Shown: one piece after another, positions 1 through 64,000 of the stretch | Layout of the letters: every line of letters begins with the position of its first letter | Position numbering within the stretch: position 1 is the first letter of the stretch | From: Neisseria gonorrhoeae | GTDB lineage: Bacteria > Pseudomonadota > Gammaproteobacteria > Burkholderiales > Neisseriaceae | Direction: 5' to 3' | Length of the DNA stretch: 64,000 nt | NCBI RefSeq assembly: GCF_003315235.1 | Contig: NZ_QNRU01000002.1 | Span: 1-64,000 of the forward strand | The notes under the pieces: model-generated | Told to the model about the DNA's origin: nothing | The model's input: only the letters and a program-made list of their open reading frames with translations | Databases searched by the model: none | Position numbers and translations under genes: made by a program

Positions 1-25
1 GAAAAAAGGCATTTTTTAAATGCCT
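1..25 (-). terminator. Rho-independent terminator
   Basis: On the minus strand an AGGCATTT / AAATGCCT stem with a 3-nt loop is followed by six T residues. It lies downstream of the truncated nitroreductase fragment and probably ended the original transcript. Confidence 0.6.
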
Positions 26-109
26 GCTTTGCCGCGTCTGAAATCCGGTGAATTTTCAAATATTGAAATTCAATGGGTTGAAAATGAATTGTAAAAATGC
101 TGTTGTCAA

Positions 110-307
110 TTAAAGTAGTATCTTATCATGCTCTTCGCCAAACAGCACGACCACGCGGGCAGATTGGGAATTGAACGAAAAAGGTGTGTGCAAAACGGCG
201 TGTTCGACGATTTGGACGATTTCATCTTTGCCAACGGGCAGGTTTTTATTTAACGAATAAACGGAACGGCGGCTTTCGGCAGCCTGTTGCAGGGATTGAC
301 GGCTCAT
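110..307 (-). pseudogene. Truncated nitroreductase-family protein (N-terminal fragment)
   Basis: The 65-residue product carries the start typical of small FMN nitroreductases: QQAAESRRSVYSLNKNLPVG, then a segment with SFNSQSARVVVLFGEEHDK. Family members run to about 200 residues; this one stops right after GEEHDK, followed by an AT-rich stretch and a terminator. The start has a good ribosome binding site (GAGGAAAAG). I infer a 3' deletion or replacement that removed the rest of the FMN-binding fold, so the product is probably inactive. A shorter functional variant is unlikely. Confidence 0.6.
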
Positions 308-355
308 TTCTTTTCCTCAAAAACATTCAACAAAATACACTTTAGGCAGTCCGGT

Positions 356-754
356 TCAGGCTTTACGCTTGAAAAACAGCCTGTCCAGCGACCATGCTCC
401 GCCGCCCGCTGCCGCGATATAGAGAAATACGAAGCAGAACAGCACTGCGGACTCGCCGCCGTTGGCAATCGGGAACAAAGCATTTCCGGAAGCGTGCGCC
501 ATAAAATAGGCAACCGCCATCTGGCCGGACAAAACAAACGCGGCAGGGCGCGCAAACAGGCCCAACACCAGCAAAATGCCGCCGACAATTTCTAAAATAC
601 CGGCAAGCAGCAACAGCCCGCCGGGCGAACCGCTGCCCATTTCAATGGGGAAGGCGAAGATTTTCGACGTACCGTGCAACAAAAACAGGTAGGCGGTTAC
701 GATACGCAAAACAGAAAGCAAAACAGGTTGGATACGGTTGCAGCAATCGGACAT
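356..754 (-). CDS. DoxX family membrane protein
   Basis: A 132-residue protein with four predicted membrane helices and the DoxX pattern: an LRIVTAYLFLLHGTSKIF start, a central GGILLVLGLFARPAAFVLSG segment and a GGESAVLFCFVFLYIAAAG helix, ending in a basic tail. DoxX proteins are small inner-membrane proteins of poorly defined redox or respiratory-chain role. The start was chosen at the ATG with AAGGAGC seven bases upstream; a longer in-frame version starting at 853 would overlap the promoter region. It is divergent from the LysR gene that starts at 862, so that regulator may control it. Confidence 0.8.
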   Translation of the reverse strand: MSDCCNRIQPVLLSVLRIVTAYLFLLHGTSKIFAFPIEMGSGSPGGLLLLAGILEIVGGILLVLGLFARPAAFVLSGQMAVAYFMAHASGNALFPIANGGESAVLFCFVFLYIAAAGGGAWSLDRLFFKRKA

Positions 755-861
755 AAAAGCTCCTTTGATATTTGTCTTCATTTCAGGCGGCAGAGTATAG
801 ATGTTTCCCTTTTTCAAATATATACTGCTTTTATTGATACAACTTTTCCACACAAGAAAAT

Positions 862-1773
862 ATGGACACCCTGTTCAGCCTCAAAGTTTTCCGCCAAGTC
901 GTCCAAAGCGGCGGCTTCACCCGCGCCGCCGACGCGCTCGGCATCTCCACCGCAATGGCAAGCAAACACGTCAGTCACTTGGAAAACACCGTCCAAGCCA
1001 AACTCCTGCACCACAACAGCCGCAACCTCAGCCTGACCGAAGCCGGGGAAGAATACTACCGGCAATGCAGTTACGCGCTCGACACGCTCGACGATGCCGC
1101 GCAAAAAGCCGCCGGGGGGACGGAAAAACCGCAGGGGCTGCTGCGCGTAACGATGCCGCTGTGGTTTGCCGGCAGCCAGATATGCAACTGGCTGGCGGAA
1201 TACCGCGAACGTTATCCCGAAGTGGCGTTGGAACTGATTTTGGACAACCGCCACGTCGATTTGATTGCCGAAGGCGTGGATTTGGCGTTGCGCGTTTCCC
1301 AAACCCTTTCCCCTTCGCTGATTGCGCGCCCGCTGGCGGAAATCGAATTTGCCCTGCTTGCCTCGCCCGACTTCCTGAGGCGCAACGGCGTGCCGGAAAC
1401 ACCGGAAGAAGTGGCGGGGCTGCCTGCCGTCCTGCCGACCTACACCAACCAGCAGAAACTCGACCTCACCCGCAAATCGGACGGCAAGAAATACCGGCTT
1501 GAACTGACCCCCGTCATCCGTACCGACAACACGCTGATGATGCGCGAAATGATTAAGGCGGGCGCGTGCATCGGTTATCAGCCGCTTTGGGCGGCGGAAC
1601 ACGATTTGCGCTGCGGCCCGCTGGTGAGGCTGCTGCCCGGATACGCCGTCCCGACCGACCGGCTGAACGCCGTTTATGCGGACAGGGCATTTTTGAGTGC
1701 GAAAGTCCGCAGTTTCATCGATTTTCTGAACGAAAAAATCGCCAGCAGGAAAGGCTGCCGAAATGCCGTCTGA
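862..1773 (+). CDS. LysR family transcriptional regulator
   Basis: A 303-residue regulator with an N-terminal winged helix-turn-helix (about residues 1-60: FRQVVQSGGFTRAADALGIS, then SKHVSHLENTVQAKLLHHNS with SLTEAGEEYY) and a periplasmic-binding-like effector domain (about 90-295). It resembles the short LysR subgroup that often regulates adjacent redox or efflux genes; divergence from doxX suggests that gene as a target. Its stop codon (TGA) lies inside a DUS whose ATG starts the next gene, so the last residues, NAV, are DUS-encoded. The effector is unknown. It is not obviously CrgA, which differs in sequence. Confidence 0.85.
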   Translation: MDTLFSLKVFRQVVQSGGFTRAADALGISTAMASKHVSHLENTVQAKLLHHNSRNLSLTEAGEEYYRQCSYALDTLDDAAQKAAGGTEKPQGLLRVTMPLWFAGSQICNWLAEYRERYPEVALELILDNRHVDLIAEGVDLALRVSQTLSPSLIARPLAEIEFALLASPDFLRRNGVPETPEEVAGLPAVLPTYTNQQKLDLTRKSDGKKYRLELTPVIRTDNTLMMREMIKAGACIGYQPLWAAEHDLRCGPLVRLLPGYAVPTDRLNAVYADRAFLSAKVRSFIDFLNEKIASRKGCRNAV

Positions 1774-3061
1774 AACCGCCCTCCCCCTTTATGCGGACAC
1801 GCGCGCCGCGCACACGCTCGTCTGGTTCCGCCAAAACCTCCGCATCCGCGACAACGCCGCCTTATGCGCCGCCGTTGCCGAAGGTTCGCCCGTTATCGGC
1901 ATTTGGATTGACGATGCCGAAACAGACAACCCGCGCCGCGCCGCGTTCTACCGCCAATCCGCCGCCGAACTCGCCCAAGGGCTGGCAAGGCGCGGCATCC
2001 CGCTCTACACGGCGGCATCGCCTGCCGGGCTTGTCCGGCTCGCCGTCCGCCTCAATATCCGCGCCGTCATCGCCGACGAATCCCATACTTTTGCCGACAA
2101 ACTCGCCGACAACGCCCTTTGGCACGAATTGGACAAACACGGCATCGCGTTAACCTTCGTCAACGACCGTTCCGTTTTCGGCAAAACCGACCTGACACCA
2201 GACAACGGTACGGCACACACCGATTTCAACCGCTACCGCGAAGTATGGCTCGACCGCTTTTCCAAGCAGCCCCCCGCCGGTTCGGACCTATTCGCGGCAT
2301 ACCGCCAACCCTTCCCCGAAAACCTGCCCGCCCCGCCGCCTGCCGCGCTTTCAGACGGCATCTTCCTGCCGCAAAACGGCGGCGAAACGGCGGCTTGGCG
2401 GCAGTGGCGGCGGTTTCTCGAACAGGCGGCTTCCTACTCCGTTTTAAAGGATTTCCCTTCGCGCAAAAACACTTCGCTGATGGGCGCGTATTTGAGTGTC
2501 GGCTGCATCTCGCCGCGCCTGCTCGCGCGGGAAAGCCTCGAACGCCGTCTGAACGCGTGGGCGGACAACATCATCCGCCGCGATTTTTTCCTTCAACTTG
2601 CCTTGCAGCACGCGGATGACGACCCTTCAGACGGCAATCCGGAACACACCCTGCGCCTGACGCTTTGGCAGCAGGGCCGGACCGGCATTCCGATTATCGA
2701 TGCCGCGATGCGCTGTTTGCACAAAACCGGCAGCCTCCACCCCGCCCTGAGACGCTTGAGCGCGGATTTTTTCTGCCACGTTTTAAACCTCCCCCGCCGC
2801 GAAGGCGAGATATGGTTTGCCCGGCAGCTGACCGATTTCGATGCGGCAATCAACCAAGGCAACTGGCGGCTTGCCGCCTCACGGCACACCTGCCCCGACA
2901 TTGCCGCCGCCTCATACCGTACCGACCCGGACGGTACTTTTATCAAACGGCACATTCCCGAACTCGCCCACCTGTCCGCCGACACCGTCCACACGCCTTG
3001 GCGGTTTGCCTGTTCGGTCGATACCCACGGCTATCCCGCCCGCCCCGTCGCCGGCGTATAA
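1763..3061 (+). CDS. phrB: Deoxyribodipyrimidine photolyase
   Basis: A 432-residue photolyase of the cryptochrome/photolyase family, which uses FADH- and an antenna chromophore to split UV-induced cyclobutane pyrimidine dimers. The N-terminal alpha/beta domain starts with HTLVWFRQNLRIRDNAAL. The C-terminal helical FAD domain holds LRRLSADFFCHVLNLPRRE and NQGNWRLAASRHTCPDI, matching the conserved NxGNWQW region in degenerate form. The start ATG is the first codon of a DUS and overlaps the LysR stop by 11 bases, so the two genes are probably translationally coupled. The family length (about 430-470) fits. Substrate class was not tested. Confidence 0.88.
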   Translation: MPSETALPLYADTRAAHTLVWFRQNLRIRDNAALCAAVAEGSPVIGIWIDDAETDNPRRAAFYRQSAAELAQGLARRGIPLYTAASPAGLVRLAVRLNIRAVIADESHTFADKLADNALWHELDKHGIALTFVNDRSVFGKTDLTPDNGTAHTDFNRYREVWLDRFSKQPPAGSDLFAAYRQPFPENLPAPPPAALSDGIFLPQNGGETAAWRQWRRFLEQAASYSVLKDFPSRKNTSLMGAYLSVGCISPRLLARESLERRLNAWADNIIRRDFFLQLALQHADDDPSDGNPEHTLRLTLWQQGRTGIPIIDAAMRCLHKTGSLHPALRRLSADFFCHVLNLPRREGEIWFARQLTDFDAAINQGNWRLAASRHTCPDIAAASYRTDPDGTFIKRHIPELAHLSADTVHTPWRFACSVDTHGYPARPVAGV

Positions 3062-3069
3062 GCGCGGCA

Positions 3070-3109
3070 ATGCCGTCTGAAGCCCGTTTCCCGCTTCAGA
3101 CGCCATTTT
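3070..3109 (+). terminator. DUS inverted-repeat terminator after phrB
   Basis: ATGCCGTCTGAAG is followed by a 12-base loop and CTTCAGACGCCAT (one mismatch), then TTTT. Confidence 0.7.
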
Positions 3110-3241
3110 GTACGGATGACCCAATATCTTCCGTTTTTTTACTTTCAATAATCAGATATGCCCGAACCACCGTCCGACAACGATACCGTACCGCATCCGC
3201 GCAATGTTAAAATGACCCCAAATCATCCGCCCACCGATACT

Positions 3242-5392
3242 ATGCTCACCGATTTAGAAAAAAACGCCATCCGCGACCATTACCAAAATATCGGCAAAAA
3301 CCTGCCCGGTTTCCGTCCGCGTGCTTCGCAGCGGGAAATGATTGCGGCGGTTGCCAACGCTTTTTCGCGGACGTTGACGCGCGAAGAAGGCGGCGAGCCG
3401 CCCAAGCGCGAGGGCGAAAGCATTGCCGTAATCGAAGGGCCGACCGGCGTGGGCAAATCGCTTGCCTACCTGCTTGCGGGCGGCATCATGGCGCAAACAC
3501 GCGGCAAGCGGCTGATTGTGAGCAGCGCGACGGTTGCCTTGCAGGAGCAGTTGGTAGACCGCGACCTGCCGTTTCTGGTCGAAAAAAGCGGTTTGGAACT
3601 GACCTTCGCACTTGCCAAAGGGCGCGGCCGCTATCTCTGCCCCTACAAACTCTATCAACTGACGCAAAGCAACGCCCAGCAAAACCTGCTCGGCTTTGAA
3701 GCCCCCGCCGTCTTGTGGGACAGCAAACCCAAGCCGGAAGAATTGAAGCTGCTGCGCGACATCGCCGACGAATTTTCCGCCCGACGGTTCAACGGCGACC
3801 GCGACGCTTGGCCGGAAAAAATCGATGACGCGATTTGGCTCAAAGTGACCAACGACCGCCACGGCTGCCTGAAAGCCGCCTGTCCCAACCGTCCGGAATG
3901 CCCTTTTTACCTGGCACGCGATATGTTGGAAACCGTCGATGTCGTTGTTGCCAACCACGATCTTCTGCTTGCCGACATCAGCATGGGCGGCGGCGTGATT
4001 CTGCCTGCGCCCGAAAACAGTTTCTATTGCATAGACGAAGCGCACCACCTGCCCAAAAAAGCCCTCAGCCGTTTTGCCGCCGAACATTCATGGAATATTG
4101 CCGTTTGGACGCTGGAAAAACTGCCGCAGCTTACCGGCAAAATTGCCGCGCTTACCGATAAAGCCGAACTTGCCAACCTTGCCGACGAAGCCGCCGCATC
4201 CTTGCTCGACAGCCTGCACGAATGGCAATTCCATTTGGCGGAAGAGCCGTCTTTAAGTATGGGGCTGTCTGAAAACGACAGACGAACCAACAGCGAACCG
4301 ACTTGGCTGTGGGAAGACGGCAAAATCCCCGAAGGCCTCGAAACCACCGTTTCCAATACGGCCATTGCTGCACGCAGCCTGCTCAAACACGTTGTCGGGC
4401 TGAACGATGCGCTTTCCGCCGCACGCCGCGAAAAAGAACAGGACGGTGCGCTCATCGACCGCCTGACCGGCGAGTTCGGCCTTTTTATCGCCCGTATCGA
4501 ACAAATCAGCGCGGTTTGGGATTTGCTCTCCACTGTTTCCATTGAGGGCGAGGAGCCGTTGGCGAAATGGATAGCCCGCCGTGCCGACGACAAAAACGAC
4601 TATATTTTCAATGCCAGCCCCATCAGCAGCGCGTCCCACCTTGCCAACAGCCTGTGGCGGCGCGCGGCAGGCGCGGTGCTGACTTCGGCCACCCTGCAAT
4701 CGCTCGGCAGCTTCAACTTGATTTTGCGCCAAACCGGCCTGCTGTGGCTGCCCGAAACCACCACCCTCGCCCTCAAAAGCCCCTTTGACTTTGAAAAACA
4801 GGGCGAACTCTACATCCCCTCCATATACGCCAGCCCCAAAGACCCCGAAGCCCACACCGCCGCCGTCATCGAATGGCTGCCCAAGCTGATTTCGCCCACC
4901 GAAGCCATCGGCACACTCGTCCTGTTTTCCTCGCGCAAACAAATGCAGGATGTCGCCCTGCACCTGCCCGGAGACTACCTGCCGCTCTTGCTCGTACAAG
5001 GCGAATTACCCAAAGCCGTCCTCCTGCAAAAACACCACCAAGCCATAGAAGAAGGCAAAGCCAGCATCATCTTCGGACTCGACAGCTTCGCCGAAGGGCT
5101 CGACCTGCCCGGCACCGCCTGCGTGCAAGTCATCATCGCCAAACTCCCCTTCGCCATGCCCGACAACCCCATCGAAAAAACCCAAAACCGTTGGATAGAA
5201 CAACGCGGCGGCAACCCCTTCATCGAAATCACCGTCCCCGAAGCCGGCATCAAACTCATCCAGGCCGTCGGCCGCCTCATCCGCACCGAACAAGACTACG
5301 GCCGCGTAACCATCCTCGACAACCGCATCAAAACGCAGCGGTACGGCCAACAATTATTGGCCGGCCTGCCACCGTTTAAAAGGATAGGGTAA
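3242..5392 (+). CDS. dinG: ATP-dependent DNA helicase DinG
   Basis: A 716-residue XPD-like superfamily 2 helicase, the same length as E. coli DinG, that unwinds DNA 5'-3' and resolves R-loops and G-quadruplexes. Walker A is GPTGVGKS (about residue 63). The four cysteines of the 4Fe-4S domain are seen in YLCPY, GCLKAAC and RPECPF. The DEAH box is IDEAHH. Motifs V/VI are FGLDSFAEGLDLPG and IQAVGRLIR. I chose the ATG before LTDLEKNAIRDHY; the frame is open upstream to an ATG at 3158, which would add 28 non-conserved residues. A DUS terminator precedes it. Confidence 0.92.
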   Translation: MLTDLEKNAIRDHYQNIGKNLPGFRPRASQREMIAAVANAFSRTLTREEGGEPPKREGESIAVIEGPTGVGKSLAYLLAGGIMAQTRGKRLIVSSATVALQEQLVDRDLPFLVEKSGLELTFALAKGRGRYLCPYKLYQLTQSNAQQNLLGFEAPAVLWDSKPKPEELKLLRDIADEFSARRFNGDRDAWPEKIDDAIWLKVTNDRHGCLKAACPNRPECPFYLARDMLETVDVVVANHDLLLADISMGGGVILPAPENSFYCIDEAHHLPKKALSRFAAEHSWNIAVWTLEKLPQLTGKIAALTDKAELANLADEAAASLLDSLHEWQFHLAEEPSLSMGLSENDRRTNSEPTWLWEDGKIPEGLETTVSNTAIAARSLLKHVVGLNDALSAARREKEQDGALIDRLTGEFGLFIARIEQISAVWDLLSTVSIEGEEPLAKWIARRADDKNDYIFNASPISSASHLANSLWRRAAGAVLTSATLQSLGSFNLILRQTGLLWLPETTTLALKSPFDFEKQGELYIPSIYASPKDPEAHTAAVIEWLPKLISPTEAIGTLVLFSSRKQMQDVALHLPGDYLPLLLVQGELPKAVLLQKHHQAIEEGKASIIFGLDSFAEGLDLPGTACVQVIIAKLPFAMPDNPIEKTQNRWIEQRGGNPFIEITVPEAGIKLIQAVGRLIRTEQDYGRVTILDNRIKTQRYGQQLLAGLPPFKRIG

Positions 5393-5427
5393 ACATACCG
5401 CCCTTCCCGCAACAGAAAGGAAAAATC

Positions 5428-6042
5428 ATGAACTTCACCCGGTTGCTCAACCAAGTCTTAAGCACGGTTCAAAAAAAAGGCAGCACATTCTCCGGCAGCC
5501 CGCTCAATTCATTCGGCGGAGGCGCGCTGGTTGCCGGTGTCGCCTCCATGCTGCTGAACGGTAAAAACCGCAAAACCATCACCAAAATCGGTTCGACCGC
5601 CGCTTTGGGCTACCTCGCCTACCGGGGCTATCAGATGTGGCAGCAAAACAAAGGGCGGGCAACCGTAACACAAAGCGATTTCCAACCTGCCGGAAAAACC
5701 GAAGAAACATACAGCCGCACCGTATTGCGTACCATGATAGCCGCCGCCGCTTCAGACGGCATGATAGACGAAGCCGAACGCCGGACTATCGAACAGGAAA
5801 GCGGCACAGACCCCGAAACTGCCGCATGGCTCGCCGCCGAATACCGCCTGCCCGCAAGCATCGGGGACATCGCCGCCGCCGTCGGCAACGATGAGGCGTT
5901 GGCGGCGGAGACCTATCTGGCGGCAAGGTTGGTCTGTGCCGATTTGTCGCGGAAAGAAACCGTCTTCCTCGCCCGCCTGTCGCAGGCTTTGGAACTGGAT
6001 GACAATCTGGTGGAGAGTTTGGAAAGGCAACTAGGGATTTGA
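5428..6042 (+). CDS. YebE-like inner membrane protein (DUF533/TerB-like)
   Basis: A 204-residue protein with a glycine-rich hydrophobic N-terminal segment (GGGALVAGVASMLLNG, then GSTAALGYLAYRGYQMW) and a C-terminal acidic helical domain (about 95-204: AAAASDGMIDEAERRTIEQ ... LSRKETVFLARLSQAL) of the TerB/DUF533 type. The function of this family is unknown; TerB-like domains appear in tellurite resistance and membrane stress contexts. A strong AGAAAGGA ribosome binding site precedes the ATG. An internal DUS encodes part of ASDGM. It may be cotranscribed with dinG 35 bases upstream. Confidence 0.8.
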   Translation: MNFTRLLNQVLSTVQKKGSTFSGSPLNSFGGGALVAGVASMLLNGKNRKTITKIGSTAALGYLAYRGYQMWQQNKGRATVTQSDFQPAGKTEETYSRTVLRTMIAAAASDGMIDEAERRTIEQESGTDPETAAWLAAEYRLPASIGDIAAAVGNDEALAAETYLAARLVCADLSRKETVFLARLSQALELDDNLVESLERQLGI

Positions 6043-6177
6043 TGACACAGCCGGGGAGGGAAAATCATCAAAAAACGGTTATTCCCGACCCCGGCCTCAA
6101 AACGGCAAAATAAAAGCCGCCTCAAAGGGCAAACAGCGGCATAGGCTGCCAAAGGCAATATCCGGCAAGAAGGCAGG

Positions 6178-8046
6178 CTACTGCAATGCGCCGCCTCGGG
6201 AATGCTTGAGCAGGCTTTCGTGTTTGTGGAATTCCCGCCCCATATAATAAGAACCGAAATAGGTCAGGTGGTCTTGGTCGCCGTAAAGATAGCGTCCGTG
6301 TATTTCGACCGTGTTTTCAGGCAGGTATTTTTGTGCGTCCACCCAATGCACATTGGGAATATCTTTAACCAAATCAAAGACCGCCTGATTGCTCTTGCCG
6401 ATGTCGCCCATAGCCTGAATGGGGCGCAGATATTGGTTTATAGCAAATCTTTTCAATTTTTCCTCCCTCAGGGGCGAACGGCTGATTGATGTGTTGTTTG
6501 CAAAAACATAGACGGGTTTGACGGCGGCTATCCTTTTGACGGTTTCCCTGAATCGGGCTTGGAATCCGGGTATCAGGAAGGATTGCGCTTCAAATCTCGG
6601 CACGGGCTGGCCGCCCATCCTCAAATCATAGAATTGGGCAATGAAAACGGCTTCGGCTTTTTCAACTTCATCCCGGTATTTTCGGCACAACGGGTTGTCT
6701 GCCAGCTTCTCATCCACCCAAACCAAACACTCCGAATCGAGGGACAGGATTTTAGCTTTCCACCCTTCCCTGCCGCCGACATAATCCAGAAACCCCCGCA
6801 GGTGTCCGGCGTGCGAGTCGCCGAGGGTCAAGACGGTTTCCGGAAAATTATTTTCCGCAGCAACGGGCGTGCCGGGCAGCGGGCGGAGGTGTTCCTGTTT
6901 CAATATCCCTCTTGAATACAGGTTGTAACCGACAAGCATCAGGGACGGGGCGAGATAAAGGCAGAAAAATGCCTTTTTGAAGGTCATCTTCCGTTTTCTA
7001 AGCGGCTGTTCAATCAAATAATAGCTCAACAGGGAAAATCCGGCCGTCAACGCGGCAACCGCCGATACGGCAGGCAGTCCGAGCTGTTTGTCGCCTGTAA
7101 TGTAATGGGCGAAGGCAATAAAAATCCAATGGTACAGGTATAGGGAATAAGAGATTTTGCCGACAAATACGATGGGGCTTGCCGACAGGATGCGGGTCGG
7201 AAGTGTCCCGTATTGCATACTCCGGATAAGCAGCGCCGTCAGCAGGCAGGGAAGGAGCAGGGTTATTCCCGGGATAAACGGATCGTGTTTGTCGATCACG
7301 AACAGGCAGACAAGCAATGCGCCGAAACAGAGTAATGAAAGCAACTGCCGTTTTCCATTTTCTGTTTGCCGTCTGCCGTTTTGCGTTTGCCCGTAAACCG
7401 CCAACAGCGAACCCACCAACAGCTCGGGAAACCTCAGTGTCGAAAGGTAATAAGTATTGGGTTGGTTGAGGATGTCGGTATAAAACCCGGCCGGCAAAAA
7501 CGATGTGGCAGTCAAAATCAGGAACAGGATGATGCTGATGTGGCGCAACGCCCGTAGCGATTTTGTCTTTTTGCAGCAGAATATCAGCAAAAGAGGATAC
7601 AGGAGGTAATACTGTTCCTCTACTGCCAAAGACCAGATATGCAGTACGGGGTTCTCGTCGGCACTCAAATCGAAATACCCCAATCGGAACCCCAAATAAA
7701 TATTGGACAAAAAAACCGTAGAAAGCTCTATGGTTTTCCTCATTTGGTTGAAATCTTCGTAAAGGAAGATTTGAGAAGCAATCACCGAAGCCAGGGACAC
7801 GGCCGCAATAAAAGCAGGATAAATCCGCTTAATCCTGCGGGTATAAAAATCCCGGAAAGAAAAAGAACCGTTCTGTATTTCAGAAAGAATGATGTTGGTA
7901 ATGAGGAATCCCGAGATGACAAAGAAAATGTCCACCCCCAGGAATCCTCCGGGCAGCCAGCGGTTATTCAGGTGGAAAATAATGACGGATAGCACGGCGA
8001 CGGCCCGCAATCCGTCAATTTCAGGCCTGTATCGGACAGCTTGCAT
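6178..8046 (-). CDS. Acyltransferase-3/SGNH O-acetyltransferase, surface glycan-type
   Basis: A 622-residue two-domain protein. Residues about 1-340 form an acyltransferase-3 membrane domain with about ten helices and the signature RYRPEIDGLRAVAVLSVIIFH, the VDIFFVISGFLIT motif and YTRRIKRIYPA. Residues about 380-622 form an SGNH hydrolase-like domain with LTLGDSHAGHLRGF (the GDS nucleophile) and a late DxxH in GDQDHLTYFG. This architecture moves acetyl groups across the membrane onto sugars. In Neisseria it fits the enzymes that O-acetylate LOS heptose (lot3/oac1) or the pilin-linked glycan (pglI); I cannot choose between them, so no symbol is given. Related genes are phase-variable through poly-G tracts, but no long homopolymer is seen here, so it should be constitutively on. 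Confidence 0.85.
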   Translation of the reverse strand: MQAVRYRPEIDGLRAVAVLSVIIFHLNNRWLPGGFLGVDIFFVISGFLITNIILSEIQNGSFSFRDFYTRRIKRIYPAFIAAVSLASVIASQIFLYEDFNQMRKTIELSTVFLSNIYLGFRLGYFDLSADENPVLHIWSLAVEEQYYLLYPLLLIFCCKKTKSLRALRHISIILFLILTATSFLPAGFYTDILNQPNTYYLSTLRFPELLVGSLLAVYGQTQNGRRQTENGKRQLLSLLCFGALLVCLFVIDKHDPFIPGITLLLPCLLTALLIRSMQYGTLPTRILSASPIVFVGKISYSLYLYHWIFIAFAHYITGDKQLGLPAVSAVAALTAGFSLLSYYLIEQPLRKRKMTFKKAFFCLYLAPSLMLVGYNLYSRGILKQEHLRPLPGTPVAAENNFPETVLTLGDSHAGHLRGFLDYVGGREGWKAKILSLDSECLVWVDEKLADNPLCRKYRDEVEKAEAVFIAQFYDLRMGGQPVPRFEAQSFLIPGFQARFRETVKRIAAVKPVYVFANNTSISRSPLREEKLKRFAINQYLRPIQAMGDIGKSNQAVFDLVKDIPNVHWVDAQKYLPENTVEIHGRYLYGDQDHLTYFGSYYMGREFHKHESLLKHSRGGALQ

Positions 8047-8079
8047 AAATATCGCCCCGTATGTCCCGTTATCTTAAAA

Positions 8080-8109
8080 ATGCCGTCTGAACGCGCGTTC
8101 GGACGGCAT
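8080..8109 (-). terminator. DUS inverted-repeat terminator after purB
   Basis: ATGCCGTCTGAACGC pairs with GCGTTCGGACGGCAT, and on the minus strand this is followed by TTTTTAAG. It separates purB from the downstream acyltransferase gene on the same strand. Confidence 0.7.
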
Positions 8110-8125
8110 CGGTTTCAATAAGCAC

Positions 8126-9553
<1,428 letters not shown>

Positions 9554-9567
9554 TCACTCTCAGGACG

Positions 9568-10200
9568 CTATGCCGTCTGAAGCCCGTGTTCCGACAGATA
9601 CGCAATGATTTCGTCTTCGTCGTCCGATATGGAGAACAAAGAAGCGGCCCCTTCGGAAATCATACCGCGCGCCAAAAGCTGCGCGTTTATCCACTCCGCC
9701 AAGCCCGACCAAAACGCCTTTCCAACCAAAACGACCGGACGCGGCGGCACTTTGCCCGTCTGCACCAAGGTCAGGATTTCAAACAATTCGTCCAGCGTCC
9801 CGAAGCCGCCCGGCATCACGACATATGCTTGGGAATAGCGGAAAAACACTGCCTTGCGTTCGGCAAAACGGGAAAACCGCAAGGCGATGTCCTGATACGG
9901 ATTCGGTTTCTGCTCGTGCGGCAGGGCAATGTTCAGCCCTACCGAAACCGACTTCCCGGCAAACGCGCCCTTGTTTGCCGCCTCCATAATCCCCGGCCCG
10001 CCGCCCGAAATGACGGCAATACCCGAATCCGACAGCCGCCGCGCCAGACGGCAGGCAAACGCATAATCCGTATGATTCTGCGGCGTGCGCGCGCTGCCGA
10101 AAATACTGACTGCCGGAAACACGTCCGCCAATGCTTCGTCTGCCTGCCTGCGTTCGGCATCATAACGTGCCTGCTCCGGCACGCGGTTTACATTCTCCAT
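9568..10200 (-). CDS. LOG family protein (nucleoside 5'-monophosphate phosphoribohydrolase)
   Basis: A 210-residue Rossmann-fold protein of the LOG/TIGR00730 type with the hallmark PGGFGTLDELFE (about 130-141) and SGGGPGIMEAANKGA (about 63-77). LOG proteins cut N6-modified AMP or AMP itself to base plus ribose 5-phosphate. The bacterial role is usually nucleotide salvage, despite the frequent lysine decarboxylase mislabel. The gene is divergent from the RNB ribonuclease gene. A DUS overlaps the 3' end. Confidence 0.85.
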   Translation of the reverse strand: MENVNRVPEQARYDAERRQADEALADVFPAVSIFGSARTPQNHTDYAFACRLARRLSDSGIAVISGGGPGIMEAANKGAFAGKSVSVGLNIALPHEQKPNPYQDIALRFSRFAERKAVFFRYSQAYVVMPGGFGTLDELFEILTLVQTGKVPPRPVVLVGKAFWSGLAEWINAQLLARGMISEGAASLFSISDDEDEIIAYLSEHGLQTA

Positions 10201-10355
10201 TCCGTCCTCCGTTCAAAAACGGCGATTGTACCCCGTCAAAAACGCAACGCAAGCACCGCAAAGCCGCACCCGCCTTCCCCCAACCTTTTTTCAGACGGCA
10301 TTTTCGGTAATCTGCTAAAATCGCCCGCTTGAGTTTCCACAGAAAAATCCGAAAA

Positions 10356-12236
10356 ATGAATATTTTTTACGAAGAGTCCGGCCAGTTCAAAGTTGCCGTC
10401 GTCGTCCAAAAAAACGACGCTACCTACCAAGTCGATACCCAACACGGCAAACGCACCAAAGTGAAGGCAAACAATGTCTTTGCCGAGTTTGACGGCGATA
10501 TGGCGGCGTTTTTGGAAAACGCGCAGGCGCAGGCGGCGGACATCGACACCGATTTATTGTGGGAAGTATGCGGCGAAGGGGAGTTTACCGCCGAAGCCAT
10601 CGCCGAAGAATATTACGGCCATGCGCCGACCAAAACCGAGCTGGCGGCGACTTTGATTGCGCTGTACGCCGCGCCGGTGTATTTCTACAAAAAAGCCAAA
10701 GGCGTGTTCAAAGCCGCGCCCGAAGAAACTTTGAAACAAGCGCTTGCCGCCATCGAACGCAAAAAACAGCAAGACGCGCAAATCGACGCTTGGGCGGAAG
10801 CCTTGAAACGCGGCGAGATGCCGTCTGAAATCGCGGCGGATTTGAGAACCATCTTACACGCGCCCGACAAACAGTCGCTGACCTACAAAGCCTTTACCAA
10901 AGCCGCCGACGCACTGAAAACCTCCGCCTACGAACTGGCGAAAAAAACGGGCGGCATTACGTCCATTCCGCAATACCTGCAAGACGGCTTTGAAATCAAA
11001 TACTTCCCCAAAGGAACAGGTTTCCCCGACCTCTCCCTTCCCGAAATGCCCGACCTGCCCAAGGCCGACGTTACCGCCTTTTCCATTGACGACGAATCGA
11101 CCACCGAAGTGGACGATGCCTTGAGCCTGACCGATTTGGGCAACGGCACGAAGCGCGTCGGCATCCACATCGCCGCGCCGTCGCTTGCCGTCCGACAAGG
11201 CGGCGGAATGGAACAAATCATTATGCAGCGGTTGAGTACGGTTTATTTCCCCGGCGGCAAAATCACGATGCTGCCCGAAAACTGGATTACCGCGTTCAGC
11301 CTCGATGCAGGCGCATACCGCCCTGCCGTCAGCATTTATTTCGATGTGGACGGCGAGTTCAACGTCGGCGAGCCGACCTGCAAAATCGAAGCCGTCAACA
11401 TCGCCGCAAACCTGCGTATCCAAGCCATCGAGCCGCATTTCAACGCAGAAACCGGCTTGGACCAAGCAGGCGAAATGATGTTCGCCCACCATCAAGACCT
11501 GATTTGGTTCTATCAATTCGCCACCGCCCTGCAAAAAGCGCGCGGCAAATACGAACCCGACCGCGCGCCGCAATACGATTACAGCATCGAATTGGATGAA
11601 GAAGGCAACGTCTCCGTCGTCCGCCGCGAACGCGGTTCGCCCATCGATACGCTGGTCAGCGAGATGATGATTCTTGCCAACAGCACTTGGGCGCAAATGC
11701 TAGACGAAAACGGGCTGCCCGGCCTTTTCCGCGTCCAACCGGCAGGCAAAGTGCGCATGAGCACCCAATCCGAGCCGCACATCGGCATGGGCGTGCAGCA
11801 TTACGGCTGGTTTACCTCGCCGCTGCGCCGCGCCGCCGACTACATCAACCAAAAGCAGCTGATCAGCCTGATCGACGACACTGCCGAGCCGCTGTATCAA
11901 AAAAGCGATGCCGCGCTCTTCGCCGCCCTGCGCGATTTCGACACCGCCTACGCCGCCTACGCCGACTTCCAACGGCAGATGGAAGCCTACTGGAGCCTCG
12001 TGTACCTGCAACAACAAGGCATCAGCGAACTGACCGCGACGATTCTGAAAGAAGACCTCGTCCGCATCGAAGGTCTGCCACTGACAACGCGCGCCAACGG
12101 CATCCCGTTTGACGCGCTGCCCAAATCGCAGGCATTGTTTAAAATCACCGAATTGGATGCCGAGAAGCAGTTTGTCTCGCTCAACTACATCAAGGCAGCC
12201 GCACCCGGGGGCAAAACGGCAGGCAATGCCGTCTGA
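10356..12236 (+). CDS. RNB-domain exoribonuclease (RNase II/VacB-like)
   Basis: A 626-residue protein with a central RNB catalytic domain: FSIDDESTTEVDDALSLTDL carries the aspartates that bind Mg2+, and RVGIHIAAPSLAV, SEMMILANSTWAQML and FTSPLRRAADYINQ follow in the usual order. RNB enzymes degrade RNA 3'-5'. It lacks a clear second cold-shock domain and differs from canonical Rnr in its N-terminus, so this is an RNase II-related protein rather than classic RNase R. The first ATG (MNIFYEESG) was preferred to an in-frame TTG nine codons upstream. The last residues, GNAV, and the stop are encoded by a DUS; another DUS lies inside the gene near 10818. Confidence 0.85.
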   Translation: MNIFYEESGQFKVAVVVQKNDATYQVDTQHGKRTKVKANNVFAEFDGDMAAFLENAQAQAADIDTDLLWEVCGEGEFTAEAIAEEYYGHAPTKTELAATLIALYAAPVYFYKKAKGVFKAAPEETLKQALAAIERKKQQDAQIDAWAEALKRGEMPSEIAADLRTILHAPDKQSLTYKAFTKAADALKTSAYELAKKTGGITSIPQYLQDGFEIKYFPKGTGFPDLSLPEMPDLPKADVTAFSIDDESTTEVDDALSLTDLGNGTKRVGIHIAAPSLAVRQGGGMEQIIMQRLSTVYFPGGKITMLPENWITAFSLDAGAYRPAVSIYFDVDGEFNVGEPTCKIEAVNIAANLRIQAIEPHFNAETGLDQAGEMMFAHHQDLIWFYQFATALQKARGKYEPDRAPQYDYSIELDEEGNVSVVRRERGSPIDTLVSEMMILANSTWAQMLDENGLPGLFRVQPAGKVRMSTQSEPHIGMGVQHYGWFTSPLRRAADYINQKQLISLIDDTAEPLYQKSDAALFAALRDFDTAYAAYADFQRQMEAYWSLVYLQQQGISELTATILKEDLVRIEGLPLTTRANGIPFDALPKSQALFKITELDAEKQFVSLNYIKAAAPGGKTAGNAV

Positions 12237-12715
12237 AGCCCGATACGGCAAATTCCCACAAAAACAGAAATCTGAAATCCCATCCTTCCCACGCAGGCGA
12301 AATTTTAGTTTTTTAAGTTTCAGTTGCTTTTAAGTTTAGTTTTAGGTAATTTTTAAATCGCCATTCCCGATAAATACCCGCAATCTAAAATCCCGTCATT
12401 CCCGCGCAGGCGGGAATCTAGGTTTGTCCTCACGGAAACCGATATGCCGTCATTCCCGTAAAAGCGGGAATCCGGTCCGTTCGGTTTCGTTTTTTTTTTT
12501 GAGTTTCGTGTAACTTCTGAATCGTCATTCCCGCGAAGGCGGGAATCCAGACCTTTAAACTCCGGCCATTCCCGATAAATTCCTGTTACTTTTCGTTGCT
12601 AGATTCCCGCCTGCGCGGGAATGACGAATGGCGGTGTAAAAGTAACTCGAAATTCAAAAAAGCCATACCGCCCGGACTTTTGCCCGATCGGTATGACTTT
12701 TGGATTCAAACCGCC
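12237..12715. repeat. Neisserial intergenic repeat array (dRS3 elements)
   Basis: No gene is seen. Four 20-bp dRS3 copies of the form ATTCCCG-N6-CGGGAAT lie at 12398-12417, 12452-12471, 12527-12546 and 12603-12622, separated by 34-57 bp of mosaic sequence, with a run of eleven T at 12490-12500. dRS3 copies are known in Neisseria as recombination points and filamentous-phage (MDA) insertion sites. The array lies between the convergent ends of the RNB gene and surA. Confidence 0.85.
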
Positions 12716-13714
12716 TTAGCGGATGTCGACATACGCGCCGGAATGCAGGTCGCGCAACAGGTTGACGGTTGCCTGTCCGGCTTTTTGTTGGAAGATGTAT
12801 TGCCGCACGGAATTGCGGATACGTTCCTCCGGCGTGCCGGCATCGCGCACTTCGTTCAATTTGATGATGTGCCAGCCGAATTGGGTGCGGACAGGCGCGC
12901 CGACCTGTCCGGGTTTGAGCGCGTGGACGGCTTCTTCAAAGGCGGGAACCATTACGCCGTCGGCAAACCAGCCCAAGTCGCCGCCATTGCCCGCGCTTGC
13001 GTCTTGGGAATATCGGCGTGCCAAACCTGCGAAATCCGTGCCGTTGCGCGCCTGGTCGTAGATTTTGCGGATGGTACTTTCCGCGCCGACGGCGGCGTTT
13101 TTGCTGTCGGCTTTAATCAGGATGTGTTGGGCGCGGTATTGGCGCAACGGTGCGCCTTCGGGCAGGGTGATGCCTTGTTTTTGCGCCTGCTCGAGGAAGG
13201 CATCAATTTCAGCTTCGCTCACGCGGCTGTTTTGCATCACTGCCTGCTGGCGGACTTTTTCGGCAATGATGTTGTCGGCAAGCTCGCGGCGTTGGGTGGG
13301 GCTGAGGTTTTTGAGGGCGGGATTTTGTGCGACGACGGCATCGATTTCCGCTTCACTTGCCTGAATGTTGCGGCGTTTGCCCGCCTGTACAATCAGGGAT
13401 TGGTTGACAAGCTGCATCAGCACCTGTCGGGACAGCTCGGATTCACTTATCTGCGCGTCTTCGGGCAGGGTGGCTTTGGCTTCGGCAACGGCTTCGGCAA
13501 GCCGGCGGTTGGTGATGACTTCGTTGTCGGCAACGGCGGCAATGCCGTCTGAAAAGCGGATACCGCCCTGCTGTTGTGCGGGTGCGGCTTCTTTTTGCGC
13601 CGTGGCGGCAGCTTTGACCGCTTTGGCGGGCGCGGTTTTTGCCTTTTGCGGTGCGGCGTGGACATCGGCTGCTGCCAGCAATGCGGCGGCAATCATCAGG
13701 GCTTTGATTTTCAT
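12716..13714 (-). CDS. surA: Periplasmic peptidyl-prolyl isomerase, SurA/parvulin type
   Basis: A 332-residue exported chaperone with a signal peptide (KIKALMIAAALLAAADVHAA), an Ala/Lys/Pro-rich linker to about residue 55, a SurA N-terminal helical domain (IAAVADNEVITNRRL ... LSRQVLMQLVNQSLIVQ) and one parvulin domain (RAQHILIKADS ... AGNGGDLGWFADGVMVPAFE ... TQFGWHIIKLNEV). E. coli SurA has two parvulin domains; this has one. It helps outer-membrane proteins fold, and its place directly after lptD suggests support of LptD assembly. Start: the second of two adjacent ATGs has better spacing from AAGGAA. A DUS encodes FSDGIAA in the mature N-terminus. Confidence 0.85.
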   Translation of the reverse strand: MKIKALMIAAALLAAADVHAAPQKAKTAPAKAVKAAATAQKEAAPAQQQGGIRFSDGIAAVADNEVITNRRLAEAVAEAKATLPEDAQISESELSRQVLMQLVNQSLIVQAGKRRNIQASEAEIDAVVAQNPALKNLSPTQRRELADNIIAEKVRQQAVMQNSRVSEAEIDAFLEQAQKQGITLPEGAPLRQYRAQHILIKADSKNAAVGAESTIRKIYDQARNGTDFAGLARRYSQDASAGNGGDLGWFADGVMVPAFEEAVHALKPGQVGAPVRTQFGWHIIKLNEVRDAGTPEERIRNSVRQYIFQQKAGQATVNLLRDLHSGAYVDIR

Positions 13715-13818
13715 CATTCTTTCCTTATCGTTTGAATCCTGCCTTTGATGGCGGGTTTGGGGTTGTCGGTGGAATGCTATCTTGTGCAGGAACGGTGCTC
13801 CTGCCGGGTTTCCGACGG

Positions 13819-16224
13819 TCAGGGCCGTTTGTTGCGTCCGGCGGAAAGAGAGTGGGCGGGGATGTAGCCGGGAACGGCGACATCCATCCTGCCTGCGGGG
13901 TTTCTGCCGACGCTGCTGAGGTCTTTCAACTGAAGTGAAAAAAAGACGGCGTTTTTGTAGGTGTTTTCGCCGGTAACGTAGCGTTGGGCGTACACGCCCG
14001 CGCCCCAGCAGCCGCAACTGCTTTTGTATTCTGCACCGGCAAGCATTTCTATCGGTTTTTTGGCTTCAAAACCGTAGTTGTAGCGGACGACGGCAGACAG
14101 GTTGCGCGTCAGCGGCCATTGTGCGGACAGGTCGAGCTGGCTGAGTTTGTCGTAAAAATAGGAACCGTCCGCCTGCAGGTAGATTTTTTCGTTGCGCCCG
14201 TATTTGTAGCGGGCGTTCAACACTTTTCCGGGGGCGGGGCGGTAGCCTGCGCCGACGGCGTAATGTTCGGCGCGTTTGTCGTTTTGGTTGTAGTGGATGC
14301 TGCTGTCGAGGGTGAAACGCCCGCCTATGCCGCCGGAGGCGAATGCCACCCAGTCGGAACGGCTGCGCGGATTTTTGCCGACGCTGCCGTCAAGCATCAC
14401 CGCATCATCCTTGAAATAGAATTTCTGACCGATACCGGCGCGGAAACGCTCCTCCCCCGTCGCGCCGTCCAAAATACGGCTCTGCACGGCGGTGGAAAGG
14501 CTGTTGGCGGCGTTGATGCGGTCGTTGCCGTAATAGAGGTTTTCGCGGAAAAGCTGCCCGTAGCCGAAGCTGCTTTCCGACGAATCGAAATTGGGCAGGT
14601 CGTTTTGAGATTTGGCAGGAATATAGTTGTAGAACAGGCGCGGCTCGATGGTTTGCACGACTCCGCCGCCGAACAGGCGCGTATTGCGTTCGAAGGTTGT
14701 GCCGCCGTCGATATTGACAACGGGCAAAACGCGCCCGACGCTGCGGGATGCTTTGCCGCCGAAACTGTCGAGGCTGTAATAAGTGGCGTGCAGCCCGAGT
14801 TTGGGGCGGACGTAGCCCCAGCTGTTGCTGAAATCCCATTTGATACCGGGATACACGACCAGTCGGCTGCCGTCTTGGCGGCCGTCGTGGCTGAAGCGGG
14901 TAAATTGTGCGGACACGCCGATTTGCGCCCTGCCTGCGTTTTTATGCCAATCGGCAGAAAGGCGGGGCATGATGGCGTAAGGTTCGTCTTTGTAGCCGCT
15001 TTGGTTTGCCAGCGTCTGGTATTTCTGAACCGAAAGGCCGGCATTCAGGCTGCCTCCCGCCGCCCTGCCGCCATAATCCAGCCATACGCGGCGGTTGAGG
15101 TTGACGTTGCCGGCGATTTCTTCGCCGCCGTAAAAGTCGCGGTAGTAGCCGCTGTCGGAGACTTGGTTGAAATCGACACCCGCCTGAAGCGTGTCGGAAA
15201 TGTCGTGCCGGTGCTGCCATTTTGCCTGATAGCGGTTGTTCCTGCCGCTTTTCTTATCGTGCGGCAACCAGGTCAGGTCGGTCTGTCCGCTGTAATCGGG
15301 ACGCAGGTAACGGATTTGTCCGTCAAACGTCGCGCCGCGTTCGCCGATAATGCCGGGGGCGAAAGTGGCATCGAAGTTGGGGGCAAGGTTGAAATAATAG
15401 GGGACGGAAAGGGAAACGCCGTCCGAACCGGCAGATACGGACGGGACGAGCAGTCCGCTTTTGCGGTTGCCGTCAAGCGGGAAGTCCGCCCAAGGCGTAT
15501 AGAAAAGGGGAACGCCGCCGAACACGAAGGCGGCGTGTTTGGCAACGCCTATGCCTTTTCCCCGATCGGCTTCGACAGAGGCGGCCTTGACATACCAGCC
15601 GGCATCTCCGGCGGAACAGGTGTTGAATTGGGTTTCCGTCAGTTTGTAACGCCCTTCGCCCAACATTTCGGCGGTGCGGCTGACGCTTTGCAGCCGCCGT
15701 CCGCCTTGTTCGGTTTCCATACGGACGTTGTGCGCTTCGCCGGTCTGCTGATCGAGATTGTAGGTCAGGGTTTCGCCCCGAATCAGCGTACCGTCCTGTT
15801 GGAGGGCGAACCGGTCGCCTACGGTAACGGTGTCGCCCGACTGGTCGTAATCCGCCCAATCGGTATTGAGGACTGCGCCGTCCCGTTCGATGATAACGCT
15901 TCCTTCCGCGCGCACCTTAACCTTCGACTGTCCTTCCATCCTGTCGGCAACAATGCGCGTATAGTCTTCGGGGACGGATGCTTCGCCGCTGCCTTGGACG
16001 GCGGCTTCGGTTCTCTCGGGGCTGCCGCTTTCGTTACTGCAAAACAGGCAGGTCGAACCGAGGGTCAAATCGGAAGCTTGTGCGGATTCGGACGCGCCCT
16101 GCGCACCGCCTTCTGCGACACGCCCGTCCGCCTCTTCCGCCGCAACGGTATCGGCGGCGCAATGCGTGCCGAAACAGAAGCCCAATGCCAGCACCAGTGG
16201 TTTGAGTGAAAATAAACGAGCCAA
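13819..16224 (-). CDS. lptD: LPS-assembly protein LptD
   Basis: An 801-residue outer-membrane beta-barrel that, with lipoprotein LptE, inserts lipooligosaccharide into the outer leaflet. There is a signal peptide (MARLFSLKPLVLALGFCFG), then a Cys pair (C59 and C62 in STCLFCSN), an LptA/OstA-like jellyroll (DYTRIVADRMEGQSKVKV ... GDTVTVGDRFALQQDG) and a barrel with YGRNEKIYLQADGSYFYDKL near the end. Late cysteines in KSSCGCWGAG (about 740) match the disulfide partners of E. coli LptD. It precedes surA by 104 bases on the same strand and is divergent from amgK, an arrangement also found in other Proteobacteria. Confidence 0.93.
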   Translation of the reverse strand: MARLFSLKPLVLALGFCFGTHCAADTVAAEEADGRVAEGGAQGASESAQASDLTLGSTCLFCSNESGSPERTEAAVQGSGEASVPEDYTRIVADRMEGQSKVKVRAEGSVIIERDGAVLNTDWADYDQSGDTVTVGDRFALQQDGTLIRGETLTYNLDQQTGEAHNVRMETEQGGRRLQSVSRTAEMLGEGRYKLTETQFNTCSAGDAGWYVKAASVEADRGKGIGVAKHAAFVFGGVPLFYTPWADFPLDGNRKSGLLVPSVSAGSDGVSLSVPYYFNLAPNFDATFAPGIIGERGATFDGQIRYLRPDYSGQTDLTWLPHDKKSGRNNRYQAKWQHRHDISDTLQAGVDFNQVSDSGYYRDFYGGEEIAGNVNLNRRVWLDYGGRAAGGSLNAGLSVQKYQTLANQSGYKDEPYAIMPRLSADWHKNAGRAQIGVSAQFTRFSHDGRQDGSRLVVYPGIKWDFSNSWGYVRPKLGLHATYYSLDSFGGKASRSVGRVLPVVNIDGGTTFERNTRLFGGGVVQTIEPRLFYNYIPAKSQNDLPNFDSSESSFGYGQLFRENLYYGNDRINAANSLSTAVQSRILDGATGEERFRAGIGQKFYFKDDAVMLDGSVGKNPRSRSDWVAFASGGIGGRFTLDSSIHYNQNDKRAEHYAVGAGYRPAPGKVLNARYKYGRNEKIYLQADGSYFYDKLSQLDLSAQWPLTRNLSAVVRYNYGFEAKKPIEMLAGAEYKSSCGCWGAGVYAQRYVTGENTYKNAVFFSLQLKDLSSVGRNPAGRMDVAVPGYIPAHSLSAGRNKRP

Positions 16225-16293
16225 AATCGCCCCTCAAGTCGGTTTACCGGTTAGAATAGTGTTTATTGTAACCCGAAATGCCCGGATACTGTT

Positions 16294-17298
16294 ATGCAAC
16301 GGCAAACCGAACTGAAAAATTGGCTTCAGACCGTTTATCCCGAACGGGACTTCGATCTGTCCTTCGCGGCGGCGGATGCTGATTTCCGCCGCTATTTCCG
16401 TGCGGCGTTTTCAGACGGCGGCAGCGTCGTCTGTATGGATGCGCCGCCCGACAAGATGAGTGTCGCGCCTTATTTGAAGGTGCAGAAGCTGTTTGACATG
16501 GTCAATGTGCCGCAGGTATTGCACGCGGACACGGATTTGGGGTTTGTGGTATTGAACGACTTGGGCAATACGACGTTTTTGACCGCGATGCTTCAGGAGC
16601 AGGGCGAAGCGGCACACAAAGCCCTGTTGCTGGAGGCCATCGGCGAGCTGGTCGGATTGCAGAAGGCAAGCCGTGAAGGGGTTTTGCCCGAATATGACCG
16701 TGAAACGATGCTGCGCGAAATCAACCTGTTCCCGGAATGGTTTGTCGCAAAAGAATTGGGGCGCGAATTAACATTCAAACAACGCCAACTTTGGCAGCAA
16801 ACCGCCGATACGCTGCTGCCGCCCTTGTTGGCGCAGCCCAAAGTCTACGTGCACCGCGACTTTATCGTCCGCAACCTGATGCTGACGCGCGGCAGGCCGG
16901 GCGTTTTAGACTTCCAAGACGCGCTTTACGGCCCGATTTCCTACGATTTGGTGTCGCTGTTGCGCGATGCCTTTATCGAGTGGGAAGAAGAGTTTGTTTT
17001 GGATTTGGTTATCCGCTACTGGGAAAAGGCGCGGGCTGCCGGCTTGCCTGTCCCTGCCGAGTTTGACGAGTTTTACCGCCGGTTCGAATGGATGGGCGTG
17101 CAGCGGCACTTGAAGGTTGCAGGCATCTTCGCACGCCTGTACTACCGCGACGGCAAAGACAAATACCGTCCGGAAATCCCGCGTTTCTTAAACTATCTGC
17201 GCCGCGTATCGCGCCGTTATGCCGAACTCGCCCCGCTCTACGCGCTCTTGGTCGAACTGGTCGGCGATGAAGAACTGGAAACGGGCTTTACGTTCTAA
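16294..17298 (+). CDS. amgK: Anomeric MurNAc/GlcNAc kinase (AmgK-like aminoglycoside phosphotransferase fold)
   Basis: A 334-residue kinase-like protein with the APH Brenner motif (YVHRDFIVRNLML, about 185-197) and metal-binding DFQDA. The genomic position, head-to-head with lptD, is that of amgK in Pseudomonas, where AmgK phosphorylates MurNAc at C1 for peptidoglycan recycling that bypasses fosfomycin-sensitive MurA. Function is inferred from family and context; its partner MurU is not in this window. The distance to lptD (69 bases between start codons) implies back-to-back promoters. Confidence 0.8.
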   Translation: MQRQTELKNWLQTVYPERDFDLSFAAADADFRRYFRAAFSDGGSVVCMDAPPDKMSVAPYLKVQKLFDMVNVPQVLHADTDLGFVVLNDLGNTTFLTAMLQEQGEAAHKALLLEAIGELVGLQKASREGVLPEYDRETMLREINLFPEWFVAKELGRELTFKQRQLWQQTADTLLPPLLAQPKVYVHRDFIVRNLMLTRGRPGVLDFQDALYGPISYDLVSLLRDAFIEWEEEFVLDLVIRYWEKARAAGLPVPAEFDEFYRRFEWMGVQRHLKVAGIFARLYYRDGKDKYRPEIPRFLNYLRRVSRRYAELAPLYALLVELVGDEELETGFTF

Positions 17299-17309
17299 AC
17301 CCAATCAAA

Positions 17310-17346
17310 ATGCCGTCTGAAAACCAAGTTTCAGACGGCATTTTTC
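17310..17346. terminator. DUS inverted-repeat terminator between convergent amgK and dsbA
   Basis: Perfect ATGCCGTCTGAAA / TTTCAGACGGCAT arms with a short loop are flanked by T run on the plus strand and by an A-rich tract giving T on the minus strand. It can serve both genes. Confidence 0.8.
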
Positions 17347-17354
17347 AAACGGGC

Positions 17355-18053
17355 CTACTGCGCGGCTTTTTGTTCTTCACGTACTTTGTCCGCCAAAAGG
17401 TCGATGGTGTTCATACCGGACTCCCAGTCGGCAAATTCAACTTTATATTTGCCGCCGACGATAACCGTGGGCGTACCGTCGATTTGGAAGGTTTCGGTCA
17501 GCTCCTGCATTTTGCCGGCGCGCGCCTGACTTTCGGGGGATTCGTAGGCGGCAAGGACTTTTTTGCCGTCAAAGGCGGTTTGTTCGCCCAGCCATTTTTT
17601 GAGGACTTCCGGCTCTTGCAGCTTGATTTTTTGGTTGACCATCGCATCGAAAATATGGCTGTTCGCCACATCTTTGCTTTCGGCGGCAGCCATATCGACG
17701 GCGGCGGCGAGGCGTGCCAGCGGCAGCATTTCTTTCTGCCAGACGACGTGTTCGGTACGCAGGTACATATCGTCTTTAAAAGACTTGGCGTGTTTGCTCA
17801 AAACAGGTTCGAGGCGGGCGCAGTGCGGACAAAAATAGCCGAAAAACTCAAGCACTTCAACCTTGCCTGCCTGCTGTTGGGGAATCGGGTTGGCAAGGAC
17901 GGTGTAGTTTTGCCCTTCGACCAGTCCTGCCGGGGCGGCGGCTGCCGAAGCGGCAGGCGCGCTGTCGGCGGGGACGCTGGTTTGGACTTTGCTGTCGCAC
18001 GCGGCAAGGGCGAACAGGGCGGCAACGCCGAGGGCGAGGTGTCTGGATTTCAT
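17355..18053 (-). CDS. dsbA: Thiol:disulfide interchange lipoprotein DsbA
   Basis: A 232-residue thioredoxin-fold oxidase with a lipoprotein signal peptide ending in the lipobox LAAC (C19), so it is anchored to the inner membrane on the periplasmic side. The CPHC active site is at 75-78 in FFGYFCPHCARLE, and the cis-Pro loop is GTPTVIVGGKYKV. It forms disulfides in exported proteins; Neisseria carry several DsbA paralogs, and by position beside amgK/lptD and murJ this is most likely DsbA1. LptD in this same window has cysteines suited to be a client. A lipobox-bearing DsbA is a neisserial peculiarity. Confidence 0.93.
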   Translation of the reverse strand: MKSRHLALGVAALFALAACDSKVQTSVPADSAPAASAAAAPAGLVEGQNYTVLANPIPQQQAGKVEVLEFFGYFCPHCARLEPVLSKHAKSFKDDMYLRTEHVVWQKEMLPLARLAAAVDMAAAESKDVANSHIFDAMVNQKIKLQEPEVLKKWLGEQTAFDGKKVLAAYESPESQARAGKMQELTETFQIDGTPTVIVGGKYKVEFADWESGMNTIDLLADKVREEQKAAQ

Positions 18054-18332
18054 ACGGCTCTCCGTGATGTTGGAAATAAATCGGATATTGGTATTTTATT
18101 GTATTTTCGCGTGTTGATACAGTTTGCCGCCGAAAAAGGACGTTTTCGTTTCGGGAAACCGCTTCAGACGGCATCAAACCCGATGCCATCCGAAGCGGTT
18201 TCTGTCGTACAATACGCGCCGCCCCGGACGGATACGGCTGTTGGGGAACAATGATGTTTCAACACACAGGACGGCACATAAAGCACCGCCCTATGCGTTG
18301 CCCTGATTTGGAAGGGTTACACCCCTTTCAAA
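18054..18332. other. Intergenic region between dsbA and Correia element
   Basis: There is no gene. A long near-perfect inverted repeat at 18157-18202 (AAACCGCTTC-GACGGCATC ... GATGCCATCCGAAGCGGTTT) contains one DUS and a degenerate DUS-like arm but is not followed by a T run, so its terminator role is doubtful. The divergent promoters of dsbA and murJ must lie in or beside this stretch. Confidence 0.6.
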
Positions 18333-18437
18333 TATAGTGGATTAACAAAAACCGGTACGGCATTGCCTCGCCTTGCCGTACTATTTGTACTGTCTGCGGC
18401 TTCGCCGCCTTGTCCTGATTTTTGTTAATCCACTATA
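18333..18437. repeat. Correia repeat enclosed element (short, about 105 bp)
   Basis: It has TATAGTGGATTAACAAAAA and TTTTTGTTAATCCACTATA termini as perfect inverted repeats, with the ACCGGTACGG and CCTTGTCCTGA internal blocks. The length matches the internally deleted Correia class. It sits 53 bases upstream of murJ, where such elements can supply a promoter or an RNase III-processed hairpin. Confidence 0.9.
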
Positions 18438-18490
18438 AAGTCTGATCCTGCCGCCCTAAAGGGCGGGGTTTCAGCCGAAAAGGAAACACG

Positions 18491-20029
18491 ATGAATATGC
18501 TTGGAGCTTTGGCAAAAGTCGGCAGCCTGACGATGGTGTCGCGCGTTTTGGGATTTGTGCGCGATACGGTCATTGCGCGGGCATTCGGCGCGGGTATGGC
18601 GACGGATGCGTTTTTTGTCGCGTTCAAACTGCCCAACCTGCTTCGCCGCGTGTTTGCGGAGGGGGCGTTTGCCCAAGCGTTTGTGCCGATTTTGGCGGAA
18701 TATAAGGAAACGCGTTCTAAAGAGGCGACGGAGGCTTTTATCCGCCACGTTGCGGGAATGCTGTCGTTTGTGCTGATCGTCGTTACCGCGCTGGGCATAC
18801 TTGCCGCGCCTTGGGTGATTTATGTTTCCGCGCCCGGCTTTACCAAAGACGCGGACAAGTTCCAACTTTCCATCAGCCTGCTGCGGATTACGTTTCCTTA
18901 TATATTATTGATTTCTTTGTCTTCTTTTGTCGGCTCGATACTCAATTCTTATCATAAGTTCGGCATTCCCGCGTTTACGCCCACGTTTTTAAACATCTCT
19001 TTTATCGTATTCGCACTGTTTTTCGTGCCGTATTTCGATCCGCCCGTTACCGCGCTGGCGTGGGCGGTTTTTGTCGGCGGTATTTTGCAGCTCGGTTTCC
19101 AACTGCCGTGGCTGGCGAAACTGGGCTTTTTGAAACTGCCCAAACTGAATTTCAAAGATGCGGCGGTCAACCGCGTCATGAAACAGATGGCGCCTGCGAT
19201 TTTGGGCGTGAGCGTGGCGCAAATTTCTTTAGTTATCAACACGATTTTCGCGTCTTATCTGCAGTCGGGCAGCGTTTCATGGATGTATTACGCCGACCGC
19301 ATGATGGAGCTGCCCGGCGGCGTGCTGGGGGCTGCACTCGGTACAATTTTGCTGCCGACTTTGTCCAAACACTCGGCAAACCAAGATACGGAACAGTTTT
19401 CCGCCCTGCTCGACTGGGGTTTGCGCCTGTGCATGCTGCTGACGCTGCCGGCGGCGGCCGGACTGGCGGTATTGTCGTTCCCGCTGGTGGCGACGCTGTT
19501 TATGTACCGAGAATTCACGCTGTTTGACGCACAAATGACGCAACACGCGCTGATTGCCTATTCTTTCGGTTTAATCGGTTTAATTATGATCAAAGTGTTG
19601 GCATCCGGCTTTTATGCGCGGCAAAACATCAAAACGCCCGTCAAAATCGCCATCTTCACGCTCATCTGCACGCAGTTGATGAACCTCGCCTTTATCGGTC
19701 CGTTGAAACACGCCGGGCTTTCGCTCGCCATCGGCCTGGGCGCGTGCATCAACGCCGGATTGTTGTTCTTCCTGTCGCGCAAACACGGTATTTACCGGCC
19801 CGGCAGGGGTTGGGCGGCGTTCTTGGCGAAAATGCTGCTCGCGCTCGCCGTGATGTGCGGCGGACTGTGGGCGGCGCAGGCTTGCCTGCCGTTCGAATGG
19901 GCGCACGCCGGCGGAATGCGGAAAGCGGGGCAGCTCTGCATCCTGATTGCCGTCGGCGGCGGACTGTATTTCGCATCTCTGGCGGCTTTGGGCTTCCGTC
20001 CGCGCCATTTCAAACGCGTGGAAAGCTGA
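18491..20029 (+). CDS. murJ: Lipid II flippase MurJ (MviN)
   Basis: A 512-residue polytopic membrane protein with about 14 predicted helices and the MurJ start [31 protein letters not shown], then [29 protein letters not shown] and [26 protein letters not shown]. It flips lipid II to the periplasmic face for peptidoglycan synthesis and is normally essential. AAAAGGAAAC lies ahead of the ATG. A Correia element lies directly upstream and may influence expression. Confidence 0.95.
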
Positions 20030-20161
20030 CCGATGCCGATATCCTTTTTCGGAAAACGCTTTTTCCGCGCCTATATCCGGGCGCGCATCGCCCGCGTCCG
20101 CACCGGCCGGACGGGCTGCCGCATCACCAATGCCGTCTGAAAACAGAAAAACCGATACCTT

Positions 20162-21118
20162 ATGATTTTGACACCGCCGGACACGCCCTTTTTCCTCCGC
20201 AACGGCAATGCCGACACGATTGCCGCCAAATTCCTGCAACACCCCGCACCCGCATACCGCCGCGAGATGCTTCCCGACAGCACGGGTAAAACCAAAACCG
20301 CCTACGACTTTTCAGGCGGCATTTCGCCCGATGCGCCGCTGGTCGTGCTGTTTCACGGTTTGGAAGGAAGCAGCCGCAGCCATTACGCGGCCGAACTGAT
20401 GCTCGCGGTACGCAATCGGGGTTGGCACGGCGCAGTCGTCCATTTCCGCAGCTGCGGCGGCGTAGCGAACACCGCCCCGGTGTTCTACCACTTGGGTGAT
20501 ACCGCCGAAATCGCCTTTGCTTTGGACACGCTCACCGCGCGTTACCGTGAAATATACGCCGTCGGCGTATCGCTGGGCGGCAACGCGCCGGCAAAATATT
20601 TGGGCGAACAGGGCAAAAAGGCATTGCCGCACGCCTCGGCCGCCGTATCCGCCCCCGTTGATGCAGAGGCGGCAGGCAGCCGCTTCGACAGCGGCATCAC
20701 GCGGCTGCTCTACACGCGCTACTTCCTCCGCACACTGATACCCAAAGCACGTTCGCTCCAAGGTTTTCAGACGGCATTTGCCGCAGGGTGCAAAACACTG
20801 GGCGAGTTTGACGACCGTTTCACCGCACCGCTGCACGGCTTTGCCGACCGGCACGACTACTACCGCCAAACTTCCTGCAAACCGCTGCTCAAACACGTTG
20901 CCAAACCGCTGCTCCTGCTCAATGCCGCCAACGACCCCTTCCTGCCGCCCGAAGCCCTGCCCCGTGCGGACGAAGCGTCCGAAGCCGTTACCCTGTTCCA
21001 ACCTGCACACGGCGGGCACGCCGGCTTTGTCAGCAGCACCGGCGGCAGGCTGCACCTGCAATGGCTGCCGCAGACCGTCCTGTCCTATTTTGACAGCTTC
21101 CGCACAAACAGGCGTTAA
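20162..21118 (+). CDS. Alpha/beta hydrolase, YheT family
   Basis: A 318-residue hydrolase with the YheT-type opening LVVLFHGLEGSSRSHY (about 60-75), the nucleophile elbow GVSLGGNAPAKYL (about 135) and a late NAANDPFLPPEALP with PAHGGHAGFVSS carrying the likely catalytic His. It is a cytosolic esterase-like protein; the substrate of bacterial YheT proteins is not known. It lies between murJ and trpC on the same strand and shares no evident pathway with them. An internal DUS falls at about 20767. Confidence 0.85.
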   Translation: MILTPPDTPFFLRNGNADTIAAKFLQHPAPAYRREMLPDSTGKTKTAYDFSGGISPDAPLVVLFHGLEGSSRSHYAAELMLAVRNRGWHGAVVHFRSCGGVANTAPVFYHLGDTAEIAFALDTLTARYREIYAVGVSLGGNAPAKYLGEQGKKALPHASAAVSAPVDAEAAGSRFDSGITRLLYTRYFLRTLIPKARSLQGFQTAFAAGCKTLGEFDDRFTAPLHGFADRHDYYRQTSCKPLLKHVAKPLLLLNAANDPFLPPEALPRADEASEAVTLFQPAHGGHAGFVSSTGGRLHLQWLPQTVLSYFDSFRTNRR

Positions 21119-21168
21119 CGGTTTGATGCTAATATTCCCCCTTTCCCCGGACAAATACGGAACACGAC

Positions 21169-21951
21169 ATGACCGACATCCTCAATAAAATCCTTGCCAC
21201 CAAGGCACAGGAAGTTGCCGCCCAAAAAGCCGCCGTCAACGCCGAACACATCCGCGCACTTGCCGCAGAAGCCGCGCCCGTCCGCAGCTTCATCGATTCG
21301 ATACGCGGCAAACACCGCCTAAACCTGCCCGCCGTCATTGCCGAAATCAAAAAGGCAAGCCCGAGCAAAGGGTTAATCCGCCCCGACTTCCGCCCTGCCG
21401 AGATTGCCCGCGCCTATGAAAACGCCGGGGCGGCGTGTTTGTCGGTACTGACCGACGAACCCTATTTCCAAGGTTCGCCCGAATACCTCAAACAGGCGCG
21501 CGAAGCCGTATTGCTGCCCGTGCTGCGCAAAGACTTCATCATCGACGAATACCAGGTTTATCAGGCGCGCGCATGGGGGGCGGATGCCGTCCTGCTGATT
21601 GCCGCCGCACTGGAACAGGGACAATTGGAACGCTTTGAGGCGCTGGCGCACGAATTGGGCATGACCGTCCTGCTCGAGCTGCACGACGAAACCGAATTGG
21701 AAAAATGCCGCAACCTGACCACGCCGTTGCGGGGCGTAAACAACCGCAACCTGCGGACTTTTGAAGTCTCCCTCGACCAAACCCTGTCGCTGCTGCCCGC
21801 GCTGGAAGGCAAAACCGTCGTTACCGAAAGCGGCATTACAGGCAAGGCGGATGTGGAATTTATGCGGGCGCGCGGCGTGCATACCTTCCTGATCGGCGAA
21901 ACGTTTATGCGTGCCGACGATATTGGGGCGGAAGTGGGCAAACTCTTCTAA
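21169..21951 (+). CDS. trpC: Indole-3-glycerol phosphate synthase
   Basis: A 260-residue TIM barrel of the TrpC family, converting CdRP to indole-3-glycerol phosphate in tryptophan synthesis. Signatures are [18 protein letters not shown] (about 51-68), [33 protein letters not shown] and [16 protein letters not shown], with the catalytic Lys and Glu residues in place. It is a stand-alone TrpC, not fused to TrpF. Other trp genes are scattered, as usual in Neisseria. Confidence 0.95.
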
Positions 21952-22013
21952 AATCCCGATTTCAGACGGCATATTGCCGCCGACCGACCAACACCCTTAC
22001 CGGACACGGAACA

Positions 22014-24317
22014 ATGACGCACCGACCCACCGCCAGACAGATTTTGCACGAAGTATTCGGCTATCCCGAATTTCGCGGCAGGCAGGAGGATGTCATCAAT
22101 ACTTTGGCAGGCGGCGGCAGTTTGACGGTGCTGATGCCGACGGGCGGGGGCAAGTCTTTGTGTTACCAGATTCCGGCGCTGATGCGCGAAGGCGTGGCGG
22201 TTGTCGTATCGCCGCTGATTGCGCTGATGAACGACCAAGTGGCCAGCCTGCATGTGGCCGGGATTGAAGCGGCGGCAGTCAACAGCGGCACATCGGCAGA
22301 TGAGGCGCGCGAGATTGCCGACAAGCTTGCCCAAGGCCGTCTGAAGCTGCTTTATGTCGCGCCGGAACGCTTGGTTACCGACCGCTTTTTACGTTTTCTC
22401 GACCAACAAACCGTCAGCCTGTTCGCCATTGACGAAGCGCACTGCGTCAGCCGGTGGGGACACGATTTCCGCCCCGAATATCAACAGCTCGGTATGCTTG
22501 CCGAACGCTATCCGAACATCCCGCGCATCGCCCTGACCGCCACCGCCGATGCCGCCACGCGCGCCGACATCAAGCATTATCTGCACTTGGACGACGCGTC
22601 CGAATTTGTCTCCAGCTTTGACCGCACGAATATTTATTATCAGGTTATCGAAAAAAACAACGGCAAAAAACAATTGCTGGATTTCATCCGCAAAGAAATG
22701 ACGGGGCAAAGCGGCATTGTGTATTGCCTAAGCCGCAAAAAGGTTGAAGATGCGGCGCAGTTTTTGCGTGAAAACGGATTAAACGCGATTCCGTATCATG
22801 CCGGTTTGAGCATGGACGTGCGCGAGGAAAACCAACGCCGCTTTACGCATGAAGACAATATTATCGTGGTGGCGACCGTGGCGTTCGGCATGGGCATAGA
22901 CAAACCCGACGTGCGCTTTGTCGCCCATCTCGATATGCCCCAGAGTGTCGAACATTTCTATCAGGAATCAGGGCGCGCCGGCCGGGACGGGCTGCCTGCC
23001 GTGAGTTGGCTGTGTTACGGCTTGAACGATTGGGTGTTGCTGCGCGAACGGATTGCCGAAGGCAACAGCGACGAGGTGCAAAAGCAAATCGAAATACAAA
23101 AACTCGATGCCATGCTTTCCGTCTGCGAAACCGCCGCCTGCCGCCGCGTACTGCTGCTCAAACATTTCGGCGAAGCATCCGAACCCTGCGGACATTGTGA
23201 CAACTGCCTGCATCCGCCCGTACGGTTTGACGGCACGGTGTTGGTGCAAAAATTACTCAGCTGCGTGTACCGCGCCGGACAACGCTTTGCCGCCGGTTAC
23301 ATCACCAACCTTTTGCGCGGCAAAAGCGACGATTGGATACGCGGCAACCGGCACGAGCAACTGTCCACATTCGGCATCGGCGCGGAATTGTCCGACAAAG
23401 AATGGCGCAGCGTCATCCGCCAGTGCATCAGCCTCGGCTACCTCACCGTCAACATTGCCCGATATCAGGCATTGCAACTGACCGAAGCCGCCAAAAAAGT
23501 CCTCAAAGGCGAAACCGAAGTGATGCTGCGCCCGCTCAAGCGCGACAAGCCCGCCACCCGCACCCTCAAAGACAACTGGCTGCGTACCGAACGCGAAGAA
23601 CGCCTGTGGCAGGCATTGCGCGTTTGGCGCATGAAACAGGCTGAAGCCGAAGGCATCCCCGCCTATATGATTTTCGGCGACAAAACCCTGCGCGACCTTG
23701 TCGAAAAAATGCCGCAAAACCTCAACGGGCTGCACGACATCTACGGCTTGGGCGAAGCCAAAACCGAACGTTTCGGACACGGCATACTCAAAGTCTGCCA
23801 AAACGCTGCCGACTTTAGCCACGATGCCGTCATCCGTCCGCAAACCGAACGCGAACAACAACTGCGTCAAAAACTCGAAGCCTGGCGGTATGAACAGGCA
23901 AGGGCGGAAAACTGCGCCCTGCATACCGTCCTCTCCGACGAAAGCCTTGCCGATATGCTTGCCGCCACGCCCGAAACCGAAACCGACCTCGAAGCCGTAC
24001 ACGGCTTGGGCAGCGTACGCGCCGCCAAATACGGACGGGACATCCTCGCCGTCTGCCGTCCGTTTTCAGACGGCATCGATGAAACCGCCAAACACAAACG
24101 CTGCCTGATGCGCGCCCTGATTCAATGGTGCAACGAAACCGCAAAACACGAACAGTCCGAACCCTACCGCATTCTCAGCAAAGCCGCCCTGCGCGCCATT
24201 GCCGCCAAACAGCCGGAAGGTTTGGCGGAGCTTGCCGCCGTATACGGCGTAGGCGAAGAAAAAGCCGCACGTTACGGTGCGGCGGTGTTGGCGGTGTTGG
24301 AACGGGATGCCGTCTGA
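22014..24317 (+). CDS. recQ: ATP-dependent DNA helicase RecQ with three HRDC-type repeats
   Basis: A 767-residue RecQ helicase. Walker A is PTGGGKSLCYQIPAL; the DEAH-type box is AIDEAHCVSRWGHDFRPEY; motif VI is ESGRAGRDG; the zinc-binding RQC cysteines are in CETAACRR and PCGHCDNC. After the winged helix (about to 500) come three similar C-terminal modules (about 530-605, 620-690, 700-767), each with a YMIFGDKTL/HTVLSDESL/YRILSKAAL-like helix and an AVYGVGEEKAARYG-like hairpin. Most bacterial RecQ have one HRDC; the triple arrangement is characteristic of Neisseria and has been tied to pilin antigenic variation and repair. A DUS lies between the second and third repeats (about 24065). Confidence 0.95.
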   Translation: MTHRPTARQILHEVFGYPEFRGRQEDVINTLAGGGSLTVLMPTGGGKSLCYQIPALMREGVAVVVSPLIALMNDQVASLHVAGIEAAAVNSGTSADEAREIADKLAQGRLKLLYVAPERLVTDRFLRFLDQQTVSLFAIDEAHCVSRWGHDFRPEYQQLGMLAERYPNIPRIALTATADAATRADIKHYLHLDDASEFVSSFDRTNIYYQVIEKNNGKKQLLDFIRKEMTGQSGIVYCLSRKKVEDAAQFLRENGLNAIPYHAGLSMDVREENQRRFTHEDNIIVVATVAFGMGIDKPDVRFVAHLDMPQSVEHFYQESGRAGRDGLPAVSWLCYGLNDWVLLRERIAEGNSDEVQKQIEIQKLDAMLSVCETAACRRVLLLKHFGEASEPCGHCDNCLHPPVRFDGTVLVQKLLSCVYRAGQRFAAGYITNLLRGKSDDWIRGNRHEQLSTFGIGAELSDKEWRSVIRQCISLGYLTVNIARYQALQLTEAAKKVLKGETEVMLRPLKRDKPATRTLKDNWLRTEREERLWQALRVWRMKQAEAEGIPAYMIFGDKTLRDLVEKMPQNLNGLHDIYGLGEAKTERFGHGILKVCQNAADFSHDAVIRPQTEREQQLRQKLEAWRYEQARAENCALHTVLSDESLADMLAATPETETDLEAVHGLGSVRAAKYGRDILAVCRPFSDGIDETAKHKRCLMRALIQWCNETAKHEQSEPYRILSKAALRAIAAKQPEGLAELAAVYGVGEEKAARYGAAVLAVLERDAV

Positions 24318-24344
24318 AGCCCGTTACCAAGTTTCAGACGGCAT
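24307..24344 (+). terminator. DUS inverted-repeat terminator after recQ
   Basis: ATGCCGTCTGAA, overlapping the recQ stop codon, pairs with TTCAGACGGCAT across a 14-base loop. It also faces the end of the convergent LRR-like gene. Confidence 0.7.
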
Positions 24345-24353
24345 TGCCTCTGT

Positions 24354-25727
24354 TTAAAAATTCCTGTTTTTATCAAATATTTCAAACAGTTTTTCCTTGT
24401 CGGCACAAGACCCATCCGGTATCAGGTCCAATATCGTTTCCAACGCCTCGGCAATATCTTCCCGCTCTACCGTGTCGATAAAGTGTTTTTTGTCCATTTT
24501 GTTGAAACCTCCGGTATAGGCTTTGACCGCCTCTGCCAGCCCCTCCCCTGTGTTTTCAGGCGGATTGCCGAGCAGTTTGACCACGCCGGCACGGGTTTTC
24601 CGGTACAGCTCCGCCGCTTTTTTGGCATGGCTTTTCGGGATATGCTCCGCGCCGTCCCAATCGCGGAAGGGGTTGTCGAAATTTTGCGCCAGCCATTCGG
24701 GTTTTCGGGCTTTTTCTATCCACAGGTCCAGCCCGTCTTCCTTCCGTTTCTTATAAAGTTTCTTCACTGCCTTCGCCGCCTCTTCGGGCAGGCTGCTCAT
24801 CCACAGCCTGTGCAGCTTCGGCAGCCGGTCGGGATGAGGGATGTCGTCCGCGCCGAAACCGAACAAATCTACGGCAGTGAACACTTCCAAATCCTCAAAT
24901 CCCGATACGGCGGAAAAATTGGCGATATTGCCCGGTTTGCCCCACAGCCGTATGGTTTTGAGCTTGGGATACGTTTCCGACAGGTTTTGCATATCGAAAT
25001 CGGCAATGCCCATGACGTTGACGGCGGTCAGGTTTTCCAAACCCCGCACTTTGGGAACGCTTTTGCCCACTTCCAAAATCAGACCCGCGCCCTTTCCGGC
25101 GGTACAGACCTTGCAGTTTTCCTTGATTTCGCCTTTCAGGTTCAGGCTGTCCAAGCCTTCGTTCAAATAAAGCGATTCCACGCCGGTCATATCGACAGAA
25201 AGGTCGGTTATGCGCGTATTGCTGAAATCCAGCACGGTCTGACCGTGGTTTTCCAGACACAATCGGGTGATAAACGGATATTCCTCCAGATATTCATATA
25301 GATTTTTATGCCACTTGGTCAGAAACAGCGAAGACAGGCAGGGAAACGCCTTCAGTTCCATCGCGTCTTCAAAATCATCCCAAACATCGCTCAAATTCTG
25401 TTTGGATATGCCGTATTCCCGTCCGGCAAACATCACGGTATTTTTGCTTTTGGCGGCTTTTTTGAATGCCTTTCTCTGTTTTTCGGGTATCTGCCGCCAT
25501 CTCAACTGACGGTACACGTCGTAGCCGTCGCCCCAAAAAGAGGCATACCGCTGCGTGTCTTCGCCGCACAGCGGCGCGGTATTCCCAACCCGTACATATC
25601 CCGTCGGCACGACGGCACTTGCCTTATACATGTGCAGACCGCGTTCCCAATACATAAAGTCTTTGTAAAGCGGTTTCAAATCCGCCAGCTCCGCCGCCCC
25701 AAGCGGTTTGTTGCCCCGCCAGTCCAA
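24354..25727 (-). CDS. LRR-like protein of unknown function, 5' end adjoining a Correia element
   Basis: At least 457 residues. The middle (about 150-330) has irregular leucine-rich repeats of the form ITDLSVDMTGVESLYLNEGL, SLNLKGEIKENCKVCTAG and LKTIRLWGKPGNIANFS. The C-terminus (about 330-457) is charged and helical (KAVKKLYKKRKEDGLDLWIEKA). No signal peptide is seen. Similar neisserial proteins are often labelled gliding motility protein without proof. The start given here is a TTG; no ATG or GTG exists upstream. The same frame stays open with coherent sequence (GDVYCVYNIRLKQYTACQV) for about 46 more codons, up to a TGA inside a Correia element at about 25866. The insertion seems to have removed the native start, so the gene may be silent or use an unusual start. 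Confidence 0.6.
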   Translation of the reverse strand: MDWRGNKPLGAAELADLKPLYKDFMYWERGLHMYKASAVVPTGYVRVGNTAPLCGEDTQRYASFWGDGYDVYRQLRWRQIPEKQRKAFKKAAKSKNTVMFAGREYGISKQNLSDVWDDFEDAMELKAFPCLSSLFLTKWHKNLYEYLEEYPFITRLCLENHGQTVLDFSNTRITDLSVDMTGVESLYLNEGLDSLNLKGEIKENCKVCTAGKGAGLILEVGKSVPKVRGLENLTAVNVMGIADFDMQNLSETYPKLKTIRLWGKPGNIANFSAVSGFEDLEVFTAVDLFGFGADDIPHPDRLPKLHRLWMSSLPEEAAKAVKKLYKKRKEDGLDLWIEKARKPEWLAQNFDNPFRDWDGAEHIPKSHAKKAAELYRKTRAGVVKLLGNPPENTGEGLAEAVKAYTGGFNKMDKKHFIDTVEREDIAEALETILDLIPDGSCADKEKLFEIFDKNRNF

Positions 25728-25845
25728 AGCCAGCAGGGTCGCATGTGTTTTTTTGCCACCGTGTTCTTCAACTCGGGTAACCTGGCAGGCAGTGTACTGC
25801 TTCAGTCTGATGTTATAGACGCAATATACGTCTCCGGCATCGGCA

Positions 25846-25952
25846 CATAGTGGATTAAATTTAAATCAGGACAAGGCGGCGAAGCCGCGGACAGTACAGA
25901 TAGTACGGCAAGGCGAGCCAACGCCGTACCGGTTTAAATTTAATTCACTATA
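25846..25952. repeat. Correia repeat enclosed element (about 107 bp)
   Basis: ATAGTGGATTAAATTTAAATCAGGACAAGG-type left end and a GGTTTAAATTTAATTCACTATA right end form the inverted termini, with the GTACGGCAAGGCGAGCC core. It abuts the 5' end of the LRR-like coding frame, whose first in-frame stop is contributed by the element. Confidence 0.85.
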
Positions 25953-25992
25953 CATCGGCATTTCCTTTATTTCTGTCGGTTTTCACAGACAA

Positions 25993-26029
25993 ATGCCGTC
26001 TGAAACTTGGAAACGGCTTCAGACGTCAT
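25993..26029. terminator. Imperfect DUS inverted repeat downstream of bioC
   Basis: ATGCCGTCTGAAAC faces GGCTTCAGACGTCAT (mismatches in the outer stem). Placed eight bases after the bioC stop in the minus direction, it is a likely terminator of bioH-bioC. Confidence 0.55.
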
Positions 26030-26036
26030 CTGCACA

Positions 26037-26825
26037 TCATCTCTTCGGAAAAAAACGCACCACGTTCTCCCCCTGCGGCAGCACCAGTTTTTTCACGGCG
26101 TGTCCGTACACCGTTTCCAGCGTAATGCCCAAACCGCCTTCCCGTTCAAATATCGCCCCGGCACACGAACGCGCGGCGTTTTCGTCGTCCCACGCCACCG
26201 CCCGCCAAACGCCCAGCGTGTCCATATCCGCCCAAAACGTTTCCGCCTTTTTGTAGTCCAACACCAGCTTCGCCGTATCGGTAACTGGATCGTAAAAGCC
26301 GTTTTCGGCGAGCATATCGGCCAAGTCGTGCATATCGGGAAACATCACGCTGCGGCTTTCAATGCCGTTTTCTTTCAGACGGGATTTCAGTTCCGCCAAG
26401 GTATCGCGCCCGAAGCAGGTGAAAAACAGCAGCCCGTCCGTCTTCAGCGCGCGCGCCCAGTTGTGCAGCACGGGAAGGATTTGTTCCGCCGCCAACAGTC
26501 CGAGGTTCGACCACAACATATCGGCACACGCTTCGGGCAGCGGCACGGTCGGGGATTGGCAGTGCTGCACCACGCCCCTGCCCGTCAGTTTTTGCCAGAA
26601 ACCGCCCTTGCGCGCGGCTGCGGCAGCCGCCAAAAAATCCGCACGGGAATCGTATTCTTCAAATACCGCCAGCGGATAGCGCTTCGCCAACAGGCTGCGG
26701 CTGATGTCCGCATCCGCACCGGCAAGCAGGATATGCCCGGGCGCGTTGCGGACGAGTGTCAGGCGTTGGTCGGTATGTTCGGCAAGATGGCGGTGAACCT
26801 GCCAGCATTTGTCCTGCGGATTCAT
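26037..26825 (-). CDS. bioC: Malonyl-ACP O-methyltransferase BioC
   Basis: A 262-residue SAM-dependent methyltransferase-like protein with a degenerate glycine loop ([16 protein letters not shown]), an acidic strand ([11 protein letters not shown]) and the motif [36 protein letters not shown], typical of BioC (SNLALQW in E. coli). BioC caps malonyl-ACP to start pimelate synthesis for biotin. The start codon overlaps the bioH stop by four bases (ATGA), so the pair is translationally coupled, which supports the pathway call. Confidence 0.85.
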
Positions 26826-27571
26826 GTCAAACCCCCTTCGACAAAGTCGCGGTACAGCGCGGCAAACACTTCCGCATGGCTCAAAAACGGCGCGTGTGCC
26901 GCCTTTTCCATCACAACCAGCCTGCTTCCTTTCAAATGCCGATGCAGATACTCGCCCATACGCGGCGGTGTAATCGCGTCTTTGCCGCCGAACACCAGCA
27001 GTACCGGAACATCTATCTTGTCCAACAAATGCCGCGCATCCGCCCTTTCCGCCGCGTCCAAAGCTTCCTGTAAGGCTTGAGGCGTGCCGCAGCGCGCCAA
27101 ATCGGGCAGGATTCTGCCGATGATTTCGGCGGCATCAGGCGTGTGCAGAAGCTGGAGTTGTAGAAACTGTTTGATATGTTTGGCATAATCCGTTCGGAAC
27201 GCGCCGACCATTTTGCCCAGTGCAGGCGCGGCAAGCCCTTCGGGATAGTCTTCGGCAGCCGTCAGCCGTGCGAAACTCGCCGTCAGGCAGAGCGAACGGA
27301 CTTTGTCGGGATGGCGCGCCGCCAGATACAGCGCGACCAATCCGCCGAGTGACCAGCCGAGAATGTCGGCCGACGTATCGATTTGAGCGGCAATGCCGTC
27401 GGCAGCTGCCTCAATATCGAAGGGTTGCGCGAAGGGCGCGTCCCCGTGTCCGGGCAAATCGACGGCGGACACCGGCCACGTTGCGGGCAGGCGCGGCATC
27501 AAATCGTCGAACGCGTGGCGGTTCGCCCCCCAACCGTGTATCAGGTAAACTTTTTTGGCAGCATCAGGCAT
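26822..27571 (-). CDS. bioH: Pimeloyl-ACP methyl ester carboxylesterase BioH
   Basis: A 249-residue alpha/beta hydrolase with an oxyanion [11 protein letters not shown] (about 10-20), the nucleophile GWSLGG (about 80), a late [11 protein letters not shown] carrying the Asp, and [12 protein letters not shown] with the His. It removes the methyl cap from pimeloyl-ACP before BioF. The start at [13 protein letters not shown] was chosen because an AGAGAG site precedes it and upstream in-frame sequence belongs to comF on the other strand. Its start codon overlaps the comF start codon. Confidence 0.88.
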
Positions 27572-28295
27572 GAATTTTCTCTCTTGTTGGCGGCGCATCG
27601 CAGACGCGCCCACTATCAGGCGTTGCGTATTATGCCACGGTTCGTCCGGCGTTTCAGACGGCATCTGCGCCGGCTGCAATACCGATTTGGCGGCATACCG
27701 CACCGACGCGGCAAACAGCTGCCCCCTGTGTTTCAGGCACGTTCAAGGCGGCGCGGTGTGCGGCGGATGTCAGAAAAAACCGCCCGCATTCGACCGGATG
27801 TGGGCATCGCTGCATTACGAACCGCCCGTCAGCAATATGATACGCGCGCTGAAGCACTTGGCTGATTTGGGCATGGCGCAGCCGCTGGCAGACCTGACGA
27901 TGCAGAATCCGCCCGACCGGCTTTCAGACGAATGTTTCGATTTCGTCCTACCCGTTCCGCTAAGCAGGGAGCGGCTGCTGCAACGCGGGTTCAACCAAAG
28001 CGAGAGCATCGTCGGGTTGTTGGCGCAACGCTACGGCTGGCAGATACTGCCCCGACACACCGTATTCCGACACCACCGCCCGCCGCAAAGCACGCTCAAA
28101 GGCGGCGAACGGCGGCGAAACATCAAAAACGCCTTTGAAATCCGCACACCGATACCGGAAAACTGTAATATTTTGTTAATCGACGATGTCTTTACCACCG
28201 GCGCGACGCTGGACGAATTGGCAAAGACACTGAAAAAATCGGGCGCAAACCGAATCTGCTGCTGGACGCTGGCACGCACGCCAATGAAAAAATAA
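27570..28295 (+). CDS. comF: ComF-family phosphoribosyltransferase-like competence protein
   Basis: A 241-residue protein with an N-terminal zinc-ribbon-like cysteine cluster ([31 protein letters not shown]) and a C-terminal type I phosphoribosyltransferase domain with the PRPP loop [16 protein letters not shown] (about 199-214). ComF is required for a late, cytosolic step of DNA uptake in other naturally competent bacteria. The chosen ATG shares bases with the bioH start on the opposite strand (CATG); a start downstream is possible because only a weak AGG precedes the ATG. Confidence 0.82.
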
Positions 28296-28359
28296 CTAAA
28301 TTTTTTGACACCCCATCCGCCTTATGGCAAGGTTACGCGCCTATAAGTGATTGATATTT

Positions 28360-28824
28360 ATGCTTACCATCGTTTTATATCAGCCGGAAATCCCCCCGAA
28401 CACGGGCAACATCATCCGCCTGTGCGCCAATACCGGCGCGGATTTGCACCTTGTCAAACCGCTCGGCTTCCCATTGGATTCCGCCAAAATGAAACGCGCC
28501 GGGCTCGACTACCACGAATTCGCCAGCCTGACGGTGCACGAAAACTTCGACGACTGCCTCAAGTCGCTGGCAGGCCGACGTATTTTCGCCCTGACCACCA
28601 AAGGCACGGCGCGCCCCGATGAAACCGCGTTTCAAAAAGGCGACGTTTTACTGTTCGGGCCGGAAACGCGCGGGCTGCCTGCCGACATCCTCGACAGCCT
28701 GCCCGCCGCGCAAAAAATCCGCCTGCCGATGCGGCCCGGCAGCCGGAGTATGAACCTTTCCAACACCGTCTCCGTGATTCTCTTTGAAGCGTGGCGGCAA
28801 CACGGTTACGCAGGCGGCGTTTGA
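28360..28824 (+). CDS. trmL: tRNA (cytidine/uridine-2'-O-)-methyltransferase TrmL
   Basis: A 154-residue SPOUT methyltransferase, the typical minimal TrmL length. Motifs in order are LYQPEIPPNTGNIIRLCANTG, LLFGPETRGLP and LPMRPGSRSMNLSNTVSVILFEAWRQ, the last forming the trefoil-knot SAM site. It 2'-O-methylates wobble nucleotide 34 of certain leucine tRNAs. It follows comF by 64 bases on the same strand. Confidence 0.93.
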   Translation: MLTIVLYQPEIPPNTGNIIRLCANTGADLHLVKPLGFPLDSAKMKRAGLDYHEFASLTVHENFDDCLKSLAGRRIFALTTKGTARPDETAFQKGDVLLFGPETRGLPADILDSLPAAQKIRLPMRPGSRSMNLSNTVSVILFEAWRQHGYAGGV

Positions 28825-28951
28825 ACGCAGGTTCATGCCGTCTGAAAACCGTTCGGACACATTCCGAACCGCTGCCGCAGCGTGCGGCGGTTCGGAACGC
28901 GTCCGTAGGGCATAATGCCCATCCGTCTTCAACTCAAGAACGGAACACATT

Positions 28952-29638
28952 TTGACTTTAACCCGAAAAACCCTTTTCCTCCTCACCGCCGCGTTCGGCA
29001 CACACTCCCTTCAGACGGCATCCGCCGACGCAGTGGTCAAGGCGGAAAAACTGCACGCCTCCGCCAACCGCAGCTACAAAGTCGCCGAATTCACGCAAAC
29101 CGGCAACGCCTCGTGGTACGGCGGCAGGTTTCACGGGCGCAAAACTTCCGGCGGAGACCGCTACGATATGAACGCCTTTACCGCCGCCCACAAAACCCTG
29201 CCCATCCCCAGCCATGTGCGCGTAACCAACACCAAAAACGGCAAAAGCGTCATCGTCCGCGTCAACGACCGCGGCCCCTTCCACGGCAACCGCATCATCG
29301 ACGTATCCAAAGCCGCCGCGCAAAAATTGGGCTTTGTCAGCCAAGGGACGGCACACGTCAAAATCGAACAAATCGTCCCGGGCCAATCCGCACCGGTTGC
29401 CGAAAACAAAGACATCTTTATCGACTTGAAATCTTTCGGTACGGAACACGAAGCACAAGCCTATCTGAACCAAGCCGCCCAAAATTTCGCCGCTTCGTCA
29501 TCAAGCCCGAACCTCTCGGTTGAAAAACGCCGTTACGAATACGTTGTCAAAATGGGCCCGTTTGCCTCGCAGGAACGCGCCGCCGAAGCCGAAGCGCAGG
29601 CACGCGGTATGGTTCGGGCGGTACTGACCTCCGGTTGA
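28952..29638 (+). CDS. rlpA: RlpA-like septal ring protein with SPOR domain
   Basis: A 228-residue exported protein. A TTG start gives a signal peptide (TLTRKTLFLLTAAFGTHSLQTASA); there is no ATG before the double-psi beta-barrel. That domain (about 48-130) shows NASWYGGRFHGRKTSGGDRYDM, TAAHKTLPIPSHVRV and RVNDRGPFHGNRIIDVSKAAA, with the catalytic Asp of lytic transglycosylase-type RlpA. A SPOR-like domain ends the protein (YVVKMGPFASQERAAEAEAQA). The segment just before ASWYG is shorter than in relatives, where a GK-x-Y-x-P stretch usually occurs. A DUS lies in the signal peptide region. Confidence 0.85.
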   Translation: MTLTRKTLFLLTAAFGTHSLQTASADAVVKAEKLHASANRSYKVAEFTQTGNASWYGGRFHGRKTSGGDRYDMNAFTAAHKTLPIPSHVRVTNTKNGKSVIVRVNDRGPFHGNRIIDVSKAAAQKLGFVSQGTAHVKIEQIVPGQSAPVAENKDIFIDLKSFGTEHEAQAYLNQAAQNFAASSSSPNLSVEKRRYEYVVKMGPFASQERAAEAEAQARGMVRAVLTSG

Positions 29639-29698
29639 CGGTTATTCGATACCTTATTAATATCCCCATTTTTCAACCCCTGATTTACAAGGGCAAAT

Positions 29699-30025
29699 AT
29701 GAACATCAAACACCTTCTCTTGACCGCCGCCGCAACCGCACTGTTGGGCATTTCCGCCCCCGCACTCGCCCACCACGACGGACACGGCGATGACGACCAC
29801 GGACACGCCGCACACCAACACGGCAAACAAGACAAAATCATCAGCCGCGCCCAAGCCGAAAAAGCGGCTTGGGCGCGTGTCGGCGGCAAAATCACCGACA
29901 TCGATCTCGAACACGACGACGGCCGTCCGCACTATGATGTCGAAATCGTCAAAAACGGACAGGAATACAAAGTCGTTGTCGATGCCCGTACCGGCCGCGT
30001 GATTTCCTCCCGCCGCGACGACTGA
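29699..30025 (+). CDS. Periplasmic PepSY-domain protein with His-rich linker
   Basis: A 108-residue protein with a signal peptide (MNIKHLLLTAAATALLGISAPALA), a His/Asp-rich stretch (HHDGHGDDDHGHAAHQHG, about 25-42) that could bind metal, and one PepSY domain (ISRAQAEKAAWARVGGKITDIDLEHDDGRPHYDVEI ... VVDARTGRVISS). PepSY proteins commonly inhibit proteases or sit in metal/redox systems; the target here is unknown. A terminator follows, so it is probably monocistronic. Confidence 0.85.
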   Translation: MNIKHLLLTAAATALLGISAPALAHHDGHGDDDHGHAAHQHGKQDKIISRAQAEKAAWARVGGKITDIDLEHDDGRPHYDVEIVKNGQEYKVVVDARTGRVISSRRDD

Positions 30026-30040
30026 ATTTGATACAATCCG

Positions 30041-30078
30041 TGCCGTCTGGAGCCCGAACCGGTTTCAGACGGCATTTT
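30041..30078 (+). terminator. DUS inverted-repeat terminator after the PepSY gene
   Basis: TGCCGTCTGGAGCC (one DUS mismatch) pairs with GGTTTCAGACGGCA, followed by TTTT. Confidence 0.7.
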
Positions 30079-30106
30079 GCACCCGACACTTCAGGATTCG
30101 GCACAC

Positions 30107-30691
30107 ATGATCAGCAGACTGACCGGCAAACTGGTTGAAAAAAACCCTCCGCAAATCGTCATCGATGTCAACGGTGTCGGTTATGAAGCCGACGTATCGA
30201 TGCAGACCTTCTACAACCTGCCGCCCGTGGGTGAAAGCGTACAACTGTTTACCCAGCTTATCATTCGGGAAGACGCACATCTTTTATTTGGTTTTGCCAC
30301 TGCGGAAGAACGCAAGACCTTCCGCCAACTGATTAAGGTCGGCGGCATCGGCGCGAAAACGGCTTTGGGCATTTTGTCGGCGATGACGGCAGACGAGCTG
30401 GCGCGGGCGGTTGCAGAAGAAGATGTCAAACGCCTCTCCTCCGCTCCGGGAATCGGCAAAAAAACCGCCGAACGTATGGTCTTGGAACTGCGCGGCAAGC
30501 TGGTCGCGCATACGGTAACGGACGGGCTGTTTGCCGCCTCACCCGCCGCCGACGAAACGGAAGACATCGTCAGCACGCTGCTTGCGCTGGGTTACAACGA
30601 ACGCGAGGCAAAAGCGGCGGTCAAAGGCGTTCCGAAGGGGACGGACGTGGGCGAAGGCGTGCGCCTTGCCCTGAAAAACCTGCTGAAATAA
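30107..30691 (+). CDS. ruvA: Holliday junction branch migration protein RuvA
   Basis: A 194-residue RuvA with domain I ([31 protein letters not shown]), two helix-hairpin-helix motifs in domain II ([16 protein letters not shown] and [19 protein letters not shown]) and the C-terminal RuvB-binding domain III ([16 protein letters not shown]). It binds four-way junctions as a tetramer and loads RuvB. The start is the ATG of MISRLTG; ruvB is not adjacent. Confidence 0.95.
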
Positions 30692-30854
30692 TGCCGTCCG
30701 AAGGCGGCGCGGCGTTTGCCCTGACGAAACCCTGCGTTTCCGCCCCGCGCTGTCTTCCCGACGGCTTTTCCCGTAAAATGGCGTTATTGTCCCTCCTTTC
30801 GGACGGCATTGTGTTTGATGCCGTCTGAAACTGTGTTTACCGAAATCGAAAACA

Positions 30855-32711
30855 ATGTTGAACAAAATATTTTCCTGGTTCGAGTCCCGAATCGACCCCT
30901 ACCCCGAAGCCGCGCCGAAAACGCCCGAAAAAGGCTTGTGCCGGTTTGTCTGGAGCAGTATGGACGGGGTGCGGAAATGGATAGCCGCCCTAGCTGCGCT
31001 GACCGCCGGCATCGGCATTATGGAAGCCCTGATTTTTCAATTTATGGGCAAAATCGTAGAGTGGCTCGGCAAATACGCGCCCGCCGAACTGTTTGCCGAA
31101 AAAGGTTGGGAACTGGCGGCAATGGCGGCGATGATGGTGTTTTCGGTCGTGTGGGCGTTTGCCGCGTCCAACGTGCGCCTGCAAACCCTTCAGGGCGTGT
31201 TCCCTATGCGCCTGCGCTGGAACTTCCACCGCCTGATGCTGAACCAGAGCCTCGGTTTTTATCAGGACGAATTTGCCGGCCGCGTGTCCGCCAAAGTCAT
31301 GCAGACCGCGCTGGCGTTGCGCGACGCGGTGATGACGGTTGCCGATATGGTCGTTTATGTGTCGGTGTATTTCATCACTTCGGGCGTGATTCTCGCCTCG
31401 CTCGACTCATGGCTGCTGCTGCCCTTTATCGGCTGGATAATCGGTTTCGCTTCGGTAATGCGCCTGCTGATTCCCAGATTGGGGCAAACCGCCGCACGGC
31501 AGGCGAATGCCCGCTCGCTGATGACCGGCCGCATTACCGATGCCTATTCCAATATCGCCACCGTCAAACTCTTTTTCCACGGCGCGCGCGAAGCCGTCTA
31601 TGCCAAGCAGTCGATGGAAGAATTTATGGTTACGGTGCGCGCCCAAATGCGGCTGGCGACTCTGCTGCATTCGTGCAGCTTCATCGTCAACACTTCGCTG
31701 ACCCTCTCCGCCGCCGCACTGGGCATCTGGCTTTGGCACAACGGACAGGTCGGCGTGGGTGCGGTCGCCACCGCCACCGCGATGGCGTTGCGCGCCAACG
31801 GGCTGTCGCAATACATTATGTGGGAATCCGCGCGGCTGTTTGAAAACATCGGCATCGTCAACGACGGCATGGCGACCCTGTCCAAACCGCACACCATCCT
31901 CGACAAGCCCCAAGCCCTGCCGCTGAACGTGCCGCAAGGCGCAATCAAGTTCGAACACGTCGATTTTTGCTACGAAGCCGGCAAACCGCTGCTCAACGGC
32001 TTTAACCTGAATATCAAACCCGGCGAAAAAGTCGGCTTGATCGGACGCAGCGGCGCGGGCAAATCCACCATCGTCAACCTGCTTTTGCGTTTCTACGAAC
32101 CGCAAAGCGGCACGGTTTCGATCGACGGGCAGGACATAAGCGGCGTTACCCAAGAATCTTTACGCGCCCAAATCGGTTTGGTCACACAAGATACCTCGCT
32201 GCTGCACCGTTCCGTGCGCGACAACATTATTTACGGCCGCCCCGACGCGACCGATGCCGAAATGGTTTCCGCCGCCGAACGCGCCGAAGCCGCCGGCTTC
32301 ATCCCCGACCTTTCCGATGCCAAAGGGCGGAGCGGCTACGACGCGCACGTCGGCGAACGCGGCGTGAAACTCTCCGGCGGGCAACGCCAGCGCATCGCCA
32401 TCGCCCGCGTGATGCTCAAAGACGCACCCATCCTGCTGCTTGACGAAGCCACCAGCGCGCTCGATTCCGAAGTTGAAGCCGCCATCCAAGAAAGCCTCGA
32501 CAAAATGATGGAAGGCAAAACCGTCATCGCCATCGCCCACCGCCTCTCCACCATTGCCGCGATGGACAGGCTCGTCGTCCTCGACAAAGGCCGCATCATC
32601 GAAGAAGGCACACACGCCGAACTCCTCGAAAAACGCGGGCTTTACGCCAAACTCTGGGCGCACCAGAGCGGCGGCTTCCTCAGCGAACACGTCGAGTGGC
32701 AGCACGACTGA
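30855..32711 (+). CDS. ABC exporter (fused permease/ATPase)
   Basis: A 618-residue half-transporter with six predicted helices (about 40-330) and an ATPase domain: Walker A GRSGAGKSTIVN (about 398), Q-loop VTQDTSLLH, signature LSGGQRQRIAIAR, Walker B ILLLDEATSALD and H-loop AIAHRLS. It belongs to the MsbA/multidrug branch and would work as a homodimer. The substrate cannot be read from sequence. The 163-base gap from ruvA holds two DUS and a small inverted repeat. Confidence 0.88.
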   Translation: MLNKIFSWFESRIDPYPEAAPKTPEKGLCRFVWSSMDGVRKWIAALAALTAGIGIMEALIFQFMGKIVEWLGKYAPAELFAEKGWELAAMAAMMVFSVVWAFAASNVRLQTLQGVFPMRLRWNFHRLMLNQSLGFYQDEFAGRVSAKVMQTALALRDAVMTVADMVVYVSVYFITSGVILASLDSWLLLPFIGWIIGFASVMRLLIPRLGQTAARQANARSLMTGRITDAYSNIATVKLFFHGAREAVYAKQSMEEFMVTVRAQMRLATLLHSCSFIVNTSLTLSAAALGIWLWHNGQVGVGAVATATAMALRANGLSQYIMWESARLFENIGIVNDGMATLSKPHTILDKPQALPLNVPQGAIKFEHVDFCYEAGKPLLNGFNLNIKPGEKVGLIGRSGAGKSTIVNLLLRFYEPQSGTVSIDGQDISGVTQESLRAQIGLVTQDTSLLHRSVRDNIIYGRPDATDAEMVSAAERAEAAGFIPDLSDAKGRSGYDAHVGERGVKLSGGQRQRIAIARVMLKDAPILLLDEATSALDSEVEAAIQESLDKMMEGKTVIAIAHRLSTIAAMDRLVVLDKGRIIEEGTHAELLEKRGLYAKLWAHQSGGFLSEHVEWQHD

Positions 32712-32715
32712 ACCG

Positions 32716-32750
32716 ATGCCGTCCGAACACCCCTTTTCAGACGGCATTTC
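32716..32750 (+). terminator. DUS inverted repeat after the ABC exporter
   Basis: ATGCCGTCCGAA (one mismatch) pairs with TTCAGACGGCAT, followed by TTCC. It ends just upstream of rsgA and may be a weak terminator. Confidence 0.5.
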
Positions 32751-32772
32751 CACACCCAACCCCAAAGAAACC

Positions 32773-33639
32773 ATGAACGACACCGCCCAAATTACCGCCG
32801 GCTACGGCCGCCGCTACATCGTCCGCACGCCCGACGGCACAACCTACGAAGCCAGCACCCGCAAAAAACGCGTCGATTTCGCCTGCGGCGACCGCGTCCG
32901 CATCAGCCCCGTCAACGCCGAACAAGTTGTGATTGAAGATTTTTTACCGCGCCAAAGCCTGCTCTACCGCCAAGACGCGTGGAAAACCAAACTCATCGCC
33001 GCCAACGTTACCCAACTCCTCATCGTAACCGCCGCCGTCCCGAGTCCGAGCGTGCGGCTGCTACAGCGCGCCCTGCTTGCCGCCGAAGCCGCCGGCATCC
33101 GCGCCGTCATCGTCCTGAACAAAGCCGACCTGCCCGAAACCGCCCTCTGGCTCGAAAAACTCAAATTCTACGAAACGCTGGGTTACCCCGTCATCGAAAC
33201 CCGCGTGCTGGAAAACGCCGACAGCCTGCGCCCCGTCCTGCAAGGGCACAGCAACATCCTGCTCGGACAAAGCGGTATGGGCAAATCCACCCTGGCCAAC
33301 GCCCTTTTAGGCAGCCAAACCGCCCGCACCGGCGACATTTCCGCCGCACTCGACTCGGGAAAACACACCACCACCCACGCCCGGCTTTATGATTTGAACG
33401 GCGAAACCCAACTCATCGACTCCCCGGGTTTGCAAGAATTTGGTTTACACCACCTCCAAGCCGCCGATTTGCCGCACTATTTCCCCGATTTCCGCCACCT
33501 TGTCGGGCAATGCCGCTTCCACAACTGCACCCACCGCGCCGAACCCGGCTGCGCCTTCAAAGCCGCCGCCGAAACCGGGGCGGCAAGCCCCGAACGCCTC
33601 GCCTTTTTACAGGGCATCACCGACGAACTGCTCGGGTAA
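32773..33639 (+). CDS. rsgA: Ribosome small subunit biogenesis GTPase RsgA
   Basis: A 288-residue circularly permuted GTPase. After the OB-fold (about 10-60) come G4 NKAD (116-119), G1 GQSGMGKST (165-173), G2 KHTTTHA and G3 DSPG (216-219), then the zinc module [14 protein letters not shown] (247-260). RsgA acts late in 30S maturation. The ATG at MNDTAQIT was chosen; the frame is open far upstream inside the ABC gene but without homology. Confidence 0.92.
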
Positions 33640-33664
33640 CGCCTTGCCGACCGGGGCGGAAAAA

Positions 33665-33702
33665 ATGCCGTCTGAAGCCGGATTCGGGTTTCAGACGGCA
33701 TC
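33665..33702 (+). terminator. DUS inverted-repeat terminator after rsgA
   Basis: ATGCCGTCTGAAGCC faces GGTTTCAGACGGCAT. The 3' flank is TCCGTTTT, so termination may be partial; xseB starts 50 bases on. Confidence 0.6.
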
Positions 33703-33751
33703 CGTTTTGCAAAAATGCTACAATCCGCTTTTTACCGGAACACCCGAAACT

Positions 33752-33976
33752 ATGAAGAAAAACACCCCGAAATCGTTTGAAGAGGCCTTGTCGCGCCTTG
33801 AATCGCTGACGCAGTCCATGCAGGGCGAAATGCCCTTGGAAGACGCGCTTGCCGCCTATCAGGAAGGCAACGAGCTGGTCAGGTACTGCCAAACCAAGCT
33901 GGCCCAAGTCGAACAAAAATTACAGGTTTTGGATGCGGACGGGACGAAGGAGTTGAACCTTGAATCCGACGAATGA
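33752..33976 (+). CDS. xseB: Exodeoxyribonuclease VII small subunit
   Basis: A 74-residue helical protein of usual XseB length with [32 protein letters not shown], the family core. It joins XseA to degrade single-stranded DNA. Its 3' end contains AAGGAG that serves as the ribosome binding site of ispA, whose start lies inside xseB, so the two are coupled, as in many bacteria. Confidence 0.93.
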
Positions 33977-34856
33977 TTTGAAAGCGTGGCAACAGAGGGC
34001 GCAGGCGCAGACAGAGCTGCTGCTGGAACGCTTTTTGCCGTCTGGAAACGAAATCCCGCACACGCTGCACGAAGCGATGCGCTATGCGGCTTTGGACGGC
34101 GGCAAGCGTCTGCGCCCGATGCTGGTGCTGGCGGCTTCGGAATTGGGCGGGGCCGTGGCGGATGCGGTCGGACAGGCAATGGCGGCAATCGAAATGATCC
34201 ACGTCTATTCTTTGGTTCACGACGATATGCCGGCGATGGACAACGACAGCCTGCGGCGCGGCAAACCGACCTGCCACATCAAATATGGCGAAGCCACCGC
34301 CCTTCTGACCGGCGACGCTTTACAAACCCAAGCCTTCGACGTGTTGAGCCGTCCGACAGAACTGCCCGCCGCACGCCAGTTGGCAATGTTGTCGGTGTTG
34401 GCAAAAGCGGGCGGCAGCGCGGGTATGGCGGGCGGACAGGCAATCGATTTGGCAAATGTCGGCAAACAAATGGTTCAAGCCGATTTGGAACGGATGCACA
34501 GCCTGAAAACGGGGGCGTTGATCCGTGCGGCGGTTTTATTGGGGGCGACGGCGTGTCCCGATCTGTCCGACGCGGAACTTGCCGTATTGGACGCTTACGC
34601 GGCAAAACTGGGTTTGGCGTTCCAAGTCATCGACGATGTGTTGGATTGTGAAGCGGACACGGCGACTTTGGGCAAGACGGCGGGCAAAGATGCCGACAAC
34701 GACAAGCCGACTTATGTGAAACTGATGGGCTTGGAAGCGGCGCGCTCATACGCACACAAACTGGTTGCCGAAGCAGTCGCGCTGCTCGAACCCTTCGGCG
34801 ACAAAGCCCTGCGCCTGCGGCAGTTGGCAGAATTTGCAGTCGCACGCAAATATTAA
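33960..34856 (+). CDS. ispA: Farnesyl diphosphate synthase (geranyltranstransferase)
   Basis: A 298-residue short-chain prenyl synthase with a first Asp-rich motif DDMPAMD (88-94) followed by RRGKPTCH, and a second DDVLD (about 225). It condenses IPP with DMAPP/GPP to farnesyl diphosphate for quinones and undecaprenyl phosphate. The start is TTG, supported by AAGGAG eight bases upstream; the only nearby ATG (33973) is out of frame. It overlaps xseB by 17 bases. Confidence 0.93.
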
Positions 34857-34923
34857 AACCGGCGTATATCGCCGACTGAAACGTGCCGGCACAGCGATGC
34901 CGGCCTGCACTTGAATGAAACAA

Positions 34924-34954
34924 ATGCCGTCTGAAAGGGTTTCAGACGGCATTC
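34924..34954. terminator. DUS inverted repeat between convergent ispA and the DUF2818 gene
   Basis: Perfect ATGCCGTCTGAA / TTCAGACGGCAT arms with a five-base loop; the minus strand continues with TTTG. Confidence 0.65.
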
Positions 34955-34972
34955 CTATGCTTGTTTGCTTGT

Positions 34973-35272
34973 TTATTCCCTGTTGCGCGTGTGCCAAAAA
35001 TACCGCCGCACGAAACACGGGAAGGCGAAAATGAGGTACAGGCAGACGACGGTGGCGTAAAACTCCCAACCCTGATTGTGTACCGCTCCCGCACGGGATT
35101 CGAGGATGTAGGCAAGAGAGGCGGTCAGCGCGAAACCTGCCGCCAGCTCGATCAGGTGGTGTCCGAAATGTTTGCGCTTGAGCGCGGCCACGCCGAACAG
35201 TCTGGTCGTGAGGAAGGGGGCGTTGGCAAAGATGAGTGCCAAGACCAAAAGGATGTACATGGATGCGGTCAT
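34973..35272 (-). CDS. DUF2818 membrane protein following nuoN
   Basis: A 99-residue protein with three or so hydrophobic segments (TASMYILLVLALIFANAPFL; HHLIELAAGFALTASLAYILESRAG; WEFYATVVCLYLIFAFPCFVRRYFW). DUF2818 proteins typically sit right after nuoN in betaproteobacteria, suggesting a role in complex I assembly or stability, but none is proven. It is the last gene of the nuo operon here, 111 bases after nuoN. The ATG at MTASMY was preferred to an upstream in-frame start in the DUS-containing gap. Confidence 0.82.
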   Translation of the reverse strand: MTASMYILLVLALIFANAPFLTTRLFGVAALKRKHFGHHLIELAAGFALTASLAYILESRAGAVHNQGWEFYATVVCLYLIFAFPCFVRRYFWHTRNRE

Positions 35273-35383
35273 GGTGGGCTTTCTGTTTGGGCATTGTCGG
35301 CGGCGATGCCGTCTGAACTGCATTGCGGAACGGCATATCTTAACAAAAACGGCAGCCTCTGACACGGCTGCCGTTTCGGCGGC

Positions 35384-36829
35384 TCACAGCGTGTTCTCCA
35401 ACGCCTTGGCGCACCAGTCGATAACGGTTTGCGGCATAATGCCCCACAGCACCAACAGCAGCGCGTTGACGCTTAAGAGGGATTTTGCGGCATTGTTGCC
35501 GCCGGCGGCGGGACGGGCGCGGCCGGATTCGTCAAAATACATGACTTTGACCACGCGCAGGTAGTAGAACGCGCCAACCAGCGACATCACGACGGCAAAC
35601 ACCGACAACCATACATAGCCTTGTTTCAAAAGCGCCATAATCACGCCGAATTTGGCGTAAAAACCCATCAGCGGCGGAATGCCCGCCATAGAGAACATAA
35701 CCAGCAGCATCAAAAAGGCAAGCCATACGCGGTGTTGGTTCAACCCTGCCAAATCGCTGATGTTTTCGCACTCGTTGTCCCCGTCCGACAACACCATCAA
35801 CACGCCGAACCCTGCCGCCGCCATCAGCGCGTAGGTAATGGCGTAATAGAGGCCCGCCGCAAAGCCGACCGCGCCCGCCATAAACGCCAACAGGATGAAA
35901 CCCATATGCGATACGGTGGAATAGGCGAGCATACGTTTGATATTGGTCTGCATGATGGCGGCAAGGTTGCCGACCAGCAGCGAGGCGGCGGCAAGCAGGG
36001 CAAACATCAGAGACCAGTCATGATGCACGGTTCCCAGCCCGGTAACGAGGATGCGGAAAGCGAAAACGACGGCGGCGATTTTCGGGGCAGTGCCGACCAA
36101 GGCGGTAACAGAAGTGGGCGCGCCGTGATACACGTCGGGCATCCACATATGGAACGGTACCGCGCCGAGTTTGAACGCAACGGCGACGACGATAAACACC
36201 AGACCCAGTTTCAACAGCCATTCGTTAGCTTCTTCATTGAAGGAAGAGGCGAGCACGCCGGCAAATTCCAGCGAACCGGTTGCGCCGTAAACCATAGAAA
36301 TACCGTAGAGCAGCAGGCCGGATGCCAGCGCGCCCAGAACAAAATATTTCAAGGCGGCTTCGGCGGCAAAACCGGAATCGCGGCGCAGGGCAATCAGGGC
36401 GTAAAGGGCGAGCGACAAGAGTTCCAAACCGATATAGGCAGTTAAAAAATGCCCCGCGCTCACCATCACGCTCATGCCCAAGAGGGCAAACAGCGACAGG
36501 GTGTAAAACTCGCCTTTGAAAATACCGCGCACTTGGTTGTAGGGCTTGGCATAGACAAACAGGACAAACGTCAAGGCATATAAAACCATTTTTGCCAAAC
36601 GCGACATACCGTCCGCAATATACATCCCGTTGAACGAAGACGTGCTGCCCTGTTCCCACACGGCAAGCTGCACCGCCGCCGTAACCGCCACCGTTGCCAA
36701 CGCGCCGTAATGCGTCCAACGGCATTTGTCATCACTGGCCCACAAGTCCGCCGGCAACAATAACACCAGCAGCGACAGCAGCGCGACTTCGGGCAGTGCG
36801 GGCATTAAATTCAAATCTGACCAATTCAT
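35384..36829 (-). CDS. nuoN: NADH-quinone oxidoreductase subunit N
   Basis: A 481-residue antiporter-like proton-pumping subunit of complex I with about 14 helices. Conserved features include GVDGISV-equivalent FNGMYIADGMSRLAK, AYIGLELLSLALYALIA (the key Glu), LGAVPFHMWMPDVYHGAPTS with the helix-7 break, and LAYSTVSHMGFILLA. It forms part of the membrane arm and follows nuoM by 9 bases. Confidence 0.95.
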   Translation of the reverse strand: MNWSDLNLMPALPEVALLSLLVLLLPADLWASDDKCRWTHYGALATVAVTAAVQLAVWEQGSTSSFNGMYIADGMSRLAKMVLYALTFVLFVYAKPYNQVRGIFKGEFYTLSLFALLGMSVMVSAGHFLTAYIGLELLSLALYALIALRRDSGFAAEAALKYFVLGALASGLLLYGISMVYGATGSLEFAGVLASSFNEEANEWLLKLGLVFIVVAVAFKLGAVPFHMWMPDVYHGAPTSVTALVGTAPKIAAVVFAFRILVTGLGTVHHDWSLMFALLAAASLLVGNLAAIMQTNIKRMLAYSTVSHMGFILLAFMAGAVGFAAGLYYAITYALMAAAGFGVLMVLSDGDNECENISDLAGLNQHRVWLAFLMLLVMFSMAGIPPLMGFYAKFGVIMALLKQGYVWLSVFAVVMSLVGAFYYLRVVKVMYFDESGRARPAAGGNNAAKSLLSVNALLLVLWGIMPQTVIDWCAKALENTL

Positions 36830-36838
36830 TTACACACC

Positions 36839-38335
36839 TCAAATCTTGCTTTGCGCCACATGGGCAATCAAATCGTTTGCCGCCTGATGCACCACTTCGA
36901 TAAATGCGTTCGGATACAGGCCCATCCCCAAAACAGCAACCGCCAAAACCGCCAGAATCGCAAACTCGCGGCAATTGATGTCTTTCATTTCGGCAACGTG
37001 CGGATTGTGAATCGCGCCGAAAATCACGCGCTTGTACATCCACAGGGTATAAGACGCGCCGTAAATCAGCGTCATAGCCGCCAGCGCGCCCACCCAGAAA
37101 TTCACTTTAACCGCGCCCATAACCACCATAAACTCGCCCACGAAGCCGGAAGTCGCAGGCAGGCCGGCGTTCGCCATACCGAACAACATCATAAACGCCG
37201 CAAACTTGGGCATCACATTGACCACGCCGCCGTAATCGGCAATATTGCGCGTGTGCAGGCGGTCGTACATCACACCGATGCACATAAACATCGCCGCCGA
37301 CACGAAGCCGTGCGAAATCATCTGAATGACCGCGCCTTTCAACGCCCAGTCGTCCAACTGCCCGTCAACAAACAAAAACATCCCAAGCGTTACAAAACCC
37401 ATATGGCTGATGGACGAATACGCCACCAGTTTCTTCATATCGGTTTGCACCAGGGCCACCATACCGATATAAATTACGGCAATCAGGCTCAATACGATGA
37501 TTACGGGGGCAAAATAGCGAGCCGCGTCCGGCATAATCGGCAAGATAAAGCGCAAGAAACCATACGCACCCAGTTTCAGCGTAATTGCCGCCAACACCAT
37601 CGAACCGCCGGTCGGCGCTTCAACGTGGGCATCCGGCAGCCAAGTGTGTACGGGGAACATCGGCACTTTTACGGCAAATGACAGGAAGAACGCTACAAAC
37701 AAAAGCTGTTGTACGCCCAACGGAATCTGTTTGATGTTTTGGAAATCGACAATAGAGAAGCTGCCTGTCTGATAGTACAGGTAAACCATGGCAACCAACA
37801 TCAAGAGCGAACCCGTCAGCGTATAGAGGAACAGCTTGACCGACGCATAGACGCGGCGCGGGCCGCCCCATACACCGATAATCAGGTACAGCGGAATCAG
37901 CATACCCTCGAAGAACACATAAAACAGAATCGCATCCTGCGCGGCAAACGCGCCGTTAATCAAACCCGACATCATCAGGAATGCCGCCATATACTGCGCC
38001 GGACGTTTCTGAATGACTTCCCAACCGGCCAATACCACCAGCAGCGTAATAAACGCATTCAAGATGATAAAGAGCACTGAAATACCGTCCACGCCCAATG
38101 CATAGTTGATTTTCAGAAGCGGAATCCACTCGTGGAACTCGGTAAATTGATAGCCGCCGCTCAAACGGTCGAAACCGGTAAACAGGGGCAACGTTACCAA
38201 GAAACCGGCAAGCGCTCCCATGAAGGCAAGCACACGCGCCAGCGGCGCACGGCTGTCTTTACCGGTCGCCAAAACCAGCACGCCTGCGGCGATGGGTATC
38301 CATATTGCCAAGCTGAGTAGGTAGTTGGAAAACAT
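36839..38335 (-). CDS. nuoM: NADH-quinone oxidoreductase subunit M
   Basis: A 498-residue antiporter-like subunit with NYALGVDGISVLFIILNA, YVFFEGMLIPLYLIIGVWG (key Glu), VPMFPVHTWLPDAHVEAPTGGS and KLVAYSSISHMGFV. The start is the ATG of MFSNYLLSLAIW; the frame is open for 41 codons upstream, into the gap behind the PLD-family gene, without homology. Because an AT-rich gene lies between nuoL and nuoM, its expression depends on readthrough or on a local promoter. Confidence 0.95.
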   Translation of the reverse strand: MFSNYLLSLAIWIPIAAGVLVLATGKDSRAPLARVLAFMGALAGFLVTLPLFTGFDRLSGGYQFTEFHEWIPLLKINYALGVDGISVLFIILNAFITLLVVLAGWEVIQKRPAQYMAAFLMMSGLINGAFAAQDAILFYVFFEGMLIPLYLIIGVWGGPRRVYASVKLFLYTLTGSLLMLVAMVYLYYQTGSFSIVDFQNIKQIPLGVQQLLFVAFFLSFAVKVPMFPVHTWLPDAHVEAPTGGSMVLAAITLKLGAYGFLRFILPIMPDAARYFAPVIIVLSLIAVIYIGMVALVQTDMKKLVAYSSISHMGFVTLGMFLFVDGQLDDWALKGAVIQMISHGFVSAAMFMCIGVMYDRLHTRNIADYGGVVNVMPKFAAFMMLFGMANAGLPATSGFVGEFMVVMGAVKVNFWVGALAAMTLIYGASYTLWMYKRVIFGAIHNPHVAEMKDINCREFAILAVLAVAVLGMGLYPNAFIEVVHQAANDLIAHVAQSKI

Positions 38336-38448
38336 AGTGGTTAACCTGTGGTTAAAATAAAAAATATAGTTGTATGGGTTGGTCTTTACAGACAGCGTTT
38401 TAGGAAGTCGTCTGAAAGAAGGAATGAATACTCTCCCCCCTTCTTTAC

Positions 38449-39612
38449 TTATTCCCAATCAATATCTGTACGATTGCGATATTCTGCCTGTACTAAAACA
38501 TCTAATTCAGCCAAATCTTTTATTTCTGACTGCATAGCTAGTAAAGCTCTTAACTTCATACTTAAATCAATATATTTGGAGCCTTCGCTTGCTCCTTTTG
38601 CAGACTTAAATTTATTTTCTTCTAAAAATTTTTTAATGGGAGCATTTAAAACAGGATATCTATCTGGATATTCTTGACAAAGCATTTCAGAAAAAACTGA
38701 ACCACGAGTGGAAACCCCACATTCTTTTAGCCAATCAATTTGCTTGGCAACCACATTATCTCTCTCAGTAAGTGGAGCATCAAAAACTGATTGGATGGCA
38801 ATGCATAATTTTCTAAAATCTGAAGACTTACCCGTCCTTTTCCACGTTTTATCTTGAAAACGATTGCCTACCCCTTCTCCTTTATTTTCGCTTTTCCAAG
38901 ACCATAATTTATTAAATTCCCCATAAAAATCATTATTGTCTATTTTTCCTGCTGCACATTGCTTAATAAGATTTTTTAATTGATTACACACAGTTTGATG
39001 GTTTCTCATCTGCTTTCTCCGTGCCGCAATCAGTTCTTGATTATAATTTGGCATCTCCATAAATAACTTATCCATCACTGATTGTCTAACAGTTGATTTC
39101 TTATAGTTAATTTCAGCTTCCTGATACTCCTCAAGCCAATCTTCCGATACCGGGATAGATTTCATCGCAATTTCATCAGCCCAAGATTTGACTTTTATAA
39201 AATCCTGCTCGGAAATTTTAGTCAAAATATTTGCTTCATAATTGCTATTAAACGCAGCATGAGTCAAATTTGAAGAACCGATTAAAGCATAATATTCATT
39301 CTTATCATTCTTCCAAAATACAGCTTTAGGATGAAAACCCTGAATGCCTTGAGCTACCATCAGTGTGAATTTCAAATGGGACGGAAGCCATTTCAACACT
39401 TTCCGAATAGCCTCTTTTTTAGACAATCCGAAATCTTGTCCAAAAATAAATTTAAACTCTTGCAATTTGCTATTGAGCTTATTTTTTACATCCCAATGAG
39501 TGAGATACGCAGAGAAAATATACAGCTCTACTGCCTCTGAAACAGCTTTCTCATATATTGAAATCAGTTCCTTCTCATTTGGTGTATCTGAATGTAAAAA
39601 TAACTGTGTCAT
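38449..39612 (-). CDS. PLD-family nuclease-like protein, inserted in the nuo operon
   Basis: A 387-residue protein unrelated to complex I. Residues about 5-180 form one phospholipase D-like half: H94-x-K96 in GFHPKAVFWKND, then GSSNLTHAAF (112-121) and E126. One HKD half implies a dimer, as in Nuc, BfiI and NgoFVII endonucleases. Residues 180-387 are charged and helical, with RNHQTVCNQLKNLIKQCA and a conserved-looking block with SEMLCQEYPDRYPVLNAPI; I do not recognise this domain. Base composition is clearly more AT-rich than nuo. It has its own ribosome binding site (AGAGGAG) and no partner methylase or helicase is beside it. It could be a stand-alone restriction or defence nuclease; a housekeeping role cannot be excluded. 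Confidence 0.7.
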   Translation of the reverse strand: MTQLFLHSDTPNEKELISIYEKAVSEAVELYIFSAYLTHWDVKNKLNSKLQEFKFIFGQDFGLSKKEAIRKVLKWLPSHLKFTLMVAQGIQGFHPKAVFWKNDKNEYYALIGSSNLTHAAFNSNYEANILTKISEQDFIKVKSWADEIAMKSIPVSEDWLEEYQEAEINYKKSTVRQSVMDKLFMEMPNYNQELIAARRKQMRNHQTVCNQLKNLIKQCAAGKIDNNDFYGEFNKLWSWKSENKGEGVGNRFQDKTWKRTGKSSDFRKLCIAIQSVFDAPLTERDNVVAKQIDWLKECGVSTRGSVFSEMLCQEYPDRYPVLNAPIKKFLEENKFKSAKGASEGSKYIDLSMKLRALLAMQSEIKDLAELDVLVQAEYRNRTDIDWE

Positions 39613-39746
39613 CCCTTTTGACTCCTCTATATTTGTTGAGATTGCCTAAAAAATTTAGGAAACAGATAATTTGCATGTTGGCTATTTCACGCCTGTTGGG
39701 TACCATTTTGTTCCACCCTTTGACTTAATGCCCACTTCTCAAACTT

Positions 39747-39786
39747 TTCAGACGACCTCTACAAAACTATGAACAGGTCGTCTGAA
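39747..39786. terminator. Inverted pair of variant DUS (AGGTCGTCTGAA) after nuoL
   Basis: TTTTCAGACGACCT and AGGTCGTCTGAAA face each other across a 16-base loop, ten bases after the nuoL stop. It could attenuate transcription from nuoL into the PLD-family gene and nuoM, although no long T run follows in that direction. Confidence 0.5.
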
Positions 39787-39795
39787 ACTCCGCCT

Positions 39796-41820
39796 TTATC
39801 TGAACAAGCCCCAGAAGGTCATGCCGAGCAAGACCAATACGCCGAACACCATAGCGGCGGCGTAGGTGTAGATAAAGCCGGTTTGGGCTTTGCGTACCTG
39901 AGCGGCAATCGCGCCGACCAGTTTGGCGGAGCCGTTGACGATGCCGTTGTCAATAATGGCGGTATCGCCGACTTTCCAGAAGAAAGTGCCCAATGCGCGC
40001 GTGCCTTTGGCGAAAACGTTGAAATACAGGGCATCGAGGTAGTATTTGTTTTCAAACAAAACGTAAATCGGACGGAACGTCTGTGCGATTTTCGCTGGCA
40101 GGTGCGGCAGTTTGACGTACAAAAGCCACGCGGCGGCAACACCGGCAGCCGCCAAATACAAAACAGGCGATGTCAAGCTGTGCGACACCATCGCCAATGC
40201 GCCGTGGAACTCTTCCTTCATGATGTGCATGGTCGGATGCGCGTCGGCGTTGATAAAAATCACGTCTTTGAAGAAATCGCCGTAAAGCATAGGCTCGATG
40301 GCAACATAGCCGATGATGACGGACGGAATTGCAAGCAGAATCAAAGGCAGGGTAACGACCAGCGGGCTTTCGTGCGGATTGTCGTTTTTGCCCAAGCCGT
40401 GATGTTCTTCACCATGGCCGTCTGAATGGTGTTCGGGCAGGCTGCGCCATTTTTCTTCGCCGTGGAACACCATAAAGTATTGGCGGAACGCGTAAAACGC
40501 GGTAACGAACACGCTGGCGAGGACGGCAAAATAGGCAAAGCCGCTGCCCGGCAGGGTGCTGTATTTGGCTGCTTCGATAATCGAATCTTTGGAATAGAAG
40601 CCTGAGAAGAACGGCGTACCGATCAGCGACAAGTTACCGATCAGCATGGTCAGCCAAGTAATCGGCATGTATTTTTTCAGGTTGCCCATGTGGCGCATGT
40701 CTTGGTCGTGGTGCATACCGATAATCGCGCTACCTGCCGCCAAGAACAGCAAGGCTTTAAAGAAGGCGTGGGTCATGACGTGGAACATCGCCACGGAATA
40801 GGCGGACGCGCCCAGAGCCACGGTCATGTAGCCCAATTGCGACAGGGTAGAATACGCAACCACGCGCTTGATGTCGTTTTGAATCACGCCCAAGAAGCCC
40901 ATAAACAGGGCGGTAATCGCGCCGATAACCATAATGACCGACAGCGCAGTGCTGCTCATTTCGTAAATCGGCGACATACGCGACACCATGAACAGACCCG
41001 CCGTAACCATCGTTGCGGCGTGAATCAATGCGGAAATCGGCGTCGGGCCTTCCATCGAATCGGGCAGCCAGACGTGCAGCGGGAACTGAGCCGATTTACC
41101 CATCGCACCGACAAACAGGAGCAAACAGGTTACGGTAATCAAAGACCATTCCACACCGGGAAACAGTTGGATGGTGGCATTTTGTACGTTGGGCAGATAG
41201 GCGAATACGTCCTGATAGCGCAGGCTGCCGCCGAAATAGGCAAGCACCAAGCCGATACCGAGCAAAAAGCCGAAGTCGCCGACACGGTTGATCAAAAAGG
41301 CTTTCAGGTTGGCAAATGTCGCGCTCGGACGTTTGAAATAGAAACCGATCAAGAGATACGACACCAAGCCCACCGCTTCCCAACCGAAGAAGAGCTGGAT
41401 GAAGTTGTTGCTCATAATCAGCATCAACATGCTGAATGTAAACAAAGAAATATAGCTGAAGAAGCGTTGGTAGCCGACTTTTTCATCGTGCATATAACCG
41501 ATGGTATAGATATGCACCATCAACGACACGCCCGTTACCACGACCATCATCATCGCCGTCATCGTATCGACCAAGAAGCCGACGGAGAAATCCAAACCGC
41601 CCATTGTCAGCCAGGTATAGACGTTTTCGTCAAACTTGGTACGGCTGCCATTGAGGAATCCCCACAGCACATAAGCCGACAGCACGGCAGATACAGCGAC
41701 ACCGAGTATCGTAACCGTATGCGCGCCGGCACGCCCGATTTTGTTGCCGAACAAACCCGCAATCAACGAGCCTGCCAACGGAACAAGGGCAATTATCAAA
41801 TATAAAGTCATATCGTTCAT
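39796..41820 (-). CDS. nuoL: NADH-quinone oxidoreductase subunit L
   Basis: The largest antiporter-like subunit, 674 residues, with DFSVGFLVDTMTAMMMVVV, LFFGWEAVGLVSYLLIGFYF (key Glu), GKSAQFPLHVWLPDSMEGPTPISALIHAATMV and RVVAYSTLSQLGYM, followed by the long lateral-helix region near the C-terminus (YLDALYFNVFAKGTRALG). A His-rich loop (PEHHSDGHGEEHHGLG) lies at about 460-477 and contains a DUS-encoded SDGH. It is two bases from nuoK. Confidence 0.96.
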   Translation of the reverse strand: MNDMTLYLIIALVPLAGSLIAGLFGNKIGRAGAHTVTILGVAVSAVLSAYVLWGFLNGSRTKFDENVYTWLTMGGLDFSVGFLVDTMTAMMMVVVTGVSLMVHIYTIGYMHDEKVGYQRFFSYISLFTFSMLMLIMSNNFIQLFFGWEAVGLVSYLLIGFYFKRPSATFANLKAFLINRVGDFGFLLGIGLVLAYFGGSLRYQDVFAYLPNVQNATIQLFPGVEWSLITVTCLLLFVGAMGKSAQFPLHVWLPDSMEGPTPISALIHAATMVTAGLFMVSRMSPIYEMSSTALSVIMVIGAITALFMGFLGVIQNDIKRVVAYSTLSQLGYMTVALGASAYSVAMFHVMTHAFFKALLFLAAGSAIIGMHHDQDMRHMGNLKKYMPITWLTMLIGNLSLIGTPFFSGFYSKDSIIEAAKYSTLPGSGFAYFAVLASVFVTAFYAFRQYFMVFHGEEKWRSLPEHHSDGHGEEHHGLGKNDNPHESPLVVTLPLILLAIPSVIIGYVAIEPMLYGDFFKDVIFINADAHPTMHIMKEEFHGALAMVSHSLTSPVLYLAAAGVAAAWLLYVKLPHLPAKIAQTFRPIYVLFENKYYLDALYFNVFAKGTRALGTFFWKVGDTAIIDNGIVNGSAKLVGAIAAQVRKAQTGFIYTYAAAMVFGVLVLLGMTFWGLFR

Positions 41821-41822
41821 AA

Positions 41823-42128
41823 TTACCCTTTCAACTCGTCCAAATCGGCAACATTAATCGTTTGTCGGTTGCGGTACACCAGCACCATAATCGCCAAACC
41901 GATGGCGGATTCGGCAGCGGCAACGGTCAATACGAAAAATACGAAAATTTGTCCGGCAGTATCGCCCAAATGTTGCGAGAAGGCGATAAAGTTGAAGTTC
42001 ACCGCCAAAAGCATCAGCTCGATGGACATCAGCAATACCAGCACGTTTTTGCGGTTCATAAAGATGCCCATCGCGCTGATACCGAACAGGAGAGCGCCCA
42101 ATACCAGATAATGCGTCAAAGTAATCAT
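41823..42128 (-). CDS. nuoK: NADH-quinone oxidoreductase subunit K
   Basis: A 101-residue protein with three helices, the normal NuoK length. [19 protein letters not shown] carries one conserved membrane Glu and [19 protein letters not shown] the other, both part of the proton path. Its start overlaps the nuoJ stop by four bases. Confidence 0.96.
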
Positions 42129-42796
42129 GCTTTGCCCTCCCCTTCCGTCTTGAGGCCGTCTGAAACTTCGCTTTCTTCGGCAGATTCGACTTGCGGTTTG
42201 ACCGCTTCCATTTTCACCAGACGCATACGGCCTTGATCGGCGCGTACTTTAACTTGGTCGGCTGGATCCATACGTTTCGGATTGGTGGTTTTGCGGTGAA
42301 CCAATGCAATCGCGGCCACCATGCCCAACAGCAGCAATACCGCCGCCAATTCAAACGGCAACAGGTAGTCGGTATAAATACGGCTGCCCAAATCGCGGAT
42401 ATTGTTGTAATCGGCCGGAATGTCTTTCATCAGACCAAATGCGGCCAGGTCGGTTTTCGGGTTGACCAGAATCAGGATCAGGGCAACCGCCAACAACGTA
42501 CCGACCACACCGGCAACAGGCGCGTGCCGCCAGAAACCGGCGCGCATTTCCTCGATGTCGATATTCAGCATCATCACGACGAACAGGAACAACACCATCA
42601 CTGCGCCGACGTAAACCACCACCAGCGTCACGCCCAAAAACTCCGCCTGCATCAGCATCCAAATCATCGCGCTCACGCAGAAGGTCAGCACCAGATGCAA
42701 AGCGGCATGGACAGGGTTTTTGGCGGTAACGGTACGAACCGCACCGTACAAAACGATGGCGGCAAGGATATAGAACAGAATCACGGAAAAAGTCAT
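42125..42796 (-). CDS. nuoJ: NADH-quinone oxidoreductase subunit J
   Basis: A 223-residue protein with five predicted helices: [29 protein letters not shown], then [26 protein letters not shown] (the NuoJ pi-bulge helix). After about residue 170 it has a charged tail ([20 protein letters not shown]) absent from short homologs and partly encoded by a variant DUS (AGGCCGTCTGAA). Confidence 0.95.
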
Positions 42797-42807
42797 TCGT
42801 CTGCTCC

Positions 42808-43287
42808 TTAGCGGTACGGCGCGTCAGCGGCTTTGCGTTTGGCGATTTCGGCTTCGTATTTGTCGCCGATTGCCAAGAGGATGGGCTTGGTCATATGCAA
42901 GTCGCCTTTTTTCTCGCCGTGGTATTCAAAAATATGGGTTTCCACAATCGCATCGGTCGGGCAGGCCTCTTCGCAGAAACCGCAGAAGATGCACTTGGTC
43001 AGGTCGATGTCGTAACGCTTGGTGCGGCGGGTGCCGTCTTCGCGTTCTTCCGATTCGATGTTGATCGCCATTGCCGGACACACCGCCTCGCACAATTTAC
43101 ACGCGATGCAGCGTTCCTCTCCGTTCGGATAACGGCGTTGCGCGTGCAGACCGCGGAAACGCACGGATTGCGGCGTTTTCTCTTCGGGAAAATAAATTGT
43201 GTCTTTGCGGGCAAAAAAGTTTTTGAGCGTTACGCCCATGCCTTTGACCAGTTCGCCAAGCAGAAAGGTTTTTACTAAGTTAGCCAT
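42808..43287 (-). CDS. nuoI: NADH-quinone oxidoreductase subunit I
   Basis: A 159-residue ferredoxin-like subunit with two 4Fe-4S motifs, [12 protein letters not shown] and [12 protein letters not shown], carrying clusters N6a and N6b on the path to quinone. The ATG at MANLVKTF was chosen over an in-frame start five codons upstream. It lies 80 bases after nuoH, a gap that holds a DUS pair. Confidence 0.96.
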
Positions 43288-43337
43288 ATTATGTTCCCTC
43301 AAAACAGGGATTTCGTTAGGTATTCAAAATCGCTTTG

Positions 43338-43365
43338 TTCAGACGGCCTCAAGATGCCGTCTGAA
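43338..43365. repeat. Mixed DUS pair between nuoH and nuoI
   Basis: TTCAGACGGCCT (AG-type variant) faces ATGCCGTCTGAA (canonical) with a four-base spacer, immediately before the nuoH stop codon region. It can form a tight hairpin within the operon transcript. Confidence 0.65.
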
Positions 43366-43367
43366 AC

Positions 43368-44444
43368 TTATTTCCACAAATTCAGCGGTGAAATCATCCA
43401 CACGCCCAAAACCACGATGTAGGCGAAGCCGATCGGAATCAGCACTTTCCAGCCCAAACGCATGATTTGGTCGTAGCGGTAGCGTGGGAAGGTTGCACGA
43501 ATCCACAGATACCAGTACAGCACCGCCGCCATTTTCACGAACATCCAGAATGCGGAAGGCGTACCGACAATGCCCCAGCTTTGCGGGAACGGAGACAACC
43601 AGCCGCCGAGGAACATCAGCGATGTCAGCGCGGCAATCAGAATCATGAAAATGTATTCGGCAAGGAAGAACAGCGCGAATGCAAAGCCGGAGTATTCGAC
43701 GTGGTGTCCGGCAACGATTTCAGACTCGCCCTCTGCCACGTCAAACGGTGCGCGGTTGGTTTCGGCAACGGCGGAAATCAGATAGACGATGAAGATTGGG
43801 AACAGCGGCAGCCAGTTCCACGAGAACACAGAACCGCCCGCGATGCCTTTTGCCTGCGCGGCAACGATGTCGGAGAAGTTCATGCTGCCCGATACCATCA
43901 CAACGCACACCAGCGCGGCACTCATGGCAATCTCGTAGGAAATGCTTTGCGCGGAAGCACGCATTGCACCCAAGAACGAATATTTGGAGTTGGAAGCCCA
44001 GCCCGCGATCATCACGCCGTAAACCGACAGCGAGGTAATCATCAGGATGTACAAAAGGCCGATATTGATATTGGTCAGCACCCATTCTTCGTTAAACGGA
44101 ATCACCGCCCACGCCGCGAAAGACGGGGCGAGCGACATAATCGGGCCGATGTAGAATAAGGCTTTGTTTGACAGCTTCGGACGGGTTACCTCTTTAAACA
44201 AGAGTTTGAACACGTCGGCAAACGGCTGAATCAGACCCCGCGGGCCGGTTACGTTCGGGCCGACGCGAAGCTGCATAAAGCCGATGACTTTACGTTCGAA
44301 ATACGTCAGGTAGGCAACGGTCAGAATCAGCGGAATCAGGATAATCACGATTTTGACGATGACGGATACCACCAAGCCTACGGTGATGCCCAAATCGCCC
44401 AGACCGAGCGTTGCGGCAAAGAGGTTTTGGAACCATTCCTGCAT
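43368..44444 (-). CDS. nuoH: NADH-quinone oxidoreductase subunit H
   Basis: A 358-residue subunit at the quinone-binding junction between the arms, with eight helices. Conserved stretches are [60 protein letters not shown] (quinone-site Glu residues) and [20 protein letters not shown]. It starts two bases after the nuoG stop. Confidence 0.96.
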
Positions 44445-44446
44445 AA

Positions 44447-46708
44447 TCAAGCTCCCGCCAGTTCAATAATGCCCATCAACGCACCCAGCGCGGCATTTTC
44501 GGTATGCAGCGGCAGATGCACCACGTTTTCAGGCAAACCGGCATCGGCTTTGACGGCAACCGATACGCTTGCGCCGTTTTGTTTGGCGACAGCGGTTTGT
44601 CCGTCTTGCAGGCCCAAGCGTGCCAATGTGTTCGGATTTACACGCGCGGCAGGCACGGCGGCATGGCTGGTTTCTTGCAACGGTGCGGAACGGCGCACGA
44701 TAGAATCAGTATGATAAATACCGACGCCGCCGACACGGACGAGGCGGTCTGAGGCCGTCTGAACGCCCTCCCCTGCCCATGTGCTGCGGTTGTCCAGTTT
44801 GGACGGCAGGCTTTCCGCATCCAGCGCGTCTTTCAGAATCGCGGCGGTATCGTGGTATTCAAAACCTTTCAGGTCAAACAGGTTGCCCAATACGCGCAAC
44901 ACTTTCCACAACGGACGTGAATCGCCGAAGCCTTGTACCACGCCGTGGAAAGATTGCAGACGGCCTTCCATATTGATGAAGCTGCCTGATGTTTCGGTAA
45001 ACGGCGCAATCGGCAGCAATACGTCGCACACGTCCAGCAGCGTTTCGCTGACAAACGGCGTAAACGCCATCACGCTTTTCGCCTGTTTCAACGCGGCTAC
45101 GGCTTTTGCACCGTCAACCGTATCGATTTCAGGCTCGACGTTGAGCAGCAAGACTGCCTGTTTCGGCGTGTTTGCCATTTCGGCAACGCTCTCGCCGGAG
45201 TTTACATTCAAAACATCCGCACCAACGCTGTTGGCGGCTTGCGGCAAAATGCCCAGCACTGCGCCGGTCGCGTCCGCCAGCTCTTGCGCGGCGGCATAAA
45301 TGGCGGCGTAATCAGGATGGTTTTGCACTTCCGCACCCAAAATCACCGCTGCTTTTTCAGCGTTTTTCAGGCTGGCGGTAACGGCGTGTTCCGCATCGGC
45401 AGACAGGTTTTTCAGACGGCCTGCCCACTCGTCGGGATGTGCGGCTTCTTGAGACAGAAGCGGCATAAACAATTCTTCTTTACTGCCGGCCAATACGCTC
45501 AAGGCCATACGGTCTTTGGCGGCGCGGCGCAGGCGGGCGGTCAGGAGCGGCTGTTCTTTGCGCAAGTTCGCACCGACTACCAATACGGCATCGTTGTCAG
45601 CCAAAGATTCAATACTTTGTCCCAACCATTGCGCACCTTTAAGGCCGTCTGAAAGACGTTTGTCTTGTTGGCGCAAACGGGTTGCAAAGTTTTTAACACC
45701 CAAGCCGTCGGCAAATTTTTTGGCCAGATACAGCTCTTCAACCGTATTCATCGGATTAGCCCAAACGCCGACTTGGTTTTGGTTGCCGTCTTTGGCGATA
45801 CATTCAATCGCGCTGCGGACATATTCCAACGCGGTTTTCCAATCCACGTCCATCCACTCGCCACCCTGTTTGATTTTCGGATTTTTCAGACGGCTTTCGT
45901 GATACAGGCCTTCGTAGGCAAAACGGTCGCGGTCGGACAGCCAGCATTCGTTGATGGCTTCGTTTTCCAACGGCAACACGCGGCGGACGGTATGGTCTTT
46001 GGTTTGTACAATCAGGTTGCTGCCCAAAGCGTCGTGTGCGGAAACGGATTTGCGGCGGTTCAATTCCCAAGTACGCGCGTTGAAGCGGAACGGTTTGCTG
46101 GTCAATGCGCCGACGGGACACAAATCGATGACGTTGCCCGACAGCTCGGTTTCCACCGCTTTGCCGATAAAGGGCATGATTTCGGAGTGTTCACCACGAT
46201 TCACCATCGCAATTTCCTGCAAACCGGCGATTTCTTCGGTGAAACGTACGCAGCGGGTACAGTGGATACAGCGGCTCATTTCCTCGGCGGAAACCAAAGG
46301 ACCCATGTCCTTGCCGACGACGGAACGTTTTTCTTCGGTATAACGGCTGGTGGTTTTGCCGTAGCCCACCGCCAAATCCTGCAACTGGCATTCGCCGCCC
46401 TGGTCGCAGGTCGGACAATCAAGCGGATGGTTGATGAGCAGGAACTCCATCACGCCTTCTTGCGCCTCTCGGGCTTTTGCCGAATGCGTACGCACAATCA
46501 TGCCGTCCGTTACCGGCGTGGCACAGGCAGGCAGCGGTTTGGGGGCTTTTTCCACATCCACCAGACACATACGGCAGTTGGCGGCAATAGAGAGCTTTTT
46601 GTGGTAACAGAAATGCGGAATATAAGTACCGAGCTTGTGCGCGGCTTCAATTACCGTCGCGCCCTGCTCCACAGATACCTGTTTGCCGTCGATTTCGATT
46701 TGTAACAT
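44447..46708 (-). CDS. nuoG: NADH-quinone oxidoreductase subunit G
   Basis: A 753-residue peripheral-arm subunit. The N-terminal part holds a 2Fe-2S site ([17 protein letters not shown] and PACATPV), the NuoG-specific His/Cys cluster ([20 protein letters not shown]) and [10 protein letters not shown]; a molybdopterin-oxidoreductase-like domain follows from about 220. Several AG-type variant DUS (AGGCCGTCTGAA) fall within the coding sequence (about 44752, 45411, 45642). Transcription reaches it through a 712-base accessory gap after nuoF. Confidence 0.95.
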
Positions 46709-46997
46709 GGTTCGTTCCTAGTTACGGGTATTTGATAAATAATTTTTTATGGAGATCGTCTGAAAAATGGGCTTCAGACGGCCTTTTGAGTTTCATTGAC
46801 AATCAATACTGTTTAAAACGTTTACTGCCACCTTGCCGTCATTCCCGCACAGGCGGGAATCCATTTTTTGAATTTCGGCAACTGCTTTTCAAATATCGGG
46901 TTCTGTAAATTCCACTATGGATTCCCGCCTGTGCGGGAATGACGGCAAAGTTAAATTTTTAGCATTTTGCTTTTAACCAATATAAAACCAACTAAAA
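46709..46997. repeat. Repeat-rich gap downstream of the P-loop fragment (dRS3 pair)
   Basis: There is no gene. A DUS-like inverted repeat lies at about 46753-46784 (GATCGTCTGAA facing TTCAGACGGCCT). Two dRS3 copies in mirrored arrangement at 46841-46860 and 46921-46940, each with a TGCCGTC/GACGGCA extension, enclose 60 bp and could fold into a long hairpin inside the nuo transcript. Confidence 0.75.
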
Positions 46998-47421
46998 CTA
47001 TAACTCATTTATTATATTTTTAAATGACTTAAATAACTCTTTAACAGCACGCTCATTGTCTTCATCTGTAGGCTCAAACTTTTCACACCAATTAATTATA
47101 TTTACATCGCCATGCAATATCCTACTGCATCGCAACTACCACCCCGTGTCCTTGACGTGCCAAAATAAAATCACAATTATGCGAATAAAGTTTGTATAAA
47201 TTTCTCCTAACCTCGTATTCATTATCACCAGATGAATAAAAACCAATCCTCTGACCTTCATGATCAAATACTGCAACAAAATCTAAGCCGTTTCCATATC
47301 TTTCAAAAAAGACTAGAAATTTAGAAAATTTCCGACAAATCTGATTAAAAAGCGTATTGAGTGTCGTACTCTTACCTTTGTTGGCTGCACCGTATAGAAT
47401 AAAAATTTTAGCTTCCACCAT
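46998..47421 (-). pseudogene. Frameshifted small P-loop NTPase gene between nuoF and nuoG
   Basis: From an ATG at 47421 the frame encodes 99 residues: VEAKIFILYGAANKGKSTTLN with a Walker A (GAANKGKST), then FLVFFERYGNGLDFVAVFDHEGQRIGF and RNLYKLYSHNCDFILARQGHG. It stops at 47122. A second frame then reads on coherently to a stop at 46998 (HGDVNIINWCEKFEPTDED, ERAVKELFKSFKNIINEL), so a single-base shift near 47122-47150 probably split a protein of about 140 residues. The start overlaps the nuoF stop (TAATG) with GGAGG in the nuoF end, implying coupling. The gene is AT-rich, unlike nuo. Function unknown; possibly part of a lost two-gene nuclease/NTPase cassette. Confidence 0.65.
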
Positions 47422-48722
47422 TACCACCCTCCCCACTTATGCTCTTTCATCGGCCCGCCGTGTTCGATGTAATGCGCAAACTCATCACGGAAATGCTTGG
47501 TAAAGCTGCGGACAGGGAAGACGGCGGCATCGGCAAGGGCGCAGATGGTGCGGCCTGCCATTTGGTTGCCGACAGAATCCAGCAAATCCAAGTCTTCCAT
47601 GCGGCCTTTGCCTTCTACGATGCGGCGGACGATGCGGTAAAGCCAGCCGGTACCTTCGCGGCAGGGGGTGCATTGGCCGCAGGATTCGTCGTAGTAGAAA
47701 TAGCTTAAGCGTTCGAGGGCTTTGACCATGCACACGTCTTCGTCCATCACGATAATCGCGCCGGAACCGAGCATCGAGCCGGCTTTGGAAATCGAGTCAT
47801 AGTCCATATTGGTCTGCATCATAATGTCGGCAGGCAATACGGGGGCGGACGAACCGCCGGGAATAACGGCTTTGAGTTTTTTACCGCCGCGCATACCGCC
47901 CGCCATTTTCAAGACTTCGGCAAACGGCGTGCCCAACGGCACTTCATAGTTGCCCGGACGCTCGACATGGCCGGAAATACAAAATAATTTGGTACCGCCT
48001 GCATTCGGAATACCTTTATCGGCAAACGCCTGTCCGCCGTCACGGATAATAAACGGGACGGAGGAGAACGTTTCGGTATTGTTGATGGTGGTCGGTTTGC
48101 CGTACAGGCCGAACGAGGCGGGGAACGGCGGTTTGAAGCGCGGCTGGCCTTTTTTGCCTTCCAACGATTCAAGCAATGCGGTTTCTTCGCCGCAAATATA
48201 TGCGCCGTAGCCGTGGTGGGCGAAGAGTTCGAATTCAAAATCCGAACCCAAAATATTTTTACCCAAAAAGCCTGCGGCACGCGCCTGCTCCAAAGCGGCT
48301 TCAAAGCGTTGATAACCTTCGAAAATTTCGCCGTGGATATAGTTGTAGCCGGCTTTCGCGCCCATCGCGTAACCGGCAATGATCATGCCTTCAATCAGGG
48401 CATGAGGATTGAACATGATGATGTCGCGGTCTTTAAATGTACCCGGCTCGCCTTCGTCGGTGTTGCAAACCACATATTTTTCGCCCGGGAAAGAACGGGG
48501 CATAAAGCTCCATTTCAAACCGGTCGGGAAGCCCGCACCGCCGCGCCCGCGCAAGCCGGAGGTTTTGACTTCGTCAATCACATCGGTTTGCGAGATGTTT
48601 TCGGACAGGATTTTACGCAGGGCGGTATAGCCGCCGCGTTTGACGTATTCGTCCAATGTCCAGCAATCGGGATTGGCGGTATCCACTTGGTCAAAAATCA
48701 CGCCTGATTGGTAAATAGCCAT
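47421..48722 (-). CDS. nuoF: NADH-quinone oxidoreductase subunit F
   Basis: A 433-residue NADH-oxidising subunit. The FMN/NADH sites are [20 protein letters not shown] and [20 protein letters not shown]; the 4Fe-4S N3 cluster motif is [12 protein letters not shown] with a later Cys. It passes electrons from NADH via FMN. It is separated from nuoE by 389 bases of repeats, an unusually large gap for this operon. Confidence 0.96.
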
Positions 48723-49111
48723 TTTTGGTGTGCCTGTTTGTTTTCGTATCGGTTGCGGCCGCTGTTTCAGACGACCTTAAGATGTCTTTGTGTATCGGCT
48801 TGTAACGTCTTCTGAAATAAAATCTAGTTTATCAAATCGATATTTTCAGACGACCTTCAATCGTTTTTGTTGGATCTCGACCACTTGCTTGTCTGCCGTC
48901 ATTCCCGCGCAGGCGGGAATCCATCCTCAATGGTAAGCAATGTCTTATTAAATTCAGAAACCGAATCTTACCGGTGGATTCCCGCCTGCGCGGGAATGAC
49001 GGCATTTCAGTATTTCAGTAGGGCGGATTCTTAAATCCGACATTTTGCCTTTTTACCCACTCTGTCGGATACAAGTATCCGACCTACGTTTAAATCGTCG
49101 TTTCAGACGAC
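48723..49111. repeat. Repeat-rich gap between nuoE and nuoF
   Basis: There is no gene. It holds three variant DUS (AGGTCGTCTGAA, minus orientation) at 48766, 48845 and 49102; two mirrored dRS3 copies at 48901-48920 and 48978-48997 enclosing 57 bp; and a two-hairpin element at 49018-49087 (GGCGGATTCTTAAATCCGAC, then GTCGGATACAAGTATCCGAC). All would be transcribed within the nuo message. Confidence 0.75.
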
Positions 49112-49585
49112 CTACTCCAACTCCGCCAGTTTCTTCTCAATCGCCTCTTCGGTCATAAAGCTGCACATGCTGTGGTTGTTGACCAGCATAACGGGGGCAT
49201 CGCCGCACGCGCCCATGCATTCGCCTTCGACAAGGGTAAATTTGCCGTCGGGCGTGGTTTCGCCGTAGCCGATACCGAGTTTTTGTTTGAGGTATTCGCC
49301 GGTCGCCATACCGCCGCGCAGAGCGCAGGGCAGGTTGGTACAAACGGTCAGTTTGTATTTGCCGACAGGCTCAAGGTCGTACATATTGTAGAAAGTGGCG
49401 ACTTCATATGCCTGCGCCGGCGTGATGCCGATGTAGTCGGCAACAAAAGCGATGGTTTCGGGGGCGAGCCAGCCTTTTTCGGTTTGGGCGATACGCAACG
49501 CGCCCATGATGGCGGAACGGCGTTGGTCGGCGGGATATTTCGCCAACTCAATGTCGATTTGTTTTAAGGATTTTGCGGATAACAT
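49112..49585 (-). CDS. nuoE: NADH-quinone oxidoreductase subunit E
   Basis: A 157-residue thioredoxin-like 2Fe-2S subunit. The four cluster cysteines are in CTNLPCALRGG and EGECMGACGDAP. It carries cluster N1a beside FMN in NuoF. The start codon abuts the nuoD stop. The 3' end overlaps a variant DUS. Confidence 0.96.
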   Translation of the reverse strand: MLSAKSLKQIDIELAKYPADQRRSAIMGALRIAQTEKGWLAPETIAFVADYIGITPAQAYEVATFYNMYDLEPVGKYKLTVCTNLPCALRGGMATGEYLKQKLGIGYGETTPDGKFTLVEGECMGACGDAPVMLVNNHSMCSFMTEEAIEKKLAELE

Positions 49586-50841
49586 TATCGGTCAACCTCC
49601 CCGAATACGATGTCCTGCGTACCGATGATGGCAACGACGTCGGCGAGCATATGGCCTTTTGCCATTTCGTCCATGCCTTGCAGGTGGGCGAAGCCGGGTG
49701 CGCGGATTTTCAGGCGGTAGGGTTTGTTTGCGCCGTCTGAAATGATGTAAACGCCGAACTCGCCTTTCGGGTGTTCGACAGCGGTGTAGGTCTCGCCCTC
49801 GGGAACGTGCATACCCTCGGTAAAGAGTTTGAAATGGTGAATCAGGTCTTCCATACCTGTTTTCATTTCGGTACGTTTGGGCGGAGCGAATTTGTGGTTT
49901 GCGGTAATGACCGGACCGGGATTGACGCGCAACCAGTCGGCGCATTGTTTGATGATGCGTACGGATTGGCGCATTTCTTCCATACGGCAGAGGTAACGGT
50001 CGTAGCAGTCGCCGTTGACGCCGACGGGGATGTCGAAATCCATTTTGTCGTACACTTCGTAGGGCTGTGTCTTACGCACGTCCCATTCCACGCCGGAACC
50101 GCGAAGCATCACACCGGTAAAGCCTTTTTGCATGGCGCGCTCGGGAGAGACAACGCCGATGCCGACGGTACGCTGTTTCCAGATGCGGTTGTCGGTCAGG
50201 AGGGTTTCGAGTGTGTCGATATTTTTGGGGAAGCGTTCGCAGAAGGCATCGATAAAGTCAAGCATCGTGCCTTCGCGGGATTCGTTGAGCTGCTTCAATA
50301 CTTTGGCATTGCGGAATTTGCTGCTCTCGTATTTGGGCATAAAGCCGGGTAGGTCGCGGTAAACGCCGCCGGGACGGAAGTAGGCGGCGTGCATACGTGC
50401 GCCGGACACGGCTTCGTACAAGTCCATCAGCTCTTCGCGGTCGCGGAAGGCGTAGAGGATGGCGGTCATCGCGCCGATGTCGAAGGCGTGCGAACCGATG
50501 CCCATCAAGTGATTGAGGATGCGCGTTACTTCGGCGAACATCACGCGGATGTATTGGGCGCGGATAGGCACATCGATACCGGCAAGTTTTTCTACCGCCA
50601 AGCAATACGCCTGCTCGTTGACCATCATGGAAACGTAGTCCAAACGGTCCATATAGGGCAGGGCTTGCAGATAGGTTTTGGTTTCCGCCAGTTTTTCGGT
50701 GCCCCGGTGCAGGAGGCCGATATGCGGATCGGCACGGACGATTTGTTCGCCGTCCAGCTCCAAAATCATACGCAATACGCCATGCGCCGCAGGGTGTTGC
50801 GGGCCGAAGTTGATGGTGTAGTTTCTTAATTTATTGGCCAC
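49585..50841 (-). CDS. nuoD: NADH-quinone oxidoreductase subunit D
   Basis: A 418-residue 49-kDa-type subunit forming the quinone pocket, with [41 protein letters not shown] and [11 protein letters not shown]. The start is GTG (VANKLRNY), backed by GAGGAG seven bases upstream and matching the family start; it lies inside the last codons of nuoC, overlapping by 11 bases. Confidence 0.95.
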
Positions 50842-51424
50842 CGTAGTTCTCCTCACGGACGATACGCGGTGTGATTTCGCGCGGCTCAATGGTAACAGGT
50901 TGGTAAATCACGCGTTTTTGCTCTTCGTCATAACGCATTTCCACATAGCCGGAAATCGGGAAGTCTTTGCGGAACGGATGTCCGACAAAGCCGTAATCGG
51001 TCAGGATGCGGCGCAAGTCGGGATGGTTGTTGAACATGATGCCGTACAAATCGAAGGCTTCGCGCTCGTACCAATCCGCGCTGTTGTAAATATCGGCTAC
51101 GGATTCGACTACAGGGAAGTCGTCGTCTGAAACCCAGACGCGTACGCGGATGCGTTGATTGTTTTTAACGGAAAGCAACTGACTGACAACGGCAAAGCGT
51201 TTGCCCTGCCATGCTTCGTTTTTGTAAGTGCTGTAATCGACGCCGCACAAGTCAACCAGAAGCTCGAAATGCAAATCTTCATGGTCGTGCAATGCGGTCA
51301 TGACTGAAATATAGTGCTCGGGCAGACACTCGACGGTAATCTCGCCCAAAGCTGAAATGACTTTGCCTGCCTGATCGCCAAGCACGCCGACGACGGTCTC
51401 GTATAAGTTTTGAATGCTTGCCAT
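50831..51424 (-). CDS. nuoC: NADH-quinone oxidoreductase subunit C
   Basis: A 197-residue 30-kDa-type subunit with [19 protein letters not shown] and the signature ERE-type [32 protein letters not shown] (about 120-150), then [20 protein letters not shown]. It is not fused to NuoD, as in most betaproteobacteria. Confidence 0.96.
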
Positions 51425-51436
51425 ATCGTCCTCTCC

Positions 51437-51919
51437 TTACTCGTCACGCGCGATGGTGGAAGTGCGCTTGATTTTTTGTTGGAGCTGAATCAGGCCGTAA
51501 ATCAGAGCTTCCGCAGTCGGCGGACAACCCGGCACATAAACGTCCACCGGCACGACACGGTCGGCACCGCGCACAACGGAATAAGAATAGTGATAATAGC
51601 CGCCGCCGTTGGCACACGAACCCATAGACAATACCCAGCGCGGCTCGGCGAGCTGGTCGTACACGCGACGCAGGGCTGGCGCCATTTTATTGGTCAGCGT
51701 ACCTGCCACAATCATCAGGTCGGCCTGACGTGGGGACGGACGGAAAATGATACCGAAACGGTCAAGGTCATAACGCGCCATACCCGCATGCATCATTTCC
51801 ACGGCGCAGCAGGCCAATCCGAAAGTAACCGGCCACAATGAACCGGTACGCATATAGTTCAACACCGTATCCGCGCTGGTGGTGATGAAACCTTTTTTCA
51901 AAACGCCTTCTATTCCCAT
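51437..51919 (-). CDS. nuoB: NADH-quinone oxidoreductase subunit B
   Basis: A 160-residue subunit carrying cluster N2: the tandem Cys in [13 protein letters not shown], plus [16 protein letters not shown] and [17 protein letters not shown]. The start is the ATG of [11 protein letters not shown], overlapping the nuoA end by 10 bases. Confidence 0.96.
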
Positions 51920-52266
51920 TCCAGCGCACCTTTTTTCCATTCGTAAACAAAGCCTACCGTCAGGACGACGATAAACACCAGCATAGACCAAAAGCCGTAC
52001 GCGCCCAAATCTTTGAACACGACTGCCCACGGCAGCATAAACGCAACCTCCAAATCGAAGAGGATGAACAGGATGGCGACGAGGTAATAGCGCACGTCGA
52101 ACTTCATCCTTGCGTTTTCAAAGGCTTCAAAACCGCATTCGTAAGGCGCGTCTTTTTCGGCATAGTGGCGTTTCGGGCCCAAAATCGTGCCGAGCAGGAT
52201 AAACAGTACGCCGGCCGCGAGGCCGACGAGGATAAAGACAAAGACGGGAAAATAAGCGGACAACAT
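51910..52266 (-). CDS. nuoA: NADH-quinone oxidoreductase subunit A
   Basis: A 118-residue subunit with three helices and the conserved [41 protein letters not shown]. It is the first gene of the nuo operon. The ATG at [10 protein letters not shown] was chosen over an in-frame start eight codons upstream. A TAAAAT -10-like box lies 45 bases upstream. Confidence 0.95.
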
Positions 52267-52310
52267 GGTTACACCCAAATCCGTTAACAAAATTTCTACA
52301 ATAATTTCGT

Positions 52311-52316
52311 ATTTTA
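52311..52316 (-). promoter_or_regulatory. Candidate -10 box of the nuo operon
   Basis: TAAAAT on the minus strand with a weak TTTTAA 17 bases upstream, in the AT-rich leader of nuoA. This is the best sigma-70 match I see between nuoA and the Fur-like site. Confidence 0.4.
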
Positions 52317-52391
52317 GCGAATTTCAAAAACCATTAAAAGGTAAATATCGGCAAAACGCCCAAAAAAACCCAATAAATACAATCATGTTAT

Positions 52392-52410
52392 GATAACGAT
52401 TCTTATTTGA
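52392..52410. promoter_or_regulatory. Fur-box-like site upstream of nuoA
   Basis: GATAACGATTCTTATTTGA matches the classic 19-base Fur box at 12 positions and lies 126 bases before the nuoA start. Fur has been reported to activate nuo in meningococcus from a distant upstream site, which fits this placement. Confidence 0.55.
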
Positions 52411-52450
52411 TTTTATAAGGTCATATAAATTTTTACACCGTAATTCGTGG

Positions 52451-52604
52451 TATAGCGGATTAACAAAAACCGGTACGGCGTTGCCCCGCCTTAGCTCAAA
52501 GGGAACGATTCCCTAAGGTGCCCAAGCACCAAGCGAATCGGTTCCGTACTATCCGTACTGTCTGCGGCCCGCCGCCTTGTCCTGATTTTTGTTAATCCGC
52601 TATA
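52451..52604. repeat. Correia repeat enclosed element (full length, 154 bp)
   Basis: TATAGCGGATTAACAAAAAC and the mirrored GTTAATCCGCTATA termini bound a complete element with the internal block GGGAACGATTCCCTAAGG. It sits upstream of the Fur-like site of nuo, in the divergence-free gap to the spermidine-synthase-like gene. Confidence 0.92.
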
Positions 52605-52686
52605 TATAGGAATAAGAATTCGGGACAAAATGTTTAAACCATTTTGTCCCGACTGCTGTGATGCGGTTTTTTTGAACTAGCAGGAC

Positions 52687-52750
52687 GTTACCTAAAACCT
52701 GCGTTGCCTAAAACCTGCGTTGCCTAAAACCTGCGTTGCCTGAAACCCTT
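52687..52750. repeat. 16-bp tandem repeat, four copies
   Basis: The unit GTTGCCTAAAACCTGC occurs at 52687 (one mismatch), 52703, 52719 and 52735 (degenerate end). It lies just after the stop of the spermidine-synthase-like gene. Copy number is likely to vary between strains. Confidence 0.85.
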
Positions 52751-52758
52751 TAAGACGG

Positions 52759-54246
52759 TTAAATCCCTCTGCCGTATTTGTATTCTACAATCATATTATC
52801 GTCAGTAATGACTTCCGCCCCAGCCGAAGGTTCCGTCATCCGAATCAGCATACGAGAGACAACCTTTTGTGCTGCAGCATCCACGGTGCTGCTGTCAAAT
52901 ACGTGCCTGCCGCTTTCCGGCCAAATCAACCGGGAAAGGCGTTGCTTGAGCAGTTCTTTATTAGGGAAAACTACCGGGGTTGCCGAGCCGACTACCATAT
53001 GCCCGTAGCGGTATGCATAGGGAATACTGTGTACGGCGGTAGCAAAAGCATGCGGGCTGTGCGTGGTATTAAACATTACAATACCATCCGGGGTAAGGTG
53101 GCTTTGCACCTGTTTTAAAAATTCCGCACTCAACAGGTTAGTGGAATAGGCACGCCAGTACCAAGTCGAATTCATCAAAATCAGGTCGAATTTTTCATCA
53201 GGATGGCGACGCAGCCATTTCCTACCGTCATCCAATACAATTTCAACACGTTTGTCCTGCAAAAGCGGTGCGATTTGCGGCTCGTCCGCGATAAGGCTAC
53301 GGTATGCCGGATTGATTTCCGCAACGATCATCGACTGCATTTCCGGAATGGCAGACAAGACGCGCGCCCACGAACCTGTACTCAATCCAACGACGAAAAT
53401 GCGGCGTATGCCGGACTTCAGGGAGGGTGGCAGATAGGCACGTTCGATGCCGTTGACACTATTGAATACATCGGTATTGTATGCGCCGTCGTATACATTC
53501 GCCCCATAAACAACCTTATCACCATCTCTATGGTAAACCGCAACAATGCCGTGTTTGTTTTCAATCAACCTATCCGGACGGCCAGCAATATTTTGAAAGA
53601 CAGAATCCGGCAGTAGGAACATGAGGATGCCGAACATTAGGGAAACTGCTACCGACACTGCATTCAGTCGGAGACTTTTTTGGAACAGTGTACAAAACAA
53701 AGGGACAGCAGCAGAAATCAAACAGATGAGCAGGTAAATCTGTTGGGTGGACAAGAAATCAAGTATCACAAAGCCGATAAGGACCGGACCCAATGCACTG
53801 CCGGCAACGTTGGCGAAATAAACATTGGAAACCTGTCGTCCGGATTTGTTGCCATCCGTACCCACATGGTGTACAAGTGGGAAAATCAACCCCCTGACGA
53901 CGGCAGACAGGGTAATGAAGATACCGGCGTGGTGGACGAAGCCGGAAAAACCCGTCAACAACCACGCAGCACCCAAAATCAAAAAATCGGCAATACCCGC
54001 CCACAAGAAGCACTGCCCGATAAAGGGAATATCAACAAAGCGGCTGCGGCAAATCCGTTTGCCAAAATACGCGCCGACGGCGATACCGGTCAGAAAACAG
54101 GCAAGAGTAAATGAAAATGCCTGAGGCACGGACTGTGCTGCGAACGAAAACATCCTTACCCACAAGACTTCTATACCCAAGCTCAATAATCCGCTAAGGA
54201 AAGAAAGCATATAAATCAAACTAGTATTCGGTTTAGTGTTCACCAT
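52759..54246 (-). CDS. Membrane-fused spermidine synthase-like protein
   Basis: A 495-residue protein. Residues about 1-220 hold six or more helices (SLIYMLSFLSGLLSLGIEVLWVRMF; TGIAVGAYFGKRICRS); residues 230-495 are a spermidine-synthase-type SAM fold with FVVGLSTGSWARVLSA, IVAEINPAY and VEIVLDDGRKWLRRH. The usual catalytic D-S-x-D-P is replaced by MNSTWYWRAYST, so polyamine synthesis is doubtful. The family is sometimes linked to surface modification, but no role is shown. The ATG at MVNTKPN has AAGGATGGAT upstream and overlaps the preceding gene by 14 bases. Confidence 0.75.
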   Translation of the reverse strand: MVNTKPNTSLIYMLSFLSGLLSLGIEVLWVRMFSFAAQSVPQAFSFTLACFLTGIAVGAYFGKRICRSRFVDIPFIGQCFLWAGIADFLILGAAWLLTGFSGFVHHAGIFITLSAVVRGLIFPLVHHVGTDGNKSGRQVSNVYFANVAGSALGPVLIGFVILDFLSTQQIYLLICLISAAVPLFCTLFQKSLRLNAVSVAVSLMFGILMFLLPDSVFQNIAGRPDRLIENKHGIVAVYHRDGDKVVYGANVYDGAYNTDVFNSVNGIERAYLPPSLKSGIRRIFVVGLSTGSWARVLSAIPEMQSMIVAEINPAYRSLIADEPQIAPLLQDKRVEIVLDDGRKWLRRHPDEKFDLILMNSTWYWRAYSTNLLSAEFLKQVQSHLTPDGIVMFNTTHSPHAFATAVHSIPYAYRYGHMVVGSATPVVFPNKELLKQRLSRLIWPESGRHVFDSSTVDAAAQKVVSRMLIRMTEPSAGAEVITDDNMIVEYKYGRGI

Positions 54247-54853
54247 ATCCATCCTTTCTGTAACGCAGCCATACTGAAGCAGCAATCAGAAGGTTAAGGC
54301 AGGCTGTCAGCGCAATGGTTTGGGAGAGGGTAAAAAAGACGTAGAAAAATTCGGCGGCGGCAAGCGATCCGAGTGCCGCACCCAAAGTGTTGAAAAAATA
54401 TAAGGTACCGATAGACTCGCCAACATTATGTATTTTCCGGTTAAAAAAACAGGTCAGCAAGGGCAAGGTCGCGCCCATCATAAAGGTAGGAAGCAGCAAT
54501 AAGAGGAAATTGGCAGCAGCGATGATGGGCAAATCAGCCTCAACTAAAAGATGCCCCAAGCCGGAAATCAGACCCTTGCTTACCAAACCGAACAGACCGA
54601 TGGATACTTCAGCGATGCAAAACAGGGGGATGATACTTGAAGGAAAACGGTCAGCAATGCGTCCGCCGAAATACGCACCTACACCCAAGCCGACCATAAA
54701 TACAGAAATAATGACAGTAATCGAACTCAAATCGATACCTATGTGGCTGAATAGAAGCCTCTGCCAGCTGACCTGGTAAATCAGGGCGCAGAAGCCAGAG
54801 GCGAAAAACACCAGCGACAATCCTTTCAGGGTTTTACTTGCGGTCGAATTCAT
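54233..54853 (-). CDS. Integral membrane protein, half of a spermidine synthase-like transporter fold
   Basis: A 206-residue protein with about six helices matching the membrane half of the next gene: LSLVFFASGFCALIYQVSWQRLLF, FMVGLGVGAYFGGRIADRF, LLLLLPTFMMGATLPLLTCF and GTLYFFNTLGAALGSLAAAEFF. It ends where the SAM domain would begin. Translational overlap with the downstream gene suggests a two-subunit arrangement. The start is the ATG of MNSTASK; a TTG five codons upstream is less likely. Confidence 0.7.
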   Translation of the reverse strand: MNSTASKTLKGLSLVFFASGFCALIYQVSWQRLLFSHIGIDLSSITVIISVFMVGLGVGAYFGGRIADRFPSSIIPLFCIAEVSIGLFGLVSKGLISGLGHLLVEADLPIIAAANFLLLLLPTFMMGATLPLLTCFFNRKIHNVGESIGTLYFFNTLGAALGSLAAAEFFYVFFTLSQTIALTACLNLLIAASVWLRYRKDGYGEH

Positions 54854-54916
54854 ATTTTCTATTTTCAAATAGGCGGAACTATAAATGAAATGTATTAATG
54901 TGTAAACATTTGTATT

Positions 54917-55030
54917 AGCCGTAGGAAATCACCGCATTGCTCAAACTGCAGGCCGGGAAAATAAACTCGTAAGCCCGCAAACGGCGTATCACTGTTCAAA
55001 CTGCTGTGCGGCTTCATGACGTTATAAAAA
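54917..55030 (-). pseudogene. IS3-type transposase C-terminal remnant
   Basis: In one minus-strand frame the sequence reads FYNVMKPHSSLNSDTPFAGL, the ending typical of IS3-family OrfB (YN-x-x-PHSSL-x-x-x-TP), then a short tail. Nothing upstream matches, since the IS1016 remnant cuts in immediately. It is a fragment only. Confidence 0.55.
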
Positions 55031-55034
55031 TTAA

Positions 55035-55479
55035 GGGGCCGTCCTGGACAACTAGGATAAACTCGATTTTGCTAATTGTTTTAAAATGGAACAAGAACTT
55101 TTATCTCACTGTTGTTAAAACGCCGTTCGCACTCCTTTAAATACAGCTCAAAATGCTCTTTGGGAATGCCGTCAAACTTGCGTAAATGACGTTTTGCCCG
55201 GTTCCAAAAGTTCCCAATTCCATTAATATGGTTTTGTCGTTCGGCAAAATGTGTGCTGTGATTGATACGGAAATGGCTAAATTCGCCCGCATCCAATACA
55301 TCATAGCGACGATAACAATCCGTATAAACAATGCTGTCAGGCTCTGTTGCTGTTCTTGCAGTTACGCCTGCGACAAACAGTTCAATGAGTTTATTTTGTT
55401 TATACCGGCTTAGACGGCTTTTTCTCATAGGGATAATTCTAACTTAATTTGAATTTCCCTAGTTATCTAGGACAGCCCC
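55035..55479 (-). mobile_element. IS1016 element with internal deletion
   Basis: Terminal inverted repeats are GGGGCCGTCCTGGACAACTA at the left and, on the minus strand, GGGGCTGTCCTAGATAACTA at the right (about 445 bp). An intact copy is about 700 bp. The single transposase frame inside is shortened. Confidence 0.8.
55081..55428 (-). pseudogene. IS1016 transposase (IS1595 family), internally deleted
   Basis: 115 residues. The N-terminus RKSRLSRYKQNKLIELFVAG and the C-terminal part YTDCYRRYDVLDAGEFSHF, FWNRAKRHLRKFDGIPKEHF are those of IS1016 transposase (about 215 residues), but ARTATE joins directly to PDSIVYTD, so the central region including the first catalytic acidic residues (a DGEVEVDES-type motif as I recall it) is missing. 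The deletion is in frame. The product should be inactive but could be mobilised in trans. Confidence 0.8.
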
Positions 55480-55863
55480 AAGAATAATAATCATTCTGGA
55501 TATTCAGTGATAACAGACACCGGGTGTTCATACCCTGTTTTTACCGTCCGTCATTCCCACGAAAGTGGGGATCCAGGACGAAAAATCTCAAGAAACCGTT
55601 TTACCCGATAAATTTCCGCACCGACAGACCTAGATTCCCGCCTGCGCGGGAATGACGGTTCGGGTATTTCTGACGATTCATCGAGCCGTAGCAACTGTAT
55701 TTTCCACCCCGTCGGGCAAAAATACCAAAACTCAAATCAAGCCGTCCGAATACCGTTTTCGGCGGTATCGTTTGCGGCAAAATAATCACGCATCCGGGCA
55801 TTCGATATCGTCGGCAGTTTGCGCATACATGCCGTAACGGCAACCTTATACGGCTTACCCTTG

Positions 55864-56017
55864 TATGGCGGATTGACAAAAATCAGGACAAGGCGGCGGG
55901 CCGCAGACGGTACAAATGGTACGGAACCGGTTCGCCCGGTGCTTCATCACCTTAGGGAATCGTTCCCTTTGAGCCGGGGCGGGGCAACGCCGTACCGGTT
56001 TTTGTTAATCCGCTATA
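55864..56017. repeat. Correia repeat enclosed element (full length, 154 bp)
   Basis: The TATGGCGGATTGACAAAAA end (diverged) and the TTTTTGTTAATCCGCTATA end bound the same internal blocks as the copy at 52451, in opposite orientation (CCTTAGGGAATCGTTCCC). Confidence 0.9.
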
Positions 56018-56470
56018 CCTGCGTAATGGTATCGGGTACTCATCATCAACCTGCCTTGCATTCGGTTGTGTTGTCCGGCAACTGTCCGGTTGTGCCGATG
56101 GGTTGCCCTGCCGCTCCCTGAGCTACGCAACGGTTGTCTGCCTTGGGCGGGCGCGGGTGGCGGCCGGGCGGTTTGTCGCTATGATACGGAAGTTCCGATA
56201 TACAAGGGCGGGCTTCAGCCCGCCAAATCCACCAACTCCGCCGAATCCGCCGATTCCCGCCGCCGTCATTCCCGCGCAGGCGGGAATCCAGACCTGTCGG
56301 TGCGGAAACTTATCGGATAAAACGGTTTCTTTAGATTTTGCGTTCCGGATTCCCACTTTCGTGGGAATGACGGAATGTAGGTTCGCGGGAATGACGGCGG
56401 CGGCTGCGGCAAAATTGCCCTTCCCGTTTTCAGACGACTATTTGCCTTGTCCTTGCTACGGTTTTTTGCC

Positions 56471-56568
56471 GTAGGTCGGATTCTCGAATCCGACATTTCC
56501 AACAGCGGTTTTTCGGAAACGATAAACGCGTCAAATGTTTTTTTGTCGGATACGAATATCCGGCCTGC
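56471..56568. repeat. Two-hairpin TCGGAT repeat
   Basis: GTAGGTCGGATTCTCGAATC-CGAC forms one stem and GTCGGATACGAATATCCGGC a second, about 50 bp apart. The same layout occurs at 49018-49087 with a shorter spacer. Confidence 0.7.
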
Positions 56569-56577
56569 ATTTCAAAT

Positions 56578-58785
56578 TTACATCGCTTCCAATTTCGCAA
56601 ACTTGGTATCCAGCTCTTTCACGCCCTGTTTGCCGAAGTTGATGGTCAGTCGGGCGGATTCGCCTTTGTCTGCGGCATCGATAATCACGCCGGTGCCGAA
56701 TTTGGCGTGACGGACGTTTTGTCCGATGCGGAAGCCTGCGTAGGTTTGCGGCTGTTTGAAGTCATCGATGATTTTGTCCCGTTGTACGGTGGTTTGGCGC
56801 GTGTTGCCGTAGCTGTCGAAGGCGGGTTTTTTGACGGACAGGTAGTGCAATACTTCTGGCGGGATTTCTTCGACGAAGCGGGATGCGATGCCGAATTGGG
56901 TTTGTCCGTGCAGCATGCGTTGCTGTGCCATGGTGATGTAGAGGCGTTTGCGGGCGCGGGTAATGGCGACGTACATGAGGCGGCGTTCTTCTTCGAGGCC
57001 GCCGCGCTCGGCAAGGCTCATTTCGCTGGGGAAACGCCCCTCTTCCATACCGGTGAGGAAGACGGCGTTGAATTCCAAGCCTTTGGCGGCGTGGACGGTC
57101 ATCAGTTGGACGGCTTTTTCGCCTGCCCCTGCTTGGTTTTCGCCGGATTCGAGGGCGGCGTTGCTCAAGAAGGCGAGGATGGGGAAGGCGGGATCGTCTG
57201 AAATGTTTTCGGGCAGGGTTTCAAAGTTGCTGTCTTCGGGTTTGAACTCGATGGCGGCGTTGACGAGTTCGTCAAGGTTGTCGAGGCGGTCTTGGTTGTC
57301 GCCTTTTTGGGTTCGGTAGTGCTCGGTCAGACCGCTGTCTTTGAGGATGCCGACGATGATTTCGGACAGGTGCATTTGTCCGACTTGGTTGCGCAGGGCT
57401 TCAATCAGGCGGACGAAGGCGACGACTTTGGCGGCTTTCGCGCCGGCGTTGCAGGCTGCCTGCCAGAGGGTGATGCCTTGTTCGTTTGAGGCCGTCTGAA
57501 GGTTTTCGACGGTGCGCGCGCCGATGCCGCGCGGTGGGAAGTTGATGACACGCAAGAGGGCGTTGTCGTCGTCGGGATTGACGGCGAGGCGCAGGTAGGC
57601 GAGGGCGTGTTTGATTTCTTGGCGTTCGTAAAAGCGCAGGCCGCCGTAGATTTTGTAGGGGATGCCGCTGCGGAACAGGCTTTGTTCGATGACGCGCGAT
57701 TGGGCGTTGCTGCGGTAGAGGACGGCGATTTCGTCCAAATCCCAGCCTTCGCGTTCGAGGGCTTTGGTTTCATCCACGATGAACCGGGCTTCTTCGAGGT
57801 CGGTAAAGGCGGAGTAGTAGCGGATTTTGTCGCCTGCTTCGGCGTCGGTGCGCAGGTTTTTGCCGAGACGTTCGTCGTTGTTTTCGATAACGGCGTTGGC
57901 GGCGGCGAGGATGTTGCCGACGGAGCGGTAGTTTTGTTCGAGTTTGACGGGCGCGTCGATGTGGAATTCTTCCATCAGTGCGGTCATGTTGCCGACGTTT
58001 GCGCCGCGGAAGCGGTAAATGCTTTGGTCGTCGTCGCCGACGGCAAATACCGCTGCGTTACCGCCCGCCATGAGTTTGAGCCAGGCGTATTGCAGTTTGT
58101 TGGTGTCTTGAAACTCGTCGACCAGAATGTGGTTGAAGCGGTTTTGGTAGTGCCGGCGCAGGATTTCGTTACTTTGCAGCATTTCGTAGCTGCGGAGCAT
58201 GAGTTCGGCGAAATCGACCACGCCTTCGCGTTGGCAGATTTTGTCGTATTCGGCGTAGCACTCAATCATACGGCGCGTGTGCGGATCGGGCGCGCCCAAG
58301 ACGGAAGCGCGCAAACCGGATTCTTTTTGCGCGTTGATAAAGCCTTGCAGCGAACGCGGCGCGATGATTTCTTCGGCGATGTTGAGGCTTTTGAGCAGGC
58401 GTTTGATGAGGGAAAGCTGGTCGCCGCTGTCGAGGATTTGAAAGGAAGACGGCAGGCCTGCGTCGCGGTGGTGCAGGCGCAAAAAGCGGTGGCACAAACC
58501 GTGGAACGTGCCGAGCCACATAGCGCGGACGTTGATGGGAATCATTGCGCCGAATCGGGTTTGCATCTCTTTGGCGGCCTTGTTGGTAAACGTTACCGCC
58601 ATAATGCTGTGTACGCTGGCTTGTCCGCTTTGCAAAAGCCATGCGATACGCGTGGTCAGCACGCGCGTTTTGCCGCTGCCTGCGCCTGCCAAAACGAGGG
58701 CGGATTGCGGCGGCCAGGTTACGGCGGAGAGTTGTTCGGGGTTCAAGCCTTGCAGCAGATTGGGGGCGGATTGGTCGGGAAACAT
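56578..58785 (-). CDS. uvrD: DNA helicase II UvrD
   Basis: A 735-residue superfamily 1A helicase, 3'-5', used in nucleotide excision and mismatch repair. It opens with LLQGLNPEQLSAVTWPPQSALVLAGAGSGKTRVLTTRIAWL (Q motif and Walker A), Walker B ILVDEFQDTN, motif III GDDDQSIYRFRGA, motif V LMTVHAAKGLEF and motif VI RRLMYVAITRARKRLYI. The C-terminal NVRHAKFGTGVIID is the UvrD/PcrA tail. A DUS lies just before the start. Confidence 0.95.
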   Translation of the reverse strand: MFPDQSAPNLLQGLNPEQLSAVTWPPQSALVLAGAGSGKTRVLTTRIAWLLQSGQASVHSIMAVTFTNKAAKEMQTRFGAMIPINVRAMWLGTFHGLCHRFLRLHHRDAGLPSSFQILDSGDQLSLIKRLLKSLNIAEEIIAPRSLQGFINAQKESGLRASVLGAPDPHTRRMIECYAEYDKICQREGVVDFAELMLRSYEMLQSNEILRRHYQNRFNHILVDEFQDTNKLQYAWLKLMAGGNAAVFAVGDDDQSIYRFRGANVGNMTALMEEFHIDAPVKLEQNYRSVGNILAAANAVIENNDERLGKNLRTDAEAGDKIRYYSAFTDLEEARFIVDETKALEREGWDLDEIAVLYRSNAQSRVIEQSLFRSGIPYKIYGGLRFYERQEIKHALAYLRLAVNPDDDNALLRVINFPPRGIGARTVENLQTASNEQGITLWQAACNAGAKAAKVVAFVRLIEALRNQVGQMHLSEIIVGILKDSGLTEHYRTQKGDNQDRLDNLDELVNAAIEFKPEDSNFETLPENISDDPAFPILAFLSNAALESGENQAGAGEKAVQLMTVHAAKGLEFNAVFLTGMEEGRFPSEMSLAERGGLEEERRLMYVAITRARKRLYITMAQQRMLHGQTQFGIASRFVEEIPPEVLHYLSVKKPAFDSYGNTRQTTVQRDKIIDDFKQPQTYAGFRIGQNVRHAKFGTGVIIDAADKGESARLTINFGKQGVKELDTKFAKLEAM

Positions 58786-59161
58786 AAGGATGCCGTCTGA
58801 AAAATGGAATGCGCTATTTTAATAGAAACGGAAGGATGCCTGACAACTTGATTTTGATTTCGGTTTTGGCAAAGCCCTCGCCGACACACGCACGCAAAAC
58901 CTTGATAGGCGGATATCACATTGCGGCGTTCCAAACCGATTTGGACGGACGCATCGACAGGATGCGGGCTGATTTGCCGAGCCTGACCATGGTCAAGCTC
59001 GGAAAGCCCCTTCCCCGTAAAGGCGGTATTCGAATAGGCTTTGATATCGCCCTATCGGTTGGGGAAAATATTTCGGTTTGCCGCCTGAACATAGGAATAA
59101 CCGCCTTTCAATTTGCAAACAACCGAAATCGTACCGATTGTTCAGACACAGCCAAAAACAA
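58786..59161. other. Intergenic region between glnE and uvrD
   Basis: I see no gene that I can support. One DUS lies at about 58793 beside the uvrD start. An open frame on the plus strand from 58836 has no recognisable domain, a poorly spaced ribosome binding site, and runs into the glnE terminator. Confidence 0.5.
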
Positions 59162-59207
59162 ATGCCGTCTGAAACCCGGATTGTCAGGCTTCAGACGGCA
59201 TTTTTTG
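59162..59207 (-). terminator. DUS inverted-repeat terminator after glnE
   Basis: ATGCCGTCTGAAACC pairs imperfectly with GGCTTCAGACGGCAT; on the minus strand it is followed by TTTGTTTTTGG, two bases past the glnE stop. Confidence 0.7.
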
Positions 59208-59208
59208 T

Positions 59209-61908
59209 TCAGGCGGTTGCCGCTTCCTCCCCGAACACTTCCCGCCACAATTTCCTGACATTGCCGTAATGGGACAGCAATTCGTCGCTTACTTCGGTTT
59301 TTGCCGCGTCGCGCAATTTGGTGTTGTGCTGCTGCCGGCGGTAGAGGCGGTAGAGGCGGTAGGCGGTGCGGCTTTGTCCGGCGAGGGTTTTGTCAATCAA
59401 ACCGCAGTCGGCGGCGATGTTCAATAGGGCGATGTTGCCGTAGTTGTCCAAGAGTTGCGGATACTGGCGGGCATGGGCAAGTATCAGATATTGGACGATA
59501 AATTCGACGTCGACCACGCCGCCGCGCGCGTATTTGACGTTGCTGTCGGCAGGCGGATGGGTGGGGAACATTTTTTCGCGCATTTCGATGATTTCGCCTG
59601 CCAAGGCGGTTTGGTCGCGTTCGGCAGTCAGCATTTCGGTGCGGATGCGGTCGAATGCCGTCTGAATTTCGGGTGTGCCGCAGATGAAGCGGGCGCGGGT
59701 GAGGGACTGGTGTTCCCATGTCCATGCGTTTTCACGCTGGTATTTTCCAAAGGCGGCGATGCTGTGCGCGAGGAAACCGGCGTCGCCATTAGGGCGCAGG
59801 CGCAGGTCGGTTTCGTAGAGGCTGCCCGCGCCGGTGGCGGCGGAAAGCCAGTTGGTCAGGCGGCGGGCGAGGCGGCTGTACACGTCGCCTGCTTCGGGAT
59901 GGGGATCGTCGTAAAGATAGACTAAGTCGAGGTCGGAGGCGTAGCCGAGTTCTTTGCCGCCGAGCTTGCCGTAGCCGATGACGGCGAATTGCGGGGTGTC
60001 GCGGTGTTTTTTGGGCATATCCGCCCACGCGCACGAAAGGGCGGCGGCAATGACGGTGTCGGCGAGGGCGGAGAGTTGGTCAGAGAGGGATTCTACCGTC
60101 CACAATCCGGCGAGGTCTTGGACGGCGAGGCGGAAGACTTGGGCGTGTTGGAAATGGCGCAGCGTGTCCATTTGCGCTTCGGTATCGCCGCCGCAGGCTT
60201 CGATGCCGTCTGAAAGGGCGGCGGCGAGTGCCTGCCAATCAAACGCGGTATCCAAAAGCTGCGCGCTGATGAGTTCGTCCAACAAAATCGGATATTTGTT
60301 CAGATACGCCGCCACCCACGAGCTTTGGCTCATAATCTGCGCCAGTTGTGCCAAGGTTTGCGGATGTTCGTTGAGGAAGGCGAGATAGGCGGAGCGGAGG
60401 CTGATGTTTTCGAGAAAATCCAACAGCCGCATCAGCGTATCTGTCGGGTTGTTTTGCTCTGCCGCCGCCTGTACGAACAGCGGCACAATGGTGTCAAAGC
60501 GCGGCTGGGCGTGTGCGGAAAGGCGGCGGTATTTATGTCCGTGGCAGATTTGTTCGAGCCTTGCGGTGACGGCTTCGGCATCGAACCCGTGTTCTTTCAG
60601 ACGGCCTAGCCGTTCTTCTTCGTCGGGTTTTTCCTGCCATGCCCATTGCCATTCGCTATTGCTTTGCGCTTGTTCTTCAGGTTCGCTCAAGATTTCGTTG
60701 AACAACTGATTGACTTTGTTCCGATGAACATTGAGGCCGTCTGAAAAAGCGGCATAACTGTCGAAACCCATGCTTTCGGCGAGCAGTTGCCGCTGTTCGG
60801 GCGAGATCGGCAGGGTTTGGGTTTGCCGGTCGTCCCAGTATTGCAGGCGGTGTTCGACATCGCGCAGGAAGCGGTAGGCGGCAAGCAGGGTTTCGACGTT
60901 TTCAGACGGCATAATGCCCATCTCGGCAATTTTCTTCAGCGTTTCCTGCGTGCCTTTCAGTTGCAGCGCGCGCATTTGGCCGCCGCGTATCATCTGGAAA
61001 ATCTGGGCGATAAATTCAACCTCGCGGATGCCGCCCGCGCCGAGTTTGATGTTGTCCGCCATGCCTTTTTTGCTGACTTCGCTGCGGATTTGGCGGTGCA
61101 GGTTGCGCATCGCCTCATACGCGCCGTAATCCAGATATTTGCGGAACACGAAGGGGCGCACCAGCGATTTGATGTCGTTCGGATACGGCGTGACTACGCG
61201 GCCTTTGCACCACGCATAGCGTTCCCATTCGCGCCCCTGCGTAATCAGATATTGCTCCAGCGCGGTTTCGCTCAACACCAGCGCGCCCGAATCACCGTCC
61301 GGCCGCAGCCGCATATCGACGCGGAACACCTGCCCGTCGGCAGTAATGCCGTTCAACAATGCAATCAGTTTCTGCCCGACTTTGATAAAAAACTCCTGAT
61401 TCCCCCGTTCGCGCCTGCCGTCGGTGTCGCCCGATTCGGGATAGACGAAAATCAAATCGATGTCGGAAGACACGTTCAGCTCATAGCCGCCCGCCTTGCC
61501 CATCGCCACCACGCTCAAATGCTGCGGCGATTTGGTATAACGCCCGGTCGGCGTGCCGTACATATCCCGATAATAGGCGTAGGCGAAATCCAGCGCGGTA
61601 TTGACGGCAAAATCGGCAAACAGCGTAATCGTGCGGGTAACTTCGTTCAAATCGCTGATACGGTTTATATCGCGCACGATAATCTGCGACACCACATAAC
61701 GGCGCAACTCGCGCAACTGCCGCGCCAATTCTTCCTCGCTTTCTTCCGCGCGGATTTTGTCCCAGTCGGCAAAGGCTTGGAAATCCTCATCCGTCAACGC
61801 CTTGTCCAACATGGGCAGGAAAATTTCGGGCTTGAGTTTGCCGTTGTCGAGCTGGCGGGCGAGGAACAGGGAATGGCGGCGGGCGGTGTCGAGGCGGTGG
61901 TCGGACAT
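59209..61908 (-). CDS. glnE: Glutamine synthetase adenylyltransferase/adenylyl-removing enzyme
   Basis: An 899-residue bifunctional enzyme that sets the adenylylation state of glutamine synthetase. It has two nucleotidyltransferase domains: the N-terminal deadenylylase with GKAGGYELNVSSDIDLIFVY (about 137-155) and the C-terminal adenylylase with GYGKLGGKELGYASDLDLVY, each with a G-x11-D-x-D signature, joined by a helical regulatory region that binds PII. Variant DUS (AGGCCGTCTGAA) lie within the gene near 60593 and 60733. E. coli GlnE is about 946 residues, so the size is normal. Confidence 0.95.
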   Translation of the reverse strand: MSDHRLDTARRHSLFLARQLDNGKLKPEIFLPMLDKALTDEDFQAFADWDKIRAEESEEELARQLRELRRYVVSQIIVRDINRISDLNEVTRTITLFADFAVNTALDFAYAYYRDMYGTPTGRYTKSPQHLSVVAMGKAGGYELNVSSDIDLIFVYPESGDTDGRRERGNQEFFIKVGQKLIALLNGITADGQVFRVDMRLRPDGDSGALVLSETALEQYLITQGREWERYAWCKGRVVTPYPNDIKSLVRPFVFRKYLDYGAYEAMRNLHRQIRSEVSKKGMADNIKLGAGGIREVEFIAQIFQMIRGGQMRALQLKGTQETLKKIAEMGIMPSENVETLLAAYRFLRDVEHRLQYWDDRQTQTLPISPEQRQLLAESMGFDSYAAFSDGLNVHRNKVNQLFNEILSEPEEQAQSNSEWQWAWQEKPDEEERLGRLKEHGFDAEAVTARLEQICHGHKYRRLSAHAQPRFDTIVPLFVQAAAEQNNPTDTLMRLLDFLENISLRSAYLAFLNEHPQTLAQLAQIMSQSSWVAAYLNKYPILLDELISAQLLDTAFDWQALAAALSDGIEACGGDTEAQMDTLRHFQHAQVFRLAVQDLAGLWTVESLSDQLSALADTVIAAALSCAWADMPKKHRDTPQFAVIGYGKLGGKELGYASDLDLVYLYDDPHPEAGDVYSRLARRLTNWLSAATGAGSLYETDLRLRPNGDAGFLAHSIAAFGKYQRENAWTWEHQSLTRARFICGTPEIQTAFDRIRTEMLTAERDQTALAGEIIEMREKMFPTHPPADSNVKYARGGVVDVEFIVQYLILAHARQYPQLLDNYGNIALLNIAADCGLIDKTLAGQSRTAYRLYRLYRRQQHNTKLRDAAKTEVSDELLSHYGNVRKLWREVFGEEAATA

Positions 61909-61941
61909 TTCGGATTCCGTTTGAAAGGATGGCGGGAATGT

Positions 61942-62007
61942 GATAGCGGATGAACTTCAAATCAGGGCAAGGCGGAGCCGTACCGGTTTAAAGTCAAGCC
62001 ACTATAT
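61942..62007. repeat. Degenerate Correia element remnant
   Basis: GATAGCGGATGAACTTCAAATC at the left and GTTTAAAGTCAAGCCACTATA at the right keep the mirrored ends, with a GGGCAAGGCGGAGCCGTACC core. It is only about 65 bp, shorter than known classes, so it is a deletion derivative. It lies 34 bases upstream of glnE. Confidence 0.6.
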
Positions 62008-62101
62008 CATAGCAACCTTCGATGCCGTCTGAAACCTTGCCCCGATATTCGGACGGATGCCTGCCGATAAAAAAACAGCGGCAAATGCCGCCGTTTCCCG
62101 T

Positions 62102-62314
62102 TCAAACCTCGCCACGCTCTTTTAAAACAGCATAAGCCGCACCTTTCTCCCGTGTGGAATTTTTAAAAAAACCATCACTCTTTACGATTTCATGCAGCTC
62201 CTCACTTGATTTCTCTGCATATTCCATTTTCAACGCCTTATGCTGATTGCCGGCTTCAATCAATCCCTCGCCTACTGCTTTTGCTGCTTTTCCCACACTA
62301 CCCCAAAAACCCAT
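62102..62314 (-). CDS. Small hypothetical protein
   Basis: A 70-residue protein with a hydrophobic, glycine-containing N-terminal helix (MGFWGSVGKAAKAVGEGLIE) and a charged C-terminal half (EYAEKSSEELHEIVKSDGFF, REKGAAYAVLKERGEV). The ATG was chosen for GGAGG eight bases upstream; another ATG two codons before is too close to that site. I do not recognise a family. It lies after the DUF2247 gene with a DUS pair between them. Confidence 0.7.
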   Translation of the reverse strand: MGFWGSVGKAAKAVGEGLIEAGNQHKALKMEYAEKSSEELHEIVKSDGFFKNSTREKGAAYAVLKERGEV

Positions 62315-62400
62315 AATCATGTCCTCCAATCGTTTCAAATAAATAAGGTCGTTGTTTCTGTCAAGAAACAACGACAGTTTATAAACTGTCGGAAAACAAA

Positions 62401-62438
62401 ATGCCGTCTGAACGCCGGATAACGCTTCAGACGGCATC
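62401..62438. terminator. DUS inverted repeat between the DUF2247 gene and the small hypothetical gene
   Basis: ATGCCGTCTGAACG faces CGCTTCAGACGGCAT; the minus strand continues with TTTTG. It is a likely terminator for the DUF2247 gene. Confidence 0.65.
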
Positions 62439-62450
62439 GGATTGCCGGTT

Positions 62451-62924
62451 TTAACCCTGCCCGCCGCCGTTGTTCAAATAGTGTTCCCAGTGAGAATATA
62501 ACCGGGCAATATTTTCTTCATAACTATGATTAGAAGGGATATAGCCGTCTTTGGGCGGCATATACCTGACAAATGATTCTATTTCTTCCGGGTAATCAAA
62601 ATCCGCATAAATTTTTTCAACTTCCCCCAGAGGATCCTCAAATTCTTCTTTTCTATGGAATACGTCATTTAGGAGGATGTACAGCCAATTTTTAGGGGAA
62701 TAACCCCTCGTTTCCGAAGCCAAATCTTCCAGAACAGGCTTTAATTCAAAAATATTGGATTTGTTGGTTAAAGATAGCTTGAACACGCGTTCATCATGAT
62801 CTGAAAGCGTCATTTTTCGGGCATAAGCTGCCACATCAGCCCAACCCAAGTATTTATTCTCATACCCCCACAGAATATCCTTCCAAGAAAGGCGGACTTT
62901 TTGCGCGGTTAAATCAAGGTTCAT
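62451..62924 (-). CDS. DUF2247-like protein, possibly an orphan immunity protein
   Basis: A 157-residue acidic protein: SWKDILWGYENKYLGWADVAAYARKM, then NWLYILLNDVFHRKEEFEDPLGEVEKIYADFDYPEEIESFVRYMPPKDGY and a HSYEENIARLYSHWEHYL tail. This pattern fits DUF2247, seen as immunity proteins in contact-dependent or polymorphic toxin loci. No toxin is adjacent here, so any immunity role is inference. AT content is higher than in the flanking genes. Confidence 0.65.
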   Translation of the reverse strand: MNLDLTAQKVRLSWKDILWGYENKYLGWADVAAYARKMTLSDHDERVFKLSLTNKSNIFELKPVLEDLASETRGYSPKNWLYILLNDVFHRKEEFEDPLGEVEKIYADFDYPEEIESFVRYMPPKDGYIPSNHSYEENIARLYSHWEHYLNNGGGQG

Positions 62925-63003
62925 TTTTTACTCCGGTTGCCTGCTCCGTGTTCACGCATCGGTTTGCCTGCCCCGTCATTCCGCCCCTTTCGATTGACGC
63001 CTG

Positions 63004-63064
63004 TTACGAAAAGTCTTCCAAATGACGGCTGATTGCCTCTTCAACAGTCGGATACCAATCTATG
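63004..63064 (-). pseudogene. Possible C-terminal coding remnant
   Basis: The minus strand reads IDWYPTVEEAISRHLEDFS and then TAA, a coding-like end cut off on its 5' side by the DUS pair of the pyrD terminator. No parent gene is recognised. Confidence 0.25.
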
Positions 63065-63067
63065 AAA

Positions 63068-63109
63068 ATGCCGTCTGAACGGCAAAACGTGCGTTCAGAC
63101 GGCATTTTG
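63068..63109 (-). terminator. DUS inverted-repeat terminator after pyrD
   Basis: ATGCCGTCTGAACG pairs with CGTTCAGACGGCAT; the minus strand continues with TTTTC. Confidence 0.75.
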
Positions 63110-63120
63110 GGTGGGGCGCG

Positions 63121-64000
63121 TCATCGCGCCAATGCCTTCAAACATTCTTTGACCAACGCCGGGCCTTTGTATATCAATCCGCTGTACACTTGGACGGCGG
63201 TCGTGCCCAAGCGGATTTTCTCTGCCGCGTCCCCGCCTTCCATAATGCCGCCTACGCCGATAATCGGCAATGCGCCGTCTATGTGTTCCGCCAGTTTTTT
63301 CAGCACCCGGTTGCTTTTTTCGCGCACGGGAAAACCGCTCAAACCGCCCTGCTCGCCTGCGAGCGGATGGCTGCCGAGGCTTGATTTGTCGATGGTGGTG
63401 TTGGTAGCGATGATGCCGTCCATTTCGACGGATTTGACGACGCGGGCGATGTCTTCGATTTGTGCTTCATCCAAATCGGGGGCGATTTTGACGGCTAGCG
63501 GGATGTATTTGCCGTGGGCGGCGGCAAGCTGCGCCTGTTTGTTTTTCAGGGCTTCGAGCAATGCGCCCAATTCGCCGCCGCCTTGCAGCGCGCGGAGGTT
63601 TTTGGTGTTGGGCGAGGAAATGTTGACGGTAATGTAGCTTGCGTGCGCGTAGGCTTTTTCGAGGCAGATTAAATAATCATCGGCGGCGTTTTGGATGGGC
63701 GTAACCGCGTTTTTGCCGATGTTGATGCCCAATACGCCTTGATATTTGCTTTTTTCAATATTGCGTATCATCGCGTCGATGCCGTGGTTGTTAAAACCCA
63801 TTCGGTTGATGATGCCTTGGTGTTCGGGAACGCGGAAGAGGCGCGGCTGCGGGTTGCCGGGCTGCGGGTTGCGCGTAACCGTGCCGATTTCGAGGAAGCC
63901 GAAACCGAGCGCGCCCAAAGCGTCGATGTATTCACCGTTTTTGTCGAGACCTGCGGCAAGCCCGACAGGGTTGGGCAAATCCATACCCATCAGTTTTATA
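63121..64000 (-). CDS. pyrD: Dihydroorotate dehydrogenase (quinone), partial
   Basis: At least 293 residues; the N-terminus lies beyond the window. Class 2 Pyr[74 protein letters not shown] with the catalytic Ser of the quinone-linked class, and [21 protein letters not shown] for FMN phosphate. It oxidises dihydroorotate to orotate in pyrimidine synthesis, giving electrons to the quinone pool. Confidence 0.95.

Follow-up and report, generated by a model that had tools for sequence, protein, structure and literature searches.

A putative one-gene restriction nuclease with a glycosylase-like second domain at the nuoL-nuoM cargo site of Neisseria gonorrhoeae

Our best explanation for the gene lodged between nuoL and nuoM of Neisseria gonorrhoeae is that it would encode a one-gene restriction-type defence nuclease, in which a retired glycosylase acts as reader for a phospholipase D (PLD) nuclease and cutting is probably modification-dependent; we put the probability of this explanation as a whole at roughly 0.42. 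The protein would be a PLD restriction nuclease, an enzyme of a known kind, whose second domain is unexpected and whose gene occupies a site of cargo exchange. The initial annotation, which had read the gene as a stand-alone restriction or anti-phage nuclease using an always-on operon as its home, proved a good lead as to the nuclease, the defence role and the patchy occurrence of the gene, while its family assignment and its idea of the operon hold only in part.

The gene and its nuclease module

The gene occupies positions 38449-39612 of the window (the whole stretch of 64,000 nucleotides analysed) on the minus strand, a point on which the initial annotation was silent, and forms a single open frame of 387 codons with its ATG at 39612 and its stop at 38449. 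It is flanked on the same strand by nuoL (39796-41820) and nuoM (36839-38335, ATG at 38335), both of which are conserved in the genus comparison. The frame is intact and as AT-rich as first described, with 34% GC in surroundings of 52-53% (0.34 versus 0.53 for nuoL and 0.52 for nuoM). An identical protein is encoded in NZ_CP119140.1, a record labelled N. gonorrhoeae that matches the window with 99.27% identity over 17 kb and was the only record found by a single-protein plasmid search; this 2.17-Mb record is labelled as a plasmid and looks like a chromosome.

No methylase adjoins the gene, as had been pointed out, and its immediate neighbours are nuo genes. The lack of a cognate methylase alongside is a feature of type IV restriction enzymes, and the adjoining cognate methylase of the BfiI and NgoAVII systems is missing. 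Elsewhere, the genome encodes an NgoFVII-like PLD restriction gene that does adjoin a cytosine methylase (L044:970-3128), and this pair is a ready control for the lone PLD gene. Between nuoL and the PLD gene, an inverted pair of GTCGTCTGAA, which we take to be a variant DNA uptake sequence, forms a hairpin (39747-39786, no strand assigned) that is strong (-24.7 kcal/mol, z -5.2) and separates the two genes; a third copy lies on the plus strand between the PLD gene and nuoM (38407-38416). A sigma-70-like site was sought on the gene's strand upstream of the PLD gene and was not found.

The PLD nuclease module covers residues 1-165 (39118-39612, minus strand). PF09565, the N-terminal PLD domain of RE_NgoFVII, matches residues 16-155 with 30.5 bits (cut-off 23.8), and the SauUSI fold extends over residues 1-166. 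The single HxK/GSSN/Glu half-site recognised at the outset was found again: the catalytic HxK in the form HPK (H94-x-K96, 39325-39333), G112-S-S-N115 (39268-39279) and E126 (39235-39237), all on the minus strand, are identical in 20/20 aligned rows, i.e., in the window protein and 19 relatives. In the AlphaFold model of the whole protein, built with 20 sequences (mean pLDDT 83.2, pTM 0.81), the nearest solved fold of the module is the nuclease domain of SauUSI (Z 15.2, rmsd 3.1, 148 aligned), which is also nearest by sequence search (7clg, E 1.5e-11), the single-protein match to 7clg spanning residues 87-170. Nuc (Z 12.9, rmsd 2.8, 136 aligned) and NucT (Z 12.1, rmsd 3.2, 136 aligned) follow. 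The PLD-fold chromatin protein TrmBL2 (Z 11.5) and the lipid-acting PLD enzymes (Z at most 11.0) fall in a range shared with BfiI (Z 11.3, rmsd 3.8, 154 aligned, residues 1-169) and NgoAVII R (Z 11.1, rmsd 4.4, 153 aligned, residues 1-167). SauUSI, Nuc and NucT score above the lipid-acting enzymes, which agrees with the nuclease-type module first proposed, and a placement in a lipid-metabolism PLD family, named then as the outcome that would speak against it, did not appear, the closest fold being that of a restriction nuclease. We consider it very probable that the gene product is a nuclease.

Closer identities were considered and rejected. The comparison with DrmC of DISARM failed, because the NCBIfam DrmC model gave only 14.7 bits against its cut-off of 133. 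The BfiI/NgoFVII-type assignment holds for the PF09565 match, yet the protein is not a whole enzyme of the NgoFVII, NgoAVII or BfiI type, since its second domain consists of helices only and shows no B3-like fold, which is a beta fold. SauUSI itself was rejected because the protein has 387 aa and carries no helicase-like ATPase in its chain. Weak, chance-like matches (PrimPol, BBS2 hairpin and others) were set aside. A type II-style, sequence-specific enzyme, whose second domain reads unmodified sequence and whose host is protected by a distant methylase or by low expression, would suit the PF09565 membership, the methylases present elsewhere in the genome, e.g., beside the NgoFVII-like gene, and the position of some relatives within restriction-modification (RM) loci; we hold it to be unlikely, as the methylase is absent next to the gene here and the second domain is helical and not B3.

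According to the accessible parts of PMC4081073 and PMC7913695, two chains of BfiI or SauUSI form one PLD active site. By analogy with these two enzymes, two chains of the window protein would dimerize via their PLD modules, building one metal-independent active site.

The helical second domain

Behind a low-confidence linker (residues 166-183, 39064-39117, minus strand; pLDDT below 50 at residues 169-182) follows an all-helical second domain (residues 184-387, 38452-39063, minus strand), for which the model, the fold search and the profile comparison point to a likeness to HhH-GPD glycosylases. It had been called unrecognised, and a Pfam scan of the window protein and 19 relatives agrees (best E 0.0056, each family in at most 2/20). 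The structure prediction and remote-homology search suggested for it led to the HhH-GPD-like assignment, with modest statistics. Modelled alone, the domain reached pLDDT 85.9 and pTM 0.84, and it is made of helices only in both models. Among the 50 rows listed by the fold search, the first 28, many of them repeated OGG1 entries, are HhH-GPD DNA glycosylases, and 36 in all belong to this fold, spanning the OGG2, MagIII, OGG1, EndoIII-3 and MutY groups; the best other fold among the same 50 reached Z 3.0. The top match, OGG2 of M. jannaschii (3knt), has Z 7.8 with 155 residues aligned at rmsd 4.0, a value of Z that, by the tool's own caution, is common for unmatched models, helical ones reaching 14. 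The second is the OGG2-type 3n0u (Z 6.8, 156 aligned, rmsd 4.0). Foldseek gave E 0.6 for its glycosylase match, with unrelated chains next in the list.

Profile comparisons add modest support. In a PDB profile search, two unrelated chains (E 0.073 and 0.3) ranked ahead of an 8-oxoguanine glycosylase (E 0.64), whose alignment kept the register of the fold match. Aligned by hhalign with nine PF22175 proteins, which are all those above the family cut-off in the PF22175 scan, the second-domain profile gave E 0.0049 at a probability of 7%; the trimmed-column score of 23.5 was reached by none of 200 column shuffles (at most 22.7), and the reversed profile scored 14.8. A subset of five PF22175 proteins gave E 0.0032 at a probability of 9.9% over 14 columns only, and the full-length profile gave E 0.013. 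The PF22175 scan of the window's genome returned no match. In the hhalign register, Asn323 (38644-38646, minus strand) aligns with an Asp that is invariant in the nine proteins and is the catalytic Asp of these glycosylases; 19 of the 20 rows have Asn at this position and the remaining one has Asp, so the residue expected of an OGG2-type enzyme is lost. The deposited 8-oxoguanine glycosylase chain from the PDB profile search itself has Asn there. The glycosylases also have a catalytic Lys, and near its expected position, in a register set by eye, Arg303 (38704-38706, minus strand) is present in 20/20 rows and residue 304 is Lys in 10/20. The glycosylase match is coherent and statistically modest, each number being weak alone, and we regard it as moderately supported; judged from the models and profiles, a glycosylase fold of the HhH-GPD type, degenerate OGG2, is the rather likely identity of the domain. 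The known readers PUA/SRA, winged helix (wH) and NEco have no Pfam match in the protein; the fold search favours HhH-GPD and excludes nothing.

We hypothesize that this degenerate C-terminal domain binds DNA and probably flips and inspects a base, and that the replacement of the catalytic Asp by Asn would leave it reading the base rather than excising it, so that cutting could follow when a modified or otherwise foreign base is met. That cutting is restricted to modified DNA, with the second domain as reader, is a proposal we hold tentatively and at a little under even odds, because of the lost Asp, the absent methylase and the precedent of the PLD-wH enzymes. Cutting limited to modified or foreign bases would make a protective methylase unneeded and could thus solve the puzzle of self-protection that the initial annotation had raised. 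A broader idea, which we regard as rather doubtful, is a class of modification-dependent enzymes in which a retired OGG2-type glycosylase flips and recognises the modified base and passes the site to the fused PLD nuclease, the reader halves recombining apart from the nuclease half. A search of the open-licence literature for HhH-GPD, phospholipase D and restriction found nothing, though the idea may be in print elsewhere. The HhH-GPD-like fold might also mean that base excision by the second domain persists and is followed by backbone cleavage by the PLD module, and DNA glycosylases of other folds in restriction or defence are described in the accessible parts of the papers on PabI (PMC10273834) and Brig1 (PMC11078745); this coupling is highly improbable in view of the Asn at the Asp position in 19/20 rows.

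The reading of the gene as two separable halves, nuclease and reader, is consistent with its comparison with G029, a genome of another species that has an intact copy of 382 aa, 83% identical, at the same nuoL-nuoM site. DNA identity between the copies is 95-100% over codons 21-160, with 4 silent differences and 1 amino-acid difference, and 67-88% over codons 161-380, with 34 silent differences and 158/218 amino acids identical. The break at codon 161 coincides with the border between the nuclease and the second domain and lies near the linker. The silent sites also differ in codons 161-380, so selection on the protein alone is insufficient, and, as far as the two sequences tell, a recombination exchanging the reader half does explain the mosaic. 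Across the 19 relatives, identity to the window protein is 37-59% in the nuclease half and 25-44% in the second half.

nuoL-nuoM as a site of alternative cargoes

In a sample of 46 genomes of the genus, both nuoL and nuoM were found in 44, and the gap between them measures at least 500 bp in 19/44, 130-499 bp in 3/44 and less than 130 bp in 22/44. The cargoes of the 19 large gaps were identified from frames read by eye, and Pfam and PADLOC served to check examples. The PLD gene stands alone in the window's genome and together with chorismate mutase and cupin genes in G029. Chorismate mutase with cupin fills the gap in six genomes, chorismate mutase alone in one, and both together with an ATPase and a PIN gene in one. 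Two genomes carry ATPase and PIN, one cupin and GmrSD, two a PIN gene accompanied by a small partner (apparently decayed in one of them), one isochorismatase and one DUF559, and in two there are short or AT-rich frames of unassigned kind. Beyond the genus, the same gap holds an ATPase with PIN-like genes (G066, G082) or GmrSD (G003). By comparison, the control gap nuoM-nuoN is 12 bp in 9/9 genomes measured, and among 6 genomes measured for nuoK-nuoL, 5 have 5 bp and G029 (L080) has 819 bp. The nuoL-nuoM gap is a site of alternative cargoes. The presence, absence and swapped alternatives that the initial annotation proposed to look for across Neisseria were thus observed, and the gene, with its foreign composition, sits there in 2/44 genomes, so the opposite outcome, a gene present in all Neisseria with nuo-like composition, was not encountered.

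Two cargoes recur. One, seen in the gap at L006, L014, L020, L026 and L028, consists of a PtuA-like AAA ATPase and, behind it, a PIN-type protein (Pfam confirms both in L006 and the ATPase in L026, the remainder being by eye); the two genes may together form a defence or toxin system. GmrSD-type genes, near-identical by eye, occur in the gap of two genera (L009 and L024, from G027 and G003), L009 being confirmed by Pfam. Within the window, a gap of ~710 bp between nuoG and nuoF (46709-47436) holds a 104-codon frame with 37% GC and, by eye, a P-loop-like motif, and may be a further site of insertion in the nuo operon. Two frames with 41-43% GC lie amid GC-richer DNA at 62102-62924, and a 115-codon frame with 41% GC at 55081-55428 resembles, by eye, a broken transposase.

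Cargo swap at nuoL-nuoM would most likely proceed by transformation and homologous recombination. The GTCGTCTGAA copies border the PLD insert, and the variant is commoner in G029 and its neighbours than in near-empty genomes; such borders fit a transformation-borne exchange and do not prove it. In its final 190 bases nuoL is most similar to G034, G026 and G029 (96-97%, versus 93% in G017 and G022). At its beginning, nuoM shows the greatest similarity to G022 and G017 (97-98%, versus about 90%), but a comparison of nuoL over its whole length gave no clear border. A transfer of the gene from commensal species is only suggested by these sequence similarities.

Relatives and comparison with known systems

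A search of 83 genomes of the bacterial family found matches in four: the window's genome, G029 at the same site, and G021 and G065 with distant proteins elsewhere. In wider samples, 14/399 genomes of the order and 8/369 of the class match, many on the PLD part only. A scan of genome_contigs with alignment queries yielded 22 loci, mostly from Proteobacteria in the old sense. The protein family recurs mostly in Proteobacteria and usually as one gene. The alignment of 20 rows comprises the window protein and 19 of these loci; left out were L100 (a piece of 143 aa only), L101 (single frame not found) and L102 (a 955-aa SauUSI-like protein matching in the PLD module only), L095 was kept though short at its start, and L097 is apparently the same genome as G716, which was part of the query. 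The single-protein query found no relative in genome_contigs, viral_contigs or phage records, and the alignment queries found zero loci in viral_contigs. Two proteins scanned against PHROGs gave nothing at E 0.01 or better, viral structures gave nothing at E 0.001 or better, and a DNA match to the gene was absent from the E. coli genomes.

A defence setting is suggested by the neighbours of the relatives, in line with the restriction or anti-phage role first proposed. PADLOC was applied to 13 of the 19 aligned loci, picked by eye and without a random control, and genes of established systems were found near 4/13: a relative sits between brxC and pglX of BREX (L099), one lies one gene beyond hsdS-hsdR (HsdS, HsdR; L090), one adjoins AbiLi-AbiLii (L084) and one an Mrr-like type IV gene (L087). 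Candidate or partial matches were obtained near 5/13 (L081, L086, L089, L091, L093), weak or doubtful ones near L092 and L094, and none near L085 and L096. The mad2 match of an L094 neighbour (68 bits) was taken, by eye, as a housekeeping RNA methyltransferase. Relatives also look, by eye, like lone inserts after a metH-like gene (L083, L086) or a helicase gene (L094). A second subfamily with a related PLD module, A4, includes a protein of similar length between hsdS and hsdM (L049); A4 aligns with the main family in the PLD part only, and an OGG2 match of its second domain was not found. A more distant PLD-like gene stands, by eye, between helicase-like and methylase-like genes in G104 (L076:7457-8485).

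We consider a role against foreign DNA likely. A nuclease of DNA repair or transformation, outside defence, could account for a second domain that resembles a base-excision repair enzyme and for a host rich in uptake sequences, but its patchy distribution (4/83 family genomes match, 2 at the nuoL-nuoM site) and the relatives in BREX and RM loci make it very unlikely. An abortive-infection nuclease, kept idle and set to degrade host and phage DNA once its second domain has bound a phage signal or damaged DNA, is distinctly unlikely: a lone gene without a methylase, a glycosylase-like domain as a possible damage sensor and relatives beside AbiL-type genes would all suit it, but no recurring partner or signal gene was seen in the neighbourhoods viewed by eye.

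If the preferred reading, a one-gene restriction nuclease with a retired glycosylase as reader, is true, a further reader type would be added to PUA, winged helix and NEco, and a repair fold would have lost its catalytic function and been taken over by a restriction enzyme for sensing. A lone PLD nuclease without a methylase would be explained and the phage DNA it attacks would become predictable. The nuoL-nuoM gap would be a defined spot for the exchange of defence-type genes in Neisseria, at which differences between strains in their intake of phage and DNA could be sought. The site resembles the Neisserial minimal mobile elements, in which, according to the available part of PMC3082526, different whole genes are found within two conserved genes, whereas the nuoL-nuoM cargoes were compared across species.

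The likeness to OGG2-type glycosylases (PF22175; 3knt, 3n0u) lies in a modest fold match along almost all of the second domain and in the C-terminal motif register, but the protein has Asn at the Asp position, no conserved Lys at the probable Lys position, no Pfam match and a fused nuclease. By sequence and by fold alike, the PLD module has its nearest solved counterpart in the type IV enzyme SauUSI (PDB 7clg). In the accessible text of PMC7913695, SauUSI is a chain of 953 aa that includes a helicase-like ATPase and reads through an SRA domain, whereas the window protein is 387 aa long and its second domain is helical. BfiI and NgoAVII R likewise have a PLD module followed by a second domain, which is B3-like in the parts of PMC4081073 and PMC7913695 available, in contrast to the helices-only domain and missing adjoining methylase found here. 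Similar in plan are the PLD-wH enzymes Aba4572I and CbaI, which, in the available portion of PMC11037411, likewise combine a PLD nuclease and a modification sensor in a single chain, some members of the group lying near type I methylases. That paper names PUA, NEco and wH sensors, the terms helix-hairpin and HhH being absent from it, and the sensor of the PLD-wH enzymes is a winged helix, unlike the HhH-GPD-like domain of the window protein.
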